Source: Neopestalotiopsis rosae
Taxonomy: Eukaryota; Ascomycota; Sordariomycetes; Amphisphaeriales; Sporocadaceae
Assembly (NCBI GenBank): GCA_023078685.1
Contig: JALGAS010000005.1
Span: 2,542,001 to 2,606,000, forward strand
DNA length: 64,000 nt
Direction: 5' to 3'
Position numbers and translations under genes: made by a program. Every line of letters starts with the position of its first letter. Position 1 is the first letter of the stretch. This document shows positions 1 through 64,000 of the stretch, in pieces. A model generated the notes under the pieces. That model was not told where the DNA came from. It worked only from the letters and a program-made list of their open reading frames with translations, and made no database searches.

Positions 1-993
1 TCTCAACCTCCAATCCACTGTATATGACAAGTTGAGCATTTCCTGATTTCTGCGTGCACTGGCTCGTATGTCTTGATTTCATCTTATCGATTGGAATTCA
101 GCCTAGAACAATTCTTCTTGTTAATCGTTTTTTTTTGTCCTAACTCTCTCTTTCTTTGCTTCACCTCCGTCCGATCTCATGCCCTAATACGAGTGCATTG
201 ATCCTTTGGAAAGCAAATTCTCGCCCAAAAGATGTCCGACTCTTCAATTATTGTTGATCTTAAGCTCCGGTCAAAGAGAGGCGAGCACTTGTTACAGCGC
301 AAGGCACCTTCATTTCTGGTCATTGGGTCTCAAACATATGAGCGTTCCGGAATTCATACTAGTGACATCAACTAAAAGTCACAATATGAACCACAATACA
401 ATATGCGATTACTATGTGATATTACACCAATTCGACTGTGGCGACTTCGAGATATAGTGCTTCAGGGTCCGGGCTACAGGAGATGGGCGGTAGTTGGGGA
501 GCGTATGGATATTCTGTACACGTACCTGTCACCTATGCTCGACTATTATTTTTTGCTATTGTATTCACCTTTTTTTCTTCTGAATATTACCCCAGTGTTT
601 GTATCGGTTCCCAACACGGCTGTGACTTTGCGTTTCCAGACCTCTGGCAGGTAGTAGCCCCACTCCTTTCTACATTGGCTGGAACAACCTGCCACAACAT
701 CGGACTATCGACCACTATACTTGATCAGCCATATACTCAATCCTTGGCCCCAGCATATTTTGTTTGAGTGCATTGTGTTGATGCTGTTAGGATTTCACGG
801 CCACTTCCGACTGGACTTGTCCGGTGACGGAGAGCCGGGTATAGCCTTCCGTACCCGCTCGCCGTACCCGCCCTTTCTACTTTCTCCTGATCCATTCGCC
901 AGATCTCAAGAGAGGCGATATGGACTATAATAAGATCGCACCTTCCAAGAACAGCTTAGCAGCAGTTCAGCGGTTACCATCTCGCAATTAACC
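1..993. other. Gene-free left edge
   Basis: Only short overlapping ORFs in several frames are present, none with a recognisable domain or coherent splice structure. The stretch ends at the tRNA gene. It may be the flank of a gene lying to the left of the window. Confidence 0.5.
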
Positions 994-1065
994 GCGCTTA
1001 TAGTGTAGCGGTTATCATTCTTGCCTTCCAAGCATGAGACTCGGGTTCGACTCCCGATGGGCGCA
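994..1065 (+). tRNA. tRNA-Gly (anticodon UCC)
   Basis: A 72-nt cloverleaf can be folded by eye. The 7-bp acceptor stem pairs GCGCTTA with TGGGCGC (with G-U pairs), followed by discriminator A at 1065. The anticodon loop CTTCCAA spans 1025-1031 with anticodon TCC at 1027-1029; its 5-bp stem contains one T-T mismatch. The T arm is a perfect TCGGG/CCCGA stem around a TTCGACT loop. No intron is present. Anticodon UCC reads GGA/GGG glycine codons. A short T run downstream (1068-1070) may serve as the RNA polymerase III terminator. Confidence 0.95.
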
Positions 1066-4000
1066 TATTTTTGGCCGATTCAACCTTTTTAGAAGTGATA
1101 TTCAGATCAGTCTCCGTCGAAATGACATGTGTGGCTCATCATCTTGCTCTGTTCCGGATGCTTTTGGTCAATTTTTGCGATGTTGATAGAGTAGGAAACA
1201 TGTATACCGTTTCAGCCGAGGCAGACTCCAGCATCTGATACTCGCGTTGTGTAGTGCGACAAGAGGATGCGAACCTGCAGGCCTGCAGGCAGCTTTCCAA
1301 CAAGGCTGCACCGCTCAAGGCATCCTATGGGCGATGAAGCGACACTCGGCAACCCAATGCCGTCGCGAAAGGCAACCCGCGGATGATCTGGCAATTACTC
1401 CAAGATAAGCAGCCACCGATTCTGAGGACTTGTTCAATCACATTGGCTACTTGTATCGTACTTGAGTAAGTGTATTGATGTGACTCATGGATACACTGCA
1501 GAGTAACACTGAATACCTTAAAATGCCCAAGCACCGCATGATGATATACAGCCTTACTCAATGATTGAAATTGCCTAAATAGTGTCACCAACGGGACGGC
1601 GGACGAGTTGGTTATTGTGTACCTGGAATGCCTATCTCGAATGCTTGCATAACATGATTGAGCGTCTTGTAAAATGTAGGGGTACTGGAACCGTCAAAGA
1701 TGCATGACGTAGGTAAATGCAAAGACGTATTTGGAAAATAATCATGCATGATGGGTAAGGCTGCTTTGTGAATCAATGATCAAGTCTATTACACCCAATG
1801 AATTGCCTGACTGCTGTCATGGTGGATGAGTATACATTTCGGCCCCCAAGTGGCGATTATCAGTTGAGTATAATGTTGCTGCTGCAACTGCATGCGCAAT
1901 GCATAGATTTGTGGCAGCAAAAACGTGGCACCAGTTCCCGTTGGTTTTCCTTCTCAGCCAATGACTGACTATAAAGGCATCTTGCATTGCATCAATTGGT
2001 GCCCAAAGCCCCCTCACGTTCAGTCTCATATATAATGATTGAAACCAACCCCGGTATGTGAAATATATATATGTTCTAGGTTCACCGAACATCTTCGATA
2101 TCAAGACCAGTAATCATTGAGCGAAATGAGGCCCTTTTTTACATCTGGTGCATCTGTGTAGCCTCGTTGGGTTCAAGGCTGACAAGACATGAAGCAGACG
2201 ATCGGCGACGATCCTAGCTTGACAGCTTCGGGGTGTCTACCTACCTGGTCTGTCTACCAGGTATGGGTCATGCACGTTGAGTCGTGCGCGATTCCTACCG
2301 ACTGGCCCAGATGGCAAGGCAAACAAACAGTATACCTACGCGCACACGCTACTCGTGCCGATCATGGCAACGGGTATCCGGAATCCGCTGCGACCGACAC
2401 GTGCCAAAGCTTCGAGATGTACAACATCAGCGGCATGAGAACCGAAGAGTCCACGAGCAAGGCACTTCCTTCTTGTGACGAACTGTCGTCAATAAACTTG
2501 ATAACCATGCCCACGGACGGCCAGGATGCAGTGGGGACAAATCATTCAATGTCCAATGAGGTCGCTTCGCCAATGATTTATAGCCCCAGAATATCTGCAA
2601 CGACCAAGCAAAGCCAAGCTGTATTGGGCAAACAAAAGCAGGCAAACGATAGCGCGGTAATGAGGCTCTTTTGCTGGGCGAACTGGTTCGCCTCGGATGA
2701 CGCCTAAAACGGTGTCCGTGGGAAGGAAAGGACACGCGCTTATTCGACTTTGTTGCCGAAGGTCGCATCAAGTCAATGATCGTACAAATTGTTGGGGAAT
2801 ATTATTCTCCTCATGGAAAGGTGGCGCAGGGCTGTGAGCTCCAGGCAGCAACCTGCCAATGATTATCAGCAGTTAGACGCGGCGTCAAACGGCTCAGGCC
2901 CTTGTCATCCATCATCAACAAGCAGCAATTCCGCGCTCCGTGGTTACAAGGTTCTCCGCCAAAAGCCTCGAAGTCTGACAATACGCAATACCATACCCAC
3001 AAGAGATAGGCAACCTTGCGGGCATTACCCAGAGGTACCATCGTCAAGTTTGGCATGCAGAAGCAAGCAGCCAGCCGAGGGAGAGAAGGGATTGCACACC
3101 TTCACACAAGAGGTAACTGGGGGTCCCGCGAGCTGAAAGTGCCCAGTCCAATTACCCAACTGGGTACCCACGCAACGTACCCATTGCCGAATAATTGCCA
3201 ATCGATAGTAAAGCGCCCTGTTTTTGGATTGGACTGATGACATGATCAAGTATCAATGACTTGTAAATGTCCTCTAACGGCATTGTGCATACATCATGTT
3301 CTCCTCTTGCTACATTCAGTCCTACATACATACCTAGAGAATAGTGTTGGCTCCTCACACTGCCAATGAGCACTGCAGGTCGCGGCCGAAGCTCCGGTGA
3401 GTGAAAGGAGATTCCAAAACAGACCGAGTAACCTAGACTGGCGAGTTACAGATGGCCACGTTCCCGTCTTGAAGTTTTCAAGCCACGCCGTGCTGCTCCT
3501 GGTTTTGACTAGTGTCGTGATATGACTGGCAAGCCTAGGTATGGACGATCCCGCAGCGCAGCTCTGGGGGCTGTGTTTGTTATAGTCTCCGTGAACCAAA
3601 GCTTGGCATCGCAGCAAAGATCAAAGCCATGTTTCTGCCCAGGCCTGGCTACAGACAGCCTTGGGTTTCCGCAAATCTCTCTGGTGCTTGATGATCATGC
3701 CTGCAGCAAAACTCCTGCACCTCTTCGGTAATACTCCAAGTTATATTCGCGAATGATTCGATGAAGAATACTGGGCTTTTTCACCGCCTCACAATCGAAA
3801 AAAGTGCAGTTTCTCCCGTTATTGAGGACAATTCTTGCTAGGCTTCAGATATTGATCATATATGAAAGACTCTGTTTGCTCTATTCCGGGACATCCTCAT
3901 CCTCTGTTTGATCGAGAGACTCGCCAAGTTCCTAGAACAGTACTATGCTCAAGACTAATCCACTATCCCGTTGCTGTACAATATTGCAACCACAACTTGT

Positions 4001-4249
4001 CGCACCTACTTTTTCGGAACTGCATGTTTCGATCCCCGGGGGCTTGCTTCTCTACCTATGCTTGCAGTTGCCCCAGTAGCTAAACCAGAAAGCTCACCGT
4101 GGCCATTGAGCACGGGTCGCTCCTCCACCATTATTATAACAGTGCGTTTGTTACCTTCTATCACACCAAGAAGCCGGGTATAACGACGCCATTTCGCATC
4201 ACAACATTTACAATATCAGAAATACTCCCTTTTCTGATTGATATTCACC
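1066..4249. other. 3.2-kb intergenic region
   Basis: No gene is supported. A 172-codon ORF at 2189-2707 (+) overlaps an antisense ORF and has no recognisable domain. The region ends in the promoter of the C2H2 regulator. Long upstream regions are common for fungal regulatory genes, so part may be regulatory (inference). Confidence 0.5.
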
Positions 4250-5255
4250 ATGAATCGCAACCAACCTGAAAATATGGCATCGTACGAGGCTTACACTTAC
4301 CCAGAAGCTACGACCAACGATTATTCGAGGACTGTTCTATCTTTTGCCAACAGCCAACCATACATAACTGAAACCAAGTACCAAAACAACACCCAAAGCG
4401 TTCCGGAATCCTACAGTCAGGGTCAGGGTCAGCACATGAGCCGTATCCCCTCAAACGACTCATTCATTTCTCAGAATTCTTTATCACCCGTTCCATCTCC
4501 ACAAACTCCCATGACACATACCGACATGTCCGAATGGGACGGATCCTATTCTGACCAGACTCAGTATCCTTCGGAGTACTATGGTACAGAGCAACAATGG
4601 TACCCAGACGATAATGGCTATTCTACTGGATACATCGAGCCTTCGACCAGCTACATAATGTCACCGGTTGACAACATCGACGCCGTAAATTACCAATATC
4701 CGCAGTCTATGTCGTTACCGATGTCAATGTCTACGTGAGTCCAACGAAAGAGAATCCATACCCTGTGCCTGGCTAATCTTGTTTATCCCCAGACCTAGAA
4801 CCGCCGCCACGATGGTGCCGATGCAGCCTCAGGTCATGATACCAGAAGTCGAGGTGCCCAACACATCTCATATGTGTACAGTGCCAGGCTGCGAGTCTAA
4901 GACCTCCTTCAAGCGCAAGGCAGATCTTATGCGGCACTTCGAACAAATCCACCAGGCCCCAGAACAAAAGAAACAGTTCTATTGCGATTATTCAAAGTGC
5001 GACCGCAGCCAGGACCCATTCGGCCGCATCGACCACTTCCGCCAGCACTATCGCGACTTCCATGGGGAAGACCTACCACGCAAGAGCGGTGAAGCATCCA
5101 AATGGTATGCCGACAAGAAACAGTCCGTATCCAAGCGACACTGGCGGTGTGTCAAGTGCCTGAATAAGGTCAAAATCGAGGATTCTGGCTTTACATGCGA
5201 TAACTGCAATACGCCTTGCGAGACGCAAAGGCGACAACTCAGAGGATATACATGA
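4250..5255 (+). CDS. C2H2 zinc-finger transcription factor
   Basis: A two-exon gene, join 4250-4734 and 4793-5255, 315 aa. The 58-bp intron has donor GTGAGT, a CTAAT branch and a CAG acceptor, and phase closes exactly. The start is the ATG at 4250 in a CACCATGA context. Residues 1-185 are Ser/Gln/Tyr-rich and probably disordered, as in activation domains. Finger 1 uses C190, C195, H210 and H215. Finger 2 uses C226, C231, H247 and H252. A C-terminal Cys cluster (C281, C284, C297, C300, with C304) looks like a treble-clef zinc site. This arrangement is common in ascomycete nuclear regulators. DNA binding is inferred from the fold; target genes cannot be read from the sequence. The gene stands alone with long non-coding flanks. 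Confidence 0.85.
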
Positions 5256-8200
5256 GCCAACAACAATAACGTCGAAATCACACGAACCAATTCCAGCAGC
5301 AAGAGTCCATTACCACGGGGACTTTGTTCAAATTCTGGAACGCCTTGCCTTTCTCCAGCACTCTCTGGTACGCAGTTACGAAATTAACGCCCTCGCTTCT
5401 TGTTACATATTTTTCTACATTCGTCAAGCCGCTCTACCCACACATTTCGGTCGCTACAACCCTTTGCTTCTGGTTCACTTCCCCATCCAATATGCCCATT
5501 TTCGAGTTCCCGTCACGACCGGCTATGCAACGTTTTTCATGACTTCTTTTTCGATTCTTGTTTCTTTATGACGGCTCTCGTGTGTTTCACGGCATGGAGG
5601 AGGTCCTACGGTGATGTGACTCTTTCTTCGGCGTTTCCTGATTGGTTCGGCTTACAGGCAAGGCGTACTTTGGTTGTGTTTCTTGGCGTTCTTACGTTTT
5701 ATGGGCCTCCCGTGGGTTCACACAGACACACACCCAAGTCGTCCTCGGGGGCGCTTTGAGGCTGTGTTCGTCTTTAAGGTTGGGGGAACACCCGCTGCAA
5801 TGCATGCATTATTGGGATGGAATCCCGCAATTGAGTGGCGCAGGGCCTTTGCTTGTCTCAAAAGGGTGGGTGGATAGGTGGCCTTGGTGGTCTTGTCACA
5901 TTTCTTCCATGACCAAAAAAACAAGGATTATTCGTTCACAAGAGAAAAAGAAGACGAGAAGCGAGAAAGAAGAAAAAAACCACGACAGGGCACTTTTGGC
6001 CAACTGGAAAAACCTCCCTGTCCCCTGATTCGCTGGCCCTGCACGCACTCTAGATGGAGGCGAGCCGCGCATCAGCCTAATCGAGAAGAAGACAGGCGCG
6101 CGTGTCTCTGATTGGTGACATGCAGATTCTGTGCAGCAATAGGCCAGGTTGTTCAGTGCATACATGCGCGGCTTCTCGAGAAGGACAGAGGAACGGTACG
6201 TTGTTCATGCAACATGGCGAGGCAACCCGCCGGGCTGAATTGGATTCAGCTCACTAGCATGCAAAAAGGAAGAGTGGCAGCAATGCCTGGCTATACTTCC
6301 AATCTTGTATAATAGAAAACAAGACCGTACAAAAGAAGTACGACTGAATAGATACGCCACAGCTTCGCGAGAAACCGAAGCAAACGCATTACCCTTATTT
6401 TGCATCCTTTTGGTAATGATTCTGTATAAGGTCACTTTCTCCCACTATTAATTTCTTGAGCAGCACTATGGATGGTGCAAGCAGGATGGTAATAGCAATG
6501 ACCTACTCTCCCATCACCAACCAAAGCGGAGAGTTATCTGCATGACCACGAGCTCAGCGGCTGTGCAACCGATATCATATACGCATGTCACCTGTATTCT
6601 ATTGGCCCTTTCGGCAATACTGTTATCATCGTGATAGTTTTTAGTCAGCTGAAAACTGGCGGCAGCACATCCCAGAAAGGTAATACCGCACCGGGCCCCT
6701 GGTATGGGCTGTGCAGGCCCATGATGCATGTGACTGACTATTGCAAAGATCTCGATAATGCACTGATACAAGGCGCAGCCCCAAAAAAACGTGTCCCGCT
6801 CGCGGACCGATGGACTAATAACGGTCCATTTGAGACAGCACAGCATCTTGGAGGTACTCAGAGGTCTAGACCATGGGATCTTGGTGCCGTTTTGAAATGA
6901 GGTTCTGAGCACGTTGGAACAAGGCTAGCTGCCATTATCGTCGGTTGTATTCAAATGAACTGTGTTAGTCTATTGAGCTAGGTGATGCGCATATACTTCC
7001 TTGCCGGTGATGGGAATTATAGTATCAAAAGTGTCACCGTTATGTGTCCTATCTCGGAGGAATCAATGTCAGATTGGAGGCCCCTTTTTTCAAGATATGG
7101 AGTGGAATTGAAAGAGGTGATGAAAAAGGATGTCTGCTTGCTGCCCAAGTCTTGACATGCCGGTGTGTTGGAACTTTGCCATTACTGGGTGGTTTTCTAG
7201 CCTTACTTCAAGTAGAGATCCATTCTGTCTCCTGCTTCACAGGAGGACATAATCGTAAGACTGTGATATCGAAGAACTTCACCAAGGTTACTGATGTGGT
7301 GTTCGAACCTCATTTGGAATCCTGGTATGACATGTCCGAGACGGAGGTTGAACTGTTCGGGGATGCTCTTTCCCTCGAGGAGCATCCCGACCCTTTCGTT
7401 ATTGATTTTTTCACTGGCTTTTGCGCAAGAAGTCACGACATGCCATTTGATTGTTGAGAGTAGAGAAGCTATTAAACTGTTAGAAAAGATACCAGAACGG
7501 ATCTATTGCACAATGCCCTAAGCCCGTGTGCTCGAACGTTGCCATCTTCCACCGCAGCCAGATGTCTATCAATCTTTCTCACGGTGAGTGTATTCTGCAG
7601 CAAGCGACAAGGTAGTTCTTCCATTGCAATGAGGCGTCTTGACTTCCACCTTGGCTACAAGACGCTGCTTATCCATGACCAAGTTGCGATTCCTGGTAGT
7701 CCGTCTGTCAATATCGCTGACCTAACCCCTTGTTGAATTAACCAAGGGAGCAAATAATTTGATGACTGCATCGAGGTGATCATTCATTATAGCAGGTCGC
7801 AAGCGGTGACCGTCGCGGCCGGTAGCTCTGTGGTATTTTTTCCTCTCTCGGTTGAAGCATTTTGATCTTGATTTCCTTGTCACACTACTTGAGCCTCCAC
7901 TGTGATGACAACGCACCGCGCGTTGACTTCGGTACGAGGGCCTACTGCATTATCTGGGACAAGTCTGGAACAAGCGATCTTTATCGTACAAATTCATTGA
8001 ATCATAAAGCTGTTGAAGTCAAAGTATTTCACACAAACCTCGTCCCAGTCGTGGTCAATCTCTTCGAATATAAAATCCAAGTCTTCGAGCATAGACGCAG
8101 CAGAAGTCCCCGTTACGAGCTGCCCGACTACTCATTGCGCAAACGAGACAATCTGGATGCATTATTCTATCTGGGCCAGACTCTGCCGCCGTGATGCTAT

Positions 8201-8555
8201 GTTATCAATGTCTTTGTAGAGGCACGTGCTTCCGAGTATCGTTGGGCAATGTCAATTGCCCCAAGGCAAACAACACTCATGGTCGCTTGGGTGCATGAAA
8301 ATTCTGACTAATGCAAATTGTCGAAGCTATCAAACTTTCACCATGGGCAACCACAGTTTTATATGCTTGTTCTTGAACTGGCTCTCTGATGCTCCTTGAA
8401 TAAGTACATTGGGAAGATTACGCTTGTTATGAGCTGTCAATAGACAAGTGTATCAGTAAACCAGCCAACTGGACATAAAGTATGTAGCTGACCCGAGTCT
8501 CATTTGTTCATGTCGGTATCTTCTGCTCTGGTCCAGATATTGATGAGCGTCTCAT
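5256..8555. other. 3.3-kb intergenic region
   Basis: Probably the 3' UTR of the C2H2 gene followed by non-coding DNA. ORFs are short, overlapping and without domains. The part at 5940-6000 is purine-rich. The right end is downstream of the convergent RING gene. Confidence 0.45.
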
Positions 8556-9342
8556 CTAGACAGCATTTCTACGATGGAAAGACACTCTATGAGGCTGAGG
8601 CAATGCTGCCACGGTAGCGGACACGCTCAAGTCTATGCGACTATTGCGACGAAACACAAGAAAACTGTCAGCGCATCTCGGGAAGAAAACACCAACTCGG
8701 GAAAAAAAAAAGGGGGGGGGGGGGGGTTACATGCCATAGAGGACAAGTCACATTAAAGTCGGCCAGCCACGCGTCGATGCAGCGAGGATGGAACAGATGG
8801 CCGCACGGCAGCTTGCGCAGGTCGGTGCCGTCGGAAAAGTCCTCGGCACAGATGGAGCAGGACGTTTCCTCCTGGCGAGACAGCCGCTCGGGGTGAGGCT
8901 TTTGCAAGCGCGGAGTCGGTCTCTTGGGGACCAGGGCCTCCCATCTCTTCAATCTGACGTATATGCGTCGAGCAAAGTTTGGCCTCGCCGCGTCATGAGG
9001 ACTGTCCCGACGAGGATCAGTGGCGCCGTCGTCCTCGTGTATCGTCTCCAGGCGTGGGCCGCGTTCGCAGTCGTCATTGCTGCTGGGCTGGTTGCCGCGC
9101 CCATCGGTGCCCGCGTACCGAACAATGGGAATGGAATTGATGGTGCTGCTGTCCAAGCCGCGGCGCCCGCTGAGCGTTGATCTCGTGCGCGTTGCGACTT
9201 CTCGCACCGCGGCAAGAGTGTTTGTCTTTCTCGCTATGCAGACGCCAATGAGTATGACAATGGCCAGTACGATGCAGAGAATAGTGGTAATGGTCGGCGC
9301 ATTGCCCTTGACTTTTGAGGGGTCGGGAGCGGCGCCAGCCAT
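8556..9342 (-). CDS. Membrane-anchored RING-H2 protein (probable E3 ubiquitin ligase)
   Basis: Reconstructed as complement of join 8556-8640 and 8735-9342, 230 aa, start ATG at 9342. A single transmembrane segment lies at about residues 17-38, followed by a disordered linker. The RING-H2 domain has zinc ligands C162, C165, C180, H182, H185, C188, C200 and C203. Known RING-H2 proteins of this layout are E3 ligases acting at endomembranes; that role is inferred. The last ligand is split. The genomic frame reads Cys-Pro-Leu-Trp and runs into a C15T10 tract. If the intron at 8641-8734 is removed using a GC donor and a TAG acceptor, the protein reads Cys-Pro-Leu-Cys-Arg and ends 28 residues after C203. 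A conventional GT donor does not restore the ligand. The homopolymers may hide assembly errors. Confidence 0.8.
8641..8734 (-). other. GC-AG intron carrying a C15T10 tract
   Basis: On the minus strand the donor is GCATGT after CTATG, the branch is probably GCTGACA, and the acceptor is CAATAG. On the plus strand the tract is A10 (8702-8711) followed by G15 (8712-8726). The intron is inferred because it completes the RING ligand set in phase. Confidence 0.6.
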
Positions 9343-10859
9343 TTGACTTCTAGGATGTCTTTGCGTCACATGTGGAATACCGAAGCGATTGGTAAGTGGT
9401 GAGGAGACGGCGAATTGCCAACAGATTATGTTGGAAGGGGCAACGAAAAAATCGAAGCTGGCAGCTTTCAGAGCAACCCCGCGGTTTATGTTATTGCAGT
9501 GCCATTGTGAAAATTGATTTGGAAACACGTAGAGAAGTAAAATAAGAATAGGCAAGATGCTGCCAAGTGTCGCGGCGGATATTCTATATGTATTTGAATC
9601 CTTTTCGTGATGGCCCCTGTGAGCGGCTCCAAACGTTCAAGTTGTTGTTTCAGTGATTGGGACATACAGTTTAGACAATTATAGCAGTGAAGGTTTGGAA
9701 TATTGGTGGCATGATTTCCTTTTCCATGGATGACGAAAATGCAAGACGATCCAGGGGTTAAATGGATACACACATAGAAAACATACATATGCAACGGGAG
9801 TTGCATTCCAGACTTACTCGCGCATCTCCTCGGACATTGACCCCGTGCCACGTCAAAATCGATGGTGAAATCTCGCCTACTGCTTGAGCGCTTGCGAATT
9901 TAGATAACTTTTGCGTAAGAGGATCGCCAAAAGTAGAACCGAACTCGTCTAACCTAGAATCCCGAAAAGCCTCATAGGAGGAGTTTGGAGACGCGGGATG
10001 CAATGCACATGGGCGGCCTCAAATTCGCTCTCCACTTGCCTACAAACCACGAATGCAAGCTAAGCTTGCTTTTCTGCATACCGCCAGATTGATATAAAAT
10101 CTCTCAAGTCTTTGATCGTAGCGCTTGACTGTTGTACGCACATGTAATGGTCCCTGTGTAGATCATGGGTTCTGGTTGATGCCGGAATAATTCTTGTTGT
10201 ACCTTGGAAAGGGTCAAAAGGGTCTGCAAAGGCACAGGCCTCGGTACGTGCCCCCGGATTACCTGTTCCAGCGATACTTATTGTCACTATAAGCACTAGC
10301 ACGACAAACAAGCTTTGGATCTGGGGCGGTCTCGGGCGGCTAGGTACCTGACTTAGCTTCTCCAAATAATGCTGAAGTCACGTTTTGGTGCTTGAGAGAA
10401 TGTTTGTTCCATCGAGTTCTATTCATCTATGGTCGACTCGAACGGCTCGTCATACTGTACTTGATTATTTGAATGTGAAGCTTGCTCAGTAAGACCGATA
10501 ATTATACAGGAAAGTAACAAATTATTCGACTTGTTCCATGGGTGGAATCCTAAAGAGAATCCCCAGATGTACCTATTCTATACAGAAGGAATAGAGCACG
10601 CACACGCCTCCTCCACTTCTCCAAACCAAGCGGCTCTGGGGCTCCAATATCAGCGGGGCAGATCCCGGACGTAGATCAGCTCGACGTTGCACGAATCAAT
10701 CGCCAGTTGGAAAAGCATGAGAGAAATCGATCAAGGGCTTTACTCATCAATTCTTATTAAATGGCAAGGACAAGAAGGCTGTCTGTCTTCAATAATATAC
10801 ATAGTATGGCCTCGGATTGCCAAGCTTCTGCACAGTGCAGACCTAGTGTCGATTTCTGA
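9343..10859. other. Intergenic region, includes repeat copy A
   Basis: No convincing gene. A 101-codon minus ORF at 10060-10365 has one hydrophobic stretch but lacks conserved features. Repeat copy A lies at 10630-10737. Confidence 0.45.
10630..10737 (+). repeat. Dispersed direct repeat, copy A
   Basis: About 105 bp resembling 12070-12176 in the same orientation. Shared blocks include GGCTCCAAT, TCAGCGGGGCA, CCCGGAC and the 3' block CATGAGAGAAATCGATCAAGG (two adjacent words). Copy B has extra bases in the middle. The two copies flank the 300-aa gene. Confidence 0.7.
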
Positions 10860-11914
10860 TTAGAGAGAGCTAGGAGCCTCATAGGCAACTGGATCGTCGC
10901 CCCAAATGAGACCGTCGCCCAGGAAATGCTTATCTGGAGTCAGAACCTGCTCGTCCTGCCAGAGAGCAAATATGGCTTCCATTGCACATTTGAAATGTCC
11001 GTGGTACTCTCCCTCGCGAACCTGGGGCTCCTGTCGACCGTCCCTAGCCCAATGCGTACCCACCGCGGTGAGGTACGGCAGGAAGGATACTTGATCTCGC
11101 CGGGGGTTTCTTGGAAAGGACATGGAGATTCGAGTTGCCGGCGGGCCATAGACACGGAGCATGGATTCTACGGCCTCGCGGTCCACCGCTAAACAAATCC
11201 ACAGAGAGTCTATACCGGGTGGAAGGGAACCGGTAGCACAGAGATGGCGGAGGAGACTGGTGGGGGATGAGTTTTCTCAACAATAACAACAACAACAACG
11301 ATACAGGGGTGTTCTTCTTCCTTCTCACCTTCGAACTTCATGAGGGCCCTTTCCGTCAAGTCTGGCCTTGTCGTCGACCCAGTACCAGGTAACGTCGTCT
11401 GGATCTACGGCTTCTGGCACGTAGAAGCGTTCATTGAGGAATTGTTCGAAGCAGGCCTTGTAGAGCTCGAACTCGGCATCGCTCGAGTAATCCAGTCGGA
11501 ATATGGGGTAGCCAACGTTGCCTGAATACGTGGGAAACAGGTCGAGGGGGCTGGCGTAGCGGCCCGCGTCGACGCGGATTTGGGCCTCATGTAGGACATT
11601 GGAATGAAAGGCAGCGCTGAGCAATGAAATGGTCTACTTGGGCTCGTCAGATTACAGGTTTGTTATGACGAGCGGAAGAAGTCATGTTGATCACACACAT
11701 GAAGAGGCAGTGAGAAATACTGTGCAGTAGGGCACGTCTTTAATCTCTGCCAATTCCAGCCCTCCTCGGGGGCGAGGATGGCGTCGATGAGCCCGCGTGT
11801 CCAAACCGAGTCTTCCCGCCACTGCACGTTGGCATGTACCGGTGGGAGTGTAGCGAGAGCGGACCTAAAGTCCTCTTTTGCCGCAGGGTCATTTTCTCCT
11901 GCCGGCTGCTGCAT
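10860..11914 (-). CDS. Uncharacterised fungal protein, 300 aa
   Basis: I do not recognise the family. Three exons close in phase: complement of join 10860-11256, 11329-11616 and 11697-11914. Intron 1 (11617-11696) uses donor GTGTGA and acceptor TCAG. Intron 2 (11257-11328) uses GTGAGA and CCAG and contains an AAC/GTT trinucleotide run. No signal peptide or membrane segment is apparent; the product is soluble-looking, acidic and rich in Trp and aromatics. Start ATG 11914 was taken as the first in-frame ATG of exon 1, and an extra upstream exon cannot be excluded. The gene is flanked on both sides by copies of a 105-bp repeat. The first intron boundary is the least certain part. Confidence 0.6.
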
Positions 11915-12069
11915 TTCTGAGTTGGCGCCCTGGCGCTGTTGCGACCTCTAGTAGACGGTAGACAATCCAGGATGACCACAAAGTCCCAAGGAGTTTCTGT
12001 GACGATGCGAGGCAACAAGGCAACGAAGACACAAGTCACATCATCCTGTGAATTGGTTACTAGCTGGTG

Positions 12070-12176
12070 GGCTCCAATTTCAGCGGGGCACACCCCGGAC
12101 CCCATGTTGGATGTGCAGATCAGATCGCTGTTGCGCGAATCACCAGTAAGAAAACCATGAGAGAAATCGATCAAGG
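12070..12176 (+). repeat. Dispersed direct repeat, copy B
   Basis: The partner of 10630-10737. It lies 156-262 bp upstream of the start codon of the 300-aa gene, so it may overlap that gene's promoter. Its GCGGGG core matches the CreA/Mig1 consensus SYGGRG, a weak match that is easily found by chance. Confidence 0.65.
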
Positions 12177-12340
12177 TGACTGATTGGGGCTTAGCAGACT
12201 GTCTCATGGTATGTTTTCTTTTTACTGTTTTCTCTTTATCTCAATAAGTCCAGCACTTTGGAACATTATGTGGTAGCTAGGTATGTAAGTAAGTAGGCAG
12301 GCAATACATGCTATAGTTCAAGTATAGTCGCAGTTTTGCT

Positions 12341-13786
12341 CTACTTGGCTGAAGGTTTGATTCCCATCTTGACCACTGGCGAATTGAGAAAGTTCTCATA
12401 GTCGTGGAAAGCTTTTGTCTGCTCTTTGGAAATCGCAACCTCTTGTCCTCTCTCTACCACGCCTCGGTCATATTCACCAACAGCTTGTTCCAGGGGTTTG
12501 GTGCCGTTCCTGACCTCAATCATGCAGGTGACAAACTCATCGGCATCTCGAATTGCCAAGTTACCTCCCTGCCCACGATGGAACGTCATGCTGGTAAATC
12601 TCATGTTAGCAAACTCCATGTTGACGAACAAGTGAGTATAGCCCCAAAATCATATATGTAAGCTTACCTGTGTGCTGCATCGCCAGCGAGCGTGACCCTG
12701 CCCCCGTGGTTGTCCCATGGTTGCGGATGCCAGATCCTTAGCTGGTTCTTCACAATCTCCACGTCATTTGGCAATAATTCGACGATCGACTTGTACGGGT
12801 CCGCCCAACCTTGCATCTGCTTCCTGAGCCGCTTCAGGCGGTCGGCCGAGGTCTCGTCTTCCTCTAGACTATTGTCCTCGGGCCAAGTCGTCAAGATGTA
12901 GAAGACCCAGGTCTCGGGCTTCTCCAGGTCCGGCTTGTCGAGCAGAAAGATGCCCATGTACATGCTCTTGGGGTGCGGCGCCACGTCGACGTTTGGGTTC
13001 ATCTCCCGGTCCAGCCACAGCGCCTTGTCGGCTGGCAGAGTGAAGGGGAAGTTCATAAAGGTGTACGGCAGCACCTCTTGCGCCGCGAGCTCCTCGCCCA
13101 GGAGCCACCGCCGCACATTGGAGACACCGCCGTCGGCGCCGACAATGACCGAGGCCGCAATGCTGGTCCCGTCCTCGAACTTGGCGAGCACGCGGCGGTC
13201 TTGAGCGTCATCACCGTTTCGCAAGGTTTCGATATCTACCAGCTTCTTGCCATACTGGATATCGAGACCCTTGGCCCAATTCTTCTTGGTCTTGCGGATC
13301 TGCAATCTTCTGATGCCAGGAAAGGGGGCAGCGTTAAGGGTCTCGCCCGTGGCACCATCACGGACCAAGATGCACTGCTTCCCCGAAGTCTTGACGTTCA
13401 GAGACGAGTCGGGTTGGCATTGTTGCAGGTTGGCCCACAAGTCTGCTGGCAAGAGCTTCTCGAGCTGAGCGTGACCCCAAGATAATGTGACGCCCCAGTT
13501 CCTGCCTCGAGGTGAAGTCTCTCTGTCAACTATCGTGAAGGGTATACCGTTCTATATTACCTCATTAGCATATCTTCGCGTACGAATGCGTGATTTCTGT
13601 GCCAGGTTGCTTTTGAACGGTGCGAGAGCGGGACACAATACTTTTTTCAGGCCGTGAGCAAGTGACAATCCGGCAAGACCTTGCTTCAAATGTTAGTATT
13701 CCTGAGAAACGGCCACTTATACATGACAGACACATACCGCCGCCAATGATCAACACATGAGGGGGGCTAGGCTTATTCGAACCCAT
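12341..13786 (-). CDS. FAD-dependent monooxygenase (salicylate/aromatic hydroxylase-like)
   Basis: Four exons, complement of join 12341-12590, 12668-13551, 13642-13679 and 13738-13786, 406 aa, all phases closing. The N-terminal Rossmann motif GGGLAG lies at residues 15-20 and is split by intron 1. The ribose-binding acidic residue at the end of strand 2 is D37-R-E39. The DG motif (GADGG) is at about 167-171, and the second FAD motif GDAAH is at about 319-323, just before intron 3. This is the group A flavoprotein hydroxylase plan, which uses NAD(P)H and O2 to hydroxylate aromatic or polyketide substrates. The substrate is not determinable. At about 406 aa the protein fits the shorter fungal members. 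The gene is divergent from the aldolase gene at 14280, with about 490 bp between start codons. Confidence 0.9.
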
Positions 13787-14279
13787 CTTTCAAGACCGAT
13801 TGGAGTGGTTTTTTAATCGAAGAAGGATTGTTTCCCTGCCTTTGAGAGCTTCCATCATATACGTGGTACAGCTATCTGAGCCAAATTGCGCCTAAGTTTT
13901 GTGCTGCTGCGCTACGATATCCTCCCGGAACTCTATGGGGAATCCCGTGGATTGAGAACCCATCCGGCAGGAAATGAGACATGACGCTCAAAGGTCAGGC
14001 AAGATGATTGCACAAGTTGAGAATCACGACATAAATTTTCATCTGTTGCCGTTGTGATGCACTAGTAGGCACTCCTGCGTGCATACTGGGAAGCACGGAT
14101 TGGCTCAAGTCACATTCGGCACACCACCTGACCAAGGCGGGCGCTCCAACTTTGACGCCATATCACACCTGGAGCAACACTCGCCGCTTCTGACCGTGCA
14201 CCATCACATACCTTGCTGTCCATTCTACATTTCAAGTATACACTCTATTTCTTCGTAATCTAGTAGATCCCAAAACACC
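13787..14279. promoter_or_regulatory. Divergent promoter between monooxygenase and aldolase genes
   Basis: A 493-bp interval between two start codons facing away from each other, so both promoters must lie here. Co-regulation is an inference from arrangement only. No specific regulator site was identified with confidence. Confidence 0.55.
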
Positions 14280-15420
14280 ATGGATTGGTACTCTGACCCC
14301 AAAGCAAACGCTCGTGCCGACTGGGGAGAGCAAGATGTTACCGAAGTACGTGACGGCCATTTCTCTTCATTAGTTCGATTGAGTGCAACCTAATTGACAA
14401 TCATGGCGGCCTCCTAGCTCAAGCGCAAGCTCATCACTGCAAATCATATACTACACAATCAGGACATTGTCGATGCATACGGCCATATCTCCGTGCGACA
14501 CCCTCAGAAACGAGATGTGTACATCATGTCCGGCTACATGGCGCCCGCGCTGGTCAAGAGCTCCGATGACCTCATTGAGTATCATGTAAAGGATTCGAGC
14601 ACCGTTGACCCAAGTGCCAAGAAAGGGTGTAAGTTATTCATCCTTTCCGCTTATCGTGCATCCATCATCATTATGAGTTTCCATCTTCTCAAAATCACTA
14701 ATTAAATTTTTTCGTGTCCTTTATCAGATGCAGAACGTTTCATCCATGGAGAAATCTTTAGGGTATATCCCGAAGTCAACTGCGTGGTCCACAGCCACGC
14801 AGAAACGGTTCTTCCCTACGTGGCTGCAGACGTGCGCATGATGGCTGTGTTTCACATGGCAGGCTTCCTCGGTAAGAACCCTTTTTATTCCAGCATCAAC
14901 AAGTTTCGAAACTTCCAGTGTTTCATTTCACCCTCGTATGATATAAAACTAAGGATAAAAAGGCCCCGAAGTCCCCGTCTTCGACGTAGGTCAGATCTAT
15001 GAGCCGGGCGACCAGCAGGACATGCTCATCCGCAACGCCCGGCTGGGCATGGCGCTCGCGAAGCAATTTTCCCGGAATCCGCACCGCGAGGCGCCGTCGC
15101 TGGACCACGCCGTCGTGCTCATGAAGCGCCACGGGTACACGACCCACGGCGCGGACCTCGAGACGGCCGTGTACCGCGCCATCTACACCAAGGTCAACGC
15201 CGGCGTGCAGACGCAGGCCATGCTGATCGGCAGCGTGCACGGCAACAGCAACGGCAGCGAGCACCCCGGCGGCTACGCCGGCCCCAGCGCGCTGCCCAAG
15301 CCCATGTCCTCGGATATGCTGGCGGGCTGTCAGGTCATGAATGAGGGTACTCAGGATAAGCCTTGGGGACTCTGGGTGGCCGAGGTGGAGAGAAACAACC
15401 TGTATGTCAACAACGGATAG
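14280..15420 (+). CDS. Class II aldolase/adducin-domain protein
   Basis: Four exons, join 14280-14345, 14418-14628, 14728-14871 and 14963-15420, 292 aa. All introns are GT-AG and all phases close. The aldolase_II fold is shown by the N-terminal helix with an AYGHISVR-type motif, the metal-binding pair H114/H116 (His-Ser-His-Ala-Glu) and a third histidine, H197, in KRHG. Family members are zinc-dependent aldolases or epimerases (fuculose-phosphate aldolase type) or related decarboxylases/dehydratases. The fungal forms are mostly uncharacterised. The divergent flavin hydroxylase suggests catabolism of an aromatic or sugar-acid compound, as an inference. Exon 4 is markedly more GC-rich than its surroundings. 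Confidence 0.9.
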
Positions 15421-15505
15421 GAAATGTTCTTGTTTCTTTATTTCGTACGAATGAGTAGAATTGACACGTCAAACTTGAGAAAAGAGAGAGACGAAGATAA
15501 TCAAT

Positions 15506-16440
15506 TTAAATCTTGACCCCGGTGATGTATTGTGCAGCAGCCCTTAGTATACTCTCCACCACGTCGACCTCGTCCATGTTGCGAGGCGCGTAGACCATGA
15601 CCCAGCCGCGGTTCACAAAGGGCAGGCAGAACCGCTGGCCCCAGCCCTTTTCCACGACCTCGGCGGCGTCGCGGTCGCTCAGCCAGACGTGCAGGCTGTC
15701 GTCGGACGGGTGCGCGTGGCCGATCTCGTGGTCGAGGATCTTGTCCCGGGCCAGCGGGTTGAGCGCGGGATTGTTGCTGCTACTGCTGCTTCCGTCGTCG
15801 CCGTCGCTGTCGCTATTACGCCGGGCGTAGAGGCCCTCGGTCGTCTTGCCTTCTGTGTGCGAGGGTTTCACCTCCAACACGTCCGGCCGCGCTGCCGCCA
15901 GCGTGTTGACCAGGTCGTGCAGGCGCGCCCGCGACGCCGTCGAGAGGACCCGGTCGGGCACCTGGCGCTGCGGTAGGATGCGCGGCATCAGGCGCGGCCG
16001 CGGCGACCCGCGCCGGGGCAGCTGGGTCAGGTGGAACGGCCCCGACGTCTTGTCGTAGACGGACGTGTCCAGGAGGTCGTCATTGGCCAGGAGCGCCTTT
16101 ACCCTCAGCTTGGTCATCCTCCAGTAGCCGCTGTGTATGCAAGAAAGCTTTTTGTTAGTCAATCATTTATCTTTTTGACCCGTCTTGGAGTATGACCTAG
16201 AGCCCGAGCTGTTTACTCACGCCCATGTTGGAGGTGTGCCGCCGGTCCCGAAGGATTTCCAGTCGGAGAAGTCCTTGATTGTCCTGCGTGAGATGGTGAG
16301 CCTGAGGCCTTTTCAAAATGGTATGACTCGTGTGTGAAAACCGACCATGCGATACTGATGGCTGCCGTCGTGATGAGACCCGTTGCCACCGGGTTCGTTC
16401 TCACCACCGAGACTGCTTGTTCAAATGCCCCGCTGGCCAT
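15506..16440 (-). CDS. DUF5519 'luciferase-domain' protein with N-terminal anchor
   Basis: Three exons, complement of join 15506-16130, 16221-16283 and 16346-16440, 260 aa, all phases closing. A hydrophobic N-terminal segment lies at about residues 18-34. It is followed by the short conserved motif GTGGTPPTWAGY and a long C-terminal domain with the block HPSDDSLHVWLS and a GWGQRF motif. These are typical of fungal proteins annotated as luciferase domain/DUF5519; the name reflects old database similarity and no light-emitting activity is implied. A Ser-rich low-complexity stretch (around residues 143-155) interrupts the domain. The 3' end is 85 bp from the 3' end of the aldolase gene (tail to tail). 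Confidence 0.85.
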
Positions 16441-17376
16441 GATTTTCCCTCGAGAATTCGATTGCTATTGGTGAGTAGATGTCGTGAATGCGCAAGGATT
16501 TCTGCCGATTTTGGACAGACGAAAAGTGTAGATATCGCCAATGGCTTGGAGCGGCTGGATTAGGTATGTTGTGCGACGCGGGAAAGTTGGAGCTGGGTTC
16601 CAGTCAGCGGGGGAGGCCCCAAGCCGTCACCGGACGTCCGTCGTCATAGTCTACTGAGTAGGTATGTACGGCCCATTGCCAAAGGATTTGGGAATTTTCA
16701 TGATCAAATTGTGAAACATGGCGACTTTCAATGTCCAAGTCATGTTATGACACAGCTGAGAAAGGCCGAAGCTTGAACTATAGACTGTGAAGCGGCGTTT
16801 GGAAAGGCGCCACTAGGTATTTATAAACGTCTTCTTTGGGAAACTCGTGTAGATCCACTTTACAACCAGACAGCGGCCAGCCAAACGTGTAAAACAGTCA
16901 GCTGAACATGCCGACAAGGCACTTCTTTCAATGCTTGTGTCCAAATTGGTCATGGAGATTTCGACACCAGATTTGTCCTGCTATTGAATCGACAAGATGA
17001 TATGCTCGGCAGCTATCTCTCATGGAACGGGAATGTTTATGCGGACGTACACTCTACGTACGTTGCGTTATCGAACCACTAGGGTTGCACAGCCGTATGA
17101 CATTTTGGCGTTCCTTCTCTCTCTTCCTCAACAAGTGCCTCGCGCAGGAGTTTGTACCACTCGGAAGCGAACCCCGAGTGGTGGATTGCTCTTCCACAGT
17201 TACCTAACACTCCGGGACCTCTCCGAACCGTCTGTGATTGTGGTAGGCGTACGGTATTTGGGTATCGGAGACGAAATTCAGCATCGAGTAAGCCAAGGTT
17301 GAAAACGATGAAGCTGATTATCCCAATGAGCTTCACATGGCACCTTGGCTGCCATAAGACTCTGTTACGGCTGGAA
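16441..17376. other. Intergenic, 0.9 kb
   Basis: Upstream region of the DUF5519 gene and 3' flank of the RWD gene. No supported feature. Confidence 0.5.
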
Positions 17377-18273
17377 TCACATCAGCACCTTCTTGAAAGC
17401 GTCGCCGAGGCCCCTCTGCTCGAGCCACGACTCCACGGCCTTCATATCGTTGCGGTTGGCCCGCTCGCCGCGCCGCTCGCCGAGCAGGTCCGTAATCTCC
17501 TGCATGCCGTCAAACACGCGCCGGACCTGGCCGCCCGTCTCCCGGTGGCGCTCGCTGACTTTTTTGTGGTGCGCGGGAATGTCGCCCCAGCTGTCCGTCT
17601 TGATGAACTTCATGTAGTCGTCGATGCGCTTGGAGCCGCCCTCGAGGCACAGGATGCCCGGCTTGCCGGCCAGCAGGAAGCCGCTCAGCCCGTACGAGGG
17701 TCCGTGGTTGATGAGATCGTCCCTCTTGGAGCGCGTGCTTATCGACGGGAAGTAGAACCAGACTCGGACCAGAGGTTCAGTCGCGGAGTTTGAATCGACT
17801 GTTGTAGTACTAGCAGCGGCAGCAGCATCGCGGCTAGATTTGATGTGTTGTAGGCAAGCCTCCCGCACGTACTCAATGCCGCCCAGGAGGTCCTCATCTG
17901 GTATCTCGGCCTGGATGCCCGTGACCTCGGCCTTGCTCATCCACCCTGGCTGTATCATTCTGATGCGCACCGGAGAGGGTTCAGCTGGCGGTTCTGGCCC
18001 TTCATACTGAATTGGCACGGTAAGTTCCAAAACTATCGATCGCGACCCCACCGGCTCGTCCACCTCGCTGGATAGATCGAGATTGAGCGATATTGATAGC
18101 GTCGACGGTACACGCGCTGGCTTTTCTGACGCCCTTTCGACCCATTCCATAAGACTCATCCGAGAAGCATCAGAGCCTGAGTCCAATTGTGCATCCTCTG
18201 GGTACATGGCCAGGAGAAGGTCGATTTGGCTGAGCTGCAACTCTAATAGATCTGGAGGCAGGATTTGCGACAT
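17377..18273 (-). CDS. RWD domain / DUF1115 protein (RWDD2-like)
   Basis: A single-exon gene of 298 aa. The N-terminal part starts with a run of leucines and an LLAMYPEDAQL block (around residues 20-30) typical of RWD domains, followed by strands ending in an Ile-Gln-Pro-Gly-Trp turn. The C-terminal part contains WFYFPSIST and GFLLAGKPGILCLEG, which are characteristic of DUF1115. This two-domain layout matches eukaryotic RWDD2 proteins, whose function is poorly known. RWD folds usually mediate protein-protein contacts. No signal peptide or membrane segment is present. Confidence 0.88.
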   Translation of the reverse strand: MSQILPPDLLELQLSQIDLLLAMYPEDAQLDSGSDASRMSLMEWVERASEKPARVPSTLSISLNLDLSSEVDEPVGSRSIVLELTVPIQYEGPEPPAEPSPVRIRMIQPGWMSKAEVTGIQAEIPDEDLLGGIEYVREACLQHIKSSRDAAAAASTTTVDSNSATEPLVRVWFYFPSISTRSKRDDLINHGPSYGLSGFLLAGKPGILCLEGGSKRIDDYMKFIKTDSWGDIPAHHKKVSERHRETGGQVRRVFDGMQEITDLLGERRGERANRNDMKAVESWLEQRGLGDAFKKVLM

Positions 18274-19081
18274 TTTGGCGAGTGTGGTAATTCAGAATTT
18301 TCCATATGCTCAAAATATGTCGCGCTCGTCGTACTGTTGAGATGGTTGATTTATACAGAGAAATGTGTATACTCGAGCGGAAAATTGCCCGGTATCGCAA
18401 TGAACCATACTCTGTAGTTTTGCACTGGCAGCTGACGGCGGCTGCATAAATGTTATCGTCAAGTCCGAGATACTCTTGTACTCATGCAGTTTACCGCCCG
18501 GGGACAGTAAGTTGATTTGTAAGATGATTCAGCTTGGTTCTTGAAACGGGTCTTGGCTCTACAGAGCATGAAAACATTATTTTCATATTGGTTCAAAAAT
18601 CTTACCGTAAGTTTTGCTCTACTGTTTTCAGAACTCCGTCTTCGTTCAACCACTATGCTGGGTCCACTTTCAATACTCTTTCAGGTACGGAGCATACCCA
18701 CCAGCCGCATACTCTGCCAATTCCAGGACCTTGTACATATCTTATGGAGAGCAATGATTCGAGAAACTGGCGGTTCTTGCCAATTTCATGTTTGTATCAG
18801 TAAATTCTACTCCCAGAAGCGGATACTGTCATAATCACCGAATATGCAAAGTTCCATGGCATTCAGAATCAAAGTTGCAATTGTAAGATCACCAGTCTCT
18901 ACCCGAAAAGTTCGTCGCATTGATGTAATGGCATAGTATCTCATAAGGAGCCCAGTGTTAGAGTTATATGATTTAAGGAAACTGTTAACCTTGGGATTGT
19001 TTATGCTATTATACAGTTCTATGACGCTGTTTTGAGATTTCTACATGATCATAATACATCGTGGAGTTTCAAGGCATTCAC
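18274..19081. other. Intergenic, 0.8 kb
   Basis: 5' flank of the RWD gene and 3' flank of the MCP1-like gene. No supported feature. Confidence 0.5.
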
Positions 19082-20160
19082 TCATTGCCCAATTCGAGCA
19101 TATATTCCATCGTATACTTTTCCGAGCCACCCATCGGCAGCTCCAGCCCTGGCGACAATTCCGAGTCCGCCAGCGGCCCAGGCGAGTCCCACCACGGCCG
19201 CAATGCTATTGATGGACCACCAGGCTCGGCTCCTCCTCTTTCGTAGTTGCTTATCGACTGTAGTCCTCCTCCAGTTCACCGGAGGAGCAACACCCAACCA
19301 CTTTGCCCATCCCCAAGCCATGTGACCTACACCGACCGCCAGCAAAAGCGTGTAAGCAATCCAGGGTTGGATGCCGTGACGCGCAAATCCGTGTGCCACA
19401 TATTCCAGGCCGATATTTGAGCTGTCTCCTTCCACCATGAGAGGTAAGACTCTGTTTATAAATATGTGCGCCAGTAGCGGCGGGAGGAGAATATAACCCG
19501 AGATGGACACATTGGACAGCTGCGGCCAGATCCGCAGGCCGTTCTTGGACTTGTCCGAGGAAGTGGTGGACGTCTTGGATCGGTGCAGAGCGTACATGCC
19601 CGGCGTGGCGCCGCCGTATCTCTTGAGGTTCTGGGACCGCCGGACGAGGCGCAACGAGAAGCCGGCTAGCACGTGTGCCGCGATGGGGAGACCGACGAGG
19701 AGAGGTTCGGAAACGCTGGTCTGGTAGATCTCGCGGGCCATGAGGAGGAATGGCTCCGAGTATGGTACATTTTGGTAGATTAGGGGTATCAAGGACGTGT
19801 TCACCATGTGCAGCCCGGCGAAGGCGGTGAATGTGTAGGAAGAGTAGCGTTGGATTCTCGTCACTACAAACCGGTCAGTATGCGGTAGAGAAAGCAGGAG
19901 GAAGGAATAAACAAACAGTAATATACTGCCCCATGATTGCTGCCGCTCAGACCTAGAGCCGACGAGTGCAGGTTTGACGATCCAAAAGTGGACTGTGAGT
20001 TGAGCGAGCCTGTAGACTCATCCAGGTTTTCTTCGGGCAGCGGTGGCAGTGGTTTTTCTTGAGATGGGCTCTCTGCAATGGGTTGGGGATCCAACTGCAG
20101 GAGTGATATCATGGTCTCCTGAGAGGCTTTGTGCGTTAAAGCCGGAGTTCGTGACTCCAT
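19082..20160 (-). CDS. MCP1-like mitochondrial membrane protein (DUF1691)
   Basis: Two exons, complement of join 19082-19863 and 19917-20160, 341 aa. The 53-bp intron has donor GTTTGT, branch CTGAC and acceptor TAG, in phase. Residues 1-75 are Ser/Pro-rich with an EKPLPPLPEEN stretch. The rest has several transmembrane segments, beginning with a TRIQRYSSYTF helix and an HMVNTSLIPL motif, and ends with a GWLGKVYDGIYARIG tail typical of the DUF1691/Mcp1 family. In yeast Mcp1 is an outer mitochondrial membrane protein that cooperates with Vps13 and suppresses ERMES loss. A similar role in lipid transfer at mitochondrial contacts is inferred. The start was set at ATG 20160; an in-frame upstream ATG is possible but less likely. 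Confidence 0.85.
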
Positions 20161-20589
20161 CTTGACCTTGTGGTAGCACAAGCAATGCTTGAGCTGACAG
20201 TGATGTACAACAACAAGCAAGAAAATTGAAGCTGTCGCGAGTGTCTCAACCTGGTACCTTCAGCGGTCAGCGCGCTGGAAATCACCTACGTAATGGCACT
20301 GGCCGACGATCCTGCAGGGATCTCTTTAGCGCTGTTTCGACTGAGATCCAATGGCAACTCGCCAATTTCAGAGCTGCCATTAGCCTATCCAGCTCTAAAT
20401 GTCCGCTGCAAGCCGATCTTAGCGACATCGCAATCTGGAAGCTTAACCTCAACACACCAAAACACCAACCAACAAACCATTCGTCCACAAGGCATAAAGC
20501 TACTACCCACGACTGTAACATACTGTACTATTTCGTCGCGACTAAATCCCTTCCATCATAATCGATTACTCCTGGTCACAACATACACA

Positions 20590-21132
20590 ATGCCGCCGCG
20601 ACATCAAACCCTCCCGAGCGCGCAGACGGCCTCGGCCCGCGCAGCCAGGCAGTCCTTCTACTGCGAGTTGTGCTCTTCTACTGCGAGTTGTGCTACAGCC
20701 GTATGAAAGGGCTACAGCCGTATGAACGACTATGAAGCCCACCTCTCGTCGTACGACCACTCGCATCGCCAGCGCATGAGGGACATGAAGCAAATGGTCA
20801 AGGATCCCACGGCTGCCGCGCGCGCTAGAAAGGCAGAGCAGAAATCTGACGGTCTTATCAGCATCAAATTGGGCGAAGGCAGCGCAAGTAGTGGTGGTGG
20901 TGGTGCCGGCGGCGCTTCTGGAGGAGCGGGCGGAGGCTTTAAGAAGGGCGGCTTCAAGAAGAGCGGTTTCAAGAGTGCTTTTGGCCCTGCTGGTGGTGAA
21001 GAGGACAAGAGCACTGGTGATGCTGCTGCAAAAGACACAGTCAAGGAGAAGAAGATCGTCGGCCTCCAAGACGAAAGCGATACTGAAGACGAAGGATACG
21101 AGGTTTACGATCCTAGGAAGCCGACAGATTGA
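20590..21132 (+). pseudogene. Small C2H2 zinc-finger protein gene interrupted by internal duplication
   Basis: The single frame would encode about 180 aa but has a TGA at 20704-20706. The start ATG is at 20590. The region just before the stop encodes Phe-Tyr-Cys-Glu-Leu-Cys, the Cys pair of a U1-like/ZNF804-type finger. The His part and the conserved run after it (YEAHLSSYDHSHRQR) follow the stop in the same frame. A Gly-rich then Lys/Phe-Gly segment (GGFKKGGFKK) and an acidic C-terminus complete the usual fungal layout. The stop is created by a 30-bp insertion (about 20676-20705) made of copies of both flanks; removing it restores an open finger. The downstream part is intact, suggesting a recent event, an allele or an assembly error. 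Reinitiation at ATG 20722 would give a 136-aa protein without the Cys pair. Confidence 0.8.
20656..20726 (+). repeat. Nested flank duplication within zinc-finger codons
   Basis: A 19-bp block at 20656-20674 recurs at 20676-20694, and a 16-bp block at 20692-20707 recurs at 20711-20726. The middle copy is a fusion of the two blocks sharing GCT. Confidence 0.95.
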
Positions 21133-21759
21133 GTTCAACACTCCAACGAACATCACACAGATATTTTGGACGAGTGCAATGCCCTTGAGCCTTGCCAGCT
21201 CCGCTCGTTTGGATCTGAGGGATCATGCCACTTTGGGAACGGGCAGCATTGATTGCTTGATTCATCCGAATAAGTCCACAGAGGACGGCCAAATGCAGCT
21301 ATACAAAGCCTGAAGAGTCCATTGAAGGCTCTTCGCAAGACATCAAAATATAGCATCAGGTCTTGTTGGCACAGAAGCCCTGCAGCTCACGCAATTCGGA
21401 TGCAACACGCAGAATCACGAAAAAGCATTATTAGCCTACACGGAATTGCCTACCACCGCACATTGTGTTACGACACTGCGTTACGTCCTTGACTGCTCTA
21501 AAGGAGAGCAATGTCGAGGAAGGGGGACCACAACACCAGCCAAACGAAAGCCTGTCGTCAAGCTCGAAAACGATTGGTTGGTCAAACAGCATGGCTCTCT
21601 TAGACTGGTTTGCATGATTGCTGGCATTAGTTTCCAAGACGCAAGGTGTTCTTGGACTGCTCAGATACCATGTATGCAGTATCAAAATTGCAAGAAAAAG
21701 GGGTGGCGACAATTCTATTAGACCATGCTCTATATCCGGGTATCATGGGTGGTTATCGT

Positions 21760-22731
21760 CTATAGCTTTCCTTTAGTCTTGCTCTCTGGCCACGGCCGCA
21801 TTATGGACTGCTGTGTCATGGACGCTACTAGGTGGCCCTTCTCATCCCAAAGTCTGGCCTCTGTATATGTCCTGCCCAGTCCTCCTGCTGTAGTTCTGCG
21901 TTCCCTCAGATGCCAAGAATTCAAGTCAATATCGGATGAAAAGAGGCGCAAAGCAAAGTCCAACGAGCTGCAAGCCGCCGAGTCGTCGAGCCATTTGTGG
22001 CTATGTCCCAACGGCAGGAAAGCGAGTCCACCATCGAGCAGGAAGGCAACTGCAGCCGCCCTTTCGTTTCGGGACTCTAGCGGAACACGCGTCCGGCTCC
22101 AGTCGCCCGACGTCTTGTCGGTGAGGGGGAGGTGTTCTTGCGTCGTTTGCTTTTGCTTGTTGGCGCCCCCGACGTTCTGCCCCGAGACTCCCTCTGGACA
22201 TAATCTTGTGTCAAAGAAGGAGTCGCCCAAGGCGAATGACTCAATGACCGCCTTGGCAGACTTTTCGTCCATGGTACCCTGCGCGACTGCCTCCCGCGCC
22301 AGCGCCTCGAACGGCCGACTCTTTTCTGGTCCCGAGTACTGTAGCACTGGCGGCGCAGAGTAGTTGAGCATGGCCGGCTCTTCTATTTGAAAGTCGGCCA
22401 GCAGCTCAAGACACACGCGCTTCTTTCCATCAGGCCGAATTTGGCTCACTTGCACCCGTCGTGTAGCAAACGTCTTTGTATCCCGTGACGAGTGCACAGT
22501 ACAGTAGAGCTTTTCTGTGGTCGATGCCGGTCCCAAGAAATGTCCAACGAGAGAATAGAGCCGATGCGTTGGGGGCACTGTCTTGCAGGCAGCATGAGCG
22601 GCTATCCCCAGAGTACAGCCTCCGTAGGCGATGGGCAGCGCATTTCCCATGCGCTCAGGAGGGATCCGTGATGCATATTCGCCGGGTCCGATCTCCTCAA
22701 CGGCCAGCTGCTCTGCTAATGAGGCAACCAT
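21760..22731 (-). CDS. Acyl-CoA thioesterase II-like protein (double hot-dog)
   Basis: A single exon of 323 aa. The N-terminal hot-dog half has GGCTLGIAAHAA (about 37-48) and the strand LYSLVGHFLGPAS. The C-terminal half has SSLDFALRLF (256-265), with D259 matching the catalytic Asp of TesB-type thioesterases. A later GHLVASMTQQS block (299-309) holds the Thr/Gln pair of the Asp-Thr-Gln site. Known family members hydrolyse acyl-CoA to free acid and CoA, often in peroxisomes. The C-terminus (Lys-Gly-Lys-Leu) differs from the classic SKL peroxisomal signal, so location is uncertain. The residues 170-215 insert is low in conservation features. The start ATG at 22731 is the first of the ORF. Confidence 0.85.
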   Translation of the reverse strand: MVASLAEQLAVEEIGPGEYASRIPPERMGNALPIAYGGCTLGIAAHAACKTVPPTHRLYSLVGHFLGPASTTEKLYCTVHSSRDTKTFATRRVQVSQIRPDGKKRVCLELLADFQIEEPAMLNYSAPPVLQYSGPEKSRPFEALAREAVAQGTMDEKSAKAVIESFALGDSFFDTRLCPEGVSGQNVGGANKQKQTTQEHLPLTDKTSGDWSRTRVPLESRNERAAAVAFLLDGGLAFLPLGHSHKWLDDSAACSSLDFALRLFSSDIDLNSWHLRERRTTAGGLGRTYTEARLWDEKGHLVASMTQQSIMRPWPESKTKGKL

Positions 22732-23369
22732 TTCTGCTCAATAATGCTCTTTACTGAATTTATGATATTGTCGTCGTATCATCCGTCTCCAGTATTAGAT
22801 GATCAACTTGATGAATAAAAGTGCAGTTAGATGCTGGGAATATAGCGATATATTTACTGATGTTGCGGCATACCGTCAGTCCAGGTGACGGGACCTGTGG
22901 AGTTTTACCGAGGCTCGGAGTAGCCAGGGACCCACTGACCCAGCTGGTCCCAAGAGCCCGTCTCACTCCCCTAAACGCCGCCTCTGGGCCTGATTTATAC
23001 CGCTTAGAGACTGGTTCTATCTCATCGGAGATTCATATGAACTATAATTCGATTACGTGATTCTGAAATATTCAAAGCATAAATCTTGCGTGATGAATAA
23101 CGAATAGTCACTATCGACGACTGTCATGCTGTGTCCGTGATAGCTTTCGATGCCCAGCATCTCGTAGCCGTGTGATAATACTCAACTACCTAGGTACGTA
23201 CGGAGTATATCGTTTCTCGATGAGCACTTTCTGCAGCATTGGTTGAATTGTTTCCCTCAAATCATATCAGCAAAGAGGTGATGCATATCATATACCTTCA
23301 CGGAATGAACGATCAACAACGCACGACGGAGGCATACGAAAAATTAGAGTATTCAACCTTTAGAGAGGG

Positions 23370-23401
<32 letters not shown>

Positions 23402-23897
23402 CGGCTTTTCTTCTCTTCCCTCCTTAGCATCGAAGAGTCTCCATTTCTCCAGGATACTCGGTCTATTACCTTTAAGCTACACTTTGTATAAAATGAACCT
23501 AAGCCACAAAAGTCGCTGGACCTACGACGCATGTGTGCTGTGTAATACAAGCAAGTGTAAAATCTTTGCGTGGACACTTACGAAGAATGTGCTATGCGAA
23601 ACATCAGATCAAATCAGATCATGTCCAAGTGGAAAAATAAACATTTCTACCCCATTGGCCTGTTTTTGCTGTTGCGGCTGTGGCCCATGATCTGACCAAT
23701 TGTGTCACTTGGAGATTCCAAACATAATCAGGCAAGACTCCCCTGCTGACTGACTCACCAATCTTACTCTGATCTAAAGGAAACACAAACAAACCTTCTT
23801 CAATGAATGAAAGTCATCTCTACCGTTTTTTTCATCACCGGTACTATCGCGCCTAATATATTTTACCTTTATTCTCTCATTCTTCGTTGTAGTCTCT
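22732..23897. other. Intergenic, 1.2 kb, with T31 tract
   Basis: Between the divergent thioesterase and HET genes. It contains a pure T31 run at 23371-23401. A CCTAGGTACGTACGGAGTA-like element near 23190-23208 resembles a motif I have seen in other ascomycete intergenic DNA. No gene. Confidence 0.5.
23371..23401 (+). repeat. Homopolymer T31
   Basis: An uninterrupted run of 31 T. Its length is likely unreliable in sequencing. Confidence 0.95.
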
Positions 23898-26300
23898 ATG
23901 AACTTGCAGCATCAGTTGCCATCTGCGCCATTGGCCAGGTTATTACTATCAATCCGCCGGAGAATAGCCAAACGCCGTGGTCACTTTACGAATACCCCAT
24001 CTTCATACGAGACTGCTCATTCTTCGATTGAGTCATGCGTTTCACTTCTTAAGAAATGGCTTGAGCAATGCGATATACATCATGACGATAGGTGCAAAAT
24101 TACACCGATAGCCGAACGGCCCCTATGGCAAATACCGGACTGGGTGATCGATGCCAAGGAAGGTTGCATCGTTCCAGGTCACTCAGTTCAGCGATATGCT
24201 GCGCTCAGTTACGTTTGGGACTTGCCCTCGCAGCAGAGCAGCCAAAGAACGTCGGAGAGGCTAATGCTCCGAAATGACAACATTGACGCCTTTCAGAAGC
24301 CTGGATTTCTGTCCGCTGGTGGGAGGACGGAGCTTCCAGTGGCCGTAAGAGATTCGCTGGATCTGATTCTTCAAACTGGCATACGATATCTTTGGGTTGA
24401 TTGTCTGTGCATCGTCCAGCACGCAGAAACAACGAGAAGCAGGGTCGAAGCCATGAAGGAAATCTACTCTGGAGCGTGCGTTACCGTCGTTGCAGCCACA
24501 ACCAGGGGAGAACTGTTTGCCCCGAGAACTTGTAGTGCAGACGGAGAGGAAGCAGGCGGCGCACTTCCACAGCAAACACGCCATGAGTCCAAGATGAACA
24601 AGCGAAGTCTTTATGACTCGCTCCTTGCAACTCACTGGGCCTCACGTGGCTGGACGTTCCAGGAGCAGCTGCTCTCTAAACGATCTATCAACTTTCTTGA
24701 AGACACCATATTCTGGGACTGTGAATGTTCCGTATGGTGGCCTAGTTCAAAAGAGATCGCAGGAGACGACAAGGAGAAGCCTGGACCCAAACGAATCAAA
24801 AATTCCCCCACAGAACGTTACTTTGCATCCAGATATCCTCACCTACTGTGCAGCGACTTCAATCAGAGCGACTGCGACGAAACAGTACAGCAGTACACAA
24901 TGCTGTCACGTGCACTCGAGACTCCCTCCATTCCCAACTTCAGACTCTATTGGGAACTTATATGCCGGTATAACCACCGCAGCTTGACATATCCTCAAGA
25001 TGCGCTTGCTGCTTTCTCTGGAGTGCTCAGATTAGCGACTCAAGGATCCTTAAATGGTTTTGTCTGTGGACTTCCTGTGCTCTTCCTTGATGCCGCACTT
25101 ACCTGGCAACCGCTGCGGAAAGCAAAGAGGAGAGTCGCGACGGACACGGGCAGAAATATTGCACCAGCAGCACCACTGCCGTCCTGGTCTTGGGTCGGTT
25201 GGCAATGTCTTATCGACCCAGAAAGCATGATCAGTGGCCTCGATTATGAAGTGGATCAAGTCGTAGAAGGCAAATTAGTCCTGCCTGAGTCGTCTTGGAA
25301 AATCACAAAGCTGGTGGACTGGTACGCTTTATCAGACAAGGACCAGTCCCCCGGAACATTATTGAAAGAACATCAACTGATGAATTCTTATAAAGAGTTC
25401 CAGAACAACCCGTACGCTAACGACTTGCCAGAAGGTTGGTCTCGCAAGCCGGTTTCCGAATTCGTTTCCGCCCGTGCGGTAGCCAAATGGAAAACCCTAT
25501 CATTTGTGACCCGTCAAAGGATTCCAGAACCCGAATCCCGGCCCGTTCAATGTTTTTTCAACAATAGCCAGGAAGATACCCTGTACTACTATCCTTTTCC
25601 CTCAATCAATAGCGCCTCAGTGGCCACCTCAAATGTGAGCAATGCAGCCTTCTTATCCTGCACAACAACGGTGGCGGAATTCAAGGTCCGAAGGATACTT
25701 ATCTACGGATATACTGAGAGAATGCCTGGCTTTGCACTTTCTATAAGTTCCGTTGCCTACCCTATAACGGAGACATCCATCTACAAAGACATGAAAACAG
25801 CTGAAGAAGACAAGACAGCAACCATAAAGTTTAACTCAATAATCACACTCGAGGATGGCGATGGGAGGTGGGCCGGGTTGCTAAGAGTCATGGACGATGA
25901 TACGGCTATCAAGAGTGGGGATATGATTCAGCTGATCGCCATATCAAAGGGCAGAGCTGATCGCCGTGAAGTCTCAAGAACTTACGAAGCCTCCATCGAC
26001 AGTCATGGCCGTTGGAGAGACAGCCGTGGTGACCATCTTGTCTTTACATCTGTCAACAGCCAGCAGACATCTGTGAAGACCACAGCTTCAGATTCCAGCC
26101 CGGATCTGGAGCCGCTGAGTCCTCCCAAAGATATTGCATATGACTTGGAAGATGAGTGGGAAGATGAGACATATCCCTTTTACAATGTTCTCTGGGTAGA
26201 GACCAAAGACGGTGTCATGTATAGGAAAGCAGCGGGAAGAATCTCGGAGGATATCTGGGGGAAAATGTGCGGTGCGCCACAGAGGATAGTACTTGGGTGA
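23898..26300 (+). CDS. HET-domain protein (heterokaryon incompatibility family)
   Basis: A single-exon gene of 800 aa. The HET domain spans about residues 95-290. Its three hallmark blocks are YAALSYVWD (100-108), a LWVDCLCIVQ block (165-174) that follows a conserved RDSLDLI helix, and GWTFQEQLLSKR (251-262). The last part, about 500 aa, has no recognisable repeat (no WD40, ANK or NACHT seen). HET proteins can trigger cell death on contact between incompatible strains, but most family members are untested, so a role in self/non-self recognition is an inference. The gene lies between a T31 tract and an AT-rich segment, and no partner gene is adjacent. Start ATG 23898; an upstream exon cannot be ruled out. 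Confidence 0.9.
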   Translation: MNLQHQLPSAPLARLLLSIRRRIAKRRGHFTNTPSSYETAHSSIESCVSLLKKWLEQCDIHHDDRCKITPIAERPLWQIPDWVIDAKEGCIVPGHSVQRYAALSYVWDLPSQQSSQRTSERLMLRNDNIDAFQKPGFLSAGGRTELPVAVRDSLDLILQTGIRYLWVDCLCIVQHAETTRSRVEAMKEIYSGACVTVVAATTRGELFAPRTCSADGEEAGGALPQQTRHESKMNKRSLYDSLLATHWASRGWTFQEQLLSKRSINFLEDTIFWDCECSVWWPSSKEIAGDDKEKPGPKRIKNSPTERYFASRYPHLLCSDFNQSDCDETVQQYTMLSRALETPSIPNFRLYWELICRYNHRSLTYPQDALAAFSGVLRLATQGSLNGFVCGLPVLFLDAALTWQPLRKAKRRVATDTGRNIAPAAPLPSWSWVGWQCLIDPESMISGLDYEVDQVVEGKLVLPESSWKITKLVDWYALSDKDQSPGTLLKEHQLMNSYKEFQNNPYANDLPEGWSRKPVSEFVSARAVAKWKTLSFVTRQRIPEPESRPVQCFFNNSQEDTLYYYPFPSINSASVATSNVSNAAFLSCTTTVAEFKVRRILIYGYTERMPGFALSISSVAYPITETSIYKDMKTAEEDKTATIKFNSIITLEDGDGRWAGLLRVMDDDTAIKSGDMIQLIAISKGRADRREVSRTYEASIDSHGRWRDSRGDHLVFTSVNSQQTSVKTTASDSSPDLEPLSPPKDIAYDLEDEWEDETYPFYNVLWVETKDGVMYRKAAGRISEDIWGKMCGAPQRIVLG

Positions 26301-27242
26301 AGTACCAAGCAGAGAACGGATTCACACGATCAATTCATGGGGGACAGAATTGGAAATGCTGATTTTGGCAATATTGCCATGTGTGCAAGTATCTGAGCTG
26401 ATTGATCCACAGTACCAGAGTTGAAGTAATCAAGGTCTGTAAGCAACTTGTCTTCGTGTCACTGTACTGGCCAAATACTAGTTTTGGTGATAAAGGGAAA
26501 CTTCATCAATTTCGGCAAACACGCCAGGGAGATCAACTTCTCTTGGATTCGGACTTTGGGGCAACTCCACTCTGTTTGAGTCTACGATATTGATCCCGAG
26601 GCCCCCAGATAGCTTCAGGCGACTACGGGGAGATGGACCTTGCTGGAGCATAGTGATAATTGTGTGGGCAAAGAACTCGGCGATTCCATTGCGAATTACA
26701 TGCTGGGAACATATTGCTAGTAACGCCAATGTACAGAGTACTTCCCTTGCAAAGGAGGCATGGTGATGCATCTCATGGCACTTTCAATAAGCGTCATAAT
26801 CAGATACTTATTTGGCAGAATGGTTTTTTCAGTCCCCTCCAACTTTGACTTTCTTTTGTCTTTGTTTACTATTGGCAGACATTTCTTTGATACCACTTTT
26901 GGGCCATCTCTTATACTACTAGGAGAAATAGCTATACTTACCAAGCAGAACTTTTCGTACTACCAAGAATAAGAGTACGCGGAGAATAAAAATAATATAA
27001 CCAAAAAAAAAAAAAAAGTATTTGAAAACCCCTTTCGATGAAGCTATTTGCTCTTTTTCTTTTTTTTTTTCTTTTAGATAAGTTTGTTGAAAATATAGAA
27101 ATACTATAAAGGGAATAAAGGGAAAGAAAAATATAGATTCTATTATATCCGTGCGCAGACTTCTGCTTGGTTATTATAGTAAAGGATACACAAAGAATAA
27201 GGCTGGTATGCAATATACTGTTATTGACAAAAAAGAAAATCA
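26301..27242. other. Intergenic, AT-rich right half
   Basis: 3' flanks of two convergent genes. 26800-27240 is conspicuously AT-rich, with an A15 run (27003-27017) and T-rich tracts near 27055-27075. No gene or transposon ends recognised. Confidence 0.55.
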
Positions 27243-27953
27243 CTAGTGTCCACTTTCCTTGCGTGAGCTGTCCCAACGATTGAGACGAAGCGATACCTTG
27301 TTGTATACTGCAACGGTGGTATCGCAGAGTCTTCCGAGCTCCTTGGCCGCAATGAAGATGTCTTCGACCTGCGAAAACCGCTCAACCTGCTCGTTCTTCC
27401 TTCGGAGATCCGCAACAATGTGGTTCGCTGTCGAAAACATGGGTGTATCCTTGGGTTCGAAAATCTCCCAAACATTTTCTTGTACACACGCCGCCCGCGC
27501 AAGAATCTGCAAAATCTGCTTGTCCATACCAGCGCCGTATCGACTTTTGAGGGTCCCGCAGACGTGCTTGAGCTCCCCGATGGGTACGTAGAGGTAACAA
27601 AGAGTGGCCCACGACATGCAAATCTCGTCCCAGTCGTCCTTGAGCACGCTGCGTCGGCGGTCGGCGAGGCGCTCAAAGAGGGACTCGGCGAGCTTTCGTG
27701 CTGTGGCCGCGTCCACGTTCTTCATTACCTCGTCCTTACTCAACGCGGCCAGGAGTCTGATTGTACCTACCGGCGTCGCCGTCTGGCAGTCGGGGCACTT
27801 TTTCGTCTTCATCTCTAGCGGTATACCAGATACCACCGAGTTGAGGCGGCTGTTCATGGACTCATGCTTGCAGACGTAGGATGTGGTGGTCTTGGACTTG
27901 CCGCCGGCGCGAATCGACCGCGTGGAGGCATTTGAGCTGGATCTAGAGAGCAT
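27243..27953 (-). CDS. Hypothetical protein with Cys/His pairs
   Basis: A single exon of 236 aa when started at ATG 27953. The ORF is open upstream to 28112, but the upstream part looks like leader sequence. The N-terminal 20 residues are Ser/Arg-rich. C28-x-H30 and C53-x-x-C56 could together bind one zinc ion. The rest is predicted helical and charged (KDEVMKNVDAATARKLAESL and onwards), without transmembrane segments. I do not recognise the family. The frame is convincingly coding because of its length and balanced composition. It is convergent with the HET gene. Confidence 0.65.
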   Translation of the reverse strand: MLSRSSSNASTRSIRAGGKSKTTTSYVCKHESMNSRLNSVVSGIPLEMKTKKCPDCQTATPVGTIRLLAALSKDEVMKNVDAATARKLAESLFERLADRRRSVLKDDWDEICMSWATLCYLYVPIGELKHVCGTLKSRYGAGMDKQILQILARAACVQENVWEIFEPKDTPMFSTANHIVADLRRKNEQVERFSQVEDIFIAAKELGRLCDTTVAVYNKVSLRLNRWDSSRKESGH

Positions 27954-28386
27954 GTTGGGGGAAAAGTGTGATTCTGCGTGCAGGTTTTCTTGGGCCAGTT
28001 GGTGTTGTGTATGACTGAATACTGAAAGTCTTACCTGGGTTTTCTGTTTGATTATTGTCCAGTTCCTGAAGATATTCCATGAAAGTCGACGTAGCGACCC
28101 ATGTTGACACATCTTATACCCCTACCACCAAAGAACAAGAACTATTGTCTCTGACTGGGACAAGAGCCGAACTAGCGCAACAAAGAATCTTGAGATCAAA
28201 ATCTGCATTGTCATTTGGAGATTGGGGCTGCTTTGTCTCTGACAAGACCTCGACAACTCCATCAAAGCCTATTGATGACACAATTTTTCTCTTAGCAATC
28301 GCAACCATAATCTTTCGATTGCATGACAACATGCTACTCTGAGTTCTGCTGATCCAGTCACGCCTCAATAGACTACACTTCGACGC
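27954..28386. other. Short intergenic region
   Basis: Promoter of the hypothetical gene and 3' flank of the cupin gene. Nothing else seen. Confidence 0.5.
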
Positions 28387-28956
28387 TCACGATCGTCGGC
28401 TCGGAGGAACCATGGGCTTCTCCCCGAGGTCCTCGCCAAACTCCTTGCCGCCGACGTACAGCGGCTTGATGTCCTGGAGCACAAACATCATGCGCGCCCA
28501 CTCGGTCTCGGACGTGTTGACCCACTGGTGCTGCGTCGCGCGCTGGACCGCCACGTCGCCGCGCTTCATGAGGTGGCGCTCCCCCGAGTCGAGCACCATC
28601 TCCACGCTGCCCTCGAGCACGATGCCGTAGTCGAGGCTCTGCGTGCGGTGCATATCACATTTGAACCCCGGCGCAAAGTCGACGCAGCGCAGCACCGAGC
28701 CGTTGGGGTTCACCAGACCCAGGGTGCCCCCCTCCAGGGTCTCTTTATGCTGGGCAATGTCCCGGTCCTGGTTCAGGTCCGGCGGCGTCTGGGACGTCGT
28801 GTACACGACGCTGAAGCCCATGTCGCCGTCGGCGTACCGCTTCCAGTTGAAGTCCTGGTGCTCGGCCACGACGGCCTTGCCCTCGTCGTTGTGGCCCGTG
28901 TAGAACTGGTGCAGCTGGGGCAGCTTGGATACTGGTCCTTGAGGGGTGCCGTTCAT
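28387..28956 (-). CDS. Cupin-domain protein, 189 aa
   Basis: A single exon. The cupin barrel is shown by the FAPGFKCDMHRT strand (about 94-105), the following YGIVLEGSVEMVLDSG strand-turn (110-125), GDVAVQRATQHQWVN (133-147) and a terminal hydrophobic strand. H103 and H143 could be metal ligands, but the full HxH...E set is not present, so an enzymatic role is uncertain. Similar small fungal cupins are found both in catabolic loci and in secondary metabolite clusters; here no biosynthetic neighbours are seen. No signal peptide. Confidence 0.85.
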   Translation of the reverse strand: MNGTPQGPVSKLPQLHQFYTGHNDEGKAVVAEHQDFNWKRYADGDMGFSVVYTTSQTPPDLNQDRDIAQHKETLEGGTLGLVNPNGSVLRCVDFAPGFKCDMHRTQSLDYGIVLEGSVEMVLDSGERHLMKRGDVAVQRATQHQWVNTSETEWARMMFVLQDIKPLYVGGKEFGEDLGEKPMVPPSRRS

Positions 28957-29573
28957 GATGTTGACTTTGAGGAAGTGAAAATATATAGTATCAGGTTTTG
29001 AGGAAGTAGAATATGATGTATCAGATTATAGTAGCAGACTAGTGTTTTTTTAGTGAACCCAAGTGACTGACTGGTAATTCAGGGCAGTCGAAAGATTGTA
29101 TTTGATATGAGAAGCTTTTGGAGATTACTTGGATTACCCCACACCTCACCGCCGAGTATCGCTCGTTGTCTTCAGGATCATCGTTTCACATCGCATATAC
29201 ATTTGGCGAATGGGGTAATGCTGCTGAGCCGCCATGCATTGTTAGCGCTGCTGTGAGACTCCGGAAGGTTCGGAGAGCATGCCACAATCAAGGGATTCGC
29301 GGCACCCGCGTGCTTGTTCAGGTTGCCTTGCACATTTTGTCTTTTAGAGTATGACGAGAAGGTATCTGCAGGTGTAGAATCAGAATTATAATCCTATTAT
29401 TGGAGTATTAATCATTAAATCTCCTAGATGTACTTGGTGTTTAAGAATTGCCCAGCTTGGAATAATAATTTTCGCCGATTATACTGTGGCCGTCTTGAGT
29501 GAGACCGCGGCACACGTACATGATGTACAGTAACTGCCGATCAAGGGCTGACATCTTGCCTAGATATCATTGC
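28957..29573. other. Intergenic, 0.6 kb
   Basis: Promoter of the cupin gene and 3' flank of the two-TM gene. No other feature seen. Confidence 0.5.
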
Positions 29574-30233
29574 CTACGAGGAAAAGACGGAGCCGCCCTC
29601 GTCCAAGCGCTTGGCCTCCTGTCTCAAGTAGTCGGCCTTGAACTTTCTGTACGCCGTCTCGATTCTCTTCTTCCTCGCCGGGTCACTGGCAATGGTCCGG
29701 GCGGCCGACCAGGTGCCCAGCAGGAAGCCCAGCTCGCCAAAGACCATGGTACCACCCAGGCCGAAGAAGATGTACGTCGCCCAATCTCCCAGTCGCGTAG
29801 GCCTGAGGTACGGCGTAATGTCTGGAACAGCTTCTACAGTGAAGGTTTAGCATAGGCGATTGAAGCAAGAGTACTTGAGAATGGCCGCGCCATCATACCT
29901 TGTCTACCACCCGCAAAGACGACGTGTGTAGGCTTCTCGGTGGCCCGGAACGCGTTGAACATGCTCAAGCGAGCCTTTCTCAACCGAAAGGCCGCGTAGA
30001 TGCCCAGTCCCAAGCCCACGAGGGTGCCCATGGTGGCCGGGACGGTGACCTTTCCGGCAGCCTTTTGCAGAACCTCGCGATCCGATGGCTCGAGATCGTG
30101 CTTCATGTGCTCCTCGGCCAGTTTGGCGAGGTCCTCACTATAGCGTCCAGGCTTAGCATTTTGCGCGTCATGAGAAGTCCTCTACAGGCTGGACTTACTG
30201 TTCGGGCGACTTGCGGAAAGCAGCGATAGACAT
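29574..30233 (-). CDS. Small two-pass membrane protein, fungal
   Basis: Three exons, complement of join 29574-29833, 29899-30137 and 30199-30233, 177 aa, all GT-AG with phases closing. The N-terminus is charged and helical. The first hydrophobic segment is at about residues 43-62 (Gly-rich, with GLGLGIYAAF) and the second at about 109-133 (Trp/Phe/Gly-rich). The C-terminus is a basic amphipathic helix (ARKKRIETAYRKFKADYL). This layout is common in small mitochondrial inner membrane or respiratory-assembly proteins, but I do not recognise the family, and the location is an inference. The 35-bp first exon means automated gene callers may miss the start. Confidence 0.75.
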
Positions 30234-30730
30234 ATTTGCTGTGCTTAATTGTTTAGGCCGTTGGAATTAGACGAGATTCTTGTTGTTTCAATGGTCAAGA
30301 AGGAAAAGAGAATGCAATTGTTTACAATCTTGGAGGACGCAAAACCAGAGTATAGCTCCGTGTTTGCTGATGACGTCATGGGCGCGACACGGAGCTATAG
30401 CTGCAAGCTAAGGTACGTAAAACCAAACCGAGGTTTCCGTCTTCATCATTATTACCACAGCATGCGTCAATGTCAAAGCTTCAATTGATATTTTCTGACT
30501 CAGAAGACGGGGCATTCATGTGGTTTTTGGAAGCAGCACAAAGCTTACCTGGAAATATAGTGCATTGCCACGTGGAGTCATGCAGGTAAATTTGCAGCAT
30601 CTACTTGGAAGATTCAGCTCTCTTACATTCGTCTTGCGCTCATCACATGCACAACTCTGACCAAACATGGGCAGGTGAATTACTTTTTTCTTTCTTTATT
30701 GTTGGGTTTGGTAGAGCGAGCGATCTAACA
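30234..30730. other. Intergenic, 0.5 kb
   Basis: Promoter of the two-TM gene and 3' flank of the receptor gene. An inverted near-repeat of CCGTGT/ACACGG and ATAGCT/AGCTAT lies around 30350-30402, which may fold into a hairpin. Confidence 0.4.
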
Positions 30731-32368
30731 TTATTTCCAAGTCGGATTCTTTTTCTTTGGCCGTTCGGCTACGACACTCGACTCGACCTTTCCTTCCTCG
30801 CTCAATGGATCGACTTGTGCCACGACGTAGCTGTCCTTGTAGTGCTCACTCTTGTAAGTCGCCTTGACCTCGTTCAGCTCCAGCGTCTCCCGGCTGTGCT
30901 TTTGCTCCGCGCAAAAGGCACCACACGCCGTGAGCACGCTCCTCGGCCGGCCGGCTTCGGGGTCGTCCAGCGAGTAGAACCGGTGGACCCGCTCGAGCGA
31001 CGAGGCCCGGTCGTTTTCGTCGTCAATATTGGAGAAGCGGTGGTTCCTCTCGATTTTGATCTCCCGCGTGATGAAGATGCGGTCCAGATTGGACGTCAGA
31101 ATGGGCCAGAAGACCGGCACCGAGGCGCAGATGGTGGCCAGGTCGACCTCGCAGCTCGCGAGCAGGATGCTTATGGGACCGTACCATGTCGGGTCAAGGG
31201 TCGGGTAGGTCGCGGCCTTGTGCTCGACAATGGTGTCGACGCGCCAGATGGCCAGGCCGTTGGTCATGGCGCCCATGGTCAGGATGCCCAGGAGACCAAG
31301 TTTCGCTTTGGTATCGGTCCCGGGTTTGAAATATAGATGAATAGGAATGGCGAGTATGATTATATCGAGAAACATATTACTTAACGAGGCGCTGGAATAT
31401 GTCGCGTAGAATTCTTCGGCAGTGGTCGCACCGTATCCGTAGCAGAGTCCTTCCTTGTCGAAACTAAGATCCCAATAGGCCTTGGGAGGAAAACAAGGGA
31501 AGAATGCCATCTATAAACATCAGGTGATGTTAGTATGTTGTTTCAAAGGGTCATGTCTTGAATATGCAAGCCTTCCACGGAACTTGGGTCCCCTTGCCCA
31601 CATCCTGCGAGGGGGCACCTATTCTGAACAGTGATATTGTACTCTGAAGAACTTACAAAACTGTAGGCAGCCCCCCAAAGCCCCGTTATGACCATGATGA
31701 CGATACAAAGGGGCCGTACAGGCTTTTCTGTGAATAGTCGCAGATATTGAAACAGTAAAGCCAGTTTTACCAAGGCGGTTGATAACGCATAAGAAGCATT
31801 AGCGGCATAAAAGAGCTATGAAGCCACAAGTCAGCAAATGTCAGGTGCTTTTTTCGACATATCGTATTTTCATACCACCATATATTGGCTCATTTCCGTG
31901 ATATTGAGTGTTAAAAAGTGCTCTCCCAGTCCAAATTTTGTGGCTATCATGTTATCAGTTGACGACGTTTCTACACCTGCGAGTGGGCAACCATACCGAC
32001 GCATATGCATGTTGTACCAACAGTGCCGGATAACTGATCTCGAGATTAGACAAGAGTTCAACATCAGTGTATTAAAACTTGAAGACACACCAGTGTGAAG
32101 AAAACAAATAAATCATCCCATCCTGGGGACTTGACCAGCCTGAGCCGGCAATAGAGGCGAAAGAAAACACACAGAACTGCAAGACCCTGCACTTTTTTGG
32201 TTAATATTGTGTGTTTCGCATGATGATTTCGAATTTGTATTGTGGGCGTACATGCGAGGCACTCAACGTAGCGATGAGTATATGGGCCTTGTTCCACGCC
32301 GGCGTTGGCTCATTGAGGTTGTTGGATTTGCCCAGCAGGTCGAGCAAGCTGTGCCCAGCTGCCCCCAT
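30731..32368 (-). CDS. Pth11-like integral membrane protein (fungal rhodopsin domain)
   Basis: Five exons: complement of join 30731-31510, 31657-31815, 31876-31976, 32087-32186 and 32252-32368, 418 aa. The fungal rhodopsin-domain family has seven TM segments. Visible family marks are FRLYCRLRL followed by PGWDD after TM1, a FGLGEH motif before TM3, LVKLALLFQYLRLF in TM4, and AYWDLSF with Cys and GYG before TM5. The C-terminal tail is about 120 residues, cytoplasmic and charged. Known Pth11-type receptors sense surface and host cues; the ligand here is unknown. All junctions close in phase, but intron 2 (31977-32086) uses a weak GTCTTC donor, so that boundary is provisional. A G22 tract lies 214 bp upstream of the start. 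Confidence 0.8.
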
Positions 32369-32581
32369 GATTGATGGAATGGTCCTGGGAAGCTGATAAA
32401 AATTTCAGCGCTGCTGCTCGGCCATCACATTTGCTCGCCGGCTTGCGGGGATGACAAAAGAGAGAGATGGAGTCGAAGGGGTGGGCTTGTTACACACACG
32501 CACGTTGAGCGAGGTGTGCAGATTTTATCAACTTCATACATAACAAGGGGAGTCTAGTGACCAGTAGCGTTTGTTTCATGA

Positions 32582-32603
32582 GGGGGGGGGGGGGGGGGGG
32601 GGG
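32582..32603 (+). repeat. Homopolymer G22
   Basis: An uninterrupted run of 22 G upstream of the receptor gene. It could form a G-quadruplex and is prone to sequencing error. Confidence 0.95.
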
Positions 32604-35006
32604 CGGCCTCTTAAATCATTTGGGGCAAAAAGGAAGAATCCCCAGAAACATCAAACTATTCTGACCCAGACGGCAAGTGGGTTTGACCTCAGCAGCCGGT
32701 AGCAACGGCGCTGGTGTGGACTGCCACTTGAGAGCCCTGGATCGAAGTTCGGGTTGATCCCTGGAAGAGGATATCCCCTTGAACGCCAGACTCATTCCCA
32801 AAAACACTCCGGTGTAAAGCCATACCATAGTAGGGTAGATCTCGAGGGCTAGGTTATAATAAGGCCTGGCTTATAATGGTTAAGCCCTGAGGACCTGATC
32901 CATTCTGTACTAGCCAGTAATTAGACTGACGAAACCAGTTGTTCCCGCCCTTGGCGCCAAATCGCCATCGCCCAAGTTGGCCAACTCACTCTGAGGTTGC
33001 ATTTGCCCATGGCAGTCAGTTTGATTTCTTCAGTGACAGTTATCGTTTGCTGAAGATTTGTTCACTCAAGCCAGAATCAGTCGGAGAGGCTCCGATTCGC
33101 AGCAAAGCATAATGTTTATTAAAACACGAGAAACAAGAGATTTTGGCCAGAATTGGCCGGAGATGAATAGGATTACCTTGAACGTGTATGTCGGCGCTAA
33201 TAGTGGCAATCTCCGCGTGATTGACTGCCAAGGGCAATTCATTTTGGCCGGTTTAGGTGCCGTCTTGATACAGTAGAACGAGCAATTGTTTCGTTTTCTA
33301 TGTTTTCACGAAAGCCGTTGGTCCTGGTTCTGTAAGTCGGCTTAGTCAACAAGCTACTGTCTGAACAGTCATATCGCATCATGAACGCCTAGGTCTATTT
33401 TTCTGGTCACTGAAACGACATCGTGCCTATTCTGGAACATCTCGAGAGCACAGTTCTTTGAATGCTCCAAGCACGACTAGAAAGTCTTATTTTCTTTAGT
33501 TGCTTTCCTTCCGGAGAATATGTCCCAGTGAATGCTCGTCAAACATTTCGGCACTTACATATCTGACACGACGAGCTCTAAAGGTGTCATAGGGGGCATT
33601 AATAAGTGCCGCTATTTGGTGTCTTTCGAGTGTTGAGAGAATGACTCGAGTTTTGTGATCTGACTTGCGCAGCCAATATCATGAGGAACATAATTGCCAC
33701 TTATGTTCGAACAACTCTCAAGCTTTGCTCTTCGAGAGGCTGTCTGGGCTCTGTTCCAACTTGACCTAGTGATTGGCAGTATTGTAGCCACTGGGCAGTA
33801 CCGACTAGTCGTCGAAACCTTTGGCATAGCATCACATTCCTTCAATGTTCAGAAAAGATATTGAGGGTTCTGGAAGCTAGGGACATGTTGAATTTCCAGT
33901 AAAGGTAGGGATTTGGGCCTCAAGGATCTAGATTTGGTTGATCGATGGGGTGGATCTTGCACCATCTAGCCAATTGTGGAGATTGGTCTTGATCCATCCC
34001 TTCTCGAAACATTGCCATCGATGCCACAGACCAACAGAGTAATGCTCTATTAATGGAGCACTGCTGTTAAAGAAAGACGCATCAGGTCATTTGAGGCCAA
34101 TTAGGAAATCTAAACACAAGGGGACCTTTGTGGCACTTGGTGGCAGGTCAGCGCAGGTCCATATAACCAGGGCGATATAATCTTGGCGCCCTTTTTAAGT
34201 CTCCGGCACGACAAGTTTCCGATGACCAAACGCTTAGTAACCTTTGCGATGACAGACATGGCAATAGCACCGACACCAGCTGGGCGGAACGGCTCGATTT
34301 AGCTTACAACCTGCGACGACAAACAAAAGAACCGGTCTTGCGCCATCTGGCTTCTACGCTCCACTAGCCTTTTCACACAACGACTGTGTGATGGGATGGA
34401 AGCAGGCTTGGGAGGCAGGAGTTTGAGGGAGGGTAGGCCCTGGATTAGCGTGGCGTTTGACTGTTGATTGGCAGCCGGAACTTTTCCCGAGGCAGTAATA
34501 ACTTGATAATTCCCCAAAGCCCACAGGCCCAGATCGTCGGCTCCGGTCGTACATTGGCTCAGACGTCCTGAAAGGTCCGCGGTGAGATCATGACTCGGAC
34601 GAGAAAGCCTCTGCACACTATAGGTGCTGGATTATATAGGAACAGCAACAAGCATCATCCTTCGTTGAATTCAAAACTTTGCAGATGCTGACACTGATCG
34701 TCTCGTGAAATATGTTCTGTGACATAATATCGGCACTTGTGCAAAGCCTACAGAAACCCATGCGTACATCCCTTTTGCACAAACTACAGTCTTTTCGAGT
34801 TTTCGTAATCCTCCGCGGCTCAATATGACCGGTCCAGGCCAGTGACGGTTTCGACTTTACTTGGGACGAGCTTGAGCTTACGGGCGTTTTACGATACAAA
34901 TTGCTACATGTTCATGCGAGAATGCAGACAAGCTAATTCGATATGGCTGACACGTAAAACTTCAGCTGACCAGAAAAGCTTCAGCTGACCATCAAGGCAA
35001 TATTTC

Positions 35007-35090
35007 GTTCTGTACGGTACCGCATATCATCAATTGAATGGAATATTTCCTGCACTCAAGCGAGTGCTTCATCCCAGAGAGATATTCTCA
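35007..35090 (+). repeat. Diverged direct repeat flanking APH gene, copy A
   Basis: About 80 bp resembling 37037-37119 at roughly 70-75% by eye. Shared words are CGGTACCG, TCATCAAT, GGAATAT, CTCAA and CGAGTGCTT. It sits just beyond the stop codon of the kinase gene. Confidence 0.6.
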
Positions 35091-35106
35091 AAGAGATCTA
35101 GCTGGG

Positions 35107-36291
35107 CTAAGGTATCATTTCCGTTCTAGCCTGACCAAGTTCACGATTTCCATTTCCTAATAACATATTAATCCTCTCTCGGTCCCAACCCCTTGATTCG
35201 ACTTCTTGCCTGATAAAGGCCCGAATCTTCCGACCCCAAACCGTGTTTTCGTCGTCCAGCTCTTCGCTATCCGGTTCAACGACGTCAATGTCACCGCTCG
35301 TCAATGACTCACTCAATGGATAAGAACCTGCAAACTCCCAGTCCAACACAGCTACGATCTTGTTGCCACGAATCAAGATATTCTGCCCATGGAAATCGCC
35401 GTGAACTAGCACAAATGGCTCGTCGGCAATACTCTCGGTCTCAAGCACGCGTCTCTTCTCTCGTAATTGATCTACGAAAGCCGAAATGGAAATATCCTCG
35501 AAAAGATCCATGTCAATGTCATCAGCGGACGCGTGTGTGTAATAGTGAATCTCCCGATCGTAGCAGGCCAGTATATACTCCTTGGTTGATTGATAGGGAC
35601 CAATGTGGTAGCATTCGGAGTTGTGGAACTTGTACCGCCCTTTGAAGAGCTTGGGGCCTTCAACCGTAGGGGCTGGCGTGAGTGTCGTAGCATTCAAGCC
35701 TCCAATCATCTCGAATTGTACCTCGGCGAGGTCGACGGTGATAGATGAGAGTTGGAGCGCCAGGCTTTCTTTTTCGGCCATATTCAGAGACATCCACACA
35801 GAGCTGAGGTTGGACCCAAGGATATGTTCCTCGATAATGAATGACAAACCGGGACGATCCGTCGCCTCGAAATGATAGACCCGAGGCACAGGAATGTGAG
35901 GTAACTTCGCTGCGACGAATTGCCTAAATGCTACCTCGTTCGTTACTTGATTGGGTACAAGGGCGTCATGCCCAGGAAGGCGGAGAACAAATTTGTCGAC
36001 CAGGAGGCTATTGGGAACACCAGAATAGCCTTGCTGGTCCGTAGACTTCGGTGTGCTCTGAATAATCGTTAGTCAAGTTTGGTCAGTATGTGGCAGGCAA
36101 CTTACCTCGAGACCCTGGTGCAACTTCACCAGCCAGACGTAGTTGTAACCCCCCACGGCCAACAGAGTTACATTTTGGACCAGGTCAATGCCATCAATAT
36201 TGACGGCATCACCCGGTTGCAATGCTTCCACTGATGGTAAAGTGTGCAGCTGACGAACGATCGCATAGCTTACACTTTTTAGGGTAGCCAT
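35107..36291 (-). CDS. Aminoglycoside phosphotransferase-like kinase (APH family)
   Basis: Two exons, complement of join 35107-36057 and 36106-36291, 378 aa. The 48-bp intron uses GTAAGT and CAG and closes in phase. The N-lobe has a Gly-containing strand with YNYVWLVKL (about residues 50-58) and a VDKFVLRLPG strand carrying the probable ATP-binding lysine. The catalytic loop HGDFHGQN is at 281-288, and the metal-binding D301 is in VLDWEF. This is the APH/choline-kinase fold. Fungal genomes hold many such proteins with unknown small-molecule or protein substrates; antibiotic resistance should not be assumed. The N-lobe is somewhat short. An imperfect 80-bp repeat flanks the gene on both sides. 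Confidence 0.88.
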
Positions 36292-37285
36292 TGTTGTCAG
36301 CTTTGTAATAGAAGACTTTGCGGTGGATCTCGCAATTGATTTGATGTTTCTTACAGAAGCCGTTTGTACTGCAGCACTGGCAGTGATGTGTCGTTGGCAT
36401 GGCAGGAATTTGCCAATTGAAAAGCGGGACTACAAATACACTGCAGTCGGCTGGGGTAGGGTTCCAGTTGCCCAGGAACGAACAAAGAACTGATAGGTGA
36501 GGGGTGTTGCACAAGTATGCAATTGCTATACAGCATGCCATAATATATGAACCAGCGTGAGAAATTGTCAAGCCTTAAATACCCCGTATATACATAAGCT
36601 TTGTCTCAACTATCTGCTCGCCATCTCTTGTCCTTTCTTTGTTAGGATACATGAATGTTTTCGAAAGTGTAGAAGCAACCCCTTCTGGAAAGTTCATCGT
36701 ACAGCCTACCGGGGCATACCATGCTCCCGAATGAGAACCACCGAAACAAAGAGAGCGGAACAATGGCATCAGCTGGTGAGGCCACCATTCGGCCTAGTCA
36801 CCCATACGAGGGTGATCGATTTGACTGTCTTGGAACAAGCAGTGACCGCAATCTACGACTCCATGTAAGTAACATGCGGTAGAAGATGACACTCATCTTC
36901 GACTGTATCACGGGCTGATTCGATATTTCTCAAGCTATATGATGGTTTACGACGAAGATGCTCAGGTACTTAGTATAGTGACTGACAACGCGGAGAAAGG
37001 TTGAAGCGTAAGGCTCTGTCTATAAACAGAATTGTTCATTTTGTTGCGGTACCGGACGTCATCAATCCTGGGGAATATGTCATACTCTCAAACGAGTGCT
37101 TTATCCTAGATAGCCTCTCACTTTCCGTGTATCGCCAATGTCATGGAGTAAGAGCTTGTTTGATAAAAAATTATATATTGCTAGCTCATTTAGACTGGAA
37201 ATTTAAACGGCTCCCTGCCAGCACGCTTGATTCATAAAAATTATCGAAACATAATTGTCATTTTTACATCATAGAAACGCTCGAA
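36292..37285. other. Intergenic, 1 kb
   Basis: Promoter of the APH gene and 3' flank of the RTA1 gene. Holds repeat copy B (about 37037-37119). No gene supported. Confidence 0.5.
37037..37119 (+). repeat. Diverged direct repeat flanking APH gene, copy B
   Basis: The partner of 35007-35090 in the same orientation. A weak further match (GCT-ATTCGATAT) lies upstream of both copies, so the original duplicated unit may have been about 170 bp. Confidence 0.55.
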
Positions 37286-38473
37286 CTAAACAGCCGTATG
37301 CGCATTGCCCTTGTTGGACTCGGCGGGATTGGCGCCGCCGCTCTTGTCCTCCAGCCACCCAAAGGGGTCGTACAGCTTCATCCAGACGGTCCTCTCCCCG
37401 TTGGCCTTGCGCTGGCCGCGGGGCCCGTTGAGCAGGCCAAAGGGGTCGCAGAGCGTCATGATCCACGCCCGCTTGTCATCGACGCCGTCGCCCAGGACCT
37501 CGGTCGCACCGTCCCGCTCGAGGTAGAGGTTCTTCTCCTGGGGCAGGTAGCGGCCCGGGTGGAAGACGTTCCAGAGTATCGAGTTGGCCAGCATGGGGGC
37601 GGCTTCGAAGACGTAAAAGTACCACTCGTACTGGAGCAGCGGGCTGACGTGGTTCAGGTCCGTAAAGGACGCCGTGCTGGCGTCGGTCAGGATGAAGAAC
37701 TCGACCGTCCGGTAAATGGTGCGCACGAGGATGAGCGCCGTGCTGACGTAGAGGATCTGCAGGGGCCTCTGGAGGCGGCGGTTGAGCGCGCCGGCGCGTT
37801 TGCAGCGGCAGTAAAAGACCGTAGTCAGGAGGGTGAAGCAGCCAATGACGGCAAGTTGCAGAATGAGCGATGCTCGCATCAAGTTCTGGCCAATGGTGAT
37901 GTAGTTGTCCGGCAGATAGTGGTTTGCGCTCCAGGAGACGCCAATTCCGTTGAGCGCCTCGACTATGGTGGACAGAAATCCAAAGGTCGTGAGCACTCGG
38001 CCGGGATGCAGAGGCGATAAGTAATGGACATAGTATAGGGCCCGTCCGAGGACGTGGTAGTTTGCAAGCTCGAGTAAAGGTCTGGAAGCACCAAAGGTGA
38101 GTATAATCGACCGTGAGCATAGATAAGAGCTACTTACGGTGCAAAATAAATGAAGCATGTGCTTGCAATGTAGATATCGATGTTGGGTCTCGTCAAGTCA
38201 TAGTTGTCGAACGCCCCAACTGTCCGTATAGCGAATCCAATTGCAAACATGAAAGCGCATAGTGGCTGTAAAAAAGTCCATTTCCATGCCTTGTAACGAC
38301 TGTGAATTGGTAAGCTTTCCGTCTTTAATGAGAATCGCGGTTTGCAGAGATGCGTACTTGGTTTGCCAGGCAAGCACAAGGCCCTCTATAAAGAACGCCA
38401 CGGCGAATGCGATTGGCGCCCCTTTGTTGGGAATGTAGATATAAACGCTGTCTACCAAAACGCTGTCTGCCAT
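37286..38473 (-). CDS. RTA1-family seven-TM protein
   Basis: Three exons, complement of join 37286-38081, 38138-38299 and 38358-38473, 357 aa, all GT-AG and in phase. Seven hydrophobic segments are visible. Family marks are an N-terminal PNKGAPIAFAVAFF, the TRTVGA-like IRTVGAFDN after TM2, LVRTIYRTVEF in the middle, and YEWYFYVFEAAPM followed by FHPGRYLP at the end. RTA1-type proteins (Rta1, Rsb1) are lipid-translocating exporters or stress proteins in yeast; here lipid or xenobiotic transport is inferred. The cytoplasmic tail (about 70 residues) contains two similar CDPFGLL/YDPFGWL segments about 25 residues apart, which look like a short internal duplication. Confidence 0.9.
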
Positions 38474-39118
38474 GGTTGATATATCGATGCAGCGCTGGAT
38501 TGAAGATGTGAAATGCTATCTCGAAACTCCATTTTCCTCCTTGGCAGGGTGCTGGCTCTTTTTATGATCATTGTCACATTCCAGCGTCACTGTTTGAAAA
38601 TATGCCCGTTTTGGGCCATCACAAGTACCAAAGTCTAAAACCTGAGCGATCCTGAATGATCCGTGGCGCAGTACTAGCATATGGGCAAGGCTGAAAGTGC
38701 CTTGCTGACTTTGCCCTGCTTCTTGTGTTTTGAATTCCACTAAGGATAAGATGCTTACTTTCCCTCCAAGTGAGATGGCTTGGATGGACAATGTCGTTGG
38801 ATAGCGTACGGGCCAGCCAATCATGTCGTAGATGGAAAGCAGACCCGAAGTATGTGTGACGATCCTCCGGGTCAGACACCCACGTCAATGGCTCCAAACT
38901 AGACTCCTTTGGGAGAAATTATGGCCAAGACTTTTGAGTTGCGGCGCAGTCTCTCTTCGTCTCTCTCTGGTTGGCTGTGTTGCATTAGATACCCGCTCTT
39001 TTGCTCTTCAGCTGCATATACTGACCTAAATAGTATCGCACAACGGTTACGATGAGAAGGGAAATATAAAGTCACAAATACTGTTTAGCATGTGCCTTTT
39101 CTTGGGACCACACACGTC
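38474..39118. other. Intergenic between divergent RTA1 and Zn2Cys6 genes
   Basis: A 645-bp interval between divergent start codons. A regulator next to a transporter suggests possible local control (inference). No site identified. Confidence 0.45.
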
Positions 39119-41319
39119 ATGCCCTCATTTGTTGTAGGCAATAGTTTGCTACCCGAAGGGACCATCATGGAGCTCCAGAATGAAACCCAAAGTCGCCCGG
39201 GTATGGAGTCCACGTTGACGATGGCGTTCCCCATTGCATTGGAGCAGCCGACTACCATCACCACCGTGACGGAGCCGAAAAGAGCCCTAGCACACCGCGA
39301 GAAGCGACACTGCTGGGAATGCATGCGTCGTAGGCTGGTCTGTGATTCTGCCCCCGGCGCCTGCAACAAGTGTAAGACCAGAGGAGTCGTTTGTCCTGGG
39401 TACGACAACAAAAAACCATTGAGATGGCTCACGCCCGGCAAGGTCAAGTCCAAACCCCGTCGTCCCAAGACTGCTCTGGCGGCGGCATCTACAGTCGCGA
39501 AAACGGCACCGAAAAAAGCTCCAAAGGCAAAGTCACAACCCAGCGATAAGTCCATGATCCCGGTTATATACTTGACGCAGAGCGCTGTCGAAAAACACAA
39601 GTGGCAGAACGATGTCTGTGATATCGTGCAGGCGGTTGCATTCTGTACGTCCAACCAAAGTTTTGCAGTGTTTCACCTGGTCCAAATACACCATGATGAC
39701 AAGTACTATTTACTTTTCGGTTCATTGACCCGTTGCATTACCCACTAGACAATAATTGGATATACCCAGCATGGGACTCTACTCGCGAGATAGCTTCGTC
39801 GGAATGGATCACGCCTTTGCCCTTGGGCGTTTTGAACGGGGTCGAGCCAGCCATCTCGCACAGCCTGACCTTCTGCACACTATCATATCGGTTCACGCAG
39901 CTGTCTTCTCCAAGTTCGGCCAGCGGCATGGATGACCATCTTGCCATGGCGACTAAAATGTACTATCATAGGTAAGGCAAACCCTAGTGTACGCTGCTTT
40001 TGCGTCTTGTACCCCGAGATACATGGATCGGCTGCAGGCAAGGCACGTGGTCGAGCCGCATACTTGTGTCTCATGTAGCCAAGAATTGAAAGCAAAAGAC
40101 CCAACTCCTCGGGTATGATCTAAAGACACTTTCGCTAATTTTTCTTCTTGGCATTTTCCAGGGATATTGCCGTTCGGGCTCTGAGTGAAGCCCTCAGTGA
40201 CCCCAGGCGGCAGACGAGCAATGTAACCCTCCTGGCTGTCTTCTTATTTCTCTTGGTAGATGTAAGTGTATCTTGACTCATCAACTACCTTTACAAATAT
40301 ATCATTGTCTCCACAAGGCGTATCATACTTCGAAATGTTGAGACTGAACCCTCTATGACTAGATTTCGCAAGCCAGGATGAACTGGCGCCATCATTACGA
40401 TGGCCTTGCAACATTGATCCGAATAAGGGGTGGCTTGACCACCAACATATTACCGCAGCCATATCATTCTCTCGTTATTGCATACTACTTTGTGTAAGTT
40501 TTGACTGTCACTGTCAAGTCCCCTTTGGACTGTAGTATACATTGCCCAAAACAATCTTCCTAACCTCGCCCTCGTCCACGCAAATATAGTACAGGAGTGA
40601 TTGGCAACACCACCAGCCCGGCCCACGACCTCGCCGAGCCCTTCATGTTCACCGACAATATCGACATGGTGGCCGAGTACTACGGCGACGGCCGCTTCCC
40701 CACCCTCATGTGCCCGCCGGACATGTTCCTCTGCCTCGCCCGCATCAACCACCTGCGCGCCCAGGCCGCGAGCCCCACGGCCCCCGAGGTGCAGTCGCTC
40801 AAGCCGCGCGCCCTCGCCCTCGTCGGCCAGGTCGACGCCTTTGGCCCCGAGGACTGGGCCTACGCCTTTCCGGTTAGCGAAAACCAAGGTAACTTGCTGC
40901 TGCTCGCGCGCATCTACCAGTCGGCCACCATGGTCTTCTGCCTCTCGAGCCTGCAGAGCGTCCGCGTGCTACCGCGCTCGGGGGCGGCCGCGGCCGCTCT
41001 GCAGGCGACCCGGGCCAGGCACCACGCCCGCCTCCTGGAGGACCTCCGCGAGGGCCTGTGCCGGCGGTCGCTTCGGTTCCGCGAGGTCATGACAAAGTGC
41101 ATCCTGTGGCCCCTCATGATTGCCGGGACCGGGCTCCGCAGCCACCACGGCAGCAGCCTCGCCGACAGGACTTTTATCCAGCGGGAGCTCGAGAGCATGT
41201 CCCCGGCCATTGGCTCGTACTTGCCCGTCTATGCCCTGTCGCTGATCAAGCGCTTCTGGCGGGAGGATGAGTTGGACTGGGATGAGTGCTTTGACGAGCC
41301 ACGAGCCTTTGTCACTTGA
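39119..41319 (+). CDS. Zn(II)2Cys6 transcription factor (fungal-specific domain 2 type)
   Basis: Five exons, join 39119-39644, 39749-39971, 40162-40261, 40363-40493 and 40590-41319, 569 aa. All introns are GT-AG and all phases close. The binuclear zinc cluster has C65, C68, C75, C82, C85 and C92, followed by a Lys/Pro-rich basic linker (about 95-135). The middle homology part includes MNWRHHYDGLATLIRIRGG, which matches the 'HLxGA..LI..RGG' helix of the PF11951 family, and a long helical C-terminus. The start could also be ATG 39167. Nuclear DNA binding is established for the cluster; targets are unknown. The gene is divergent from the RTA1 transporter. Exon 5 is far more GC-rich than exons 1-4. 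Confidence 0.88.
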
Positions 41320-41806
41320 GCGAGGTCGACGGGTGTCATGACTGCTGGACAGTGTATGGCTGAGTTATGGTGGAACGCTTGAATATACTAGTACTGTTTG
41401 CTGCTAAAGTCAATCTACTCACCGAAGTGATTGATACTGAATAGAAACTCACCTTCATCCTAATCGATTCTCAGTTCATCAGCCATCTACCAGTGGCCCC
41501 TACATTAATGGAAGCTTCTTGAGTTGAGAAGTCAGTGTTCATGATCAAGGGTCGTGCCTCATTCGCGTCCAATACTTACTCATATTCACTCACCATTTGC
41601 CTCGTCATATATGTTTTAAATGACACGACACAAACACTCACTTCACACTTGTCACGGCCGATAGTCAAAAGAGAAAAGTCAAGATGTAATGTCATAATCT
41701 TCAATTCATAGCGTATAATCCTACACGTCCACAAATGGGACCCAATGTAGATGCAACCGTGACGCCACGCCGCCCATAGGTTTTGATTTTTTAAAGCACA
41801 AAGAGC
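41320..41806. other. Intergenic, 0.5 kb
   Basis: 3' flanks of the convergent Zn2Cys6 and hacA genes. Nothing else seen. Confidence 0.5.
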
Positions 41807-42131
41807 CTAGTAGTGAAGTCTTAATCGCTTGCTACTACTGGCGGCCATGTCTCTCTTTCTTTTCAAAGATGAGACTGATGTTACAATTGTTTGGTTGGTT
41901 TCTTCTTGAGGAACAGTCGATCCGGTTTTGTCGGGGGCCGGCTGAGAGTCTATAGTCGACTCTCTAGCTTTCATTTTTCGTTCTTCTGTTCTGATTGCCC
42001 ACAGTAGTGTGAGCAATACTTCTCGAGACGGTAAGCTGGTGCCTTCTGGCCACAATAGCGTGCCACGGCCCTGATCTCCCTTGATACCCAGGAGTCTATC
42101 TTCCAGCCCCTCGACCCGGTCATCGTGTCCC
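41807..42131 (-). other. hacA: Unspliced-form-only 3' coding extension of hacA
   Basis: If the 20-nt intron is retained, the original frame stays open to a stop at 41807 (total 525 aa). This 325-bp part is coding only in the unspliced form and becomes 3' UTR in the spliced form. It encodes a basic/hydroxyl-rich tail ending in SLKRKRDMAASSSKRLRLHY-like sequence (a Lys/Arg cluster). Confidence 0.75.
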
Positions 42132-43441
42132 TCAGATACCAACCGCAATAGGCCCAGCGTCGCATCCTTTAGAGGACGCGCCAGCATGGGACTGCAGGTT
42201 AAGATTTTCTGAAGAGACTTGAGTCTCAGAGTCAAAGAGGTTGAGAGTAGGCTCGGCTTCGAAGGAGACCGAGGCGTGTCCCGCGATCGCGCCTGAAGCT
42301 GCGCCGCTGAGATCGTCGTCAAGATATTGTGAGAAGATGTCGAATTCCGGAAGTTCTGCGGAAGCGTGACCATCCAAATTACTGTACTCAAAATTGAAGG
42401 GGTCGCTTGAAGGACTAAATTGTGCTTCAGCGCTCCAGCTATCAGTAGGATTGAGTTCTGACAGGCTGAAAGCATCGCTGAAGAGGCCATCAAAGCCATC
42501 TGAAGTTGTAGGAACAGCGCTAGCGCCGGTTGTGGGCTCTGCTGAGCTACCAGAGACTCTGGCACCTCCGTTGACGGACACTGCAGGTCGCACAACACCG
42601 CTGCTGGATGTTGTGTCGCGTCAGGGGAGGTGGTCAGGGCCTTGGTAGCCGAGGGAGCTGCGCTAGTGGCGGGCTTGGAAATGGCTTCATCAGAAACAGG
42701 AGTAAGTTCAGGAGAAAGAGAAGCGGGGTCGACGGTGCCCTCGTTATCGGGCATCAGGATGAAGTCGTTCATCATGCTGGGTTTCGTCTCGCTGACCTCC
42801 GAGGCCGGGAAGAGGGGTTGCGACAAGGTGACGGGGCCCTCGAGGTCAAGCAGAGGAGATGTGCTGCTTGTGACACCCGTGCGTCGCATGTTGTTGATCT
42901 CTTCCATCAGCCTCGCCGTCTGCTTCCTGTGCGAGTCCAGGAGAGCCTCAAGCTCCTTGTTACGCTTCTCCAAAGCCTCAACTTCTTGTCGCTTGCGCTC
43001 ACGAGAGGACTGGGCAGCACGGCGGTTACGAAGGACACGCTCGACTCGTCGTTGCTCCTTTTCATCCTCTGTCTTGGCACGTTTCCTATTGAGTGGGGTT
43101 AGATCAAGGTACAAAAGTGGGTCAGGATTCAATGTTGCTTACCTGGGAGGCAGGTTTGTCTTGGGCTCTGGAAGGACTTGTCCCCATGACTTCCTCTTCT
43201 TGGTAGTTTTCTTCTCTGAGTCGCCTTCAGGGGTCTCGGCGACCTCCTCCTCCTTCACGTCGTCATCGAGGGACTGAGGGGTCATAACGTCCTCAACCGG
43301 GCCCATGCTTGTCGGGGCTGGTGTGCTGAAGAGCGAGTACATGTCGGCAGAGGGGTCGGAGATAAAGGACTCGGCGGGCGAGTTCTCGAACTTGACCTGC
43401 GGCGTCGAGGCCGGGGTGTGTTCTGACCAAGAGCTCATCAT
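42132..43441 (-). CDS. hacA: HacA/Hac1 bZIP regulator of the unfolded protein response (spliced, active form)
   Basis: Complement of join 42132-42580, 42601-43085 and 43143-43441, 410 aa in the Ire1-spliced form. The first intron (43086-43142) is a normal GT-AG intron; the second gap is the 20-nt unconventional intron. Residues 1-99 are acidic with a KKRKSWGQVLPEPKTNLPPRKR stretch (written here as two adjoining parts), the conserved Hac1 entry into the bZIP. The basic region contains N120, A123, A124, Q125, S127 and R128, followed by a leucine zipper of several heptads. Splicing adds a new acidic, Asp/Ser/Phe-rich C-terminus (about 150 aa), the likely activation domain. Without splicing the frame continues to 41807 and gives a 525-aa form. 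Known function: Ire1 splicing during ER stress activates chaperone and secretion genes. No upstream ATG lies within about 245 nt of the start. Confidence 0.93.
42584..42603 (-). promoter_or_regulatory. hacA: Ire1-type 20-nt unconventional intron of hacA
   Basis: On the minus strand the 5' site CAG^CAGC sits in a 7-nt loop (CAGCAGC) closed by a 9-bp stem, CACAACATC with GGTGTTGTG (one T-G pair). The 3' site CTG^CAGT sits in a second 7-nt loop (CTGCAGT) closed by GAC/GTC and, after a 3x3 internal loop, GTTG/CAAC. Both fit the CNG^CAG consensus cut by Ire1. Because CAG occurs at both ends, removing 42584-42603 or 42581-42600 gives the same mRNA. Excision of 20 nt shifts the frame into the 42132-42593 ORF. 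Confidence 0.92.
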
Positions 43442-46400
43442 TTTGTGTGGTTTGTAGTCTAGGAGGACTTGTGTGGTGGTGGTATGTGTTGCAAACTTGC
43501 TGCAGCAAAAAGTCCAAGCAAAAGAGAGAGTGATCCGCGAATCGAACCTCTTGTCTCTTTGCTCAAATCGTTTGGTGGAGTAATGAGAATGCAGCAAAAG
43601 AATACCGGTGGGTATCTGCTGAAGTAGAGAGGTGCCGTCCTAGTTCCTCAATACAAATACCGCTGGTGGGTTTTCACGTATGGCGGTGCATCCTTCCCAT
43701 GGACTGAGTGAGTCACCTGATATGAGTCAAGGTTATGGTAGTATGATGGCAGACTGGCAGGCAGCGGCGATTCTGGGGCTCAAGGACAAGTGTCCTTTGT
43801 CTGCTTGGCGAGTTGGGTGGTGGCTCTCGTGCTTCAAGCCTCGTCGATTCGAGGGCGAACAGGCCGCCTTTATCTAGAGGACACGTTGATGGAGGGCAGG
43901 AGCTCGAAACTGGTTGCCTCAGGCAGAAAGGGGGCCGCTAGAGACAATAAGAACCTAGATTGGGAGGGAAGCAAGGGTGGGAAGGGGGTCGCAGAAGGTG
44001 TCGAGCCACACAAGAGGAGAGACAGGGAAAGGGAGCAGAGACAGGACCCAGTGCCAGCGTCGTATGAACTCTACCTAGACAAGGTACGTATCGTATCGCG
44101 CCAAGATGGGCATGTCTCTTGGTTTCCTCTTGGCTTTGGCTTGGTACTCTTGGTACTGTGTAGGCAGGCGACTGGGCTACAGGAAGACTCGCACAAGGAA
44201 GGAATGTTCAGGGGGGCCCCCCGGGTCGTATTGATTGGCGGGATCTGACGGGAGGACGGACCCCAAGGAGGAACGCAAGAACGCTCCAACGGACCGCGAA
44301 GAGGCAAGTGGAGTCAAAAGTCAGCGCAAGCCCAGCAAGCCAGCAGCGCCAGCCCCTGGCCCCAAGGGCCCCTCGGGCCCAGCCCATGCCAACTCTGATG
44401 TCGCTTGGACGTAACTTGTGGACGACGACTGCCCGCAAAACGCCCCTCGCTCGTGCATCGACATTGCGTGCCCGTTTACTCTAGACGAGAAGAAGCCCAT
44501 GATGAATGAATAACGAATCCACATAACAATTGCACTGCCCACCGCGCATAACCCGCCGGAGCCGTGATTGCGATTCTAGCAGCACTGTGGTCCATCTAGG
44601 TATCTTCAGTGCCAAAAAGTGCCTGCCTACAATTTAAAGATTCATCAAACCGCCAGCTGCATGGCTCAACTCTCCCAGCAGTCCGTCTGCCGTGAGCGGG
44701 CGCTGAACTGAAGCATGTTCCAGCTGGTCCGGGTAGCCAGTGCTGCTACTGTCAAGGTATCTTGGCGAGGAGGCGCCCCACCAGGCTTCAGACTTCAGCC
44801 GTCCTTGGGGCGGTACAAAGGCTAAAAGCACGCATTTCGAGACACAACGTGCGAGCCTCTTTTTGCCTCTATAGGGGCTGGCACCTTTCGACTGCCTCTC
44901 AAGCTGTTGAATCTCCAAAATGTCAGGCGAGATCCTTCCCGACAACCAACAAGGTTCAGGCACGTCATTACTTTGAGTTCAGTCATAAATGTCAAAGGCA
45001 GATGGATGTTTCTGGCGATGCGGTTCATTCCTGATAATGATACCATCATGCTGTCAAAGGCTGTCAGTTGGAAATAACAATATGAATCCTATTTTACTTG
45101 GCAGCCTAAATAGAGAAGACATTGGAAACCCATGGGTGGATTTGCATTAATGGGCTCGTCAGGTCCGTTGGCGTACTCCCAGAATACATACGCGTTCCTG
45201 CGGCGCTGCTGTGCTTGCTAATACGCACTAACCTGAAAAGCCGGACTGTGTCGCTAAACATAGCACATCCGGACCTCAGCCAATGTGCCGACGAGCATAA
45301 GATCTCATCATCCACAATTATTGTCAGATCAGCTCTCATCAGCCCCCGTCAGCGACGTTTCTCATAATGTCATCATTGCAGGATAGGCTGCATTAATCTG
45401 AGGTGACGATAGCCAACCAAATAATGCTGGTATCATCCTCGAGAAATCCATGTTGGGCTGTAATACTCGAGCAGAGACATCTTGAGCGACACAGCAGACA
45501 GGTCTCAAAGCCCTCTCTCTCTGCGTACAGTGCCTGCGTACGGTATCCGTCGAAATGGTGGCTCCCTCGAATTCGCCTGCCTAGGTGCTCATTACGCTGT
45601 AATTGCTTGCCATTTCTCCAATTCTGAGTCGCCTAGAGTGGTTTGTCAATATGGAAGTTTAACAGTCCGGAGATTGACTAAGCCAGAGAGAATGTGCTGG
45701 TATCAACCACCAGCTGTCCGGTGGCAATAATTGAGGACTCGCATCTCAATAATTGGACTGGGGACAAAAGAGAGTGTGTGTGTGTTGCGTATGCGGTCGC
45801 ACCCAATGCGGTAATACGGATCGATATAATACTTTCTTGTATTCGCAATCAAAATTTCATGTGCGCCCCAAACATAGCCAGATAGCCGAGTCGGCTTGCG
45901 CTGCAATGTCACCTCCATCCCCGGCTGGGGACTCCCGAGCCCGCCGCTCCTGAAGAATATTTTGTCATGTGCCTGAATATTGGCCTGCAGGAAAATCTGG
46001 AGAATTGATTCTTGTCCATGCAATACACTTCTTTATTCATGTCTAGATTCCTAGGAAGTAGGAGCTGATAAATCAAGGTTGGCCGAAGGAACAATACATC
46101 CTGCAGGCATCATCACCTAGAGGAAGAGACTGTGAGGAGGATCATTATAGTGGTAGGCTTGGAAGACTTGGTAGGCTTTGGTAGGGCGAACGGCGCCGAT
46201 CATGTCGAGTATGGGGAAAATTGGCAGGGTTCCGGACCACCAACATGGAATGCTGGATTGGCTTCACGTCAAGGCTCCTGTCATAAAATGCTCGCATGAA
46301 CCTCAGACATCTATATTTGAGAGGCGGAAGGATTATCATGAACTCAATTCTATGTCATTCAGATTTTTCTTTTCTTCATTAGAATTCTGTCGCCTCGGAA

Positions 46401-49400
46401 ATTTCAAAGTTTGAGGGTTTGGAGAGACGGGACAGAGACCTGATTCACACAAGGTTCGGCTTGGTCGGCCGCTTATGCGAAATAGGGGTGCCCAAGACAT
46501 ATTGGGTGTGCACATCAATTGTCAGCCACCTCAAGGGTGAATTATGTGAGACCGATTCATCTGTTCGTCTCGTTTGGGGCAGGCTTCCGGTTTGATAGGC
46601 TGTCGAGGCTGTTTATGGCTGTCTCTTGTCCGTCTTCCCCAAATTGGTCTCAGTGTCGGTCCTGATTTAGTGGTTAGGTAAACTCGTACCTGACATTTCT
46701 ACAGTGCCCGTTGCAACACTCACCCAATTACCCTGTCTTTGCCTGTCGCCCAGCCCATCATAGGAAGGCAAAACTCACGTTTCTGTAACTGCCAGTCTGG
46801 GAAGCTCGACTTCGCACGTGGTTCTGGCGTCACCTTGCCCCAAGATCCACCGTGGGTCTCCGTCACCACAATTGATCTTCCAGAACAATATCATCATGAT
46901 AACCTGTAATATTGGAAACAAATATACTTCCTACATGCCATGCTCTATTTTCGGGGGTCCAGCATATGACTATCAGACGAGACGAGCGATTGTCCAGTGC
47001 CAGCCAGAACCCCTATGTCGATCATGGCCGGGCTCTGACGAATTGGTGGTCGGCTGTGCCTATTACGAACATGATTGCTTACGCCAGCCGTTCCGAGTTG
47101 ACGGGAGTCTGGGAGTGCGGGCTGGCTCTCGACCGCCGTCTATCTTGGATATGCACAGTGCCTTTGAGCGTGATTTGCACCCAACCTCGTATAACCAATG
47201 CTACTGCTCACTCTATCACGTCGGGATCGTATAGGTAACAACGGTAGATTATAGCTTCGCTTCGGGTAGGCATCGTTGAACTGCTTGCTAGCTAGCCATG
47301 CTTGCTTGTCCCGCCCAGCACCCGCATTTTACATTATGTGTGTAGCCCTCACTCGTCCAAAGGTAAAAAAGCCGCATCAAACAGTTCACGACAGTGCTAC
47401 AGTGTTCCGCTCCAGATCGCGACCAAACAAGCCTCGCCTTGACTATCAGGAGGACTGAGCTCCTGGGAAGCACATCACCTCATACACAGCACGCACAGGG
47501 TAGACCGCCACGACGAGGGTCCCAGCGCCAGCGGGAGAGAGGGCTTGACTCTTCGCCAATCTTCCCCGCGGAGCAACACTGTACGTACACAACCCTCAAA
47601 CATGGTGCTTTACATCTTGGAAAGGTTTCCGATATGAATAGAGGCGATCCAATCAATCTCCCATTTGACAGCCGAGACGCTCATTAATTTTCCCATGAGC
47701 CGTTGTCAAGCACTTTGTCTCTTTTCGCCATTCCGGAATAAATTGCGAGTTTCGAAAGATTCGCACCATTGCCCAGACGAGCCACCAGTTGCCTCCCCCC
47801 AGTCGATTCCTGGCGTTCTGGAATATTCATCATTCCATATGGAGAGAGAGCGAGAGAGAGACTGGAGACGAGAGGACCCCTCTTGCGGTGGACCGCGTGG
47901 GGATGCCAAATAGATGCTACGCTGCGGTTCCAGAATGATACGAATTGACGATTTTACCGAGCTCGGCATGGCCAAAACGGGTTCCACCAGCCGCACTCTA
48001 GACTTGTTTCCCTCCACAGATAGGCAAAATAGGGGAACTCCCTCATTTGGCTCCGAGATTGGCGTTGCATACCTACACAGTCCCAGACAAGCTCGACACG
48101 TGCTGCTGCTCATTGCTCATTGAAGAAGGGTAATTGCTATCTTTTGAACCATTTCTCGACATGCCATGAACCGTGTAGCGTTGTGGCAAAAACATTAATC
48201 AAAGTGGATGATGGCCAACGTGAGAAATGCCGTAATCCCATCTCACAGCAACCCTGCAACAAGTCCCTGCCCGATAGAGTTTCCGTGCTCTTCTCTGAAG
48301 AGGCTGGATCATGAACCCCCAATTACGCAAGGTACCTACGAAACTGTGTGTTTCATCAACAGCCTCAGCTCAGGGGAGGGAAACCCAACGGGGTTGCTCC
48401 ACTCTCATCCAAGATACTACCGCGATGATCCTTGGCACGGACGCGCTCCTTGGCATTCCGGAACACACAGGCACACAGGCCGGAGGGCGGCTTCGGTTTC
48501 GCAACCCGCAGCGTCCGTTCGTTTGCTTCCTTCGTCCGCCAGCCGCTCGCTTCGATTTTGTTTTTCGCTTGCTGCGCGCATTCCGCCTGGCTTGTCCAGC
48601 AGCCAGTCGCGTGCTCGAGACTCCCCCTTGGCGGAAGAAGCTCGGGAACGCAGACAGCCCGTTCACCACGCACAGCTTTCCAAATGGTAGAGCCGCCGCG
48701 GATCCGGGCTCATGGTTCCCAACGTTTTCTTCGATCGCGATTAACCCTTACATAGTACTGTTACACAAAATTTGAATACATAGCAGTCCGAGCTGATAAG
48801 CGAGACGGAAACTCAAGATGATGCTATAGAAGAGCCGGGGGGCCGAGAGGCTTGCTTGGCAATTATAGAGTCAACGTTCCAGAAGCCCATCTGCATATAC
48901 AGAACAGTAGTTGTGGATATAGCAGACCATTATGCAGCAAATACGTGTAAAGCCAGCACAAGGCAGTCGGGCTGTTGTCCCGTGACAGCACACACAACAT
49001 CAGTATAATCTGTAATGATATGGTACTATTTTCACAGCTACTGTAGTATACCGTCCCAGCCCAGAGACAACAAAACGTACATATTGCTACTGCATGTGGA
49101 AAAGGGAAGGGAAACCCTGAACTTCCGCGGGTCGAAAAGCCCGTGCCCCCCTTGGGCCCCCTGACCGTGATGCAAGCAGCGATGAACTAGTGTTGTTATA
49201 GTGGTGACTTTTTGATCCGCTCATACAGCATATACAATTACACCGCTCTCATCCCGGTTCATCTAGACCGTTCACCGACTCAGAAGTGTCTTTTGTTGTT
49301 GATTCTTCAACCGTTCCTGATTGCCCAGTGAATCACAATACTTTTGAATCGAATGGGTTCATGTCCACGAAAAGACGTGGTTTAAACAATGTTTGATGGA

Positions 49401-50537
49401 GTCCCAACGGGCTGCTGCTGGGTTGAGTCTCTCTTGGCAAAAAGCCGTTCATGGATCGACATGGTCGTGCTGTCAAGTGGAACAAAGTGCAACCTTGATC
49501 CATGTGCTCTCCACAGCCATTTTGTATTGTATCAATCTACATGGAGCAGCCGGGCGGGCATGAATGTAGTAGTCAGCAAGATCAAGCCCGGATGTCTTCC
49601 GGGTGGTCTTTTGAAACTTTTCTGGTCCCTGACGAGAGTTGCCAACGACATATTGAACCCCTGATCGTGGCCGGTCGACTGGCCAAGACAAAATGGACGC
49701 GGTTTGTGAAAACGAATGGCTGGCGAAGGGATGCAGAGCCACTCAGTCTCTGGCAGATTGCTGACATTGAAGCTATGCAAGCCACAATGGCGATGTGTGT
49801 ACGAAATCCATATGTGTTTCATGGTATTTGAGGGCCAAGTGGCTGAGTTTGGATCAAAGAATGGACCGAAACTCCATGTGATGCCTTTGATACTGGCGTC
49901 ATTGAGTCTTGTCGATCGTGACACTGGCCAATTGAGTAGCTTTGCATTAGGAACATCGCCATAATAGTAGCAATGGAAAAGGATATGATCGCTTCCTTTG
50001 CTGAATTCTATAGAGTAAATTCACTGCTCTGGATAAGTTTCAAGGCTATCCGTGAGTAAAAAAAAAAAAAAAAAAAGCTATAACGGCCACAGCAGTTTGT
50101 ATGGTTGGTCATTGGATTACGCCATAGTTCTAAAATCTCGAGGTCCATGTCTTCGATTCTCAACTTTTCTCGAGTGGCAGGGCTATCCTCCTGATTGACT
50201 GACTGTAGTTCCTTTATATGATTGAGCTCTTAATGCCGGCTTTCAACTTATTCATTGGTGCATTCCATATCGCGGACACAATAGTTATTGAAAGCCATTC
50301 GCTCCCAATCAAGAAGCATATCATCAGAGATAGGAAGACCAAACCGTAAACAAAAGTTTGAGCTACTACTAGAATTGATGTAAGTAATGAATAACTTACA
50401 AATCAGAGTCATCACTCAACGTCGTACTTCTTGTGGGTTGCCAGATGACGTAAAATTCTATTATTGAATATCTTCTCTATATTTCTCTCGGTTCTTCTCA
50501 CGAGAAATGCGCCTTGAGGGTCGCGGTAAGGGCCAGA
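43442..50537. other. 7.1-kb gene-free region upstream of hacA
   Basis: The first about 250 bp form the hacA leader and promoter. The rest has only short, overlapping ORFs without domains or splice logic. Local features are a GA-rich stretch at 47841-47861, an A19 run at 50058-50076, and several TAGGTAC/GTACGTA-like words. No tRNA, 5S rRNA or transposon ends were recognised. It may hold long non-coding RNA or regulatory DNA, which cannot be judged from sequence alone. Confidence 0.5.
50058..50076 (+). repeat. Homopolymer A19
   Basis: An uninterrupted A run in the gene-free region. Confidence 0.95.
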
Positions 50538-51329
50538 ATGCCGCGAAGTAGTTCACCCTCATCCTCTTCGTCAGAGGAAGAATCTTCGACAGAGCCAGAC
50601 TCTTCATCAGAGGAAGATTCCTCCACAGAGCCAGACTCTTCCTCCGAAGAGGACTCCTCGACGGAGCCAGATTCCTCTTCGGAGGAGACCAGCGAACTGG
50701 AAGAGCCTATTCCATTGAACAATCAACCTGTAGCCGCGCTCACAAGACTTTCCGACGTGTCGCTTGCTCTTTCCTCGGTAAACCACGGTCAAGTAAATAT
50801 AGATGTCTCTGGAGGAGACAGAGCATCAACAAACAATAACTCGACAACTTCACCAGCTACGCAGCTGGTCCATTTCTTTCCAGCAAGCCGTGATGCTGGT
50901 GGCCATCTCAACGGCCTCCAGCCGAGAAAACTTCATGGGACCCGATCGCGTAGACGACGCCGCTTCCGAACCGTGAGGCGATGGCTTCGAGCGGCAAGGC
51001 AAGTTTTACGAGGCTCTACAGTTCCCGACGAAAGCTACTATGTTGTTGTCCCGTCAAGTAGGAGGCTGTTGGCAACTCACACGATGCCTCCATCAGCCAC
51101 CCCTCAAAGCACAGCTGCAGTACCCAGACATACAAGCTATTCTGCAGACACCTCTCATCAAGGCCATGTTGCCATCATAGCCACAGCGACACCACCACCA
51201 CCCTGTACACCTAATCAAGATCAAGGGTGTCCTCATCTCAATGTCGGCCCAGGAGGTGGTGATATGATATGTCCCGCGACACCTCCACCAACCTGGTCAG
51301 CCTCTGGGTCTGTCGCGTGGAGCGATTGA
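50538..51329 (+). CDS. Ser/Glu-repeat disordered protein, 263 aa
   Basis: One open frame from ATG 50538. Residues 10-45 are three copies of a 12-residue unit (SSSEEDSSTEPD, first copy with Glu at position 6) plus a partial fourth to about residue 51. The unit contains casein kinase II-like Ser-x-x-Glu sites. Residues 136-158 are strongly basic (SRRRRRFRTVRRWLRAAR). The remainder is Ser/Thr/Pro-rich, with PPPP stretches and two Cys in CTPNQDQGC. No signal peptide or membrane segment. The acid-then-basic layout recalls nuclear or nucleic-acid-binding proteins, but I do not recognise it. It could be lineage-specific. The antisense strand also has a Ser/Glu ORF at 50498-50722, which is probably a by-product of the repeat. 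Confidence 0.5.
   Translation: MPRSSSPSSSSSEEESSTEPDSSSEEDSSTEPDSSSEEDSSTEPDSSSEETSELEEPIPLNNQPVAALTRLSDVSLALSSVNHGQVNIDVSGGDRASTNNNSTTSPATQLVHFFPASRDAGGHLNGLQPRKLHGTRSRRRRRFRTVRRWLRAARQVLRGSTVPDESYYVVVPSSRRLLATHTMPPSATPQSTAAVPRHTSYSADTSHQGHVAIIATATPPPPCTPNQDQGCPHLNVGPGGGDMICPATPPPTWSASGSVAWSD
50565..50690 (+). repeat. 36-bp tandem repeat, 3.5 copies
   Basis: Three full 36-bp units (50565-50672) and a half unit, about 85-90% alike by eye. Most differences fall in third codon positions (TCA/TCC/TCG, GAA/GAG), which suggests selection on the peptide. Confidence 0.9.
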
Positions 51330-51631
51330 GATCCTGACAAAGGTCAAAGAATGTTGACTGCCCAAGATCTCTACCGCGGCCGAGCGTGTATGAATAACTT
51401 CCCTAGTGGTACGGCGAAAAGGACAAGAGAGCATGACTACAATAATACTCCCCAGAATAAGTATGATTTTGAGCAGAAATAATAGAAAACAATTGATTTA
51501 GTGATCCTGGTATCCAGTGCTCGAAACCTAACTCCAATAGCAAGGCACTGGTCATTGATATGCTGCAATGCCGAAACGCCCAAAACTCCAAGTCCATCAT
51601 AACCCTCATAAGTGTCGTGCCTTTTGAGATT
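51330..51631. other. Short intergenic region
   Basis: 3' flanks of two convergent genes. Nothing else seen. Confidence 0.5.
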
Positions 51632-52516
51632 TCATATCTCTAGCATTTGCTTGAGACTGGTCTCTGCGGCGCGGTACCACCGACCTCTCTCTTCCAAGTC
51701 GTCTTCCACACCACCGAGCGCGGCCTCTTTCCTCCTCTTGGCCTCCTTGGCCGCCGCTGTGCTGTTTGTTCTCTTCGTCTCCAGTGGTACTAGTTCAGCC
51801 TGCAGCCGTTCCAGCTCCTTCTTCTTTCTCGGCACCTGACTTTTAAGCTGTTCCAGTTGCCGAGCCAGCTCTTCCCGTTGCCTCTTTTTCTGGTTCACGA
51901 GATCGACCGTCTTTGCCAGCGGCAGGTTGAGTTCTGGCGTCTCCGAGTTGAGCCGCCCCTCGTTCTCCTTCCGCAACGCGACGACACGTTCCTCCAGCCC
52001 CTTGATCTTGTCGGGCAGCTCCTCGAGCCGCGCCGTCTCGAGCCGGACGCCCTCGTACCGCCTCGCCAGCTCGGCGCCGCGCCTCTCGAGCTCCCTGACC
52101 GTGTCGGCCACCTCGAGCTTGAGCGCCTTGAGCACGGCCTTGGCCTCTGCGTTCTCGGCCTCGAGCTCGACGTTCTCCTGCGGCGTCACGATGAGGGGCG
52201 GGTCCCCGACGATGGCGCGTATGAACTTTTCCTTGGTGACCTGCTCGACGTAGCTGAAGCGCAGCTTGGCGAACAGCTCGCGGTAGTGCGTCAGGTCGGC
52301 CTCGAGGCTCGCGGGCGTCGGCGCGTTGAGCGAGCTGTTGGACACGTCGGATGTGCGCCCGGCAGAGGGGGCGGCGGCCGGGTCGGAGGCGGTGATAGGC
52401 TCAGAGAGCTTGATAATGCTCAGCTCGTGCGACTCTTGCAGTATCTGCAGCGTGGAAAGAATGTCGGCAGGCGATTTCGACGCTGCCGCGCCCGTGGACT
52501 TTTTTGCGCGTGGCAT
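51632..52516 (-). CDS. Kinetochore protein Sos7-like
   Basis: A single exon of 294 aa. After a basic, Ala/Ser-rich N-terminus (to about residue 75), the conserved block LTHYRELFAKLRFSYVEQVT continues with KEKFIRAIVGDPP, the mark of the fungal Sos7 N-terminal domain. From about residue 110 to 265 the protein is a long coiled coil rich in Glu, Lys, Arg and Leu. In fission yeast Sos7 is a kinetochore protein that works with the Spc105/KNL1 (Spc7) scaffold, and budding yeast Kre28 is its counterpart. A nuclear centromere-binding role follows by family. It is convergent with the Ser/Glu-repeat gene. Confidence 0.85.
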   Translation of the reverse strand: MPRAKKSTGAAASKSPADILSTLQILQESHELSIIKLSEPITASDPAAAPSAGRTSDVSNSSLNAPTPASLEADLTHYRELFAKLRFSYVEQVTKEKFIRAIVGDPPLIVTPQENVELEAENAEAKAVLKALKLEVADTVRELERRGAELARRYEGVRLETARLEELPDKIKGLEERVVALRKENEGRLNSETPELNLPLAKTVDLVNQKKRQREELARQLEQLKSQVPRKKKELERLQAELVPLETKRTNSTAAAKEAKRRKEAALGGVEDDLEERGRWYRAAETSLKQMLEI

Positions 52517-53260
52517 TGTCGATAGGACTGGTGGTGGATGCGCGAAGATGACTTCAGCCTGGTTCGTAGCAGTATTCTGCAGTTGTCCACAACGAGCCTC
52601 GGATGAAATGGTGTATCTGAGGTTTAAGCTGTGGATTAGGGTACAGCTTTTGCAAATGCTTGCTTCTGGAGTGTTTGCGACAATTGATTAGACGTTTAGA
52701 CAGCAATCGAGAAGTACCAAGAATTGATGGTATGTAACATAAAATGCATCAATCAATGCAACTATTTACTTTTACACAGATTAGGACTAGCGGGGCTTGC
52801 ATTCATGTGGTGGGGTGCCAAAGGTGCCAAAGGTGCTTCAATGTTATCGCGTCTGTCTGGACTCTGGTGGAAGGAAGTGCATGTCGGGTGGGTCAGTGGT
52901 AAGCGGAACCTTCCACTGTGACGCAGCGCAGCGCATGTCTCTCCAGGGTCTATTTCCGTACTCGCCAGTCGCTCGCTCGCTGGGCAGGGTCTTTCTTCTG
53001 CCGTCGGAATCTCATCAAACATTCACTGTGCCGCCTCTGTTGATTCCGCTCCCTTTGGACTGACTGTACCTTAATTTATTCGAGTGGCAGTCACATTTCT
53101 CCATTCTCTTACTTGTTCCCTGACTTTCCACGGTTTGCATCAAACGACTCCCCAGCGAAAGAGAGTTGGCGAATGGGCCTTGATGGAGACATGAACCTCG
53201 ACTTCCGATCGGCACCCTAGTCAACCAGCAATTCTCCCACCTTTCAGCGTTTGTAACAAG
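52517..53260. other. Divergent promoter region, 0.7 kb
   Basis: Between the Sos7 and splicing-factor-like genes, which point away from each other. No specific site seen. Confidence 0.5.
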
Positions 53261-54503
53261 ATGTCGTCTACGAACCCCGACTCAGACGAATGGGTCGCCG
53301 ACCTCCTTTCACAGGAGGCGGCCGACTGTGCCCTCAAATACTCGACCATGGGCATGGACGCCTACACCAAATCGGCCAAGTGAGTACCTCTCATTGCCCA
53401 CCAGCTTCTTCTCGGCCAACATTGCGCAAATCTCTCGTCGCATTGTACCCTGGAGGAACGAGGCACGTCTTCAACGACAAGATGCTAATTGTACACTTAA
53501 TACAAGGCGCCCTGCAAATCATCCCAAGCCAAACACACGCTTCTTGAACAACATTGTGAAAGCTACCAATAATCACAATCAGAATCTGCTGGAGCAAGAA
53601 CGCGCCGACTCGCGAGCCCGACTGAAGGACCTGGATCGCACGAAGCGAGCGGCTGATGAGCGTGAACAGAGGCGGCGGCCTGGTGCTGCTGATACAAGGA
53701 ATCGAATGCTGGGCGATATCAAAGCTATTCTCGGTGGTTCGTCTAGGAAGCGTAAAACTGAGGATAATGACCGTGAGGCGGACCTGGTTTCAGAATCCAA
53801 ACGTTCTAGGAAGGACGAGGGTGAAATCAAGATCCGCGGGAGAAGACATGCGAGCACAAGAGATTCAGATCGAGATGACTCAAAGGACAGCAACATGAGG
53901 AATGCCAAAAAGGAGCTATTTGCAGACCACGGGCCCAAGCGAGGCTTGCCCCGTGAGGAACGGAGAGACGAAAGGAGAGAGTCGCGAGAACGGAGGCATC
54001 GGCACGACCGACATACTTCCAGCACCTCTCGCATCTCTCGGGCAGACAGGACAAGCAGAAACCATGATTCCGGAGAGCCTCGAAAAGAGCGGCGCAGTCA
54101 TGATCATGATTCCAAGGGAAGATTGGGAGAATCGGACTCTGACCCTCTTGAGGACATCATTGGACCCAAACCGCCATCGCCTGTTCGTAAGCGTGGCCGA
54201 GGAACAACCTCGGGTTCCTCGGCCATGGACAGCCGATTTGCGTCAAACTACGACCCGAAAGCTGACGTCTCTCTCAATCAAGACGAAGAAGATGACGACT
54301 GGGGTTCAGCATTGGAAGCTCTGCGTGACCGCGAGCGATGGAAACAGCAAGGTGCCGATAGGCTCCGTGCTGCTGGTTTCACCGATGATCAGGTGAAGAA
54401 ATGGGAGAAGGGGGATCAAAAGAACGAAGAAGACGTTAAGTGGTCCAAGAAGGGCGATGAGCGGGAATGGGATCGGGGTAAGGTACTCAAGGGCGACTTT
54501 TAG
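53261..54503 (+). CDS. Arg/Asp/Glu-rich nuclear protein, pre-mRNA-splicing-factor-38B-like
   Basis: Two exons, join 53261-53379 and 53507-54503, 371 aa. The 127-bp intron uses GTGAGT, a CTAAT branch and an AAG acceptor, in phase. The conserved N-terminus begins with DSDEWVADLLSQEA and, across the junction, KRPANHPKPNTRFLNNI. The middle (about 130-260) is RS/RD/HD-rich and disordered. The C-terminus has RFASNYDPKADV, a DDDW stretch, ALEALRDRERWKQQGADRL and KWSKKGDEREWDRGK. Fungal proteins of this type are often annotated as pre-mRNA splicing factor 38B; the link to spliceosomal B-complex function is by annotation and composition only. Expected location is the nucleus. Confidence 0.75.
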
Positions 54504-55246
54504 AGAAAGGACTCCCAGCAAGAAGAGGGCTTGGTAAGGCGGAGTCCTAGGTCTTCCTATTGGCCACTTTATCGTGATCGGGTCGGATGCCGCCCATGAT
54601 ATATGCAAGAGTTTCGCATATAACGTATCCGCCGGTGAAATACCTGGTGGGGATGCGTCAGGACATGAGCACAAGCACCGAATCTTGCCTTGGTGTCGGG
54701 TGGAGGGCATTGCATTCAAAGGCGTTTCAACAAGGCATTTATTAAAGCATGCATTAGCTGGCGTTTAGACAGGGCTATCATTTCTGATGGAGCGGAGGGG
54801 TCTTTATATTCCAGGCATGTATCTGGTCAAGTCAGTTACGAAAAATTCTATGCAAGGACGAATCACTTGCAAGACTGGCTTCTGTTATTGCTTTGAGATT
54901 TCACGATGGCTGCCAGTTTAAACAAAATGTCACCTATGTCATGTGGAATCACATCCAACCAAGAATAGAAAAGTAAAGAGAAATCCCTAGATCATATATC
55001 GGTCCATGCATGAATACTCAAATTTCATGTTTGGAAACTTGTCCAAGTCTAACCTGATAACTACATCAACATTTAATTCTTCGCGCAATACCAGTTTGAC
55101 TTCGAAGACCACTTGAGAATAAAACCTCTTCCTTTTCAACACAACTTGCAGTTCAAAGGCTCTCCCCGTTGGAACACGGAGAAGAAATCCTCACGCTTTA
55201 CGTGGGTTCCATCCTTCCCCATCCTCCGTCTTTCTTCCTGTTTTCT
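54504..55246. other. Intergenic, 0.7 kb
   Basis: 3' flanks of convergent genes. Nothing else seen. Confidence 0.5.
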
Positions 55247-55645
55247 TTAGTAGGAGTAAGTGGTGATCTGGAGAGCGTTCCAAGGCCCGACGCTGCTGTG
55301 CAGGCAGTTGCCCACCTCGGAGACGGTGGTGCCGCGGGCGAGGTCGGTGCAGTTGCCGTCGGTGTAGAAGGAGACGAGGTAGTGGCCCTGGTGCAGGGCG
55401 GCGAGGCGGACCTCGGAGACCACGTAGGGCAGCTGGATGCAGGCGTCCAGGGAGGCGTCGCCGACGTTGAAGTCGAGGTCGGCGGGCGTGTTCGAGGGGC
55501 TGTCGTCGCCGCAGCCGCTCAGGGCCTTCCAGCCGGTGATCTCGGCTACGAAGTCGCCCGCGGCGCTCTGGCGGGCCTGGGGCTGGATGGTGGCGGTCGA
55601 GGCGGCGGCGGCAAAGGTAAAGAGGGTGGTCAAGCTGGCGTGCAT
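55247..55645 (-). CDS. Small secreted cysteine-containing protein
   Basis: A single exon of 132 aa. A signal peptide is likely at residues 1-19 (basic-free start, Leu/Phe/Ala core, Ala-Ser-Thr-Ala before the cut). A Gln-Ala-Arg-Gln stretch may be a short pro-region. The mature part has four Cys (in GCGD, DACIQ, GNCTD and GNCLH), enough for two disulphides, and ends in a Tyr-Ser-Tyr tail. Length and features fit fungal secreted effector-like or wall proteins, but I do not recognise a family and no toxicity is implied. It is isolated from other genes by gene-free DNA on both sides. Confidence 0.75.
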   Translation of the reverse strand: MHASLTTLFTFAAAASTATIQPQARQSAAGDFVAEITGWKALSGCGDDSPSNTPADLDFNVGDASLDACIQLPYVVSEVRLAALHQGHYLVSFYTDGNCTDLARGTTVSEVGNCLHSSVGPWNALQITTYSY

Positions 55646-57461
55646 TTTGATTGATGTGCTTTGTCTTGAACCGGACAGCAGAAGCGAATGTTGTATTGTA
55701 ATTTTGTTTGAGACTTGAGCGAGTGGATGTTGTTGGCTGATTTGATATTGTCAAGATTGCTGAACATGATTGGCGTTATGTAGTCGTGAATGAGTTCCCA
55801 GACTATACTCGGTAGACACAACTACGGACTATAATGATTTCATTCTCCTTCACACATTCGTTGGGATACGAAAAGATCAACACGATACCCCATTGAAGGA
55901 TTCGTTCATCTGAGTGTTGTTCAAGCTCTGACCCACTGTCACTACCGTCTTTGAATCCTTCGGTACACGGAGAACATGAGGTTCAACGGCCTGAAACCGA
56001 CAAGGCGGAGAAGAAGCACCGTTCTCGAAGGATTCGATCAATTTCATCCCGCGGTGGGGATATTCAGGAGTACCATACATTTACAATGTAAGGGAGAATG
56101 GAGGCTGTGCACACCGGTAAGGGAAACGGCAGGCAGCCGTATTTCGAGAACCCTCCGTATTGTCCGGGAACGAAGCGGAGTGTGAATGAATCCTCCAGAC
56201 CGACTGCTTTCGGCTTCTGTCCTCCGCTCTAATATACAGTATAAGGCTACGTATTTCTCCACTCAGTGATCCATCTAAGTTCTTTCCTTCGATCATGATG
56301 GCAACAATCTGCGAATCATGTGGACCATATTTGCTGCATTCTTGGCCTCCTGTATGGTGGCTGAGTCCCCCAGATTTGGTATTGAACAGGCTGGTGGGAA
56401 AGAGGGATCTGCAGACTTACTCCATAATGCCCCCAGACACGGAAGATGTGGAGTTGGATCAATGCTCGCCGTTCGGTCCCGAAGGCCATTATAAGACCAT
56501 GAGATCTCTATAGGATATACCATGTATAATGATTCTCTTTGCATAAGTCTGGACTTGTATCAATCGTGCTGACTGTTTCACGAGAAGTATGCATGATACT
56601 ACTTTTGAAATACGAAGCGGAAGTTAAGATGGTACCGGAGTGTGGATCCTTCGAGTATGGTATCGGGACTTGATTCCGGTTCGTGAGATATTGCCTTCAT
56701 GTGATTCGAGAAGGAGAAAGTACGATCCAGTGAATACTATTCTGGACAAGATATGAGCTGGCTATTGGTAGCAGAGAACCAAACATATGCCTGGGTATTT
56801 TCTCACTACAGTGTGTCTTATACTTCACTACTATAATCACTAGTCTAGAGTTCTCAAGATGAACTACTATACTTCTGTTTTCGAATGTTTCTTGGTAGAC
56901 CACGAAGACTTTAGATAGCAGGCTCAGTAGGTGCATGTGAGATGTATACCTGACTAAAACCCTGGAGGAACTTCTTGACCCATCAGCTAATATCCATGTT
57001 TTCCATTTCATGATTTCCTTCTATGCCCCTGATCTCAAGCCGTTCTGACGTGTCATTGATTCATTGCCAAGAAACATACTGGGAAACTAAATGACTTTTC
57101 CGAGCATAAGATCCCTGATGACCAATCAAGAACTACGTTCCAATGGCGTCGATCGGAGACATGATCTGATTATCGGTGTCTGTTGGCGACGACTCACTGA
57201 TGGGCCGTGGTAGAGATGATTAGCCTCTCCAGGCAACTAAATTTCCTAGTTCACCACGCGGGAATGCTTTTCCAGTGTCGAAGGCGCACCATCATCGGAT
57301 CATCACCAAGGTTTACGTATTGTGCAGCGTTGCGCTTGACACAATAGCCTGGTAACATCTTCCTGTCTGCCCAGGGTCATGTCAGTCAAGCTCAGCTTGG
57401 GACATTTTTGCCCGGACAATTGCGAGAAAAAGGGGCAGGTTCGTACCGTAGAACAAACTTT
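55646..57461. other. Intergenic, 1.8 kb
   Basis: Promoter of the small secreted protein and further non-coding DNA. No supported gene. Confidence 0.5.
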
Positions 57462-57626
57462 TTATGTCCATTGCGAAGACTCGTACTTGTCAATGTCAAA
57501 GTACTGGCATGTTCGACAGGCCTCGAAGTCGTCCAGGATTGCCACTCGAACTGCAAAGGAGCCGCACTTCTCTTTGCAAGGAACGCTGAGGTAGTGGCCA
57601 CAGGGACGAAGGTACTTGATGCACAT
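57462..57626 (-). CDS. Possible 54-aa cysteine-rich zinc-binding protein
   Basis: A short frame whose internal ATG at 57626 starts a Cys-rich peptide: C2, C9, G10, H11, C17, C21, C37 and C40. The pattern Cys-Gly-His ... Cys-x3-Cys ... Cys-x2-Cys resembles small fungal zinc-binding hypothetical proteins. The ORF extends upstream to 57785 with unremarkable sequence. It may be complete, the first exon of a longer gene, or chance. No neighbour context helps. Confidence 0.35.
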   Translation of the reverse strand: MCIKYLRPCGHYLSVPCKEKCGSFAVRVAILDDFEACRTCQYFDIDKYESSQWT

Positions 57627-58279
57627 CTTTCCGGTGTTTATGCAGTTCGGAAATTGGCTTGATGCTATATTGAGGTACGTTGAATCTCTTGTATCTCGGT
57701 TGGCGATTCTCTGTACAATGGAGGACGAAACGAAGCGTGTCTCTTGTGTACCATTGAAAGAATCACAGGATTGATGGTGAATCATTAGCAGAAAAGAAGT
57801 CTAGAATCATGGTCTGCTTTCCTACAATCAAGAATCTGAATGGCACCACATGTTGCTTTGGTGGCCTCACGATACCTTGGCGCGGTACCGGACGCAAACG
57901 TCCTTACTTCCTTCCCTATTACGCTGACTTTGCCCGAGTCAATGGACGAAAATGAGTACACGATGCTGGCACTTTCATCATGTTGGCTGCCTCGCTAAGA
58001 AGGAATCTCCGAAGGCGGCTTGGTCAGCAGACAGCCATTATTCCTCTGATGGAAACTCCGATTTCGGTCAAGTATAGATGAGCAGATCTGAGGACATTCG
58101 TACCTTCCTAGTGTTCGTGGCCTCTATTTCCGTCGTACTTGCTATTTCTCCATCACCATTCGGACTTTGGGTCCTCATACTGCATACGTAATTCAGACGA
58201 TTCTTTACTTGCTCTAGACTCTCCGCGATCTAGGCAACCAAATGTTGAAAATGATGACTGAATACAACTCATCCCAAAT
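57627..58279. other. Intergenic, 0.65 kb
   Basis: No supported feature. Confidence 0.5.
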
Positions 58280-58828
58280 TTACAAATTTAAAGCCGGGCC
58301 CTGATCTCCATATATTGGATCCCTTGTAAACCAAGGCAGCTTCTCTATATTTTTGACTTTGCTCTCCTCGCCACTTTTGCCATAACACATATCCCAGTTA
58401 CACCCCGGCGGATAGCTGCCGACCATTTCAAAGTCCCCATCGGCGCCCTCGGCTTCTCTCAGCAGTCTATGTCCCACGCCCGCGGGTACAATGAGCACGT
58501 CACCCCTCTGAGCCTCGAGCTCGACTCTTGACGGATTGTCCTCGCCGCCAAAACACAAGGTGGCCCTTCCGGACGAGATGCAGAGTACCTCGTGGGACGT
58601 GCTGTGAAAATGCGTCGTGCTATACATAGTGTACCTCCACTGCGGCTTAACCACACCGAGGGAGCCGAGGTGAGTTTCGATGGCTGATGCAGTGATGGTA
58701 GGTGGGAAAACGCCATGATAGTGCACCAGAGGCTTGTTCTGTTTTGAAGTATTAGGTATGAGGTTGTGCGCCGGGATCTGGTATTTGGAAACCCGGAGTG
58801 AGGCGATTGGCGTCAATCTAGAGGTCAT
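58280..58828 (-). CDS. Cupin-fold protein, YjlB-like
   Basis: A single exon of 182 aa. The cupin metal-binding motif is complete: H73-x-H75-x4-E80 in HFHSTSHEVL and H120 in PAGVGH. The strand order matches bacterial and fungal YjlB-type cupins: a GVFPP start, TTHFHS, SGRATLCFGGE, GDVLIVPAG, then GSYPPGCNWDMCYG. Family members are mostly uncharacterised, and a mononuclear metal enzyme is possible. There is no sequence kinship by eye with the other cupin at 28387. No signal peptide. Confidence 0.88.
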   Translation of the reverse strand: MTSRLTPIASLRVSKYQIPAHNLIPNTSKQNKPLVHYHGVFPPTITASAIETHLGSLGVVKPQWRYTMYSTTHFHSTSHEVLCISSGRATLCFGGEDNPSRVELEAQRGDVLIVPAGVGHRLLREAEGADGDFEMVGSYPPGCNWDMCYGKSGEESKVKNIEKLPWFTRDPIYGDQGPALNL

Positions 58829-59756
58829 GGCGACTGTGATTCGAGGTGACTGAGAATTTACGCAAAATATGTTTGGGCTGTGAATTGACTATTCACGCAA
58901 CAGAATCGTCATTTGAAAAGTGAATAAAGAAGTGCTTCCAACCCCACCACAGACCAGTATGCATTTCGCCCAACCGACGTCATTGGTCGGCCGATTTGCA
59001 TCTTCCATCATGCATAAGTCATTCGAGTTCTTTTGTCAATCAATATTACTCAATCTCAAATTACAGATTCGAAAAAGACTTGAGCAATCGAAACAAAAAA
59101 GACGCAAGAGTACTTATCGCCACCAAGTAGGTAGATAGGTAGGAAGGAAACACAGACCCGTGATCCGTCGCCCCGGCCGAAAATATGGTCGGGGCTCAGT
59201 GGGTGTCTTACTAGTCTGCGGCGATTGACACTTTACGCAATGACCTCGGGTTTACTCATTCAATGTCTGCTTCAAAGGTCGCCTCCGATTTTGAGACTGT
59301 CATATCGATCAGTCAAAGAAAGAGGAACAGAGTTCTCAGTCGCATCATCACTGCCGCTCATAATGCAAGGTAATGATCCCCCAGCCGCTTACAAAAGGTC
59401 GAGTCTAATTCGAAGGTGGCCGCCAAGGTGCTCAGTTTCACCGACCAACCAAACACCACCGATTACACCAGCTACTATACAAATACTCCACAATGCTGGA
59501 ACTGGTGGCCAACCTCACGCAATATGATACCGGGCCAGCAAGCCATCAGGGTCCTCGCCGGCGTCTCGCATGGCCGGCAAGGTGCCTAGATAGTACAAAG
59601 CAAGTGTAGCAGTGTAAGGCAAGAGCGGGCGGTTGGAAAGCAACAAAATGTCTTGATTTCTCGATCCCCTCGAGCTCTCACAACCCTCTTCTTTCAGATC
59701 AATTCCATTCAATCACACCCATCAACAACACACAGTATCGAGATTTCACAGTCAAG
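58829..59756. other. Divergent promoter region, 0.9 kb
   Basis: Between the YjlB-like cupin and the CobW GTPase genes. A short TAGG-type tandem run lies near 59129-59150. No gene. Confidence 0.5.
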
Positions 59757-61602
59757 ATGGCACCTGGAAGACTTCTCGACTCGCCCCCGGCTTCCTTCTC
59801 GACACCAGCCGCCCCTCGAGCTGATGCTCGGCTGCCAGTGACTCTATTGTCAGGTTTCTTGGGCGCTGGAAAGACCACTCTACTGGAGCATATCTTGACA
59901 TCCCCAGATCATGGTCTGCGAATAGGCGTCATTGTCAATGATGTCGGTGCTTTGAATATTGATGCTGCGCTCCTGTCGACACATGATGTGACTCGAAAGG
60001 AGGAGCAAGTCGTCGCAATGCAGGTCAGTATCTTATCACGGATCTCGAGCTATCCCCGGGGCAAGCCATTGGATATAATTCTCCGCCTCTCTTGATTAAT
60101 TTGTTGGACACTCGCTGACTGTTCTTGTGGAATAGAACGGCTGTATTTGCTGTACCCTTCGTGGTGACCTGCTAGAGGAAGTCGCCCGACTAGCCGAGGA
60201 CAAGTTGGTGGACTACCTTGTCATTGAAAGTTCAGGTGTCAGTGAGCCTATGCAGGTCGCAGAGACATTCTCAGAGGAGTGAGTATCTTATTCAATCTGC
60301 AGTAATAGAGATACAATATGCGCTAACGGGGACCAACCAGGTTTGCAGAAATGCACATCCAAGCCGGTCACGACCTCGAGGCCGAGGCAGCACAGACGCA
60401 GGACGAAGATTCACAAGACAACAAGCGCCTTGCTGAAATCCTCAAGTCCGGTGGCCTATCCAAGGTCGCTCGGCTGGATACATGCGTGACGGTTGTTGAC
60501 GCTGTCAATTTCATGAAGGACTTTCAGACGGCCGACTTCCTCGTCGACCGCCAGACGGACGTTCCGGAGGAGGACGACCGCAACATCTCCGACCTGCAGG
60601 TTGACCAGGTCGAGTTCGCCGACGTGCTCGTCGTAAACAAGTGCGACCTCGTGTCAAAAGACGAGGTCAACCGCATCCGCGGTGTCATAGGCAAGCTGAA
60701 CCCGGACGCCCATATCCTCACGACCACCAAGTCCAGGCTGGATCTCAAGGAGATTCTCGACACCAAGAGGTTTTCGTACGAGAAGGCTGCTCTTGGCGCC
60801 GGTTGGCTCAAGAGCCTCAATGAAGAGATCAACCCCGAGACCGAAGAGTACGGAATCGGTACCTTCATCTACCGCGCCCGCCGTCCCTTCCACCCCGAGA
60901 GGCTCTGGCATGCCATCAAGGACGTCTTTGTCGTGATCCAGACCGAATACCAGACTGAAGAGGACGGAGAGGATGAGGAAATGGACGACGATGACGAAGA
61001 ATCTGATGTCGACATGGACAACGACGACCAACCTCAGCTTAATCCCCAGGCTCGTCTGGAAAGCAAGATCCGAGATGAGACCTTTGGTCCGCTTTTACGC
61101 TCCAAGGGCTTTCTCTGGCTGGCCACGCGACCCAAGATGGTAAGGTTTTCAGAGCCCGGGCCCTTCTGACACGATTTAGTAAACAAGTTGCTGACAAAAT
61201 ATGAACTCTCAGTTTGGCGAGTGGTCACAGGCGGGCGTGATGCTGACCCTCCAGGGCGGCGACCTCTGGCGCTGCGAGGTGCCCGACGCCGAGTGGCCCA
61301 GGGACAAGCGGGCCCGCGCGGCCATCATGAAGGACTACGAGGGCGAGTGGCGGGACCGCCGGCAGGAGATCGTCTTCATCGGCCAAAAGATGCGCGCCGG
61401 CGGCGAGCGGCGCCTCCGCGCCGCCCTCGACGCCTGCCTGCTCGACGACGCCGAGTTCCGCGCCTGGGAGATGGCCATGCGCTCCCGCCGCCCCCAGGAG
61501 AGGCTGGACGAGCTCTTCGAGGACGGCTTTGAGGAGTGGCCCGAGGAGATTCATGGTGGTCATGATCACAATCACGCCGCCGGCGAAAGTTGTCCAATGT
61601 AG
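59757..61602 (+). CDS. CobW/P47K GTPase, ZNG1-like zinc metallochaperone
   Basis: Four exons, join 59757-60023, 60136-60278, 60341-61139 and 61213-61602, 532 aa, all GT-AG with closing phases. The Walker A motif GFLGAGKT is at 33-40. The COG0523 metal motif GCICC is at 91-95 (start of exon 2), followed by RGDLLEE. A SSGVSEP Walker B/switch region comes later in exon 2, and NKCDL, the guanine-specificity motif, is at 236-240. The C-terminal CobW_C domain starts near 315 ([11 protein letters not shown]). An acidic insert (343-366) and a terminal HGGHDHNH with Cys530 add likely metal sites. Known ZNG1/CBWD proteins use GTP hydrolysis to deliver Zn to methionine aminopeptidase; that function is inferred. 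At 532 aa it is longer than animal ZNG1 (about 395 aa), because of the insert and tail. Confidence 0.92.
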
Positions 61603-61603
61603 G

Positions 61604-61623
61604 AAAAAAAAAAAAAAAAAAAA
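61604..61623 (+). repeat. Homopolymer A20 just after stop codon
   Basis: A run of 20 A begins two bases after the GTPase stop codon. It is genomic, not a polyadenylated tail, because unique sequence follows. Confidence 0.95.
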
Positions 61624-62229
61624 CCCTGACCTTGCGTTGGGTGTGAACCTGGCTCGTACGTAGTTGTCGAGTGGTTGAGGATTGGCGTTGAAAAAAAGCG
61701 TTCTGCCCATGAGAAGTGGCAGGAATCAAATTCATGTTTAATAGTTCTTGTGTTGCAAGTCTCTTTCCGAGGAGAAAAATCATCGAGAAGGGCAATGGCG
61801 GAATTGCGCCACACAAATCGGTGCATGACCAAACAGAAAGTCTCAAAAAATTGAAAAAATTGACGATTCTTTGTAGATAGCCGCTGCCCAAAAAGTCTGT
61901 TCCAAATCTCACTTTTGATTGCTTCGGATGCCCGTATACGACTCGTCTAAAACTGTCACTAAGTTTGAAAACTGATATCAAGAGATGAGTAAATTGGCAT
62001 TGCCAGTATGTAGCATTGGGGGTATGAAGCTAAATGTAAAGTAGTCTGACTATGTATATACAAAATAAATCGGAGACTATGTCGAATAAACCTTGAATAT
62101 ATGCGACGGGAAAACTCGTGGTTTTCTATATCTCTTCTATGAAAACGCGGCAGAACAAGCACGCTGCATTCTCAAAAGGCTCGTTTTAGAAAAACTTTCA
62201 TGGGTATCTCAATCTGGGAGAACCTCGTG
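61624..62229. other. Intergenic, 0.6 kb
   Basis: 3' flanks of convergent genes. Nothing else seen. Confidence 0.5.
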
Positions 62230-64000
62230 CTAGTCGAAATCCCCAAACTCGCCGGCGCCGTATGGATTCCATTCCTGGCCAGGATAAGAAGTTGCGCTCA
62301 TCATGGGCAAATCATCAATGTCATCGTTGACAGCGGCCAGTTCAACAGGCTGATCCACGAGGATCTTTTCCTCGGGCTCCATAGCGACTGGCTGTGGGGG
62401 AGCGACCAGCTGGGACGGTTCAGCTTGGATGCTGCTTGTTCTTGATATCGAGCTAGATGAATTACTTCCTGCGACCATCCCGGCCATCCCAGCCATCCCA
62501 GCCACAGCGCCGCCAGCCATGGCAGCACCATACTCATCATGCCTCGCCGGCCCATCGTGATGCTGTAACACTGCCTCGTGTATTGGGGCTTGTTGCGGCC
62601 GCGATGGCTGTGAGTTCCGAGGAGTGGCATCGTATATGTCATCGTGGTCGGACATGCGACTATTTGCCTGGTTCACATTTACCATGAGATTCGGGTTGGA
62701 GTATTGTTGAGCGGGGACAGAAGTTGACCTCGGAGGCTCAGGGCTGACATTGAATTGTCTATGCGCGTCCATATCTTGGCCGTAAGAGTGTTGGCGAGCA
62801 ACTTCTGCTACCGATTGGCTGCTGGTCATGTGATGAAGACCAAAACGTCCTGCATTCTGGCTATCTATTGGCGGCGATGGGGAGTGGCTGACATTGCGTA
62901 CAGGTTGCTGGTCTCCATTATGGATCGATGTGGCTGGCGGCAGTGGTGGATCAGACAGTCTTCCAATTGCAGCATTGACAGGTGAGAAGGTAACCGCCGA
63001 CTCAGGAAGCGGCTGATTCTGAGGCGAGCCATTACGCTGCATTTCAAGCTGTCCCATGTTGGTGAGAATTTGCTGAGGCTGGTGACGTGGTACCTGTGCG
63101 TCCTCATTTCTGGTAGCAGGGCCCACATTTTGATCCTGGGCAGAGGGCCTCTGCTCGACATTCTCCTGGCTTGGAGGACTCTGGAAAGTGTCGCGACCCA
63201 GCCCGGGTTGAGGGGAATTCCTCGCCGAGGATCTTTGAGCGGCAGCAAATTGCTGCTGAGGGTCGGGACTAGCACTTTGTCGAGTAGCGAACTGTTGAGA
63301 TGGGGCTTGGTCATCCACACGAAGCATTTGGTTATCTTGTTCGGGATTCGCTGGAACGCTCGCGTGTGACGGAACCTGGTTCTGTTGCTGGCCAGGCGCT
63401 CCCTGTGTCTGCTGGGATGGTGTTGGCGAAGGCCGCTGGGGGTCGGCGGGAGCATTGCCCATGGGTTGTGGCACCATTTGCTGAACATGCTGCGAAGAGC
63501 CAGTGTGCTGAGGCATCATTGGTGGGTATTGCTGAGAAGCGCCAGAATATTGAGGCACCAAAGGCTGGAACTGTGGCCCGAAATGCTGCGGTGGAGAGCC
63601 CCTGCCTACATTATATGGACTCGGAGCAAACTGAGTTGGCATGCCGTAGCCATGAACTGCCTCGTAGCCACGCGGGATAGGTACAGCAGCATACTGCGGT
63701 TCTGATCTCGGAGCTTGAGCCTGGCTTCGATTTGATTGCATCATAGATAATGCCGCGGGCGAGATTTGTCCGTGTCCAACTCTTGATGTTTGCGATGGAA
63801 GCTGGCTGCGGTGGTCGCCTGGGATTGGTGGCGACGCCTGGCCACGACCGAATTGTGCGGGCTGAGGAAGACCTGGAGAGGCTCGTGGTGGCTGTCCCAA
63901 AGCACCCAAAGCACCCTGTTGCAAGGGCCCGGGGGCAGGCGACTGTCCGCGGCCAGCTGGAGTCATATAAAGAGGCATTGCTTGGTTTGATTGACGAGGT
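62230..64000 (-). CDS. Gln/Pro-rich protein, C-terminal part (runs off the window)
   Basis: The frame is open from the right edge (64000) to a stop at 62230, about 589 codons. It continues upstream of ATG 63978 without a stop (Pro-Arg-Gln-Ser-Asn-Gln-Ala), so the start lies beyond the window. The visible part is low in complexity and disordered, rich in Gln, Pro, Ser and Asn. It includes GRGQ/GRGS patches, a short GMAGMAGMVAG run and an acidic, aromatic end (DDIDDLPMM ... EWNPYGAGEFGDFD). No domain is visible. Such tails occur in fungal coactivators, RNA-binding and endocytic proteins; which one cannot be told without the N-terminus. Confidence 0.8.
   Translation of the reverse strand, partial: PRQSNQAMPLYMTPAGRGQSPAPGPLQQGALGALGQPPRASPGLPQPAQFGRGQASPPIPGDHRSQLPSQTSRVGHGQISPAALSMMQSNRSQAQAPRSEPQYAAVPIPRGYEAVHGYGMPTQFAPSPYNVGRGSPPQHFGPQFQPLVPQYSGASQQYPPMMPQHTGSSQHVQQMVPQPMGNAPADPQRPSPTPSQQTQGAPGQQQNQVPSHASVPANPEQDNQMLRVDDQAPSQQFATRQSASPDPQQQFAAAQRSSARNSPQPGLGRDTFQSPPSQENVEQRPSAQDQNVGPATRNEDAQVPRHQPQQILTNMGQLEMQRNGSPQNQPLPESAVTFSPVNAAIGRLSDPPLPPATSIHNGDQQPVRNVSHSPSPPIDSQNAGRFGLHHMTSSQSVAEVARQHSYGQDMDAHRQFNVSPEPPRSTSVPAQQYSNPNLMVNVNQANSRMSDHDDIYDATPRNSQPSRPQQAPIHEAVLQHHDGPARHDEYGAAMAGGAVAGMAGMAGMVAGSNSSSSISRTSSIQAEPSQLVAPPQPVAMEPEEKILVDQPVELAAVNDDIDDLPMMSATSYPGQEWNPYGAGEFGDFD

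What the first reader, a model, noticed from the sequence alone, without database searches (positions are those of the whole stretch)
42560..42625. Textbook-complete Ire1 splice element in hacA, including a 9-bp/7-nt hairpin
The 5' site forms a fully paired 9-bp stem around the 7-nt loop CAGCAGC, and the 3' site a second 7-nt loop CTGCAGT. The intron is 20 nt. CAG at both ends makes the exact cut formally ambiguous by 3 nt, while the Ire1 consensus selects 42584-42603. This gives a direct prediction of the stress-induced mRNA.
Basis: partly seen in the sequence, partly recalled or inferred. Interest (0 to 1): 0.75.

Follow-up and report, generated by a model that had tools for sequence, protein, structure and literature searches.

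The report
Ire1 splice element in fungal hacA
This is the known stress-sensing RNA splice switch of a fungal hacA gene, found here in a Pestalotiopsis-like mould, and its "off" reading frame looks like a conserved protein in its own right rather than a by-product.

Summary
On the minus strand, 42632-42563 matches the Hac1/Xbp1 non-canonical intron family RF04247 (57.5 bits, cut-off 41). It is the only match found in the 53.8-Mb assembly. The gene is a bZIP hacA/HAC1 with a 57-nt GT-AG intron and the predicted 20-nt Ire1 intron 42603-42584. Unspliced it reads 525 aa, spliced 410 aa. An Ire1-type kinase-RNase ORF and a tRNA-ligase domain are in the genome. Proteins from relatives show both the exact 20-nt-removed junction and the unspliced form. 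The same switch is experimentally described in Verticillium and Aspergillus.

Corrections: five cut registers give the same mRNA, a 4-nt span, not 3. The 3' hairpin is only 3 bp and is not predicted to form. An enclosing 7+5-bp stem was missed.

Beyond the finding: the unspliced C-terminus is as conserved as the bZIP-bearing half (97 homologues, medians 63% and 61%) and continues into a 108-aa tail (53%) beyond the spliced stop. In 6 of 6 chosen pairs it is better conserved than the spliced frame. HacAu is probably a selected protein.

The parts
43143..43441 (-). hacA coding exon 1 (ATG at 43441)
   Evidence: homologues collinear
43086..43142 (-). conventional 57-nt GT-AG intron
   Evidence: GTAAGC...AATAG, in-frame stop inside; 9 of 13 spliced contig proteins of relatives read the motif PPRKRAKTED across this place
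42604..43085 (-). exon 2, bZIP domain (residues about 108-167), up to the 5' Ire1 cut
   Evidence: Pfam bZIP_2 8.9e-07
42563..42632 (-). whole Hac1/Xbp1 non-canonical intron element, RF04247
   Evidence: 57.5 bits, gathering 41; only match found in the genome
42591..42615 (-). 5' hairpin, 9 bp (one U-G), loop CAG|CAGC
42577..42589 (-). 3' hairpin, 3 bp, loop CTG|CAGT
   Evidence: pair probabilities 0.01 or less, isolated hairpin does not fold
42584..42603 (-). predicted 20-nt Ire1 intron CAGCGGTGTTGTGCGACCTG
   Evidence: CNG|CNGN at both ends; five equivalent registers
42626..42632 (-). 5' arm of enclosing stem, pairs with 42563-42569; a further 5 bp 42619-42623 with 42572-42576
   Evidence: (probabilities 0.96-1.0)
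42132..42583 (-). post-splice coding sequence of induced HacA (410 aa in all), overlapping the unspliced frame
41807..42604 (-). C-terminal part of the unspliced frame, HacAu residues 261-525 and stop
41807..42131 (-). HacAu-only tail downstream of the spliced stop (about residues 418-525)
   Evidence: no stop in this frame, 5 in each of the other two; 16 of 5000 shuffles open; median identity 53% in 97 homologues
43674..43700 (-). possible short upstream ORF (8 codons, 259 nt before the start); transcript start unknown
   Evidence: sequence only

Best explanation
The element is the Ire1 target of the fungal unfolded-protein response. Without stress the mRNA, with only its conventional intron removed, reads a 525-aa HacAu. 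Under ER stress Ire1 cuts both 7-nt loops (CAG|CAGC and CTG|CAGT) and tRNA ligase joins the ends, removing 20 nt. The frame then shifts after residue 260 to give the 410-aa activator HacAi. The sequence, the family match, the genes of the pathway and the conserved products are shown. Cutting and joining in this species are inferred from relatives. In addition, the unspliced frame is itself under selection, most simply as a translated protein.
For: RF04247 at 57.5 bits, one match found in the genome. Removing 20 nt opens a C-terminus with homologues over the full query, for example P0003 at 79% identity and 100% coverage. 22 of the 263 proteins retrieved carry the exact spliced junction by pattern. 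13 of these 22 come only from contig sources (lgn, jgi), and 9 of those 13 also carry the intact motif across the conventional intron, so they look like cDNA (inference). P0012, equal to P0003 at 219 of the first 220 aligned positions, is unspliced. Ire1-type ORF with Pkinase 2.9e-35 and Ribonuc_2-5A 2.1e-38 (first hit); tRNA-ligase domain PF08302 5e-82. Same anatomy in V. dahliae: 20 nt, 526 and 417 aa, cDNA-verified, only the spliced form found under DTT (PMC8071499, passages).
Against: No RNA reads of this organism. The twin-hairpin fold lies 3.5 kcal/mol above the predicted minimum and the 3' stem is 3 bp. Six database gene models of close relatives (P0001, P0002, P0004, P0005, P0006, P0007) use other junctions, of three kinds, which I read as gene-finder artefacts, not as alternative splicing. 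4 of the 13 spliced contig proteins lack the exact motif across the conventional intron. The PF08302 match has two stops inside, probably an intron, not checked.
Confidence: 0.97

Rival explanations
1. The spliced frame is the only selected product; the unspliced frame is open and similar among relatives merely as a shadow of the activator frame.
For: Openness of the overlap is not surprising: 797 of 5000 synonymous redraws of the spliced frame are also open (799 of 5000 permutations), and the hydrophobic peak is reached in 473 of 5000 and 1686 of 5000. Hac1u-HA was not seen on an immunoblot in V. dahliae, and that fungus is viable with only the spliced form (PMC8071499, passages).
Against: The unspliced frame is better conserved than the spliced one in 6 of 6 pairs that I chose. 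Simulation under spliced-only constraint reached the observed unspliced identity in 0 of 100 runs in 22 of 24 settings; the two exceptions (23 and 5 of 100) are at no constraint at all. Inferred changes fall most often on the unspliced frame's third position in 4 of 4 informative pairs. The tail outside the spliced ORF is conserved.
Confidence: 0.06
2. The overlap and tail are conserved as RNA (for example an mRNA-targeting or stability element), not as protein.
For: Two of the most conserved blocks (residues 401-410 and 411-420; 54-row alignment) lie at the spliced stop, and yeast HAC1 mRNA is known to carry a 3'UTR targeting element (recalled; Aragon 2009 seen only in reference lists). No DNA of relatives was available to exclude this.
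Against: Conservation is recovered by protein scoring, E 1e-78 to 3e-40 for the listed hits other than the query itself. 97 of 183 proteins aligned cover at least 70% of the tail; the rest were not sorted in full, but include spliced-form and partial models. Parts of the segment are predicted as confident helices.
Confidence: 0.15
3. The hairpins are a chance resemblance and the frame change is produced by a spliceosomal intron nearby, as several database models have it.
For: Six predicted proteins of close relatives use other junctions; a 9-bp stem on a CNGCNGN loop occurs in 3 of 20 shuffles.
Against: Those six models use three different junction kinds; 13 proteins from contig sources carry the exact 20-nt junction; none of the 17 registers printed around the intron starts with GT and ends with AG; RF04247 match.
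Confidence: 0.02

Closest known systems
Verticillium dahliae HAC1 (PMC8071499, passages read)
   Same: 53-nt conventional plus 20-nt Ire1 intron, predicted twin stem-loop, 526-aa unspliced and 417-aa spliced products with a shared N-terminal 268 aa
   Different: Splicing shown by cDNA there, only predicted here; conventional intron 57 nt here
Aspergillus fumigatus hacA (PMC2606855, PMC7580959 and review PMC10781871, passages)
   Same: 20-nt intron, frame switch to a shorter product, repeat-caused ambiguity of the cut; overlapping frames and functions of hacAu discussed
   Different: HacAu 433 aa and HacAi 342 aa; flanks CTGCAG on both sides, here CAGCAG and CTGCAG
Neurospora crassa hac-1 (PMC4488935, passages)
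   Same: Ire1 intron with frame change to a shorter protein, twin hairpin
   Different: 23-nt intron, asymmetrically flanked; its lowest-energy fold shows the twin hairpin, ours does not
Metazoan XBP1 (recalled; cited)
   Same: Overlapping reading frames after Ire1 splicing, unspliced product with its own function
   Different: 26-nt intron; in XBP1 the unspliced protein is the shorter one, here it is the longer (recalled)

Membership tests
RF04247, Hac1/Xbp1 non-canonical intron | score above the curated gathering cut-off, full model length | tested here: met
   57.5 against 41 bits, model 1-72 of 72
RF04247, Hac1/Xbp1 non-canonical intron | two 7-nt loops with CNG|CNGN cut sites | tested here: met
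   CAG|CAGC and CTG|CAGT
RF04247, Hac1/Xbp1 non-canonical intron | both loops closed by stable stems | tested here: inconclusive
   9 bp at the 5' site, 3 bp at the 3' site; the isolated 3' hairpin does not fold in ViennaRNA
fungal HAC1/hacA | bZIP protein upstream of the intron | tested here: met
   bZIP_2 8.9e-07; several homologues named HAC1
fungal HAC1/hacA | splicing changes the frame into a conserved C-terminus | tested here: met
   410 aa against 525 aa; P0003, P0015, P0023 and others end in a GCDxGxxAVG-like motif
fungal HAC1/hacA | Ire1 and tRNA ligase in the genome | tested here: met
   PF06479 6.7e-38 with a Pkinase domain in the same ORF; PF08302 5e-82, two stops inside the match
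fungal HAC1/hacA | 20 nt removed from the mRNA on ER stress | not testable with these tools
   no reads of this organism; relatives only (PMC8071499)

The most novel reading that the evidence does not exclude
In Sordariomycetes the 'uninduced' HacAu is a selected, partly folded protein. Its alternative-frame C-terminus (residues 261-525), with one confident helix straddling the position of the spliced stop codon and another beyond it, is constrained more strongly than the activator frame it overlaps. The Ire1 switch would then exchange one functional C-terminal domain for another, not turn a dead ORF into a live one.
Probability: 0.6. Interest if true: 0.6.

Novelty: new member of a known kind. 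Interest (0 to 1): 0.35.

Why it matters
The splice element itself adds one more species to a well-known switch and lets the stress-induced mRNA be annotated correctly; six database gene models of close relatives miss this junction. The side result matters more. Functions of unspliced hacA or cib1 have been proposed in A. fumigatus (PMC7580959) and U. maydis (PMC6988420). A conserved HacAu C-terminus, with a tail outside the spliced ORF, gives a clean target for testing them.

Tried and rejected
Hydrophobic segment of HacAu (residues 287-305, mean hydropathy 1.67) as an ER-targeting signal like that of XBP1u: the same peak is expected from recoding the spliced frame (473 of 5000 and 1686 of 5000), so it is not claimed. 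Openness of the overlap as evidence of dual coding: rejected for the same reason (797 and 799 of 5000 open).

Unspliced-only selection as the sole force: contradicted at strong constraint (0 of 100 in 6 of 6 pairs at 0.05, and in 5 of 6 at 0.15, the other 7 of 100). It is not contradicted at weak constraint (0.4: 6, 97, 4, 53, 47, 17 of 100; 1.0: 75-100 of 100 in every pair). I therefore cannot say from these data how much the spliced frame adds.

Structure: the AlphaFold2 model of residues 261-525 has mean pLDDT 65 and pTM 0.50. Helices 139-163 and 194-220 of the segment are at about 83-92 in their ten-residue blocks; 87 of 265 residues are below 50. Foldseek against PDB found 54 matches at E 10 or better and none at 0.001. 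Pfam none for the segment up to E 5. The one PDB sequence hit, 6iak_A, covers profile positions 118-205, which I take to be the bZIP part from the position alone.

5'UTR pairing with the intron: duplexfold gave -43.3 kcal/mol but I ran no control, so nothing is claimed. The sR5 snoRNA match is below its cut-off and treated as chance. One search printed wrongly decoded counts of violated constraints; one search recounts them, with the same change counts. Papers: search listings (two returned no paper); passages only, never whole texts, of PMC8071499, PMC4488935, PMC7580959, PMC6988420, PMC10781871, PMC2606855. PMC3225973 (Hooks and Griffiths-Jones) is not held.

Full report
Observation. Read on the minus strand, the stretch holds CACAACATC-CAGCAGC-GGTGTTGTG (42615-42591) and GAC-CTGCAGT-GTC (42589-42577), so both loops have 7 nt and fit CNG|CNGN. 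Shifting the excision by -1, +1, +2 or +3 gives the same mRNA, so five registers are equivalent. A hairpin of this kind alone is not rare (9 bp in 3 of 20 shuffled windows). The pair of sites, with stems of at least 5 and 3 bp at 10-40 nt spacing, occurs once in the window, both strands searched; the pair was not searched in the shuffles.

Family. Rfam's Hac1/Xbp1 intron model RF04247 matches 42632-42563 over its full length with 57.5 bits (cut-off 41), and a genome search found one match in 53.8 Mb (73 of 3503 first-look candidates scored).

Folding caveat. ViennaRNA prefers another fold of the 81-nt stretch (-31.9 against -28.4 kcal/mol for the twin hairpin). It gives the enclosing stem 0.96-1.0, the nine 5' pairs 0.02-0.56, and the three 3' pairs 0.01 or less. 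The Rfam match, not the folding energy, carries the structural case.

Gene. The coding sequence starts at 43441, has a 57-nt GT-AG intron (43142-43086), and reads 525 aa unspliced (stop ending at 41807) or 410 aa after removal of the 20 nt (stop ending at 42132). Both have a bZIP domain. The best named homologue is from Neopestalotiopsis sp. 37M, so the host is probably Neopestalotiopsis or a near genus; the window's origin is not given. The genome also holds an ORF with protein-kinase and Ribonuc_2-5A domains, as in Ire1, and a tRNA-ligase domain whose match has two stops inside.

Evidence for splicing in relatives. Among the 263 proteins retrieved, a pattern search found 22 with the exact spliced junction and 148 with the unspliced reading at that place. 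The 148 include gene models such as P0001 that leave the frame further on. A differently worded pattern on the first 183 gave 30 spliced-like, 122 unspliced-like and 31 unclassified, with gene-finder junctions among the 30. Of the 22, 13 come only from contig sources (lgn or jgi), and 9 of these 13 read the intact motif across the conventional intron. P0003 (spliced) and P0012 (unspliced) match at 219 of the first 220 aligned positions. Six gene models of close relatives (P0001, P0002, P0004-P0007) show other junctions, of three kinds. Experiment: V. dahliae HAC1 loses 20 nt and switches from 526 to 417 aa (PMC8071499); A. fumigatus hacA loses 20 nt (PMC2606855); N. crassa 23 nt (PMC4488935).

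The unspliced frame. A search with residues 261-525 of HacAu found 244 proteins, and one with the Verticillium C-terminus found 284; in each, the best 120 were listed. The names listed include Xylaria, Hypoxylon, Colletotrichum, Verticillium, Trichoderma, Claviceps, Chaetomium, Podospora and Lomentospora, all Sordariomycetes (class recalled). Two rows bear labels that are not of a fungus (P0188 under Photinus pyralis, P0194 from a transcriptome set); I take them as contamination and did not check. Of the 183 proteins aligned one by one, 119 cover the overlap segment and 97 cover the three parts (over 80%, 80% and 70%). These 97 have median identity 61% (residues 1-260), 63% (261-417, overlapping the spliced ORF) and 53% (418-525, beyond the spliced stop). 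In a 54-row alignment (the window's segment and 53 proteins that I chose from the 263), the most conserved ten-residue blocks are 401-410 (0.94), 451-460 (0.90), 331-340 (0.86) and 411-420 (0.83); the last 55 residues are poorly conserved (blocks of 0.30-0.53).

Which frame is constrained. I chose six spliced/unspliced pairs. Two (Colletotrichum, Verticillium) mix sister species and one (P0003/P0012) is unnamed. Identities to the window in the overlap, spliced against unspliced, are 82/85, 68/85, 51/60, 50/64, 37/52 and 35/46. A simulation with constraint on the spliced frame only never reached the unspliced identity (0 of 100) in 22 of 24 settings; the exceptions are two pairs with no constraint, 23 and 5 of 100. 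The opposite simulation is rejected at strong constraint but not at weak constraint. DNA inferred from the two proteins of a pair has its changes most often on the unspliced third position: 19 of 36, 31 of 58, 35 of 89 and 53 of 104, in four pairs with 1, 0, 4 and 3 of 271 constraints violated. A fifth pair had two changes, neither there, with 5 violated, and was uninformative. Real DNA of relatives was not available, so this remains indirect.

Limits of the HacAu claim. Openness of the overlap and its hydrophobic peak are expected by chance given the spliced protein; openness of the tail is not (16 of 5000 shuffles). A predicted model of the segment has confident helices only in part (mean pLDDT 65) and no structural match. 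One of these helices (about residues 399-423) straddles the place of the spliced stop, the other (454-480) lies beyond it. Tagged Hac1u was not detected in V. dahliae, and that fungus lives without the unspliced form. Roles for unspliced hacA or cib1 have been proposed, and PMC7580959 states that overlapping frames occur in all species homologues. I saw no paper reporting conservation of the fungal HacAu C-terminus in the listings of searches (two returned nothing); the library lacks most subscription journals.

Verdict. The element is real and correctly interpreted, and it is a new member of a known kind. The unexpected part lies mostly outside the stated coordinates: the unspliced frame looks like a selected protein.

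Noticed in passing
window 41807-42604 (-): HacAu C-terminus conserved across Sordariomycetes, with a tail beyond the spliced stop; described in the report.
   Followed up: partly
window 42563-42632 (-): The predicted lowest-energy fold extends the enclosing stem and would compete with both cleavage hairpins; could be an artefact of the energy model or a closed state.
   Followed up: no
window 43442-44441 (-): Four upstream ATGs in the 1000 nt before hacA, opening short ORFs of 59, 12, 8 and (nested) 5 codons; upstream ORFs in hacA leaders have been discussed in other fungi. Transcript start unknown.
   Followed up: no
window 994-1065 (+): tRNA gene, 59 bits.
   Followed up: no
P0001, P0002, P0004, P0005, P0006, P0007: Database gene models of relatives carry three different kinds of junction at the Ire1 intron, probably forced GT-AG introns.
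   Followed up: partly
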